From IMG/VR virus record IMGVR_UViG_3300034788_000077, positions 1 to 31,245 of that record: DNA of 31,245 nucleotides, one strand, 5' to 3'. Position 1 is the first letter of the stretch; each line of letters opens with the position of its first letter. This document shows positions 1-31,245 of the stretch, in pieces. The notes under the pieces are model-generated. The model was not told the DNA's origin, searched no databases, and saw only the letters and a list, made by a program, of their open reading frames with translations. This DNA comes from a virus. A program made the position numbers and the translations under genes.

Positions 1-858
1 AGTTGCAAAACCAAAGTCCTTGTCTTCCATACCAGGAATTTGTGTCTTAATAGCAGTAGAGTCACCGAAGTCAATACTCATGTCCTGCAATACCATCTTA
101 TGTGGGAAACTCAGCAGTTGTTGCATGTAACCACCTGCTGCCTTTCCTTCACCTAATTCTTCTTCATCTCCTTTAGAGACATATCTAACAATTTCTGCTC
201 TAAACTTATCAGGGATGAGCAACCAGTTACCCGTCTTCTTTGGGTGCATCGATGCTCTTAATTGTTGGATAATCTCAAAGATCGTCTCCACATCACTAGC
301 ACTCTTAGGCACAAAGGTAAACTTAAAACTGTGTGAAATGAATCCAACGCCTTTGAAGAGCATCTCTTCATAAGGGTTAAACACCTTACCTTGCGTTATT
401 TGTGAGAGGTCGTTAGAATCTAGACTAAAACCATAAGGAGATACTTCACCAACTGTAGCGTTGATTGCTTCAGCACCGAGTTTGAATCCAAGAGCAGGTT
501 TTGCTGCTGCAGCTGCGCTAGAAAGGTTATCACCAATACCATCAAGTGATCCGCCAGATGCAACAACATTTGTTGCTGCTTTCATTATTTCACTACCAAC
601 AGCACCAAGGTTTTTACCTTCATACTTGGCAGAATACTTTTCATTCAAACCAGGTGGCAGATATAGGTAGAGACTTCTTTCTACTCCACCACCACCTTTG
701 TTAGCACCTTTATTATTCTTAGTCTGGTGCTTATAAATATCTAATCGAAGGTAGTCAACCACTTCCGTTGGGTAGGAGGCTTTATCTCTCACAGATGCCC
801 TGCTACTCGCTGAGGACCCCAAGGGTTTCATTCGTGGAAATACTAAATTTTTTGACAT
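1..858 (-). CDS. gp48: Baseplate tail-tube cap protein, gp48-like (3' end beyond window)
   Basis: The minus strand is open from an ATG at 858-856 to the window edge, 286 codons with no stop, so the C-terminus is missing. The protein starts MSKNLVFPRMKP and has a basic, Ser-rich N-terminus, a Gly-rich stretch (NNKGANKGGGG), then a region reading RSLYLYLPPGLNEKYSAKYE and a tail-tube-like domain with NPYEEMLFKGVGF and SFKFTFVPKS. This agrees with T4 gp48, the cap that with gp54 starts tail-tube polymerisation on the baseplate. The Tyr/Leu-rich beta strands and the FKFTF...P segment are typical of gp19/gp48/gp54 tube-fold proteins. It is the only minus-strand gene in the window, although its partners are on the plus strand. 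Its ATG overlaps that of the divergent gp4 by two bases. No Shine-Dalgarno is visible, but a perfect late promoter lies at 922-929. A gp54 identity is the main alternative. Confidence 0.72.
   Translation of the reverse strand, partial: MSKNLVFPRMKPLGSSASSRASVRDKASYPTEVVDYLRLDIYKHQTKNNKGANKGGGGVERSLYLYLPPGLNEKYSAKYEGKNLGAVGSEIMKAATNVVASGGSLDGIGDNLSSAAAAAKPALGFKLGAEAINATVGEVSPYGFSLDSNDLSQITQGKVFNPYEEMLFKGVGFISHSFKFTFVPKSASDVETIFEIIQQLRASMHPKKTGNWLLIPDKFRAEIVRYVSKGDEEELGEGKAAGGYMQQLLSFPHKMVLQDMSIDFGDSTAIKTQIPGMEDKDFGFAT
732..739 (+). promoter_or_regulatory. T4-type late promoter for gp4 operon, inside gp48
   Basis: TATAAATA, a perfect T4 late promoter core, reads rightward 118 bases before the gp4 start. 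It lies within the coding sequence of the opposing gp48-like gene, at the LDIYKH codons. The next perfect copy on the other strand is at 922-929. Function is inferred from the motif and its position. Confidence 0.5.
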
Positions 859-1291
859 GAGTTATTCTGGCAAGTTTAGACCATCAAACAGGCATAAGTA
901 TAAAGGTGATCCCACAAATATTATTTATAGGAGTTTGTGGGAAAGAAAGTTTATGGTGTGGTGCGACAAGAATGTAAACGTATTGGAGTGGGGAAGTGAA
1001 GAAATCGTTATTCCATACATCAGTCCTGTTGACGGTCGGATTCATCGCTATTTCCCCGATTTCTACGTCAGAGCACGAACCAGGAGTGGAGGGACTACGA
1101 AGCTCATTATTGAGGTTAAACCGAAGATACAGTGTGCGCCCCCTAAACGCCCAAAGAGGCAAACTAAAAAGTACATAACTGAGGTGAAGACTTTCGGTGT
1201 CAATCAAGCAAAGTGGAAGGCAGCGAGAGAATACTGTAAAGACCGTAATATGGAATTTCTCATTCTTACAGAAAAAGAGTTAAACGTATGA
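857..1291 (+). CDS. gp4: Head completion protein gp4
   Basis: The 144-residue product closely follows T4 gp4 (about 150 aa), which acts with gp2 to finish DNA-filled heads before tail joining. Matching blocks are FRPSNRHKYKGDPTNIIYRS, LWERKFMVWCD, WGSEEIVIPYISPVDGRIHR, YFPDFYVR, LIIEVKPK, and a C-terminal KWKAAREYC...FLILTEKEL. The PDFYVR...IIEVKPK pattern resembles the core of TnsA/PD-(D/E)xK nuclease folds, with D68 of YFPDF and E/K of IEVK as the acidic and basic positions, so nuclease-like activity is possible but unproven. The start ATG at 857 shares the CATG palindrome with the divergent gp48-like gene. The end overlaps the next gene by an ATGA. Transcription probably comes from the late promoter at 732-739. 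Confidence 0.92.
   Translation: MSYSGKFRPSNRHKYKGDPTNIIYRSLWERKFMVWCDKNVNVLEWGSEEIVIPYISPVDGRIHRYFPDFYVRARTRSGGTTKLIIEVKPKIQCAPPKRPKRQTKKYITEVKTFGVNQAKWKAAREYCKDRNMEFLILTEKELNV
922..929 (-). promoter_or_regulatory. T4-type late promoter for gp48, inside gp4
   Basis: The plus strand reads TATTTATA, giving a perfect TATAAATA on the minus strand, 64 bases before the gp48-like ATG. It lies inside gp4. Together with 732-739 it would give overlapping antisense leaders of roughly 170-180 bases. Confidence 0.5.
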
Positions 1292-1758
1292 GCATCTTCA
1301 CCGATGTCAAAGATCTTGCAGAAGGCAAGTCACAATCAAAAGAGTGGTATCGCAGTCAACTGCAATATGGTCTAGAGCCTTATGAAGGCACCTTTGAGGT
1401 CGGTGATGTCATTTTCTTTGCATATTCTGCAGCGACTGAGAAACTGCAGTTTTACGATAGATTCCCAATGGTGAAGATATCCGACAAAGATGATCCAAAC
1501 ATGCAATTCTCAGGTGGCAACTTGCATTATCTACGACCATCAGCAAGAAGGACAATCGCTTCACAGTGGTCTATGGGCAGTCCCGCGTATCCTGCCCGTT
1601 GCCATCATAAATACTTTATGTCTAATGCTACCAACATCTATACTGTTAAACCGATTGACCTGCAGGATATGACTCCATTGCCTATTGAGCAATTCCTATT
1701 TAATGCAGCAGGTCGCTGGATCGAGGTCCCTAGCAGTCACATCTGGAGTCGAGTTTAA
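1288..1758 (+). CDS. Conserved phage protein of unknown function (YDRFPM / GGNLHYLRP motifs)
   Basis: This 156-residue protein is not assigned. Visible blocks are SQSKEWYRSQLQYGLEPYEG near the N-terminus, then FEVGDVIFFAYSA, LQFYDRFPMVKIS, a central NMQFSGGNLHYLRPSARR, and MTPLPIEQF near the C-terminus. There is no signal peptide or transmembrane segment, and the many aromatic residues and beta-type segments suggest a compact soluble protein. It overlaps gp4 by ATGA and the next gene by TAATG, so it is translationally coupled inside a baseplate/head-completion operon. In T4 the gene after gp4 is the baseplate wedge gene 53, but I see no resemblance to T4 gp53, so position is only a weak hint. 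A virion assembly role is inferred from context. Confidence 0.8.
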   Translation: MSIFTDVKDLAEGKSQSKEWYRSQLQYGLEPYEGTFEVGDVIFFAYSAATEKLQFYDRFPMVKISDKDDPNMQFSGGNLHYLRPSARRTIASQWSMGSPAYPARCHHKYFMSNATNIYTVKPIDLQDMTPLPIEQFLFNAAGRWIEVPSSHIWSRV

Positions 1759-2510
1759 TGAGTTACAGAAATCCCAATAGTTTTCTCCGATTTGCTGATC
1801 TAGTAGCAAGTGGTGAGAAGGATATTGCAAAGTCAAATCTATTTTCGGTGGAGATCACACTCCCTCCGATGATGTATGCTCAAGGTAACTATCCACAATA
1901 TAGAGAGCATTATGAATCTATTAACTACTTTGCTGATAGTGTAACCCTTCCTGCCAGAAGAATTAAAACCCAGTCGGTCAAGATGATTGGACAACCATAT
2001 GATTATGCATATGGTCAGCAGAAGCAAGAAGTCAGAATGTCATTCATCATGACAAAGGACATGTATCATCGTCAGTTTTTTGAGACATGGATGAATATGA
2101 CTGCTAATGATGCTGAAAACAGAGTTACATTTTATGATGAGTATACTGCAGACATTCAGATCCTGAAATGGGAGAATGCTGCTAACGTGGTATATAAAGG
2201 GACCGCAGGTAATGGATTAGGGCGTCCCGTCCACTATGAGCAAAGGATGAATAGATCTACTGCTGTGTGGCAGATGTATGGTGCATTCCCGTTTGATATC
2301 TCAGCGATGACTCTCAATAATGGTCCTGCCGATCTTCTGAAGATCGATGTTGACTTCAAATATGAGAGATTCAGATTTGATACGGTTGCAGAAGACACTC
2401 TCTCCTTCAACCCTAATGCTAAAGACAAAGTTATTCGTAACTTTGATAAGATCTTTGAGAGACTTGGTTTTGCCTCGGATCAAAGAGATTCCGCCTTCTT
2501 TGGCACCTAA
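1758..2510 (+). CDS. gp54: Tail-tube-fold baseplate protein, gp54-like tube initiator
   Basis: The 250-residue product has the layout of the gp19/gp54 tail-tube family: FLRFADLVASGEKDIAKSNL, then FSVEITLPPMM, YFADSVTLPARRIKTQSV, MIGQPYDYAYGQQKQEVRMS, ETWMNMTANDAENRVTFYDE, and a final strand region YGAFPFDISAMTLN...LKIDVDFKYERF. The pattern of a protein avoiding-and-relocating tube strand followed by AFP(F/V)..IS..... is characteristic of phage tube proteins. T4 gp54 is 320 aa, so this one is shorter. Its neighbours are gp48 (divergent, upstream) and a gp26-like protein (downstream), which favours the tube initiator over the major tube protein gp19. It starts inside the stop codon of the preceding gene (TAATG). 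Confidence 0.65.
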   Translation: MSYRNPNSFLRFADLVASGEKDIAKSNLFSVEITLPPMMYAQGNYPQYREHYESINYFADSVTLPARRIKTQSVKMIGQPYDYAYGQQKQEVRMSFIMTKDMYHRQFFETWMNMTANDAENRVTFYDEYTADIQILKWENAANVVYKGTAGNGLGRPVHYEQRMNRSTAVWQMYGAFPFDISAMTLNNGPADLLKIDVDFKYERFRFDTVAEDTLSFNPNAKDKVIRNFDKIFERLGFASDQRDSAFFGT

Positions 2511-2516
2511 ATAAAT
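2507..2516 (+). promoter_or_regulatory. Possible late promoter overlapping a stop codon
   Basis: CTAAATAAAT spans the stop of the gp54-like gene and lies 20-29 bases before the gp26-like start. It resembles the late core (ATAAATA) but is not a perfect match, so this is a weak call. Confidence 0.3.
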
Positions 2517-2535
2517 TTAATAGTTATGGAGTATT

Positions 2536-3240
2536 ATGCCTTTACCCAAGCTCGCTATCCCCGAGTATGATCTGACGTTGCCTATTACTGGCACTAAAGT
2601 TACATATCGACCCTTCCTTGTTAAAGAGGAGAAACTGCTCTATCTCGCTATGGAGTCGCAAGACGACAAGCAGATGATCAAGGCAGTTAAAACTATCATC
2701 AAGAATTGCACCAACCTGAAGAGTAAGGTAGAAGATCTCGCAACCTTCGAGATTGAATTCATCTTCCTTCGTATTCGTGCTACTGCTGTTGGTGAAGCAA
2801 GTGAATTCAAGATCACTTGTCCTGATGACAATGAGACACAAGTCGAAGTGATGGTGCCCCTGAATGAGGTCCAAGTCGAAATTCCTTCTGACCATGAGAA
2901 GAAAATTCTCCTTGATCAAGAAGTGGGTGTCGTTATGAAGTATCCTTCGATTGATGTATTCATCAGTCAAAATATGACAGACAATCCTGGACTTGAAGAT
3001 GTCTTTGAGTTAGCAGCAGGATGTATTGAGAGTGTATACGATAAGGAAGAAGTCTATGATACCTTCACTAAGAAGGAAGCACTAGATTTCCTTGAAGATC
3101 TGAATTCTGAGCAGTTTGCTAAGATCCAGAGATTCTTTGAGACTATGCCTAAGTTGACATACACACTTCCTGTCACAAACCCTAAGACTGGAGTTACATC
3201 TGATGTTGTGCTTGAAGGACTCGCGAGTTTTTTCGCATAG
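2536..3240 (+). CDS. gp26: Baseplate hub assembly protein, gp26-like (T4_baseplate family), frameshift donor
   Basis: The 234-residue product matches the T4 gp26-type baseplate family (T4 gp26 is 208 aa). It has the conserved opening LPKLAIPEYDLTLPITGTKV and YRPFLVKEEKLLYLAMES, then IKNCT, FEIEFIFLRIRATAVGE, a FKITCPDD strand, an MKYPS segment and a helical C-terminus ending in PKLTYTLP, TNPKTG and LEGLASFFA. Proteins of this type are needed for hub assembly. The gene ends in AGT TTT TTC GCA TAG, which contains a canonical -1 slippery heptamer (3228-3234), and the -1 frame continues through the next ORF. The combination of a short 0-frame protein, a -1 extension and an immediately following very large protein matches the gpG/gpGT tail assembly chaperone arrangement. 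A GGAG Shine-Dalgarno precedes the ATG at 2536. Confidence 0.8.
   Translation: MPLPKLAIPEYDLTLPITGTKVTYRPFLVKEEKLLYLAMESQDDKQMIKAVKTIIKNCTNLKSKVEDLATFEIEFIFLRIRATAVGEASEFKITCPDDNETQVEVMVPLNEVQVEIPSDHEKKILLDQEVGVVMKYPSIDVFISQNMTDNPGLEDVFELAAGCIESVYDKEEVYDTFTKKEALDFLEDLNSEQFAKIQRFFETMPKLTYTLPVTNPKTGVTSDVVLEGLASFFA
3228..3234 (+). other. Programmed -1 ribosomal frameshift site (T TTT TTC)
   Basis: Reading in the gp26 frame, codons AGT TTT TTC place the heptamer T TTT TTC exactly in the X XXY YYZ register. The 0-frame stops at TAG six bases later. After a -1 slip translation continues CGC ATA GCC CTA TTG into the downstream ORF without a stop, giving a predicted 298-residue fusion (233 + 65). 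No strong downstream hairpin was found by eye. Confidence 0.65.
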
Positions 3241-3245
3241 CCCTA

Positions 3246-3431
3246 TTGCACGATAGTCTTGAAAACTACTACAAAACAAACTTTGCCTTGATGCAGCACC
3301 ACAAGTATTCACTAACCGAGTTAGAGAATATGATTCCGTGGGAAAGAGATGTATATGTGAATCTTCTCCTCGCACATATTGCTGAGGAAGAAAGACGGCA
3401 AAACCAAGATCAGTCACGCATGTCCCTCTAA
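3246..3431 (+). CDS. Short ORF in the -1 frame of gp26; probable frameshift extension (gp51-like position)
   Basis: This frame encodes 61 residues if started at a TTG (3246). There is no ATG near the front and no Shine-Dalgarno, so independent initiation is doubtful. The frame is open back through the slippery heptamer at 3228-3234, so the natural product is probably a C-terminal extension of the gp26-like protein. Visible features are NYYKTNFALMQHHKYSLTE, then LENMIPWERDVYVNLLLAHI and a charged EEERRQNQDQ tail. The ...MIPWERDVYV..L pattern, an aromatic-rich helical end, resembles the T-type extensions of tail assembly chaperones. In T4-like nomenclature the hub assembly catalyst gp51 is a possible label, from position only. 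It ends in TAATG with the tape-measure-like gene. Confidence 0.72.
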   Translation: MHDSLENYYKTNFALMQHHKYSLTELENMIPWERDVYVNLLLAHIAEEERRQNQDQSRMSL

Positions 3432-6400
3432 TGGCAGCAATTCGTAGTTTCGTAAAAATTCAACCGATAACTGGTAAGTCAGGTATCGCTCAAAACATGG
3501 ATCAGGTGCGTAAGAGCATCAATCGCATGGGGAGCGTAACGGATGGTATTGCCAAGAGTTTTTATGATACGACTGAGCTTCTAAAGTTTGAAAAGGAGTA
3601 TCTTTCAGACACTTCTAAAGAAGAAGTCACGGATATCAAAAAGAAAGATAAGAAGGAAAAGACCAAGTGGACTGACTCCATGCGGAAATTCCGAAGATCT
3701 TTTGCAAAGAAAAAACGTGAGAGGTTAGAAGATCAGGCAGAAAAGGGCGTAGAGGAAGGAAAAGAAGAAGGTCGTAAGGCAGTCGAGAAAGAGAAACCCA
3801 AGATGGGTATGCTCGGTCGATTCCTAAATGGTCTTGCTAAGGTCTTCAAATATATGATTATATTTGGAGCACTGAATTGGTTAAGTAACCCACAGAATGC
3901 TGAGAGGGCAGTCAAGGTATTCAAGGTCTTATTTACCATAGGTAAGTTTGCTTTCAAACTTACGAAGATGGGCGTCGGGATGATTCTCGATGGTCTGACA
4001 AATGTCTTTGGTAATTATAGTGAAGAAGGCGCTATCAGACGTGGACTCCGAGGTGTACTTGGTGTCGTACAACTGATGGGTGGACTTGCTGTGCTTAGGA
4101 CAGCACAGTATATGATCATGCCTTGGAAACTCCTCAAGGATGTTAATCGTCTGAGGATGATCTTCTCAGGAAATGCTGAGCAGTCTGCTGAGGCAGAAAG
4201 AAATGCACAAGTAAGAAAAGGCGGATATAGAGATAAGAAGACTGGAGTTATCTACTCCGACAAAGAATACAAATCGATGCAGAAGGCTGCCGCTAGGGCA
4301 GACCGCAAGAATCCTGGTGCCAGCAAAGCATTTGAGGAGAGATTTGGTAAGGAAGGTAGAATCTCCAAGATGCGTCGCGCTATGGGCGACAAATTCAAAG
4401 GAGTTAAGGGTAAATTTGGCGGTAAGGCAAATCAAGTATTTGGTAAGCTCGGCGGTAAGTTAAACGTCGGCATGAGCGTCGTAGGTGGCGCTGGTAGGAT
4501 TGCAGCAGGTCTCGCTAGTGGTGAGAAGGCATCCTCTGCTATTGGTGCTGGTGTCGGTCAAGGTGTTGGTGGTCTGCTTGGTGGTATCGCTGGCACAGCG
4601 TTACTCGGACCTTTCCTTGGACCCTTTGCACCTATTGTTGGTAATGCACTCGGTAGTTTCCTAGGTGAGTGGGTAGGTAAAGAGTTAGGTCCACTCATGG
4701 AGCCTATCTTTGGACCTATCAAGAGATACTTTGGTATGGTCTTTGAATTCTGGAAGATGACTCTAGGACCGATCATTGATCAGGTCAAAGAGCCCTTAGG
4801 ATTGATTTTCCAGCTGATTGGTAGGTTGGGTCAATTCCTAATGGATGGTGCCAAGGTCCTGATGGACTTTACTGGATTCATCCTTGGTCCTGTATTCAAT
4901 GCTATTGGTGGCGTAGTCCAGTTTGTTGTCAACAACGCCAAACGTCTCATGAATCCTGCCTCTGTGGCAGGTGGTATCTTGGATGCGGTGACATTCAACC
5001 TGTTTGACTTCGACGGAGAGAATAAGAAGGCAGCAGGTGGACCTGTAGGGATGGCTGCGGGTGGACCCATGCAGTTTGGCAGCAATGCTGATCTACTTGC
5101 TGCTACAGGTGGTATCTACCTTAAATCAATCGTAGGTGGTCTTGGTGCATTTGGATTTGTTGGTAATAAGGTAAAATCTGTCCTAGCACCTGATATCCAG
5201 AAACTTGGTAATGCATTTGGTGTCAGTGTTGGCACTGGAGGTGGTAGTGCAACAGGTGGTGTAAGCACATCTGTCACCTTCCAAGCGACACAGACAGAGA
5301 AGAAGAAGGTTGAGAATTCAAAGAAACTTACATATAAAAAGAATATCTATGGTGCTATCAATGATGGGTTGAATAAACTTCTCATCAATGGCATCAAGAT
5401 CTTTGATCCTCAGCAAGCAGCACAACTTGAGCAGCAGAGACAACAACCAGGCACAGGCAGTGGTCAGACTCAACAATCTGGACCATCACCATCTGGTCCT
5501 AGTGGATTTACTGGTGTTGGTGGTGCAACAGGTAGTGCGAATGAGAAGGCAGTACTTAATGCTATTGCAGATGCTGAAGGCACAAGCAAGTATCCTAATA
5601 AGGGATATAACACTCAGTATACTGGTAAGCAGTTTACAGGTGACAAACATCCTAGACAGATTCTTGGTCCATCCAGCTTAAGATCTGACGCTGCTGGTAG
5701 ATATCAATTCTTATCTACCACTTGGGATAGCGTAATGGGTGATCCCATTACACCAGAAAGGCAAGACCAAGGTGCTCTAAAACTTATTAAGGGACGTGGT
5801 GTTAATATCAGCAATGGTCTCTCACTCTCGGAGATCTATAGATTAGGTGGTGAGTGGGCATCCATTGAGGGTGGTCCCAACATGGTGAAAGGTGGTGGAT
5901 ACGGTGGTCAAGCAAAGTATTCAGCTGAAACCTTCCTTGGGATGTATGAAAAGTATGGTGGCACTAGGGAGATGGCAGAGGGTGGACATCTTACCGACGC
6001 TGGTCTTAGAGCAAGAGAGAAGAAGGGTGCTATTAGGACAAAATTAGAAAAGGCAAAGAGAGATAAGAGAAATAAAAGTGTACCTGGTAGATCTACTGGT
6101 GGATTCACTGCACACAGGACTATTCCTGACACACCTAGCACATCTTGGGCTGCAGGTATTCCTCTGACTAGAGTGAGATCTAAGAGTGGATCTTCAGCTG
6201 AGGTTGCACTAGCTCTGGCAACTAGATTCCAAGGATTCATTGATGATCTTGAGGCAACTGGTTACAACATCAAGGAGATGGGTGGATTTAGACCTGATGG
6301 TCCTCCAGGTGGCAACGTTGATGGTAAAGGTCCACAATATGCACACCCATATGGTGCTGCTATTGATATTAACTGGACGGATAACCCTGCATTTACAAAA

Positions 6401-7057
6401 ATCCCAGCTAACAAATGGGGAGACTTCCCATCAAATTCAGGTGATTTAGCTGCAAAATATGGATTAGGGTGGGGCGGAAACTTTGATGATGCTATGCACT
6501 TCTCTGCTATGAAGAGAGAGTATGGCACAGGTATCGGAGGACAAGAAATTACTGGTGAGGTTGTACGTAATGCAACAGGTGCCGAAGCAGTGGTTAGCAG
6601 CACAGGCGGGTCTCAACCTAGCACTTCACCTTCAGGAAGCACTAATAACAAGCAAAGTGCTGTACAAGAATCTAAACCTGAGAAACCCAAGACTGTTGAA
6701 GAGATGCTGGAAGCATTCAAGACAGGTATCAGGAATGCATTAGGAAAGCTCGGCGCAAATGTAAAAGCTAACGCACCAGCTAGCACTGCTACACAGGATG
6801 CTGGTGTAGATACAGCAGAGAAAGTCACATCCACACCTTCTATTGATGCAGCAGACATTACGGCAGTTGGATCTATTCGAGATAATGCACTCCAGAAGTT
6901 AAAAGCAATCAAGGAGAAGGCAGAGCGTGATGAGACGGGAGACATCATACCTATTGTGCAAGAGCGTCTAGTCATACAAAAGGTCACACAGCAGATAAAT
7001 ACATCAGGTAGCACTAAAGCTGTGTATACCAAACCTTCGCCTCTTCTCAGTCAGTAA
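3431..7057 (+). CDS. Giant tape-measure-like virion protein with lambda-lysozyme-type and M15-type peptidoglycan hydrolase domains
   Basis: This 1208-residue protein is the largest in the window. Order of regions: basic, Lys/Glu-rich coiled-coil-like N-terminus (to about 135); hydrophobic helix KVFKYMIIFGALNWL (about 137-151); Gly/Ala-rich membrane-like stretch (about 351-411); low-complexity Gln/Gly/Ser linker (about 660-700); a domain at about 703-850 that follows the lambda lysozyme (GH104) pattern with AEGTS (E716 likely catalytic), NKGYNTQY, HPRQI, DAAGRYQFLSTTWD (from D753) and ALKLIKGRGV; and a second domain at about 925-1030 with HPYGAAIDIN (H972, D979) and GWGGNFDDAMHFS (H1023), the zinc-ligand pattern of M15 D,D- or L,D-peptidases. 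Position after the chaperone-like frameshift gene and before gp27 favours a tape measure or ejected protein that digests the cell wall during DNA entry. T4 gp29 (590 aa) lacks such domains. Confidence 0.85.
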   Translation: MAAIRSFVKIQPITGKSGIAQNMDQVRKSINRMGSVTDGIAKSFYDTTELLKFEKEYLSDTSKEEVTDIKKKDKKEKTKWTDSMRKFRRSFAKKKRERLEDQAEKGVEEGKEEGRKAVEKEKPKMGMLGRFLNGLAKVFKYMIIFGALNWLSNPQNAERAVKVFKVLFTIGKFAFKLTKMGVGMILDGLTNVFGNYSEEGAIRRGLRGVLGVVQLMGGLAVLRTAQYMIMPWKLLKDVNRLRMIFSGNAEQSAEAERNAQVRKGGYRDKKTGVIYSDKEYKSMQKAAARADRKNPGASKAFEERFGKEGRISKMRRAMGDKFKGVKGKFGGKANQVFGKLGGKLNVGMSVVGGAGRIAAGLASGEKASSAIGAGVGQGVGGLLGGIAGTALLGPFLGPFAPIVGNALGSFLGEWVGKELGPLMEPIFGPIKRYFGMVFEFWKMTLGPIIDQVKEPLGLIFQLIGRLGQFLMDGAKVLMDFTGFILGPVFNAIGGVVQFVVNNAKRLMNPASVAGGILDAVTFNLFDFDGENKKAAGGPVGMAAGGPMQFGSNADLLAATGGIYLKSIVGGLGAFGFVGNKVKSVLAPDIQKLGNAFGVSVGTGGGSATGGVSTSVTFQATQTEKKKVENSKKLTYKKNIYGAINDGLNKLLINGIKIFDPQQAAQLEQQRQQPGTGSGQTQQSGPSPSGPSGFTGVGGATGSANEKAVLNAIADAEGTSKYPNKGYNTQYTGKQFTGDKHPRQILGPSSLRSDAAGRYQFLSTTWDSVMGDPITPERQDQGALKLIKGRGVNISNGLSLSEIYRLGGEWASIEGGPNMVKGGGYGGQAKYSAETFLGMYEKYGGTREMAEGGHLTDAGLRAREKKGAIRTKLEKAKRDKRNKSVPGRSTGGFTAHRTIPDTPSTSWAAGIPLTRVRSKSGSSAEVALALATRFQGFIDDLEATGYNIKEMGGFRPDGPPGGNVDGKGPQYAHPYGAAIDINWTDNPAFTKIPANKWGDFPSNSGDLAAKYGLGWGGNFDDAMHFSAMKREYGTGIGGQEITGEVVRNATGAEAVVSSTGGSQPSTSPSGSTNNKQSAVQESKPEKPKTVEEMLEAFKTGIRNALGKLGANVKANAPASTATQDAGVDTAEKVTSTPSIDAADITAVGSIRDNALQKLKAIKEKAERDETGDIIPIVQERLVIQKVTQQINTSGSTKAVYTKPSPLLSQ
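6995..7001 (+). promoter_or_regulatory. Possible intragenic late promoter
   Basis: ATAAATA within GATAAATAC lies 60 bases before the start of the second giant gene and matches the core seen before the tail-fibre genes. It is inside coding sequence and may be coincidental. Confidence 0.25.
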
Positions 7058-7060
7058 TAG

Positions 7061-10000
7061 ATGGCAAACAAAGCACCAGCAATTAAGGTCCAGAAGGCAA
7101 AACTTTATAAGATGATTTCTTATAGGGGGACTTCTGGTGGCAAGAAGTTTACTGCCCTGAGTGCTGCTGATGAGATGGGCAAGATTGCCAAGGAGCAGGA
7201 TAAAGCATTTAAGACTATCACCTCAGGTATGAATTCCTTGGGTGCATCGATGAATGGCATTGCTATTCAAGTAGAGAAAATGACCCAAGCGATGAAAGAT
7301 CGCGTCTCTAGTAAGATTCGTGGTGATGCCATCGTTAAGAAGCAAGAGGATGCTAAAGAGAAGCAAGAGGCAGATAGAGAGAAAAAGAAAACTGCCGCAG
7401 AGAAACTAAGAGAAGCAAAGAAAAAGAGAGCTGACGACGAGGAGAATAGCGAGAAGAAAAAGAAGAAGGTCCAAGGTGAAAAGATGAAAGAATTCAAGGA
7501 GGCAGCGAAATCTGCTTTCGGTGGATTCTTTGGTGCTATTGCTAGATTCCTTGGTGGTATCTTTAAGATCTTTATTGCATTTGCTGCACTAGACTGGATC
7601 TCTAAGAATCCAGAGAAAGTCCAGAAACTTGTAGAAGGACTTGCTGCTATTGGTAAGTTTGTCTGGAATATAACGTCATTCCTAGTGGGATCAGCGTTTG
7701 ATGGACTGGTCAAATTTATGGAGAATCCCATATCCCTGAAGGGATTGTTGGGATTTGGACAGTTTCTACTGTCTGCTGCTCCTATATTCTTGGGGATTGC
7801 ATTCCTTAAGAATCCACTAGCAACAGCGAAGACTGTCGGATGGGTTGTTAGTAGTCTTGTCAAGGGTATCCTTAACATTGGCGGGGCAATTAAAGCTGGT
7901 GGTAAGCTAAAGAAATTCTTTTCGTCTAAGTTTGGTAAGGTTGCCATTGCTGGGACCGTTGGTGTTAGTGCATATCTTGGAGCGAGAGCTGCTGGTGACA
8001 GTCAGGCAGAAGCAATCGGTGCTGGTGTAGGTACTGGTGGCGGTGCTCTAGTTGGTGAGGCAATCGGTAACAAGCTTGGTGGTCCCCTTGGTGGGATGAT
8101 CGGTGGTGTTGCTGGTGGATTTGTTGGTGGTAAGGTAGGTAAAGCAGTTGGTGGATTCCTAGAGCCAATCTTTGGACCTATTCAGAAATTCTTCGGCATG
8201 GTTGGAGAGGTCTTCAACAGTGTGATGGCACCTATTAAAGAGTCCTTAGGTGGATTCTTTGAAGCACTGGGTGCTGCGATGACTGGTATACTTGACTTCG
8301 TTGAGCCACATCTACCCCTAATCAGTAAGATTCTGGGTATTGGCATTCAGGTCATGTTTGCACCATTCTTCTTAGGATTGAAGGCACTGACAGCAGTGCT
8401 AAAATTCTTTGCACCTAAGACAGATGAGGTAGATAAAGAGAAGAGTAAGTCAGGTAAGGCAAGAGGCGGTCACTTCCAGACTGCTAAGATGGTTAAGCCC
8501 AAGATGGCATCTGGCGGGACATTTAACCTGCAAGATGAGATGGCGAAGCAACTTCGCCGCACAATGAAGTTGGGTAAGGCATTTGCTCAGCTCATGCAAC
8601 TCCCATTCAAAGCATTGGGCGTTGGTATCATGACTGCCATCGGTGGTATTGGTAAAGTATTTGGTGCATTCCTCCCAGCACCTATCAGAAATATGCTGGG
8701 GTCGATGATTGCACCCCTCGCTAAGATCTTTGGCGTGCCAATGTCTGCCATTGGTGGAAGTGCTGCCTCTAACGAGGAGATGAAGGGTGAGGATAAAGGA
8801 AAGGCAGACCCGAAGACTGACGCACTGACTTGGGAAGAGAAACTCTTAGAAGCAATCGCTGGTGACAATGGCACCATTGCACTGTTTGGTAAACTATTCA
8901 AAGCAATCGTAGAGCATCCTATCTTTAAGGGTGTGAAGGCAGTTGCTAAGGGTCTCCTAGGTGCTGTTGGTAGTTTCTTTGGATTCTCTGAGGGTGGTTA
9001 TGTGCCTGGCAGGGCAATGGGTGGATGGATCTCTGGTCCTCAGTCTGGTTATCCTGTGTCACTGGATGGTGGTGCTACCACTGCATTTATTGGTCATGGC
9101 ACTGAGTGGGTTGGTATGAAGGGATTCGCAGGCGGTGGTGCATTCGTTGTGCCATTTGACACACCTGCAACTAGACAGAATCCTGGTCTCACATCACAAA
9201 GAATGGGTGAGGCAATGCGTGGTGGTTATACCATGCCTTTCGCTAAGGGTGGATTCCTCCCTATGTTTAGTGCTGGTGGTAAGTTTGATCCTAAGGCATA
9301 CGCTAAAGATTCATTCAAGGCAAGTAGAGTTGTCCTGAATGATAAGTCATACTATGTGACTTATGGTTATGAAGGTGATCCTTCTGATGCAAAGATCAGC
9401 ATCAAGAGCATGTCCAAGAGGACAAAAGCAGGATTTATGGGTATGGGTGAGCAGAGAATTGGTATTGAGCCTGGTACCGATGAATTTAATGCAGTCATGA
9501 ATTCTCCTGGTCTTAAGACTGACATTGCTAATAGGCACAAGAGTAAGGGCGATTCTAGAGGTAGGAATCACAACCCCTCTAACATCACTGAGATAAAGAT
9601 TCATCCTAAAGCGATGAAGTTTTATGAATATAATAAGAGTTATCATGCCAATAAAGACGCTGGCATGTCTAATAAAGAAGCAGCTGAGGCATCTGCTGAA
9701 GAGCATGGCACAGTAACTGAAGCAGATCGTAAGGCAGCGAGAGAGGCAGAGAAGGAAAAGAAAAAGAAAAAGGGCGATGAGCCTAAAACTGAGTCTGCAC
9801 AAGAGAGACTTGATAGACTCTTTGGTGAAGACGGTGTGCTGGCAAAAGGTCTGGGAGAGATGGGTAAAACTGTCCCAGCAGCCACTGAAACAACCAACAC
9901 CTCTGGCACTAAGGTAGAAAATGCTCAGCAGAATAAGACTGAAAGTAAGCTAGATAAACTGAAAGCATTGACTGCAGAGCGTGATGCAGCAATGCAACCT

Positions 10001-10153
10001 ATCGTCCAAGAAAGTAATGCAGCACCTATCATGGGTGGTGGAGAGAGTGAAATTATTATTCCAGGCAAAGATAAGAATGACGCTGATGAATTCCTAAACG
10101 CTAAGTTTGGGTTACTCAACGAATTCAATTCAACATATAGCAACTTCATGTAA
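7061..10153 (+). CDS. Second tape-measure-like virion protein, paralogue of the preceding gene
   Basis: The 1030-residue product repeats the N-terminal half of its neighbour: a highly charged coiled-coil-like region with long Lys/Glu runs (about 95-150), a hydrophobic helix FKIFIAFAALDWI near 167-180 followed by SKNPEKVQK, a Gly/Ala-rich stretch at about 299-370 and the shared block LEPIFGPI(Q/K)(K/R)(F/Y)FGMV. It lacks both hydrolase domains. Instead it has further amphipathic segments and a block at about 645-710 (EGGYVPGRAMGGW, SGYPVSLDGG, FIGHGTEWVG, GGGAFVVPFDTP), then a Lys/Glu-rich C-terminal region. The ends are also alike (PIVQE). It follows the first giant gene after three bases and overlaps gp27 by TAATG. 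A role in tail length measurement or membrane penetration is inferred; the exact function is unknown. Confidence 0.82.
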   Translation: MANKAPAIKVQKAKLYKMISYRGTSGGKKFTALSAADEMGKIAKEQDKAFKTITSGMNSLGASMNGIAIQVEKMTQAMKDRVSSKIRGDAIVKKQEDAKEKQEADREKKKTAAEKLREAKKKRADDEENSEKKKKKVQGEKMKEFKEAAKSAFGGFFGAIARFLGGIFKIFIAFAALDWISKNPEKVQKLVEGLAAIGKFVWNITSFLVGSAFDGLVKFMENPISLKGLLGFGQFLLSAAPIFLGIAFLKNPLATAKTVGWVVSSLVKGILNIGGAIKAGGKLKKFFSSKFGKVAIAGTVGVSAYLGARAAGDSQAEAIGAGVGTGGGALVGEAIGNKLGGPLGGMIGGVAGGFVGGKVGKAVGGFLEPIFGPIQKFFGMVGEVFNSVMAPIKESLGGFFEALGAAMTGILDFVEPHLPLISKILGIGIQVMFAPFFLGLKALTAVLKFFAPKTDEVDKEKSKSGKARGGHFQTAKMVKPKMASGGTFNLQDEMAKQLRRTMKLGKAFAQLMQLPFKALGVGIMTAIGGIGKVFGAFLPAPIRNMLGSMIAPLAKIFGVPMSAIGGSAASNEEMKGEDKGKADPKTDALTWEEKLLEAIAGDNGTIALFGKLFKAIVEHPIFKGVKAVAKGLLGAVGSFFGFSEGGYVPGRAMGGWISGPQSGYPVSLDGGATTAFIGHGTEWVGMKGFAGGGAFVVPFDTPATRQNPGLTSQRMGEAMRGGYTMPFAKGGFLPMFSAGGKFDPKAYAKDSFKASRVVLNDKSYYVTYGYEGDPSDAKISIKSMSKRTKAGFMGMGEQRIGIEPGTDEFNAVMNSPGLKTDIANRHKSKGDSRGRNHNPSNITEIKIHPKAMKFYEYNKSYHANKDAGMSNKEAAEASAEEHGTVTEADRKAAREAEKEKKKKKGDEPKTESAQERLDRLFGEDGVLAKGLGEMGKTVPAATETTNTSGTKVENAQQNKTESKLDKLKALTAERDAAMQPIVQESNAAPIMGGGESEIIIPGKDKNDADEFLNAKFGLLNEFNSTYSNFM

Positions 10154-11529
10154 TGGCAGATCAGAAGTCTAGAGAATTTCAGTGTAAGAAGATCACCATC
10201 ACAACTCTTAATGATAATGAGTTTGATGTGAAAGATCTGGTGGCAGAATTTAGGTATCTAGAGTCTATTGAAGCAGCATTTGTACGTTGTGAGATGGTAT
10301 TTGTTGACTCTATTGACTTTAACCTGAATCTACAAGGTGCTGAAAAGGTAGAGATTAACCTTGAGACTCTGGCAGCAGATGGTAAGGGTGATCTGAAACT
10401 AGAGTTGAAGGTTTATAAGATTGGTGACATCATCAAGTCTGAGAGAGGGCAGATGTATAAGGTCTACTGTTGTAGTCCTGAGATGTATAATAATGAATTG
10501 AATAAAGTCTTCAAAGCATTTGGTCCTATCGAAGAAGGTGGATCTAAAGATGTTGAGAATATCCCCAGACATGTAGTCAAGAAATATCTTAAGGCACCTA
10601 ATAAGCGTGTCAAGGAAGAAAACTTTGAGAATCATTCCAGAGTCATCGTGGTGTCTCCTAACTGGAGACCCGTGGATCTCATCTCATATATTTCAGATAA
10701 GGTTACTAGGATAACAACTGGTAAGGGTAAGGCAAAGCAATCTGGATTCTTATTCTATGAAAATCAGCGAGGATTTAATTTTAAGTCCATTGACATGCTT
10801 TGTGAGCAAGGGTTTGAGTTCCAGTATAGATATCAACAGCAGGGTCAATTAGATGAAGACGATCCTGGTTATTACAACATCGAATCGATTCAGTATCCTG
10901 ATAAGGCGAATCACCTCAGACACATGAGGATGGGCACATATAAGACGATCACCACTGGTATATGTGTGCCTATTCCAACGATGAATAACCTCACACAATC
11001 TGGAGGTAGTAATGACAAGAAAAAGTCTCCCTCAGGGACGGTATATCCTGCGAGAGAGACGGCGTTTGATTCTATCTTCGGTAGAGCGTCCACTCTAGAA
11101 AAACAACCTCCATTTAATATGCCTGAGGAAGTTTCTGGAGAAGGGGCATCGCCTACCAGACAGAAGATGCGAGTCATTCCAGCACTTGCACACCAACAGG
11201 GTGATGAAAAGACAGGGACTCCAAAAGGAGATCCTGACAATGGTACGCAAGCATTTGACACTCTAGCAGTTGCAGAATATGCCGCCGCTAGGTATAATTT
11301 AATGAAGGCTATTCAGCTAACTATTACTGTACCTGGAAACACTGCACTCTGTGCAGGAGACGTAATCAAACTGATTATTCCTGGATCTCAGGAAGAAGGT
11401 AAGAGAGTCGAAAGAGATAAGAAATTCAGTGGGAAATATCTTATTGCTGCCCACACTTTTTCTTACAATTCCAAAGGTTGTACATCTGAATTCCTTTTAA
11501 TTAGAGATTCCATCCCAAAAGCAAAGTAA
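10153..11529 (+). CDS. gp27: Baseplate hub protein, gp27-like
   Basis: The 458-residue product has features of gp27-type hub proteins, which form the trimeric ring joining the gp5 spike to the tail tube. It opens with REFQCKKITITTLNDNEFDV and DLVAEFRYLESIEAAFVRCE, the usual first tube-like beta domain of hub proteins. HSRVIVVSPNWRPVDLISYI and GFLFYENQRGFNFKSIDML form the middle, and the end has GNTALCAGDVIKLIIPG and FSGKYLIAAHTFSY, common to gpD/gp27 hub folds. T4 gp27 is 391 aa, so this is longer, with an inserted Pro/Gly-rich stretch near 290-370. Position between the tape-measure-like genes and the gp5-like spike supports the call. The gene starts inside the upstream stop codon and ends one base before cp12. 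Confidence 0.75.
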   Translation: MADQKSREFQCKKITITTLNDNEFDVKDLVAEFRYLESIEAAFVRCEMVFVDSIDFNLNLQGAEKVEINLETLAADGKGDLKLELKVYKIGDIIKSERGQMYKVYCCSPEMYNNELNKVFKAFGPIEEGGSKDVENIPRHVVKKYLKAPNKRVKEENFENHSRVIVVSPNWRPVDLISYISDKVTRITTGKGKAKQSGFLFYENQRGFNFKSIDMLCEQGFEFQYRYQQQGQLDEDDPGYYNIESIQYPDKANHLRHMRMGTYKTITTGICVPIPTMNNLTQSGGSNDKKKSPSGTVYPARETAFDSIFGRASTLEKQPPFNMPEEVSGEGASPTRQKMRVIPALAHQQGDEKTGTPKGDPDNGTQAFDTLAVAEYAAARYNLMKAIQLTITVPGNTALCAGDVIKLIIPGSQEEGKRVERDKKFSGKYLIAAHTFSYNSKGCTSEFLLIRDSIPKAK

Positions 11530-11530
11530 C

Positions 11531-11758
11531 ATGGAAAACATCGAATCACACATCAAGAAGGACAAAGAAATTCTTGATAATCCTAACACAAATCCTCAGA
11601 TGCGTCGTCACATCGAAGGCGAATTGCATGATCTAGAGGAATATGTCGAGCATCACAAGAAAGAGATTGAGGCAGGAGATCATCACGATCCTACATATCT
11701 CGAGCTCTACTGCGATCAAAACCCTTCAGAGCCTGAGTGTCTAGTCTACGAGGATTGA
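11531..11758 (+). CDS. cp12: CP12-like Calvin cycle regulatory protein
   Basis: The 75-residue, highly charged product ends LELYCDQNPSEPECLVYED, the diagnostic C-terminal loop of CP12 (C61 and C70 with eight residues between, then the VYED end). Upstream, HIEGELHDLEEYVEHHKK fits the helical AWD-VEEL core region. CP12 is an intrinsically disordered redox switch that scaffolds glyceraldehyde-3-phosphate dehydrogenase and phosphoribulokinase into an inactive complex and so lowers Calvin cycle flux. Phage copies are thought to favour the pentose phosphate pathway and NADPH for nucleotide synthesis. The N-terminal cysteine pair of plant CP12 is absent; C61 and C70 are the only cysteines. The gene begins one base after the gp27 stop, so it is likely co-transcribed with the hub gene, an unusual place for a metabolic gene. 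Confidence 0.9.
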   Translation: MENIESHIKKDKEILDNPNTNPQMRRHIEGELHDLEEYVEHHKKEIEAGDHHDPTYLELYCDQNPSEPECLVYED

Positions 11759-11783
11759 CAAACCTCGCATAAATTATTATAAT
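11755..11783 (+). promoter_or_regulatory. Sigma-70 consensus promoter for cpeT
   Basis: TTGACA (11755-11760) and TATAAT (11778-11783) are both perfect and separated by exactly 17 bases. Transcription would start near 11790, leaving a leader of about 12 bases before the cpeT ATG. The -35 box overlaps the cp12 stop codon. A host-RNA-polymerase promoter implies early expression. Confidence 0.75.
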
Positions 11784-11801
11784 AACCATGTAAGGGTTGA
11801 G

Positions 11802-12263
11802 ATGAATAACTTTGAAGAGCTCTTATATGGGCATTATCGTAATAGGTTGCAGGCGCAGTCAAATCCAGCACAGTGGCCACAGATAGATATCAGGATTTGG
11901 AGGACACAATCAGGTGTCTTTGAATCCAAATCCTGGTACAAATATCAAGGAGAGAAGTCTCCTTATAACTGGTTGAGGTATAAGATTACTGATATTACCG
12001 AAACCACTGTCAAGACAGATATTTTTAATATTCTTAAACAAGAGGATAGTTGTCCTTTTGTATGGACTTGGGACGGTAGATGGTGGACAGGTGTCCCTGA
12101 TGACTGGTGTCAAGTCGGAAAGTATTTGGTTAAATCCCGTATCAGATTTGATGGACTGGACTATAGGTCTATGGATCAGGGTTGGGATACAGAAACAGAT
12201 CAACAAGCGTGGGGTAAACCTGAAGAAGAAGGTGAGTTTCTCTTCACCTTGCTTGATAAATAA
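11802..12263 (+). CDS. cpeT: CpeT/CpcT-like phycobiliprotein lyase family protein
   Basis: The 153-residue product follows the CpeT/CpcT (T-type bilin lyase) pattern: YGHYRNRLQAQSNPAQW near the N-terminus (the NRxQA...NP signature), IDIRIW, WYKYQGEKSPYNWLRYKI, a central CPFVWTWDGRWWTG, then IRFDGLDYRSMDQGWDTETD and QQAWGKPEEEGEFLF, the conserved Met/Leu-Asp-(Q/R)-G-(W/M)-D and WG...G.F.F blocks. T-type lyases attach or chaperone bilins on phycobiliproteins inside the cell. Phage versions are shorter than the roughly 200-residue host enzymes, and whether they are catalytic is uncertain. The gene has its own sigma-70 promoter (11755-11783) and an AGGG ribosome site about 7 bases before the ATG. 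It lies between gp27/cp12 and the gp5-like spike. Confidence 0.85.
   Translation: MNNFEELLYGHYRNRLQAQSNPAQWPQIDIRIWRTQSGVFESKSWYKYQGEKSPYNWLRYKITDITETTVKTDIFNILKQEDSCPFVWTWDGRWWTGVPDDWCQVGKYLVKSRIRFDGLDYRSMDQGWDTETDQQAWGKPEEEGEFLFTLLDK
12256..12262 (+). promoter_or_regulatory. Late promoter before the gp5-like gene
   Basis: ATAAATA overlaps the cpeT stop codon (TAA at 12261-12263) and lies 22 bases before the gp5-like ATG. It restores late transcription after the early-type cpeT unit. Confidence 0.5.
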
Positions 12264-12284
12264 TCACACGGAATTATTATTCAA

Positions 12285-15020
12285 ATGAGAGAGCGTACTG
12301 ACTACTTAGGTAGAGACGGATACACCTGGTGGATCGGGGAAGTTGAGAATATCAAAGACCCCTCCAAACTGGGTCGGGTCCAAGTGCGTATTCTCGGTTG
12401 GTATACTGGTCATAAAGCAAAACAAGCATACACCAAGGAAATGCCTACTAAGGTATTGCCATGGGCACAGGTATTGCTGCCATGTGATAAGGCACAGACA
12501 GGATCTACAGGATCAACCTCCGAGTTGCAACCTGGCGCATGGGTCATGGGATTCTTCCTTGACGGTGATGAGGCACAGTTGCCTATTGTCATGGGTGCAT
12601 TCCGTGGTTTCCAGACAAAAGAAGATCCGTCAAAGAAAACAACTGCTGCTGATGGCACAGTTGCAGAGGAGAAAGCGACGAATACTCCTCAGAAAAAAGA
12701 TTTGGCAGGGAATGAGAGGAATGACGGTCACCCCTTCCCTAAGAGACAAGCAACTACACCTCCAGATCCCGCTGGTAGCGGTATGGAAGAGTCTCGTGGT
12801 GCTATCTCCACTGCTGAAGAAACTCTACCTGGCAATGCTGTTACTAACCCAGCAAAACCTCCAGTCCAAGCACAGTCTATTGCAGACGGTGTTGCTGGTG
12901 CAGGTGGCGAAGGATTTAAGATTGACCTAGAGCGTCAGCTCACTGAGCTCGGCAACATGGCAGCGACCCTTGGATCTGGTCCTGGTGGATTCATCTCTCT
13001 TGCAACTGGTAAGAAGATTGCAGGTGATAAGGTGATGGAGCACATGGGTAAGATCATGAATTTCCTCGCTGGTGGTATTGCTGGTATTCTGGCACCATTG
13101 AAGGAAATGCTTGCCAAACTCATTGCTGAGGTGGTGGGTGCTATTGTTAAAATTATCTCTAGTTTCGTGCCTCTGGTTGTGATCAACACAATCATGATGT
13201 TTCTTGAGATGATCTTTGATATCTTCTGTATGAAGAAACCGATGTGGTTGGGGCTAGTGCAAGCCGCAATATCGGATGTCTCTGCGTTCGCTAATAATAT
13301 AGCGACGCAGATTGTAGATAAGATTGCTGATAAACTTAAGGGTGTTGATGCTGCTGTTAAGGGTGTTACTAACCGCGTCCTTAGTGGTATCACCAATACA
13401 ATGAATCGCGTCAAAGATATCGCTGGTGATGTGATTGCTGCTGTTGATATGGCAAAAGGTATCGCTGGTGCAGCAAGAAGTCTTGGTAAGACTGTGCAGA
13501 TGATCTTTGAGTTTGACTTCACCAGTCTTGATTGGGCAGGTTTGATCAAACTTCTGTTTGCTCTCTTGCAGATGTTCTTCAAGAAAGATTGCGGGAGGAA
13601 AATTAAACGACCGAAGTCTAAACGGTGGTATCCGTTGATCGGGACCACTGAGTGTGATAACGTCCATGAAGCAATCGTTGGCACACCATTTGCAGACTAT
13701 CAGGGTGGTATCTCTGGTAATAAGGGTGGTAGTTTCATCGATAAGATGTTTACTGCTATTGATACAGATCTCATGGAGGTGGTTACTCATCTCAATGGTG
13801 CTAAAGATATCAATGATGCAACGCCAGGCGTTGAGAAGCAGATTAAACAGGGTCCTGGCGGTGTCTCTACATTCCAAGATGCCCATGGTAACGAGCATAA
13901 GAATGTCCCTAACAATGAGACTAAGATCATTGCTAAGGACAAGTGTGAGACCATTAAAGGTAACTATGTGCTGACTGTTGAAGGTGACTTCTATCTGAAG
14001 GTCATGGGTAACTATCACGAAGAAGTGACAGGTGCTAAGAATGACAACGCTTCTCAAGGTCCACAGGCAAAGTCTGAGGGTAAGACCAAGAATCCTGACA
14101 AGGATGATGCTAAGACAGATCTAGATGCTCAGAGTCAGAAGGTTGTTGATAGGACTGAGAATAAGAAAACTAAGATTGCTAAAGAAGGCACAGATGTGAC
14201 TGCAAGTCTTAATGTTGGTGGTGCTGATAAGTCTTCCACTAAGAAGAAAGACAAGAAGCAGGACATGATTAACATGGTCCACATCAAACAGACTGAGCGT
14301 GACCAATACTTTAAGGCATTGCCTGGTGGTCATTTCTATCCTGTTGATGAGATTCCATATCATCCTGAAGCAGACCATCACGGTAGAGTGCCTTGGGGTA
14401 GTCAACTATCAGGTAAGTTGGAAGACAAGAAGGAGCAGAAGTCTGGATCTCGTAAAGAAGGTGATCATGAGATTGCATACACTGGTGACGTTAGTATTCA
14501 GGGTGCAAAGGTTAAGATCACTGGTATCAACTCGATTGCATTTAACTCTCAGACTATCAAGACTGAAGCAAATACGATTGAAAACGTTGCCTCTGGTGAG
14601 ATCACTAACGAAGCAAACTGGATCTCCTCTTTCCTCAACAGTGGTAGATTTGAGATCGTTGCAGTATTCAATCCACTGAAAGCACTGTCTGGTCAATTCA
14701 CCTTTGTTTGTGGTGCTATCGTTGATATCACTACTGACCTACCTATTCCTGGTCTCGCACCACCTACACAGACTAGAATCTGTCTGGGTACATCGATGCC
14801 TGCCTCAATGAATGATATCCTTATGGGATCAGCAGCAGGTGTCCACTCAACCTTCATCGCATCTCCTACTGGTGTGATTGCTGAGTTTGTGCCTACGGGT
14901 GCCCTGTTGAATCAGGTTGCAACTGGTCTGATCCACACTGGTGTCGGCACTGGTTACATGGCAACTGGTTGCGGTCTCGGACCTCATCAGGTCTATGGCT
15001 TGCCATTGCTGCTGAATTGA
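12285..15020 (+). CDS. gp5: Baseplate central spike, gp5-like, without visible lysozyme domain
   Basis: The 911-residue product begins with a gp5-type OB-fold domain: DYLGRDGYTWWIGEVENIKD, GRVQVRILGW, LPWAQVLLP, GAWVMGFFLDGDEAQLPIVM and GAFRG (about 1-110). In T4 a lysozyme domain follows, but no T4-lysozyme motif is visible here. Instead there is a Pro/Thr linker, then a strongly hydrophobic or amphipathic stretch (about 254-325, with GGIAGILAPLKEM and VVINTIMMFLEMIFDIFC), more amphipathic helices to about 420, and from about 545 the GxxxxxVxGxxxxxV pattern of the gp5 beta-helix (KGNYVLTVEGDFYLKVMGNY), continuing from about 735 as INSIAFNSQTIKTEAN and ending in Gly/Ala-rich beta segments. 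It should form the trimeric puncturing needle on gp27. At 911 aa it is much longer than T4 gp5 (575 aa). No Shine-Dalgarno is visible before the ATG. Confidence 0.85.
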   Translation: MRERTDYLGRDGYTWWIGEVENIKDPSKLGRVQVRILGWYTGHKAKQAYTKEMPTKVLPWAQVLLPCDKAQTGSTGSTSELQPGAWVMGFFLDGDEAQLPIVMGAFRGFQTKEDPSKKTTAADGTVAEEKATNTPQKKDLAGNERNDGHPFPKRQATTPPDPAGSGMEESRGAISTAEETLPGNAVTNPAKPPVQAQSIADGVAGAGGEGFKIDLERQLTELGNMAATLGSGPGGFISLATGKKIAGDKVMEHMGKIMNFLAGGIAGILAPLKEMLAKLIAEVVGAIVKIISSFVPLVVINTIMMFLEMIFDIFCMKKPMWLGLVQAAISDVSAFANNIATQIVDKIADKLKGVDAAVKGVTNRVLSGITNTMNRVKDIAGDVIAAVDMAKGIAGAARSLGKTVQMIFEFDFTSLDWAGLIKLLFALLQMFFKKDCGRKIKRPKSKRWYPLIGTTECDNVHEAIVGTPFADYQGGISGNKGGSFIDKMFTAIDTDLMEVVTHLNGAKDINDATPGVEKQIKQGPGGVSTFQDAHGNEHKNVPNNETKIIAKDKCETIKGNYVLTVEGDFYLKVMGNYHEEVTGAKNDNASQGPQAKSEGKTKNPDKDDAKTDLDAQSQKVVDRTENKKTKIAKEGTDVTASLNVGGADKSSTKKKDKKQDMINMVHIKQTERDQYFKALPGGHFYPVDEIPYHPEADHHGRVPWGSQLSGKLEDKKEQKSGSRKEGDHEIAYTGDVSIQGAKVKITGINSIAFNSQTIKTEANTIENVASGEITNEANWISSFLNSGRFEIVAVFNPLKALSGQFTFVCGAIVDITTDLPIPGLAPPTQTRICLGTSMPASMNDILMGSAAGVHSTFIASPTGVIAEFVPTGALLNQVATGLIHTGVGTGYMATGCGLGPHQVYGLPLLLN

Positions 15021-15028
15021 TGTATGAT
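15000..15028 (+). promoter_or_regulatory. Sigma-70-like promoter for the small-ORF cluster
   Basis: TTGCCA (15000-15005), a 17-base spacer and TATGAT (15023-15028) each match the sigma-70 consensus at five of six positions. The promoter overlaps the end of the gp5-like gene. Predicted transcription start is near 15035, inside the hairpin described next. Confidence 0.5.
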
Positions 15029-15030
15029 AC

Positions 15031-15052
15031 GGGGGTCTACATCATGATCCCC
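15031..15052 (+). other. Leader hairpin just before the 15054 start codon
   Basis: GGGGGTC (15031-15037) pairs with GATCCCC (15046-15052) over seven positions, with one G-U pair and an 8-base loop. The ATG of the next gene follows after one base. No T-run follows, so it is not a typical intrinsic terminator. It may control translation or protect the mRNA 5' end. Confidence 0.5.
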
Positions 15053-15053
15053 A

Positions 15054-15245
15054 ATGACGGAATCCACCTACCTTGAGCATATCTGGGTTAACATCACTCA
15101 ACGCACAGTCAAAATCCTTGACAACGAAGGAGTTGACGAAGTAATCACATGGAAGTTTGATGAAGAGGGTGCTGAGGGATTCCATGAGACAATCGTTGAA
15201 TTCAACAAAAACATTCCTGAAGATTTAATTACATACCTCGCATGA
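15054..15245 (+). CDS. Small acidic hypothetical protein
   Basis: A 63-residue acidic protein (MTESTYLEHIWVNITQRTVK...) with two short beta-type segments, WVNITQRTVKILDNEG and EVITWKFDEEGAEGFHET. There is no signal peptide, membrane segment or known motif. It is the first gene after the candidate sigma-70 promoter at 15000-15028 and its ATG abuts a hairpin that buries the only G-rich ribosome-site-like sequence. It overlaps the next gene by ATGA, implying coupled translation. Small acidic proteins from host-type promoters in phages are often host-takeover factors, but that is only an inference here. Function unknown. Confidence 0.7.
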   Translation: MTESTYLEHIWVNITQRTVKILDNEGVDEVITWKFDEEGAEGFHETIVEFNKNIPEDLITYLA

Positions 15246-15490
15246 ATAGTATTATTACGCTATCCTGTCAAGAAGTCCAAGACAACTTTGAATTCGTATT
15301 TTCTCTAGTGGAGAGAGGTCACACCATCAAAATTATCCATCCTAATGGAGTTTGTATGATGACGCCTCTGGTCACAAAAGACAAAGGATCTGAGATAAAT
15401 ATCCCAGACCCTGAAGAATTTGTGCCTGATCCCGCTGGGGTAAGTGCATACGTTGCAGAGTCTCTGGGAGAAATGACGCAAAACTTCTAA
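15242..15490 (+). CDS. Phd/YefM-like antitoxin-fold protein without a toxin partner
   Basis: The first 45 residues of this 82-residue protein follow the Phd/YefM antitoxin pattern: a beta strand SIITLSC, a helix QEVQDNFEFVFSLVERG, then HTIKIIHPNGVCMMTPL, matching the family scheme of an I-S-x-x-E-hydrophobic strand/helix, ...V..G..hhIt..G..hhhlhp. The rest is acidic and Pro-rich (IPDPEEFVPDPAG) and differs from a typical toxin-neutralising tail. Phd/YefM proteins bind toxins such as Doc or YoeB and repress their own operon. No toxin-like ORF is adjacent, so it may act on a host toxin or serve as a small DNA-binding regulator. It is coupled to its upstream gene by ATGA and followed after one base by the next. 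The fold call is by eye only. Confidence 0.6.
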   Translation: MNSIITLSCQEVQDNFEFVFSLVERGHTIKIIHPNGVCMMTPLVTKDKGSEINIPDPEEFVPDPAGVSAYVAESLGEMTQNF

Positions 15491-15491
15491 C

Positions 15492-15764
15492 ATGAATAAG
15501 ATTCGGATCACTAACTCGTTTCACAATCTTAAAGACGTAGGTATAGTCCAGATGTATTTCATCCAAGGCATACCCTTTACATTTGAAGAGTTACCTGCTC
15601 CGATGAAGGAAATGGAAGAAGTAAAACTTGACGCAGATACAGCACGAGAATATACTATGGATGATCTCTACAGAGCATCTGATTATCTCGTAATGGAAGG
15701 GTGTCATCCTATCTTATTTGATCTCAGTGATTGGATTGAAAATTATGAGGAAGTCCCTGAGTGA
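15492..15764 (+). CDS. Acidic hypothetical protein
   Basis: A 90-residue protein beginning MNKIRITNSFHNLKDVGIVQ, with PFTFEELPAPMKEMEEVKLD, then an acidic helix-forming region DADTAREYTMDDLYRASDYL and ending WIENYEEVPE. It is strongly acidic with no signal, membrane or catalytic motif. It starts two bases after the upstream stop and its end overlaps the next gene. An ATAAATA lies about 90 bases upstream inside the previous gene (15395-15401). Function unknown. Confidence 0.7.
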   Translation: MNKIRITNSFHNLKDVGIVQMYFIQGIPFTFEELPAPMKEMEEVKLDADTAREYTMDDLYRASDYLVMEGCHPILFDLSDWIENYEEVPE

Positions 15765-15951
15765 GTATGAGTTTAATGGTAGACCAGTAACAGCAATAAA
15801 CCTCCTCTTGCTTATTAGCGAGATGGAGGGCACCTATCAACACCTCAAATACATGGGGTTTGAAGAGGATATGAAAACTATTGACACAATGAAGAAAAGA
15901 TACTATAGTCTTTACTTCAAGAAGAAGAAAGAAGAAAAGTCGCCTCCGTAG
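15745..15951 (+). CDS. Small basic hypothetical protein ending inside tRNA-Thr
   Basis: A 68-residue product from ATG 15745 (MRKSLSEYEFNGRPVTAINL...); a longer reading from TTG at 15718 adds nine residues but is less likely. Visible features are a hydrophobic helix AINLLLLISEMEG, MGFEEDMKTIDTMKKRYY, and a strongly basic C-terminus FKKKKEEKSPP. The start overlaps the upstream gene by 20 bases. The last ten bases (15942-15951) are also the 5' end of the tRNA gene, and the TAG stop is tRNA positions 8-10. No known family recognised. Confidence 0.65.
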   Translation: MRKSLSEYEFNGRPVTAINLLLLISEMEGTYQHLKYMGFEEDMKTIDTMKKRYYSLYFKKKKEEKSPP

Positions 15952-16013
15952 CTCAGTGGTAGAGCAGGGCTTTTGTAAAGCTCAGGTCGCAGGTTCAAAT
16001 CCTGTCAGGGGCT
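15942..16013 (+). tRNA. tRNA-Thr (anticodon UGU)
   Basis: A full cloverleaf folds: acceptor GCCTCCG with CAGGGGC (one wobble, one C-A mismatch at pair 6-67), D-arm GCTC-AGTGGTA-GAGC, anticodon arm GGGCT-TTTGTAA-AGCTC with anticodon TGT, variable loop AGGTC and T-arm GCAGG-TTCAAAT-CCTGT. The discriminator is T and CCA is not encoded. It would read ACA threonine codons, which are frequent in the surrounding genes. Its first ten bases overlap the end of the previous ORF. Confidence 0.93.
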
Positions 16014-16029
16014 TTGTCGCTACTATGAC

Positions 16030-16152
16030 ATGCCTAAAAAACAAATGATCGACAAGAATGGTAACACATGGGAGTGGGAAGAAACTCCCGAAGTTGTTAA
16101 AGCAGTGAAAAAACTTCATGAATCGAGCAACGCTGTCAAAAAGAAAAGTTGA
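16030..16152 (+). CDS. 40-residue basic hypothetical protein
   Basis: A short ORF starting MPKKQMIDKNGNTWEWEET and ending AVKKKS, with 40 residues. It lies 16 bases after the tRNA and overlaps the cupin gene start by 35 bases in another frame. The composition (Lys-rich ends, an aromatic NTWEWEE centre) and full filling of the gap between tRNA and cupin suggest a real gene. There is no clear Shine-Dalgarno. Function unknown. Confidence 0.5.
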   Translation: MPKKQMIDKNGNTWEWEETPEVVKAVKKLHESSNAVKKKS

Positions 16153-16603
16153 TGTAGATAACATCACTTGGATTGATGTATTTGACAAGTTAGAATACGA
16201 CAGACTTCAAAAAACTTTTACGGTGATTTCACCGAAAGTGAAATCTGAAGAAATTCTTAACGAGACAGATAGTATCATGTTGCACAAAGGTGCAATGCAT
16301 ACTATTATATGTGAGGGTGAGTATGTCCCATTTCAAATGAGATCACTCTTTGACTACATGTGGTCAAGATATGGTATGAGAGAGTTTCATCAATACATTT
16401 CCTTCAGTGCTGAATCCAGCACATTTGGTAGGCACAATGATAACGTAGATGTAATGATTGTGCCAATTATAGGAAAAATAGGTTATCGTGTAGATGGACT
16501 CGGTGAAGTTGATATGGAGCCAGGAGACGTATTATACATACCTAAGTATGTGTATCACGAGCCTGTAGTTTACGGACCCCGAGCTACACTAAGTTTTTCT
16601 TAA
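16118..16603 (+). CDS. JmjC/cupin-like protein, possible Fe(II)/2-oxoglutarate oxygenase
   Basis: In this 161-residue protein the C-terminal half forms a cupin barrel: FGRHNDNVDVMIVPIIGK (H106, N107, D108) and then MEPGDVLYIPKYVYHEP with H147. This gives the HxD...H iron triad of JmjC/cupin_4 hydroxylases (ROXA/NO66 type, HxD... LEPGDxLYxPxxxxH). The end (GPRATLSFS) fits the last barrel strand. The N-terminal 90 residues are mixed and include TWIDVFDKLEYDRLQK and an IICEGEYVPFQ segment. Such enzymes hydroxylate proteins or small molecules. At 161 aa it is short for the family, and no 2-oxoglutarate-binding Lys/Arg could be fixed by eye, so activity is uncertain. The next gene follows after three bases. 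Confidence 0.7.
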   Translation: MNRATLSKRKVDVDNITWIDVFDKLEYDRLQKTFTVISPKVKSEEILNETDSIMLHKGAMHTIICEGEYVPFQMRSLFDYMWSRYGMREFHQYISFSAESSTFGRHNDNVDVMIVPIIGKIGYRVDGLGEVDMEPGDVLYIPKYVYHEPVVYGPRATLSFS

Positions 16604-16606
16604 ATT

Positions 16607-16960
16607 ATGGAAGGTATGTACGACACCATCTTATGTCATTATGACATTGGCGCAGGTTTCTGGAAAAGATCACTGCAAACAAAAGATCTTGATGGATGGT
16701 TGAATACATTCTTTTTAGACCCAGTTGGTCATCTGTGGGAGATTGATTATAGTGACACTCAGGATTTCTCTGAATCGGATCCTAGAGGTTATGTGGCAAA
16801 TGGTATGCATGGTAGGGTAAGACCATACTATGCTACAAAAGAGATAGAAGTATATCCAACTAAATGGGACGCACTCTATGCACCGTTTCCTAGGATGACT
16901 TTAGTTTTTAGACAAGGTATTTTGATTAGGGTAGGCACGCCAGGACAGGTTAGGTTATGA
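16607..16960 (+). CDS. Conserved phage hypothetical protein
   Basis: A 117-residue protein with MEGMYDTILCHYDIGAGFWK, SLQTKDLDGWLNTFFLDPVG, LWEIDYSDTQDF, GMHGRVRPYYATKEIEVYPT and YAPFPRMTLVFRQGILI. The alternating aromatic and hydrophobic residues with frequent Gly/Pro turns suggest a small all-beta domain. There is no signal peptide, transmembrane helix or catalytic motif. The LDPVGHLWEIDYS segment looks like a family hallmark of phage proteins of unknown function, from memory only. It overlaps the next gene by ATGA and is probably in one operon with the cupin and secreted protein. Confidence 0.75.
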   Translation: MEGMYDTILCHYDIGAGFWKRSLQTKDLDGWLNTFFLDPVGHLWEIDYSDTQDFSESDPRGYVANGMHGRVRPYYATKEIEVYPTKWDALYAPFPRMTLVFRQGILIRVGTPGQVRL

Positions 16961-17631
16961 GATTGCGTAATGCTATTTTAGCGGGTTTGATGTTTGGTTT
17001 GGCACATGGAGGTGTGCAGGCAGGAGAGGATAAGATTACTAAAGGATATAACTCCATGGATGCCATGGGTTGTATGTTACTGAGAGAATGTAAGAAAGAT
17101 GTAGATGAGGTGTTTTCTCTCCTAGATATTTCTAGTCAGTACGAAAATCCAGAAAGATTCACGTTTGCGGCACAAGAGTTTAATCGACTTTTGATGACAC
17201 TTAACCAGATCGGTGTAAAGGTGTTTCTTGCGGATGAGCGTTATTTTCCTATTGGACACCGTGGGGTATATCATACTGTTAGTAATAACTTCTATCTTAA
17301 TAGGAGACATATGCATGATCCTGCTGTCCTGATGCAACTTATGCGTCATGAAGGATGGCACGCTGCTCAAGACTGCATGGCAGGCACTATTGAGAATAGT
17401 ATGATTGCTATTATCAAGAATGAAGAAGATGTGCCTATGATCTGGAAAGTCATGGCAGAGCGCACTTATCCCGCACACTCTGTGCCGTGGGAAGCGGAAG
17501 CACAATGGGCAGGACGCACTGAGGGTATGACTCAGGCAGCACTAGAAGCATGTGCAACTGGCAAAATGTGGGAAATTTACCCTCCAACTCCAATGACTAA
17601 TGAATGGTTAGTGGAGAATGGTTATAAATAA
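16957..17631 (+). CDS. Secreted HExxH metallopeptidase-like protein
   Basis: The 224-residue product starts with a signal peptide: basic MRLRN, hydrophobic AILAGLMFGLAHGG, and a VQA|GE cleavage site. The mature part contains RHEGWHAAQD with HEGWH at 131-135, the HExxH zinc motif, and WEAEAQWAG at 178-186, placing E179 or E181 about 45 residues downstream as a gluzincin-type third ligand. A preceding NNFYLNRRHMHDPAVLMQLM helix leads into the motif as in known metallopeptidases. There are several Cys residues (C38, C44, C139 and C193 region), possibly forming disulphides in the periplasm. If active it would cut peptides in the host envelope or in the virion; the substrate is unknown. A late promoter for the next gene overlaps its stop codon. 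Confidence 0.72.
   Translation: MRLRNAILAGLMFGLAHGGVQAGEDKITKGYNSMDAMGCMLLRECKKDVDEVFSLLDISSQYENPERFTFAAQEFNRLLMTLNQIGVKVFLADERYFPIGHRGVYHTVSNNFYLNRRHMHDPAVLMQLMRHEGWHAAQDCMAGTIENSMIAIIKNEEDVPMIWKVMAERTYPAHSVPWEAEAQWAGRTEGMTQAALEACATGKMWEIYPPTPMTNEWLVENGYK
17623..17630 (+). promoter_or_regulatory. Perfect late promoter before the tail-fibre block
   Basis: TATAAATA (17623-17630) runs into the TAA stop of the preceding gene and lies 29 bases before the GTG start at 17659. It is a perfect T4 late core. Confidence 0.6.
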
Positions 17632-17658
17632 AACTGTAGCAAATCGTGTTGAGATTTC

Positions 17659-18996
17659 GTGGCAACTAAACGTATATCCCAATTAGATACGATTGCAGAC
17701 GCACTCGTTACTGGCGAGGCAATTCTGCCCATCGTTATCTCTGACCCTTTGATTCCTAACCGTAAGGCAAAGATCAATCAACTATTCCGTGGTGTGAGTG
17801 CAGGAAGTGCCTCAGCGCCTGGATTGGCTTTTGATTTGGATCGAGACAGTGGGATCTATCAGTCTGCCATCAATGAGATCGGTATTGCATTTGGATCTGC
17901 ATCTCTCTATAACACTAGAAGAGAAAATACTGATGGATCATCTACTCTAGTCATTCGTGCTGTTGACAGTGCATCTGCAACTTCCAGCATGGAGATGACA
18001 CCACAGGGTAGTGGTTTCTTCACAGTTAATGGTCCTATTATCCAGACCGACGCACAATTCTTCTTGCAAGGTGATCAAAACCCTGCAAAGAGAGTGCAAT
18101 TCAACGTTGATACAATCTCTACACAGTCTGGCACACGTCGCTTTGATCTACCTAATGTAGGTACAAACACTAGCACAACTATTGTTGCTAATGACACATT
18201 CCAGACTATCACGAATAAGACGATCATCATCAAGGATGCTGAGCTCCAGATTACTGGATCTACTGCAACTGACAAGATCGCAAAGTTTGAGTGTGATGCT
18301 TGGGAAAGTCCTGGTCAACACACTTATAAACTGCCTGACTTTGGTGCTGCTAACACTCAGTCTACTCTTATTGATGACATCTCTGAGCAGAATATCTTCA
18401 ATAAGAATATGGTCAACCCCACATTCTCCAACACGCCTTCAACAGACGAGGAGAATGATCCTACAAGGTATGTGATCTTTGATTCTTCATTGCTGACCAA
18501 TAACCGCACGGTTACTTTCCCTGACATGAATGTCAAGGTGGTTGGTGAAGCATCTTCTCAAACACTTACTAACAAGATTTACAAAGGCGCAATTTTTGCT
18601 GATGTTGGTGATGACACCAGAAAGATCCAGTTGGATCTCAGCAACATTGAGGACAACCAAACTTATACGTTTAGTTTCCCTGATGATGACCCATCAGCAC
18701 CTTTGAATAACGGTCTATCATCGAATATGTTGGTTGCAGAGAGAAAAACACAGACTCTCTACAATAAGACGTTGGAATTGACGAAGATAAATAATCCCAA
18801 CGACGTTAACGGCATCATGACGATTGATGCCAGCAACTTGACTGGTGCTCGCACCATTCAATTCCCCGACGCTGATGCAACTTTGCTCTCCACTAATAAC
18901 ATTAGTGAGGTGGCAATTACTTTCGGTGGCGCACTCTCCGCTCCTGTGTTGGGTGGACAATTAAGACTACAATCATTTTTCCAAGCAGGTTGGTAA
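17659..18996 (+). CDS. Tail-fibre-type structural protein with four ~60-residue repeats
   Basis: The 445-residue product starts at GTG (MATKRISQLDTIADALVTGE). The N-terminal 130 residues are beta-rich. From about residue 179 four repeats follow at about 179, 242, 300 and 363, each opening with a variant of TQTLTNKT (FQTITNKTI, QNIFNKNM, SQTLTNKIY, TQTLYNKTL) and closing with a strand such as NNRTVTFPD or GARTIQFPD. This shape is common in phage fibres, where repeats pack as beta-structured segments along a trimeric shaft. The end GQLRLQSFFQAGW is aromatic. It is likely a virion fibre or baseplate-attached protein. Gene order after the promoter at 17623-17630 and before two other large structural genes agrees. 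Confidence 0.75.
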   Translation: MATKRISQLDTIADALVTGEAILPIVISDPLIPNRKAKINQLFRGVSAGSASAPGLAFDLDRDSGIYQSAINEIGIAFGSASLYNTRRENTDGSSTLVIRAVDSASATSSMEMTPQGSGFFTVNGPIIQTDAQFFLQGDQNPAKRVQFNVDTISTQSGTRRFDLPNVGTNTSTTIVANDTFQTITNKTIIIKDAELQITGSTATDKIAKFECDAWESPGQHTYKLPDFGAANTQSTLIDDISEQNIFNKNMVNPTFSNTPSTDEENDPTRYVIFDSSLLTNNRTVTFPDMNVKVVGEASSQTLTNKIYKGAIFADVGDDTRKIQLDLSNIEDNQTYTFSFPDDDPSAPLNNGLSSNMLVAERKTQTLYNKTLELTKINNPNDVNGIMTIDASNLTGARTIQFPDADATLLSTNNISEVAITFGGALSAPVLGGQLRLQSFFQAGW

Positions 18997-19003
18997 TTAA
19001 CAA

Positions 19004-21226
19004 ATGACAGCAGGAAGACTCGCAGCTAAAAAACCAGGAGCGACCACTAATACGGTCCTCTATCGTTGTCCTACTACTGTAACTGGCAGCACAGTTGTTA
19101 ATGTGTGCAACCAGTCTGGTAGCGGTGCATCTTATCGGATGGCACTGAGAGACTATGATCAGGTGCTGCACCTAGATGGACCTGAATCCGAAAACGGCGG
19201 ATCGGCATCTACTTATAAGTTTGCTAAAGGCAATCCTATTACAGCATATAAGATTCAGGTGAATCCAGGTTTCACCTTCTCAGATGCTATTCCAGGCACG
19301 GAGTTTACTACTACCAACGCCTCTACCGCTAAAATCCTTGACATCTACAAGGCAACTGGCACGGTAACCTATTACACTAAGGTGTTGCCAATCTCTAGCA
19401 CACAGTATACTGCTGACTCTCTTGCAGGCACCTTTTTAGGTGGTGAGACTGTCACTGGTGGTGGATCTGGTTATACTGCTGTTTACCGTGGTGGTGATAA
19501 TACTGGAGCATTCCTAGAGTTTACTTCTTACGGCACTGGTGTCACAACCATGGCATTCTCCCGCACGACGGGTCTTGCTGATGGCATGTATGTAACCCTT
19601 GGTGCTTCTGACTCAACTGATGCTGAAGTTGTTACTATCAATGCGTCTGGTATTAACGACGTGTTGGATCAGGTGACAGTTACTCGTGCTCAGTTGGGCA
19701 CAACTGCTCGCACAATCCCTGCTGGTTTGTCATCTAACGCATGGTCTGCATCTGCTACAGTTACTACTATTAACGAAGGTGCTACTTATACTGCTGGTGA
19801 TACTGCACTGACTGTTACTGACTCCACTGGTTTCGTTTCTGGTGGTGTTGTCCTGATTGATAACGAGCTTTGCACGATTGATCAGGTTAATGGTAACGAT
19901 CTTACTCTGGTACGTGGACGTTATGGCACTGGTGACGTTGACCACAATGATGGTGTTAACGTTACTTTGCTGACTGATAACGGCACATATCTTGTTAACT
20001 ACTTCCAAGAAGGTGAGACAATCACTGGTGGCACATCTAACGCTTCTGCTGGTCTCAGTTTCTTGACAAACCAAGATGCAGTTATTGCAAACAAGTATGT
20101 CACAACTCTGACTCAGGGTGGCACTGATCATATTTTCCAAAACCAAGTTTCTCTCAATATCGACCTTACATATAAGTTTGATTTGAGTGATGCATCATGT
20201 AATAACTATCCGTTGAAATTCTCCAGTGATGCTACTGAAGGTACAAACGAGAGTCCTACACCTGGTACTGAGTATACTCAGGGCGTAAGTAAAGTTGGCA
20301 CAGCGGGCACATCTGGTGCATATACATCAATTACTATTGATGAAAACACTGCAATTTCTGTGTTTGCATATGCAGATGGCACACCTGCTGGTAGCACAAC
20401 TGGTGTTGGTTTCGGTGTTAGTATCCAGACTAACCCAAGTTATGAAGAGATTTACATCTACGATGTTGGTGGTGAGCCTCTGGTTGCAGGTGACTCTTTC
20501 ACTGTTAACAACGTGACTCAAACTGTCCAACAGGGTGGAGTTACTGCTGGTCCTTACGGTTATGTGATGGATTGGGATCCTGCAAAGGCACACCTTAAGG
20601 TTGCTTTGGGTGAAGGATCTACTGTATTTGCAGATAATACGGAATTCTATGATTCCCCTACGCTGAATAATGGCGTCCGCATCATGACCAAGGCAGTGAC
20701 TGGTAAGATTCTTTCCATCGATAGCATTGGTGCTGCTGATGCATCTCGCTCTGCTGGCACATATGCAAACCTGACTGCTGATGCTACTGGTGCATCTGGT
20801 GCTATTGCTAAGGCAAGATTCACTGTAGTAGTTGATGGCTCTGGTGCTGCAACTATTACTATCGTTGATGGTGGTGAAGATTTCGCTGCTGCTGAGACTA
20901 TTCAGATCAATGATGCACAACTAGGTAACGGTGGTGGTGCTGCACTAACATTCAACGCCGCAACTGTCTCGACTGCTGAGCAAACAGGTCAGACAGGTCT
21001 CTACAACGCAGAAGATTATCTCTATTACGATAATGCTGTTGCTGCAAATGATACTGAGAAAAACTCTGGTATTGTTGTGGGTCCTGGTCAAAACTTGCTC
21101 GTTTACTCCTCTGCTGGAGATTTGAGTTACGTTGTTAATGGATTTGAGTCTCCTTCGGGTGACCTTCCTGTTGTCAACATGACTAAGGTCACAAGTGAGG
21201 AAGGTGGCGGTGGCGCTGCTCCCTAA
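19004..21226 (+). CDS. Large beta-rich virion structural protein
   Basis: The 740-residue product is rich in Thr, Gly, Ala and Ser with a dense pattern of short beta strands, as in virion fibre or adhesin shafts. Recurrent blocks include GETVTGGGSGYTAVYR and GETITGGTSNASAG, QVTVTRAQLGTTAR, GGVVLIDNELCTIDQVNGND and LVRGRYGTGDVDHNDG, VAGDSFTVNNVTQTVQ, and NDAQLGNGGGAALTFNAATV. No enzymatic motif is visible. The start MTAGRLAAKKPGATTNTVLY has no strong ribosome site; it is 8 bases after the upstream stop, so coupling is likely. The gene belongs to a block of fibre-type genes. A specific assignment (whisker, baseplate or fibre) cannot be made from sequence alone. Confidence 0.72.
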   Translation: MTAGRLAAKKPGATTNTVLYRCPTTVTGSTVVNVCNQSGSGASYRMALRDYDQVLHLDGPESENGGSASTYKFAKGNPITAYKIQVNPGFTFSDAIPGTEFTTTNASTAKILDIYKATGTVTYYTKVLPISSTQYTADSLAGTFLGGETVTGGGSGYTAVYRGGDNTGAFLEFTSYGTGVTTMAFSRTTGLADGMYVTLGASDSTDAEVVTINASGINDVLDQVTVTRAQLGTTARTIPAGLSSNAWSASATVTTINEGATYTAGDTALTVTDSTGFVSGGVVLIDNELCTIDQVNGNDLTLVRGRYGTGDVDHNDGVNVTLLTDNGTYLVNYFQEGETITGGTSNASAGLSFLTNQDAVIANKYVTTLTQGGTDHIFQNQVSLNIDLTYKFDLSDASCNNYPLKFSSDATEGTNESPTPGTEYTQGVSKVGTAGTSGAYTSITIDENTAISVFAYADGTPAGSTTGVGFGVSIQTNPSYEEIYIYDVGGEPLVAGDSFTVNNVTQTVQQGGVTAGPYGYVMDWDPAKAHLKVALGEGSTVFADNTEFYDSPTLNNGVRIMTKAVTGKILSIDSIGAADASRSAGTYANLTADATGASGAIAKARFTVVVDGSGAATITIVDGGEDFAAAETIQINDAQLGNGGGAALTFNAATVSTAEQTGQTGLYNAEDYLYYDNAVAANDTEKNSGIVVGPGQNLLVYSSAGDLSYVVNGFESPSGDLPVVNMTKVTSEEGGGGAAP

Positions 21227-21232
21227 TCGCCC

Positions 21233-21239
21233 ATAAATA
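21233..21239 (+). promoter_or_regulatory. Late promoter before the 1192-residue structural gene
   Basis: ATAAATA in the context CCATAAATAC, 25 bases before the ATG at 21264. The start has an AAGGA ribosome site. Confidence 0.5.
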
Positions 21240-21263
21240 CTACCGAAGAAGGATTCCTGAAGA

Positions 21264-24200
21264 ATGGCACTTACTCGTCTTAAGAATATCATCACGTCGA
21301 GGACGGGGCGTATTATCTACGTCAACCCCGACGATTTTGATGCATCGGATGCATTTGACAACCGAGGTAACTCGGCACTGCGCCCATTTAAGACTCTCCA
21401 ACGTGCCTTCCTTGAGGTGGCACGTTTCTCATATCGTGTTGGTCTGAGTAATGACGAATTTGACGCATTCTCGATCTATCTGTATCCATCAGAATACGTT
21501 ATTGATAACCGTCCTGGTTTAGCAGATTATAACCAAATCCAACCGTTTAATGAAAACACCAACTTTGATTTAACGTCAGCAAGTAATGAGCTTTATAAAT
21601 TTAATTCAACTCGTGGTGGTGTTATTGTCCCTCGTGGTTGCTCTGTTGTTGGTTCGGACTTACGTCGAACCAAAATCATTCCGAAATATGTCCCTTATCC
21701 CACAGTACAGGGTAGTCTCGGTATTACTGCTGCTAATGAACCTCTTCCTTCTGCGATCTTTAGGGTAACAGGTGGTTGCTATTTCTGGCAGGCATCATTC
21801 TTTGATGGTGATAACACTGGTGTATATTATAGAGATGACTTAAGTCAGATTGCACCTAACTTCTCTCACCATAAACTGACTTGTTTTGAGTATGCTAACG
21901 TAACAGATCTGGAGCTTTACTACCAGAAGATCTCTAAAGGTTACGCTGTTATTCCTGACACCTCTGGTCTCGTATCTCAGGACCAGTTGCAACCAAGAGT
22001 TGAGGAAAACAGAATCGTTGGTCCTATTTCCGACGAATTCGCAGTCTCACAAATTATTAGAAATGGACAAACTGCGACAGCATTTACTGTCGATGAGCTC
22101 GGCAACCCGAAAAACCATGGATTCTCCGTGGGTGTCGCTGTTAATATATCTGGGGTTACAGGTCCTACTGATCAAGACGCTCTCCTCTATAATGGATCAT
22201 TCTTGGTAACATCTGCACAGGGTAACCAGTTTACCTATCAGATGTCTGCTGAGCCCTCTGGTAATGCTTTGGGTAGTAATGTTCTTGTGAAGGTTGAGAT
22301 CGACACGGTTGACTCTGCCTCACCATATGTGTTTAACATGTCACTGAGATCAGTGTGGGGTATCAACGGTATGCACGCCGATGGTGCTGAAGCAACTGGT
22401 TTCAAATCGATGGTGGTTGCACAGTTTACGGGTATCTCTCTACAGAAAGATGACCGTGCATTTGTGCTCTATAATCCTAATACTGGTAACTATGAAGCAC
22501 AAGCGGCAGGATCTGGCGCACACATTAACGGTCTATGTAAATACCGTAAAGGATGGCGTCACGTCCATATTCACGCATCCAATGATGCTTTCATTCAGGT
22601 TGTGTCTGTGTTCGCTGTGGGATTTGGTGATCATTTCTTCTCTGAGTCTGGCGGTGACCTTTCTATTACCAACAGTAATAGTAACTTCGGAAATACCTCT
22701 CTTAGATCTAAAGGGTTTAAGGCAGCATCATTTACAAAGGATAAGGCGGGACAGATTACGCATGTTATCCCACCCAAGTCGCTCTCAGATGTTGATGAAA
22801 TCTCAATCAACTGGGTCACGATTGATATTACAAAGACCCGATCTGTAGCAGACCCAACAAAACTATTTTTATACGGTTACACTACTGAAACTGGAAGACC
22901 ACCTAGTAAGGTCCAAGGTTATACAGTTGGTGCAAGAAGAGATGATGTTAATACTCCTGACAGAATATATGTGCTCTTGCTTGCATCTGGCGCGTCTGAA
23001 CCTACTGCACACTATGCAGACATCAATCCCTCTGGTAAGTCAGTAACTGGCACCCGTGCTGGTGATGATGATTCACCACTCAAGTGGGATAGTAGCAACA
23101 ATCAATGGTATCTCCAAGTTGATGGTAATGGAGCACAAAATACCATTTACACTACGCTACAAGCAAACTCTATCTATCAGAATCTGGGCTTTACACCTAC
23201 AACTTACATTCGTAGGGTGCCTGATGCTCGTAACTTGGTTGACAGAGTATATCGTTATCGCTATGTGCTGGACAAAGATGCATTCCCAGTGCCTAGAGAG
23301 CCCATCACTGGTTTTGTTATTCAGCCCAGATCCAGTGAAACAAACTCACCATCATATAGTAAGACCTACTACATCTATGCTACTGAGACATATCAGACAT
23401 TTGAAAGAGGTGTAACTGATGGTATCTACTATCTGACACTGTTGAATGCTTCGGTGTCACCATCTACCTCTAACTTTAACGACTTCTTCTTCTCACAGCA
23501 GACAGTTGATCTTTATCCTGCATTCGACAGAGATAACCCTGTCGCTGACCCTGCAGCATCTGTATCTGTTGCTGATAACGAGACTTTGGGTCTTGTTAGG
23601 ACAACTGATGGTGCATCTCCTGTGCCTAATGAAGATACAGAGAGATCTATTACTAAGGAGACATCACAATTCTATCTCCTTGAGAGTGAGAATAACCTAG
23701 GTTATAACACCACATCTAACGTGCTGAATGGTATTTCTGTTACTGCACGATTGGGTGAGGCAGAAGATCGTAAGATCCCACTGAAACTCAACGCTGACAA
23801 TAGTGTCCAACCTATTCTCTGTGAGTTGAGAAGATACTCAATTCTTAGAGCATCAGGTCATACGTTTGAGTATCTTGGTTTCGGTCCAGGTAACTATTCA
23901 ACTGCATTCCCATCTACACAGGTGGAAGTGCTCACTCCTGCCCAAGTTAGACTGTCACAGTCACTAAAAGAAGCAGCAGGTGTTGCATACTACTCTGGTG
24001 TTAACAGTGATGGTGAGTTGTTTGTTGGTAACCAGGTGATTAACCCTGTTACAGGTCAGATCACTAACGAAGATATTGCACAACTTAACGTGTTGGGTGA
24101 AGAAGGCACAACTATTGAGACATTCTCTGAGTTGGTGCTGACTGATAAACTGACTGTTATTGGTGGTGCATCTAACCAGTTGGAATCTGTATTCTCTGGT

Positions 24201-24842
24201 CCTGTCACTTTCCAGAAGAAATTGACATCACAGGATACAATTCAAACTGTCAACTTTACACTGTCTAATGATGATGGCACGGTGTTGAGAAACATCTTGA
24301 TGGCAGAAGAATTGGCAAATGGTAATCCTGACGTTGATGCTACTGAAGCATACAACTCTGGTGACATCTGCTATAACATTGACTGGACTCCTGGTACATT
24401 CTTGGGTTGGATTTACGACTCAGGCACATGGTATAAGTGGGGTCTAAGTGACACTGCTCCTATCACCTCAAATAGATTTAGTGGTGAAACTCATTATGGT
24501 ATTGGCATTGCACCTGACGCTGCCAATCGTATGAAGATTGCTGGTAACGTGATGGTTAGCGGCGATATTGATGTTACTGGTAAATATGGGTGTGCTGATA
24601 AATACTCATTGGCGACTGGTATTGGTAATGGAAACAATGGTGTGATGTATACAGGCAATGGATCAACTACATCCTTTGCTATCTCACCTGGTCATAATGC
24701 ATATTCGTTACTTGTATTCTTGAATGGTGTTTGCCAACGTCCTGGGACTGACTACACAGTTACTGCTAACGCTGTAGACTTCTCGGTTGGCACTATTCCT
24801 CAAACTGGAGACAACATTCAAATCCGTGAATTGGTTATCTAA
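21264..24842 (+). CDS. Giant tail-fibre-like virion protein with beta-helix-type N-terminal region
   Basis: The 1192-residue product has an N-terminal region resembling pectate-lyase-like right-handed beta-helix fibre proteins: NPDDFDASDAFDNRGNSALR, PFKTLQRAFLEVARFSYRVG, DAFSIYLYPSEYVIDNRPG, GGVIVPRGCSVVGSDLRRTK. Long beta-rich segments follow (about 200-1000), including SVFAVGFGDHFFSESGGDLS near 470. The extreme C-terminus has a small domain (about 1125-1192: MYTGNGSTTSFAISPGHNAY, LLVFLNGVCQRPGTDYTV, GDNIQIRELVI) that looks like a terminal adhesion or folding domain common on cyanophage fibres. Family knowledge suggests a virion structural protein or fibre that binds the host surface. The beta-helix and the C-terminal domain are by-eye calls. 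The start has a good AAGGA site and late promoter 21233-21239. Confidence 0.78.
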   Translation: MALTRLKNIITSRTGRIIYVNPDDFDASDAFDNRGNSALRPFKTLQRAFLEVARFSYRVGLSNDEFDAFSIYLYPSEYVIDNRPGLADYNQIQPFNENTNFDLTSASNELYKFNSTRGGVIVPRGCSVVGSDLRRTKIIPKYVPYPTVQGSLGITAANEPLPSAIFRVTGGCYFWQASFFDGDNTGVYYRDDLSQIAPNFSHHKLTCFEYANVTDLELYYQKISKGYAVIPDTSGLVSQDQLQPRVEENRIVGPISDEFAVSQIIRNGQTATAFTVDELGNPKNHGFSVGVAVNISGVTGPTDQDALLYNGSFLVTSAQGNQFTYQMSAEPSGNALGSNVLVKVEIDTVDSASPYVFNMSLRSVWGINGMHADGAEATGFKSMVVAQFTGISLQKDDRAFVLYNPNTGNYEAQAAGSGAHINGLCKYRKGWRHVHIHASNDAFIQVVSVFAVGFGDHFFSESGGDLSITNSNSNFGNTSLRSKGFKAASFTKDKAGQITHVIPPKSLSDVDEISINWVTIDITKTRSVADPTKLFLYGYTTETGRPPSKVQGYTVGARRDDVNTPDRIYVLLLASGASEPTAHYADINPSGKSVTGTRAGDDDSPLKWDSSNNQWYLQVDGNGAQNTIYTTLQANSIYQNLGFTPTTYIRRVPDARNLVDRVYRYRYVLDKDAFPVPREPITGFVIQPRSSETNSPSYSKTYYIYATETYQTFERGVTDGIYYLTLLNASVSPSTSNFNDFFFSQQTVDLYPAFDRDNPVADPAASVSVADNETLGLVRTTDGASPVPNEDTERSITKETSQFYLLESENNLGYNTTSNVLNGISVTARLGEAEDRKIPLKLNADNSVQPILCELRRYSILRASGHTFEYLGFGPGNYSTAFPSTQVEVLTPAQVRLSQSLKEAAGVAYYSGVNSDGELFVGNQVINPVTGQITNEDIAQLNVLGEEGTTIETFSELVLTDKLTVIGGASNQLESVFSGPVTFQKKLTSQDTIQTVNFTLSNDDGTVLRNILMAEELANGNPDVDATEAYNSGDICYNIDWTPGTFLGWIYDSGTWYKWGLSDTAPITSNRFSGETHYGIGIAPDAANRMKIAGNVMVSGDIDVTGKYGCADKYSLATGIGNGNNGVMYTGNGSTTSFAISPGHNAYSLLVFLNGVCQRPGTDYTVTANAVDFSVGTIPQTGDNIQIRELVI

Positions 24843-24844
24843 AA

Positions 24845-24851
24845 ATAAATA
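24845..24851 (+). promoter_or_regulatory. Late promoter before the 24874 gene
   Basis: ATAAATA lies just after the stop of the giant fibre gene and 22 bases before the next ATG. Confidence 0.5.
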
Positions 24852-24873
24852 GTTAAACTAATCGGGGTCTAGA

Positions 24874-25731
24874 ATGTCCACCAAAATTATAGGAAATCAG
24901 ATTGATCAGGTTACCCGTGCTATTATTGAAGCACTGCAGGTAACCGAGCAGATCAACCTGCCTTCTCTAAACCAATCCCAAGTTAATGCTCTAGGCACAC
25001 CTGCTTACGGTACTTTGGTGTATAACAACACCGAAGACATGGCACAAATCTATAAGCAGGATGCTGCTCAAGGTGTGCCAGGATGGGATGATGTGGGTGG
25101 TGGTGGTCCTTCACTTGGTGAAGACTCTATCATCAGGACAAACGGAAAGAATATCCAAGAGAATATAACTGTTGGTGCAACTGCTAACGGTGGTCCTGAA
25201 TTTGCCAACGGTGCCACGATTGGACCTGTGCAAATTGATAATGGTTTCACAGTTACTGTTGAGAATGGTGCTTCATGGAACATCATTGGTGAGGAAGACT
25301 CCAGCACTGCTGAATTCCAAGAGATTACATCTGGTAATATCACTAGCACAGGGACTCTACATTTTTCTGAAACTAAAGAGAGTATAACTTTCTATAACAC
25401 TAGCGGTAATATCACTCACGATTTTAATAACAATAACGTCATCTTTGTAGAAAAAAGTGGTGGTGGTAATTTCACCCTAAGTATTAACAATATGCCCACA
25501 GACAACGCGGCATATACAATCACTGTTGTTATTAACGATGCTGGTGGCACAGGTGTCCCAACAACAGTTAATGTTGATGGTCAACAGCAAACAATTAAGT
25601 GGGCAGGCGGTAGTGCTCCTGGTCACAGTGGTGGTGCTGTTTGTGTCGTATCTTTGTCATTTATTGCATTCAACACTGGCACAACAGGTCAGTTTACAGT
25701 ATTAGGAAGTGGAGGAAACTACGAGACATGA
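24874..25731 (+). CDS. Tail-fibre-associated structural protein
   Basis: The 285-residue product begins with an N-terminal stretch MSTKIIGNQIDQVTRAIIEA then LPSLNQSQVNALGTPAYGTL and VYNNTEDMAQIYKQ, the GTPAYGTLVYNNT-type motif seen at the start of many phage fibre proteins. The middle has repeated strand-turn elements (SSTAEFQEITSGNITSTGTL) and the C-terminal half has NFTLSINNMPTDNAAYTITV, VNVDGQQQTIKWAGGSAPG and GTTGQFTVLGSGGNYET, a beta-sandwich-like ending with a Trp-Ala-Gly-Gly segment. It overlaps the next gene by ATGA, so it is coupled to the glycine-rich adhesin-like gene. A fibre shaft or tip role is inferred. Confidence 0.7.
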   Translation: MSTKIIGNQIDQVTRAIIEALQVTEQINLPSLNQSQVNALGTPAYGTLVYNNTEDMAQIYKQDAAQGVPGWDDVGGGGPSLGEDSIIRTNGKNIQENITVGATANGGPEFANGATIGPVQIDNGFTVTVENGASWNIIGEEDSSTAEFQEITSGNITSTGTLHFSETKESITFYNTSGNITHDFNNNNVIFVEKSGGGNFTLSINNMPTDNAAYTITVVINDAGGTGVPTTVNVDGQQQTIKWAGGSAPGHSGGAVCVVSLSFIAFNTGTTGQFTVLGSGGNYET

Positions 25732-26684
25732 GTATTGGATTTAGTGGTAGTAAATCTGCACTTGGTGCAACTATTGGCACCAAAGGTGGTGGTGGAGCTG
25801 GCGGTGGAGCTGGCGGCGGTGGTATCCCTGTATCATTCTCTGGTCAGTATCAGGCAGATGCATCTGGTGGATCTACGATTACAATCAATGCTGAGTCAAA
25901 TGGTGGCACAGGATATGATGACATTACAATGACTGTCAATGCACCTATCACTGCCACAATGTATATGTGGGGAGCAGGTGGTGGCGGCACTAAAAGATCT
26001 GGTGGTCAGACAGGTGGAGGTGGTGGATATTCCACTGGACAATATACTTTCCAACCTGGCACATATAGGGTTATGGTAGGTGGAGCAGGTGAAGGTGGAT
26101 CTCAGTCTCCTTCGCCCAATGATGCCTACAGAGGAAACAATACTGGCGGTGGTGACTCTGGTGCTAACACTGGAGGCAACGGCGACGGTGGTGGAGGCGG
26201 TGGTTTGACTGGTGTCTTCTCATCCTCATATTCATATAGTAATGCAATCATCATCGCTGGAGGCGGTGGTGGTGGATCAGGTGACACTGCTAACGGCGGT
26301 GGTGGCGGTGGGTCATCAGGCAATAATGCTGGTAACTGCTGCTCTCGTGGTGGCGGTGGTGGATCCCAGAATGGTGGTGGATCTGCTGGTAACGCTGGTG
26401 CTAACGGTAGCTCAGGTACTCAACTTAACGGTGGCAACGGTGGTAGCACTGGTGCTGGCGGAGGTGGAGGTTACTGGGGCGGTGGCGGCGGTGGTTCGTC
26501 AGGTCCTGGCGCTGGTGGCGGTGGATCAGGTTACATCGGTGGAGTCAGTGGTGGATCTATGTCTAATGGGTCTACTGGTGGTAACTCTGCTACAGGTAGT
26601 AACAGACCTAGCAGCAGTGTTGGACGCGGCGGTAACTCTGGCGGTCGTGGAGGCGGCGGAGCAATCGTTTTTGTATTCTCATAA
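25728..26684 (+). CDS. Glycine-rich adhesin-like tail-fibre tip protein
   Basis: A 318-residue product from ATG 25728 (the frame is open further upstream, but that start would lie inside the previous gene). It opens MSIGFSGSKSALGATIGTKG and is dominated by Gly runs. The middle (about 85-120) has TMYMWGAGGGG, YTFQPGTYRVMVGGAGEGG, a Gly-rich fibre-tip domain type, followed by about 200 residues of GGG/GGN/GSSG repeats and a final hydrophobic strand GGGAIVFVFS. A Cys pair (NCCS) lies near the middle. This composition recalls S16-type gp38 adhesins, whose polyglycine II helices present variable loops to receptors. The call is by composition and position only. The late promoter 26681-26687 contains its stop codon. 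Confidence 0.72.
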   Translation: MSIGFSGSKSALGATIGTKGGGGAGGGAGGGGIPVSFSGQYQADASGGSTITINAESNGGTGYDDITMTVNAPITATMYMWGAGGGGTKRSGGQTGGGGGYSTGQYTFQPGTYRVMVGGAGEGGSQSPSPNDAYRGNNTGGGDSGANTGGNGDGGGGGGLTGVFSSSYSYSNAIIIAGGGGGGSGDTANGGGGGGSSGNNAGNCCSRGGGGGSQNGGGSAGNAGANGSSGTQLNGGNGGSTGAGGGGGYWGGGGGGSSGPGAGGGGSGYIGGVSGGSMSNGSTGGNSATGSNRPSSSVGRGGNSGGRGGGGAIVFVFS

Positions 26685-26687
26685 ATA
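26681..26687 (+). promoter_or_regulatory. Late promoter containing the stop codon of the glycine-rich gene
   Basis: ATAAATA includes the TAA stop at 26682-26684 and lies 22 bases before the 26709 start. Confidence 0.55.
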
Positions 26688-26708
26688 AAACGTAGGAATT
26701 AAAGCAGC

Positions 26709-27518
26709 ATGGCACAGCTAAATGTAAACGCTATTAAAGACTTAGGTGGTATCGGTGGATTCACCCTGTCTAGTGGTGGATTGACTGCTAACGGCACATT
26801 GACCGTTACTAACATCACAGTGGACGGCACTATCGCTGGATCGTCTCAATATATTATTCCTAACCCTTCTTCATATCAGGGTAAATTCTTGACCACTAAC
26901 GGATCATCACTTCAATGGGGTGATTTGAGTAGTGCTGCTGGTGTTAGATCCATGCAAGTGTGGACTTCTAATGGTACTTGGAGCAGACCATCTGGTGTTA
27001 AAACCATTATGGTCACTGTGACAGGTGCAGGTGGTGGAGGTAGCGGACACTGCGAATCTGGTGGTGCTGGTGGCACTGCACAGAGGCAGATTGACGTGAC
27101 CAATGTATCATCGGTCTCAGTCAGTGTAGGTAACCCAGGTGGAGGTACTAACTATTCTGGTTGTGGTGGCAGTGGAAACACTTCCTCCTTTGGATCCTAT
27201 TGCAGTGCAGGTGGTGGACTCGGTGCCAACTGTAGTCAACAGCACGCAGGCGGATACGGTGGTAACGGATCTGGTGGATCCCTCAACATCTATGGAGGTG
27301 GAGGTAACGGACACGGGTCACACTACTCATATGGTAACCACACCGCAGGAGTGAGTTACTTCGGTGGGACACAACCATCTTCTCATGGTCAATCAAACTA
27401 TTCTCACAGACACCAGTCTCATTGTGCATGGGGCGCTGGTGGTAATGGTGCTCAGCACGGTAACAGAGGTGCTAGAGGACGTGAGGGTGTAGTTGTTGTC
27501 CATGAATTCTACGGATAA
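26709..27518 (+). CDS. Tail-fibre tip paralogue 1 (Gly/Cys/His-rich)
   Basis: First of three tandem paralogues, 269 residues. The N-terminal 80 residues (MAQLNVNAIKDLGGIGGFTL, LTVTNITVDGTIAGSSQYII) are beta-rich fibre-type sequence. RSMQVWTSNGTWSRPSGVK begins a domain at about residue 80 with VTVTGAGGGGSGHCES, then VGNPGGGTNYSGCGG, FGSYCSA, CSQQHAGG, a GNGHGSHYSYGNH stretch, and near the end YSHRHQSHCAWGAGG. Four Cys and several His recur at matching positions in the other two copies. The domain pattern (VWTSNGTW.RP.GV..I.V...GAGGGG) is that of Gly-rich fibre tip domains. Metal binding by the HxHxxH cluster is a hypothesis, suggested by the iron-binding HxH of T4 gp37. TAGGA ribosome site. 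Confidence 0.75.
   Translation: MAQLNVNAIKDLGGIGGFTLSSGGLTANGTLTVTNITVDGTIAGSSQYIIPNPSSYQGKFLTTNGSSLQWGDLSSAAGVRSMQVWTSNGTWSRPSGVKTIMVTVTGAGGGGSGHCESGGAGGTAQRQIDVTNVSSVSVSVGNPGGGTNYSGCGGSGNTSSFGSYCSAGGGLGANCSQQHAGGYGGNGSGGSLNIYGGGGNGHGSHYSYGNHTAGVSYFGGTQPSSHGQSNYSHRHQSHCAWGAGGNGAQHGNRGARGREGVVVVHEFYG
27451..27484 (+). repeat. 34-base identical block shared by fibre-tip paralogues 1 and 2
   Basis: Positions 27451-27484 and 28281-28314 are identical, exactly 830 bases apart, in the 3' coding ends of the first two paralogues. Flanking bases differ on both sides. The third paralogue has diverged here. This suggests recent gene conversion or duplication. Confidence 0.8.
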
Positions 27519-27521
27519 ATA
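27515..27521 (+). promoter_or_regulatory. Late promoter overlapping the stop of paralogue 1
   Basis: ATAAATA in GGATAAATAC contains the TAA stop at 27516-27518 and lies 17 bases before the next ATG, which has a strong AAAGGA site. Confidence 0.55.
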
Positions 27522-27538
27522 CTAAAAAAAGGACGATT

Positions 27539-28348
27539 ATGTCACAGATTAGAGTATCATCTATTAAAGATCTTTCTGATACGTCTGGATTTCTCCTCTC
27601 GACAGGTAAAATCCATGCTATCGGGACGTTGACGGTCTCTAATATCGTCATCAACGGTAAGATCTCGGGTAATAGTGATTATATTATTCCTAACATGTCT
27701 GGTAACGCAGGCAAATACCTGAGAGCAGGTGCATCTGGTCTGGAATGGGCAAGCGCAGGTGGTGGATCTGGTATTAGATCTATGCAAGTGTGGACATCTA
27801 ACGGCACTTGGACTAGACCTAGTAACTGTAAATCTATCATCGTGACTGTCACTGGAGCAGGTGGCGGTGGCAGTGGTCACTGTGAATCAGCAGGTGCAGG
27901 TGGCACCTCTGAGAGAGTTATTGATGTGACTAATGTGTCCTCAGTTTCTGTTACTGTTGGTAATCCTGGCGGTGGCACAAACTATGCAGGATGTGGTGGT
28001 AATGGTAACACCTCATCGTTTGGTAGTTATTGCTCTGCATCTGGTGGATATGGCGCTAATTGTCGTCAACAGCACGCAGGTGGCATCGGTGGTAATGGAT
28101 CAGGTGGTAGTTTGAATGTATATGGTGGTGGTGGCAATGGTCACGGATCACACCATAGTTACGGTAACCACTCATCTGGTAGATCATATTATGGTGGTGG
28201 ACAACCATCCTCCCACGGACAAAGCAACTATGCCCATAGACACCAATCTCATGCTGCATGGGGTGCTGGTGGAAACGGATCTCAGCACGGTAACAGAGGT
28301 GCTAGAGGACGTGAAGGTGTTGTCGTGGTACAGGAATTCTTCGGATAA
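27539..28348 (+). CDS. Tail-fibre tip paralogue 2 (Gly/Cys/His-rich)
   Basis: Second tandem paralogue, 269 residues. The N-terminal part (MSQIRVSSIKDLSDTSGFLL) differs most from its neighbours. The C-terminal domain from RSMQVWTSNGTWTRPSNCK onward is very similar to paralogue 1, including GHCES, NYAGCGG, FGSYCSA, GANCRQQHAGG, NGHGSHHSYGNH and HRHQSHAAW (233-241). An extra Cys (SNC) follows the Trp motif. It shares a 34-base identical DNA block with paralogue 1. It probably forms or caps a fibre; whether the three products assemble together or are alternatives cannot be told from sequence. Confidence 0.75.
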   Translation: MSQIRVSSIKDLSDTSGFLLSTGKIHAIGTLTVSNIVINGKISGNSDYIIPNMSGNAGKYLRAGASGLEWASAGGGSGIRSMQVWTSNGTWTRPSNCKSIIVTVTGAGGGGSGHCESAGAGGTSERVIDVTNVSSVSVTVGNPGGGTNYAGCGGNGNTSSFGSYCSASGGYGANCRQQHAGGIGGNGSGGSLNVYGGGGNGHGSHHSYGNHSSGRSYYGGGQPSSHGQSNYAHRHQSHAAWGAGGNGSQHGNRGARGREGVVVVQEFFG

Positions 28349-28351
28349 ATA
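28345..28351 (+). promoter_or_regulatory. Late promoter overlapping the stop of paralogue 2
   Basis: ATAAATA in GGATAAATAC contains the TAA stop at 28346-28348 and lies 19 bases before the 28371 start. The same layout is found before paralogue 2. Confidence 0.55.
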
Positions 28352-28370
28352 CTAAGTCAGGCATTACGAA

Positions 28371-29174
28371 ATGAGCGTCTTAAAAGTTACTACAGTACAA
28401 GATCCCTCTGGTGTTGGTGGTTTTACTCTCAACAGCGGATCTATTACTGCAAATGGTGAATTGAAGGTCCAAAACCTCAATATCAACGGCAGCATTTCGG
28501 GGTCGTCTAACTATGTGATTCCATCATTCCAGAGTGGTAGATATCTCTCCACAGATGGCAGCAACCTGACATGGGCAGCAGTTTCTGCTACTGGTGGATT
28601 CAGATCCATGCAAGTATGGACATCTAATGGCACTTGGAATAGACCATCTGGTGTTGGATCAATTAAAGTCGTCGTAGTTGGTGCTGGCGGTGGTGGCAGT
28701 GGTTACACTGAATCTGCTGGTGCTGGTGGTTGCTCACAAAGAGTGATCGATGTAACTAACACAAGCAGTGTTTCTGTTACTGTTGGTAATCCAGGTGGTG
28801 GCACTAACTATTCTGGTTGCGGTGGTAACGGCAACTCATCAAGTTTTGGATCATTCTGCTCAGCATCGGGCGGATATGGTGCCAACTGTCGTCAACAACA
28901 TGCTGGTGGAATTGGCGGCAACGGATCAGGTGGTAACCTGAATATCTATGGTGGCGGTGGAAACGGTCATGGATCTTATCACTCTTATGGTAACCATGAG
29001 TCAGGATCTTCCTATATGGGTGGATCACAACCATCATCACACAACCAGTCAAACTATTCTCATAGACACCAATCCCATGCTGCATGGGGCTCTGGAGGTA
29101 ACGGATCAAGAAACTCTAACCGTGGAGCAAGAGGTCGAGAGGGTGTCGTTGTAGTTTACGAATACTACAGCTAA
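28371..29174 (+). CDS. Tail-fibre tip paralogue 3 (Gly/Cys/His-rich)
   Basis: Third tandem paralogue, 267 residues. It opens MSVLKVTTVQDPSGVGGFTL, INGSISGSSNYVIPS, and carries RSMQVWTSNGTWNRPSGVG at the domain boundary. Cys use differs: the first Cys site is Tyr-Thr (GSGYTES) and a GGCSQR Cys is added, while NYSGCGG, FGSFCSA, GANCRQQHAGG and YSHRHQSHAAW are kept. NNSxG and RNSNRGARGREGVVVVYEYY differ from copies 1 and 2 at the end, so it diverged earlier. Likely a fibre tip or adhesin. A late promoter follows its stop. Confidence 0.75.
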   Translation: MSVLKVTTVQDPSGVGGFTLNSGSITANGELKVQNLNINGSISGSSNYVIPSFQSGRYLSTDGSNLTWAAVSATGGFRSMQVWTSNGTWNRPSGVGSIKVVVVGAGGGGSGYTESAGAGGCSQRVIDVTNTSSVSVTVGNPGGGTNYSGCGGNGNSSSFGSFCSASGGYGANCRQQHAGGIGGNGSGGNLNIYGGGGNGHGSYHSYGNHESGSSYMGGSQPSSHNQSNYSHRHQSHAAWGSGGNGSRNSNRGARGREGVVVVYEYYS

Positions 29175-29180
29175 TAAATA
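29174..29180 (+). promoter_or_regulatory. Late promoter before the 29205 gene
   Basis: ATAAATA shares its first base with the stop of paralogue 3 and lies 24 bases before the 29205 ATG, which has an AGAGG ribosome site. Confidence 0.5.
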
Positions 29181-29204
29181 ACAACGTAGAGGTTTTAATC
29201 TATC

Positions 29205-29633
29205 ATGGCTAAATGGGCAATCTGTAACGCACAAACAGGTCAATTAAATGACATTTGTGACGAAGAAGATAAATTCGAGATCTTTGAAGGTCCCGATGCT
29301 GACTTGAAGTGGGTGCCAGTCCCTGATGACTGCACTTATGAGCACACAATGATCAACGGAGTGGTCGTCCACAGAGATGATCTTGAGGATCATAGAGAGC
29401 GTGCTACTGTAACTCGTGTCCTTGCTTACGGATCTATTGGTGAGCAACTTGACATGCAATTTGCAGATGCTGCTAATGGCACTACGACATGGAAAGACCA
29501 TGTTGCTAATGTGAAGGCAACCACAACAGCACCTAGCAGTGTCCCTGAGTTTGTACCTAATCCTAAGCACACACAACTCGAAGGACGTAAAGCATGGGAT
29601 CCATGGGTTGACAACTGGACGCCACCAGGATAA
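29205..29633 (+). CDS. Tail-fibre-associated protein, possible fibre assembly factor
   Basis: The 142-residue product starts MAKWAICNAQTGQLNDICDE and carries, in its second half, RVLAYGSIGEQLDMQFADAA followed by WKDHVANVKATTTAP. This matches the YPSIGDQLDxLxxD...W...I..VK type of segment often found in small proteins encoded next to phage tail fibres, either assembly chaperones or short fibre components. The C-terminus is Pro/Trp-rich (KAWDPWVDNWTPPG). There is no signal or membrane segment. It follows the three paralogues with a late promoter (29174-29180) and precedes the halogenases. Assignment is from one segment and gene position. Confidence 0.65.
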   Translation: MAKWAICNAQTGQLNDICDEEDKFEIFEGPDADLKWVPVPDDCTYEHTMINGVVVHRDDLEDHRERATVTRVLAYGSIGEQLDMQFADAANGTTTWKDHVANVKATTTAPSSVPEFVPNPKHTQLEGRKAWDPWVDNWTPPG

Positions 29634-29636
29634 GAT
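29608..29636 (+). promoter_or_regulatory. Possible sigma-70 promoter for the halogenase genes
   Basis: A perfect TTGACA (29608-29613), a 17-base spacer and TAAGAT (29631-29636; four of six) lie at the end of the previous gene. Predicted start about 29643, 16 bases before the halogenase ATG. The -10 match is weak. Confidence 0.4.
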
Positions 29637-29658
29637 AGTCATCTAAAGACTTTATTAT

Positions 29659-31098
29659 ATGAAAATTTGTATTGTCGGGGGCGGATCGTCTGGTTGGATG
29701 ACCGCCTCTACCCTTGTGAAGGCATTCCCTCATTGGGATATTACACTAATTGAATCTCCTAAAGTCCCAACAGTTGGTGTAGGAGAGTCTACAACTCAGT
29801 ATTTCAGACAGTGGGTACATTTTCTAGGTCTTAAAGATAAAGACTGGATGCCTCATTGTGACGCAACATATAAGATTAGTGTAAGGTTTCATAACTTTCA
29901 TAAGGTTGGTGATGATCCTTGGCAATATCCTTTTGGTCCAGTAAGACAAGACATTCCACCTGATGTGTGGTGGTATGCTCAACACAAACGTGGATGGAGT
30001 AATGCCCTGTTTGCTCAAGATACTAATCTTGCGGCATATTGTGCTGAGAGAAATTTACTACCTGTTGATCACGAGCACTTTGAGATTCCTAAACACAGTG
30101 GATTCCATTTTGATGCAGTTAAGTTTGCAAACTGGTTGAGAGATAACTATGCTATCCCTCGTGGTGTCAAACGTATTGAAAAGCATGTTAGTAGATCAAT
30201 CATCATGGAAGATGATTATGATCTATTCTTTGATTGCACTGGATTCAAATCACTATTGAATGACAGTGAGTGGGTTGACTATAGTGAATTCCTACCTAAT
30301 AACAGGGCATGGGTAACACGTCTCCCTTACATAAACAAAGAGCAGGAGTTAAAACCTGTCACTGATTGCACTGCATTGTCGTCAGGATGGGTGTGGAATG
30401 TGCCAACATGGGAAAGAATTGGCACAGGATATAATTTCTGTGATAAGTATATCTCTGTGGAGGATGCATTGCATGAGTTTGCATCTCACCTCAAAGTTGA
30501 TACCAATGAGAAATTCAGACTGATAGAGTATAAGACAGGACGTAAGGAAAAGATCTGGAATGGTAGAGTTATTTCTATTGGTTTGAGTGCAGGATTCATC
30601 GAACCTCTAGAGTCAAATGGTCTGCTATCTACACATACATTCTTGACTCAATTCTGCCGAGTAATGGCAGGAAAGAATCATGTCACTCAGTTTATGAGAG
30701 ATACATTCAATCATAATTGTCACTTCAATTTTGATGGGTTTGCATCTTTTGTTGCACTGCATTATGCGTTGACTCAACGTAATGATTCACCATATTGGAG
30801 AGCAGTTTCTAATATCAAATATCCATATCGTGATCTGTTTAAGTCTGCTCAGGTCAGTTACATGGAGCAGTCAGTACATTTCCCCACTAAGATGACATGG
30901 GAAAATGATTCTTTATGGTGTGTAATGGCAGGGCATGGATGGAATCCATTCAATGATATAATTGATTCCGAGATGGATTTCTTTGGTGGTGTGCCTGAAG
31001 ATGCCTTCGCCAATACTTTTGAGGTCCAACCTTGGGAAGGTATAGATAGAATGACTACACCACTTAAGTATTATCAGAGGACATTGTATGCGAGTTGA
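29659..31098 (+). CDS. Flavin-dependent tryptophan-halogenase-family enzyme
   Basis: The 479-residue product is a flavin-dependent halogenase: MKICIVGGGSSGWMTAS (GxGxxG FAD-binding loop, G7-G12), VGVGESTT, DATYKISVRFHNF with K72 as the likely counterpart of catalytic Lys79 of PrnA, SGWVWNVP (W244-P249, the WxWxIP motif that blocks monooxygenase activity), and SAGFIEPLESNGL with E318/S319 as the likely counterparts of PrnA E346/S347. These enzymes use FADH2, O2 and halide to halogenate tryptophan or other aromatic compounds. A cyanophage relative (VirX1) has been shown to prefer iodide. FADH2 must be supplied by a reductase; none is in the window. Substrate is unknown. A candidate sigma-70 promoter precedes it, and the next gene overlaps its end by 11 bases. 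Confidence 0.9.
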   Translation: MKICIVGGGSSGWMTASTLVKAFPHWDITLIESPKVPTVGVGESTTQYFRQWVHFLGLKDKDWMPHCDATYKISVRFHNFHKVGDDPWQYPFGPVRQDIPPDVWWYAQHKRGWSNALFAQDTNLAAYCAERNLLPVDHEHFEIPKHSGFHFDAVKFANWLRDNYAIPRGVKRIEKHVSRSIIMEDDYDLFFDCTGFKSLLNDSEWVDYSEFLPNNRAWVTRLPYINKEQELKPVTDCTALSSGWVWNVPTWERIGTGYNFCDKYISVEDALHEFASHLKVDTNEKFRLIEYKTGRKEKIWNGRVISIGLSAGFIEPLESNGLLSTHTFLTQFCRVMAGKNHVTQFMRDTFNHNCHFNFDGFASFVALHYALTQRNDSPYWRAVSNIKYPYRDLFKSAQVSYMEQSVHFPTKMTWENDSLWCVMAGHGWNPFNDIIDSEMDFFGGVPEDAFANTFEVQPWEGIDRMTTPLKYYQRTLYAS

Positions 31099-31245
31099 GT
31101 CTATTGTTATTGTTGGTGGTGGTAGTAGTGGATGGATGACAGCAGCAATGTTGTCTAAAACATTCCCACACATGCAGATTGGTCTCATTGAAGATGAGCA
31201 GGGACCTATTGGTGTTGGTGAATCTACACTAGGACATTTCAACCG
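31088..31245 (+). CDS. Second tryptophan-halogenase-family protein (C-terminus beyond window)
   Basis: The frame from ATG 31088 stays open to the window end (52 complete codons). The visible N-terminus reads SIVIVGGGSSGWMTAAMLSK, an FAD-binding GxGxxG loop almost identical in plan to the preceding enzyme, followed by IGLIEDEQGPIGVGESTLG with the family GVGEST motif. It is therefore a tandem halogenase paralogue. The rest, including the WxWxIP and catalytic Lys regions, is not in the window, so activity cannot be judged. Confidence 0.82.
   Translation, partial: MRVESIVIVGGGSSGWMTAAMLSKTFPHMQIGLIEDEQGPIGVGESTLGHFN

Follow-up and report, generated by a model that had tools for sequence, protein, structure and literature searches.

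A conserved -1 frameshift signal at the end of gene 26 very probably encodes paired tail assembly chaperones in T4-like phages other than the close kin of T4

Results

The gp26 gene and its -1 frame

The window analysed here, a 31-kb IMG/VR virus fragment of 31,245 nucleotides from a T4-like marine phage, carries a gp26 homologue whose 3' end is overlapped in the -1 frame by a short open region, which is directly followed by a very large gene (Table 1). The PF12322 profile spans residues 9-234 of gp26, that is, the whole protein, and the gene has its own ribosome site (GGAG upstream; anti-SD energy -5.2 kcal/mol). Among the named phages listed, the best match is cyanophage P-TIM40 (66.9% identity), and a metagenomic relative reaches 88% identity. 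The 3' end of the gene reads GAA GGA CTC GCG AGT TTT TTC GCA TAG, in which T TTT TTC stands in exact X XXY YYZ register, as a previous sequence-only reading of this DNA had proposed; the distance of six bases to the stop given there is correct when counted from the first base of TTC, whereas the heptamer itself ends three bases before the stop.

Table 1. Features of the gp26-gp51 region (positions in the window)
Feature	Position	Strand	Remarks
gp26 homologue, putative short chaperone form (TAC-N), zero frame	2536..3240	+	234 aa; PF12322 4.1e-70, phrog_150 1.3e-75
SD-like GAAGGA, proposed stimulator	3214..3219	+	8 nt ahead of the heptamer; peak of anti-SD pairing in 115 loci
-1 frame open region	3216..3431	+	stop TAA 3429-3431; phrog_634 2.8e-31; pN/pS 0.17
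Slippery heptamer T TTT TTC	3228..3234	+	X XXY YYZ register; T_TTT_TTN kept in 175/178 loci
gp26 zero-frame stop	3238..3240	+	3 bases past the heptamer end
Large protein, tape-measure candidate, peptidase M15 domain	3431..7057	+	1208 aa; TAATG overlap of its start with the -1 stop; no ribosome site

The -1 frame was confirmed to be open back through the slippery site. The short ORF had also been described as lacking an ATG and a ribosome site, which is true near its beginning, where no usable start codon or ribosome site for a separate gp51 was found in the window: the first start-like codon is a TTG at 3246 and the first ATG lies at 3291, with anti-SD energies of +1.3 and +1.4 kcal/mol, respectively. 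Internal ATGs do exist, but they come only after conserved residues. From position 3234 onward the -1 codons encode the gp51 extension of a conceptual 298-aa gp26-gp51 fusion. The -1 product matches gp51 and, in addition, the far end of the gp26 profile phrog_150 (1.5e-7), and the latter match suggests that some phrog_150 members are already gp26-gp51 fusions. No second PF12322 protein was found among the eight neighbouring genes scanned, the -1 region itself having only 71 codons, and a gp26 search of the 31-kb record, a fragment, returned a single match; the T4-type arrangement of separate full-length gp26 and gp51 genes was thus not found in the window. A search of the window proteins against NCBIfam gave no match.

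As a bare string, TTTTTTC is present at an ordinary frequency (5 copies in the window, 5.7 expected). Among 26 gene-sized ORFs, however, the gp26 heptamer is one of only two X XXY YYZ sequences that lie in register near a gene end and have a -1 extension past the stop. The other, C CCA AAA at 11514-11520, is found 6 bases ahead of the stop of gene 10153-11529, beyond which the -1 frame is open for 34 codons, and is probably due to chance.

Neighbouring genes

The gene upstream of gp26 (1758-2510) encodes a tail tube-family protein (phrog_45, 2.9e-41). Downstream, a very large gene does follow directly, as previously noted, but its description as tape-measure-like holds only in the sense of a candidate: the 1208-aa product has weak tape-measure matches only (phrog_794, 4.8e-4). 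A comparison with T4 gp29 gave no convincing similarity. The 1208-aa protein and the 1030-aa protein encoded next to it (7061-10153) share two regions (30% over 215 columns, 5e-15; 28% over 219 columns, 1e-9) and look like paralogues, and each has matches to phage families annotated as endolysin or tape measure. Relative to the first base of the -1 stop, the start of the next long ORF falls between 17 bases upstream and 3 bases downstream in 88 of 112 loci. Because the large gene in the window combines the TAATG overlap with the lack of a ribosome site, reinitiation there may be achieved only by ribosomes that have slipped; several relatives do have a ribosome site at the start of the next gene. 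It is conceivable, if doubtful, that the frameshift also sets the dose of the large downstream protein and thereby fixes its ratio to the long chaperone.

Conservation and selection across relatives

A chance origin of the heptamer is excluded by its conservation rather than by the frequency of the string. In a first set, T TTT TTC is kept shortly ahead of the gp26 stop in all 85 loci, and the -1 frame encodes the same protein in each. When the set was extended to distant T4-like phages, the heptamer was in register in 175 of 178 loci (158 TTTTTTC, 16 TTTTTTT and 1 TTTTTTA), at a distance from the gp26 stop that varied from 0 to 8 codons, and it is also present in three further loci (S-WAM1, Sf-CH1b and Pseudomonas pf16). 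The conservation of the heptamer and the -1 overlap in other T4-like cyanophages, put forward earlier as a test of the frameshift, was found in all cyanophage loci examined and extends well beyond them, to phages of Rhizobiales, Stenotrophomonas, Vibrio, Aeromonas, Pseudomonas, Pseudoalteromonas and Methylophilales. A scan with the protein of Pseudoalteromonas phage XG4 yielded no further relatives.

Within a non-redundant set of 115 loci (<90% identical), the Phe pair at the site is encoded by TTT TTC in 107 loci, compared with 2 of 119 other Phe-Phe pairs in gp26, and the preceding base is T in 115/115, although the codon to which it belongs encodes eight different amino acids. Only the two Phe codons show a drop in synonymous variation, to 0.00 and 0.12, and it recovers on either side. 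Past the heptamer, codon periodicity shifts to the -1 frame, which is under strong purifying selection there (pN/pS 0.17, compared with 1.23 and 2.98 for the remaining two frames), and in the relatives the protein is conserved without gaps through the junction.

In a Mendera-like contig (locus L182, around 2740), TTTTTC replaces TTTTTTC and the gp26 frame is broken; as this run does not join the frames, its five Ts probably reflect an error in sequencing the homopolymer or else one mutation. The Vibrio phages K475 (L095 3700-3905) and K393 (L096 3560-3760) keep the gp51 -1 frame with TAATG, and in place of the heptamer have CTT TTT or CTT TTC; they perhaps represent a third way, in which frameshifting was switched to reinitiation.

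Candidate stimulators of slippage

In the relatives, a GARGGN element lies 8 nt ahead of the heptamer, where anti-SD pairing peaks at -6.3 kcal/mol, compared with roughly 0 to -2.4 elsewhere. Its Glu codon favours GAG over GAA, the reverse of the rest of the gene (p=7e-13), and the signal is partly due to a conserved Glu-Gly, since synonymous shuffling gives -5.7 and the observed value is -6.6. In Escherichia coli dnaX, an SD-like stimulator acts with similar spacing.

Folding of the RNA directly downstream is stronger in the relatives than in shuffled sequences (mean z -1.98, 48% below -2; means elsewhere, +0.1 to -0.5), with stems that are clade-specific. A downstream structure common to all relatives was rejected, as the folds vary by clade and the fold of the window is weak; the stem that many relatives form was not found in the window, where it would contain a C-A mismatch. 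The site in the window may therefore depend on the heptamer and the upstream element. An Rfam search of the region gave no match.

Comparison with T4 gp26 and gp51

PF12322 is found both in T4 gp26 (8.8e-64) and in residues 1-201 of T4 gp51 (3.9e-52), and when the conceptual frameshift products are combined into a profile, its alignment with T4 gp51 runs across the junction (SFFRIAL... over DVFKLLV...). Because T4 gp51 is collinear across the junction, the 'gp51' of the window is a C-terminal extension of gp26. Judged from these alignments, T4 gp51 is the long form encoded in frame, and T4 gp26, the short form, is a duplicate of it that has no tail. No heptamer is present at the site in the two-gene lineages examined, namely T4, 44RR, a Krischvirus (RB49-like) and EC-F2 (a Pseudotevenvirus, RB43-like). 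KVP40-like Vibrio phages and Aeromonas phage CC2, in or near Straboviridae, retain it. The simplest reading suggests that frameshifting is ancestral and that the T4 branch swapped it for gene duplication.

Aeromonas phage CC2, which we take to be Aeh1-like, has an unannotated gp51-type -1 ORF after gp26 (L093 3675-3863), and this suggests an answer to the apparent absence of gp51 from Aeh1. Sullivan et al. (2010, PMC3037559) reported that Aeh1 lacks gp51 and that cyanophage gp51 is about 20% of full length, with the first ~200 residues missing; the frameshift directly accounts for the latter, cyanophage gp51 seeming short by ~200 residues because it is the -1 extension of gp26.

Discussion

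Ribosomes appear to slip one base back at the end of the gp26 gene, both in this phage and in nearly all of its distant relatives, the close kin of T4 being the exception. We are confident, on present evidence, that this -1 frameshift yields gp26 and a gp26-gp51 fusion as a short and a long tail assembly chaperone, in the manner of lambda gpG and gpGT. Most ribosomes would terminate at 3238 and produce gp26, the abundant short form, whereas we infer that a minority slips back on U UUU UUC and makes the 298-aa fusion, with help from the SD-like element upstream and, for many relatives, from a stem-loop downstream as well. By analogy with the lambda gpG/gpGT model (summarised in PMC5009743), the common N part is expected to coat the tape measure protein and the additional C part to recruit subunits of the tail tube, and both forms would depart before tail completion. 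Evidence against such a pair comes from K475 and K393, which hold the -1 frame without the heptamer, and from the window, which lacks the stem of its relatives. When the AlphaFold model of gp26 (pLDDT 86.8) was searched with foldseek, it matched the HK97 tail assembly chaperone 2ob9 non-significantly (probability 0.77, E 1.0, TM by target length 0.50) and 3fgx at a probability of 0.33, the latter listed among tail assembly chaperones (PMC9603447), the remaining PDB matches being otherwise implausible; the likeness of this modelled fold to known chaperones is suggestive and non-significant. A PDB sequence search with the gp26 family profile gave chance matches only.

The pairing of gp26 and gp51 as chaperones, proposed by the sequence-only reading as a layout not commonly described for T4-like phages, is supported. 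As cited in two later papers (PMC10885494, PMC12846349), a chaperone role was already proposed for T4 in 2022. Tail assembly chaperone genes of T4-like phages were identified by Vladimirov, Gautam and Davidson (2022), in a paper whose title argues for a non-frameshift mechanism; citing it, PMC10885494 states that some T4-like phages have one short and one fused chaperone gene, and PMC12846349 that poly-T frameshift signals are known in the TAC-N genes of T4-like phages. As the latter credits these signals to Vladimirov et al., frameshifting in part of the T4-like phages has probably been published. None of the 17 annotated frameshift-type records that we examined joins the two frames, and our reading corrects the annotation of hundreds of genomes of cyanophages and related phages, in which gp51 is entered as a separate 'hub assembly catalyst' or omitted. 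If frameshifting is ancestral, the exception made for T4 in a 2016 review ('except T4', PMC5009743) would cover the T4 branch only, not T4-like phages overall.

GenBank records annotate gp51 as a separate gene, and such a small protein might be made by reinitiation or internal initiation just past the gp26 stop, which an ATG overlaps in KVP40-like phages, Mendera and XG4 as well as in K475 and K393, the last two having no heptamer. We regard this as very improbable: start codons near the beginning of the -1 frame in the window have no ribosome site, conserved residues start at the heptamer and thus ahead of any start codon, and in 45 of 115 loci an ATG is absent from the first nine codons of the -1 frame. 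Among the loci compared, no homologue was found with an ATG and a ribosome site for the short ORF in another relative frame; the overlapping ATG present in KVP40-like phages, Mendera and XG4 belongs to this -1 frame as well, and these phages retain the heptamer. Separate initiation would also leave the invariant heptamer and the T preceding the Phe pair unexplained, and T4 encodes the fusion in frame. Joining of the frames by slippage of RNA polymerase on the T run, rather than of the ribosome, seems scarcely credible. The run does consist of six Ts in a row, and of seven or more in 16 of 175 loci, but six Ts are short for polymerase slippage, most loci have exactly six followed by C and maintain strict codon register, and the SD-like element and the downstream stems act on ribosomes.

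A different question is whether the frameshift, if real, serves a baseplate hub scaffold rather than a tape-measure and tube chaperone. T4 gp26 and gp51 have been described as hub assembly chaperones (PMC3004832) and their genes adjoin hub genes, the next gene in the window has a peptidase domain, and in BUCT-ZZ01 the next gene encodes a late sigma factor. The order of a tail tube-type protein, gp26/gp51 and a very large protein is nevertheless the usual position of chaperone genes, and tail assembly chaperones are built as short and long isoforms, so we consider a hub scaffold unlikely; the two roles could also overlap, given that T4 gp29 serves both as a hub part and as the tape measure.

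The chaperone pair proposed here can be compared with three kinds of known system. With lambda gpG/gpGT and other frameshifted chaperones it shares a short form, a -1 long form with a common N part, a heptamer close to where the first frame ends and a place before a very large tail gene. It differs from lambda in having no detectable sequence relation, in the greater length of gp26 (234 aa), in the SD-like element that precedes the site and in the heptamer itself, T TTT TTC instead of G GGA AAG, the slippery site of lambda. In other phage families with frameshifted chaperones, too, the short gene ends in a conserved poly-T -1 site with an open -1 frame, the tape measure gene coming next there, but the motif reported for them is GTTTTT rather than T TTT TTC. 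The proteins of T4 are homologous to those of the window, with PF12322 in both and a gp51 tail collinear with the -1 ORF; in T4, 44RR, RB49-like and RB43-like phages, however, the short and long forms are two genes and the heptamer is absent from the site.
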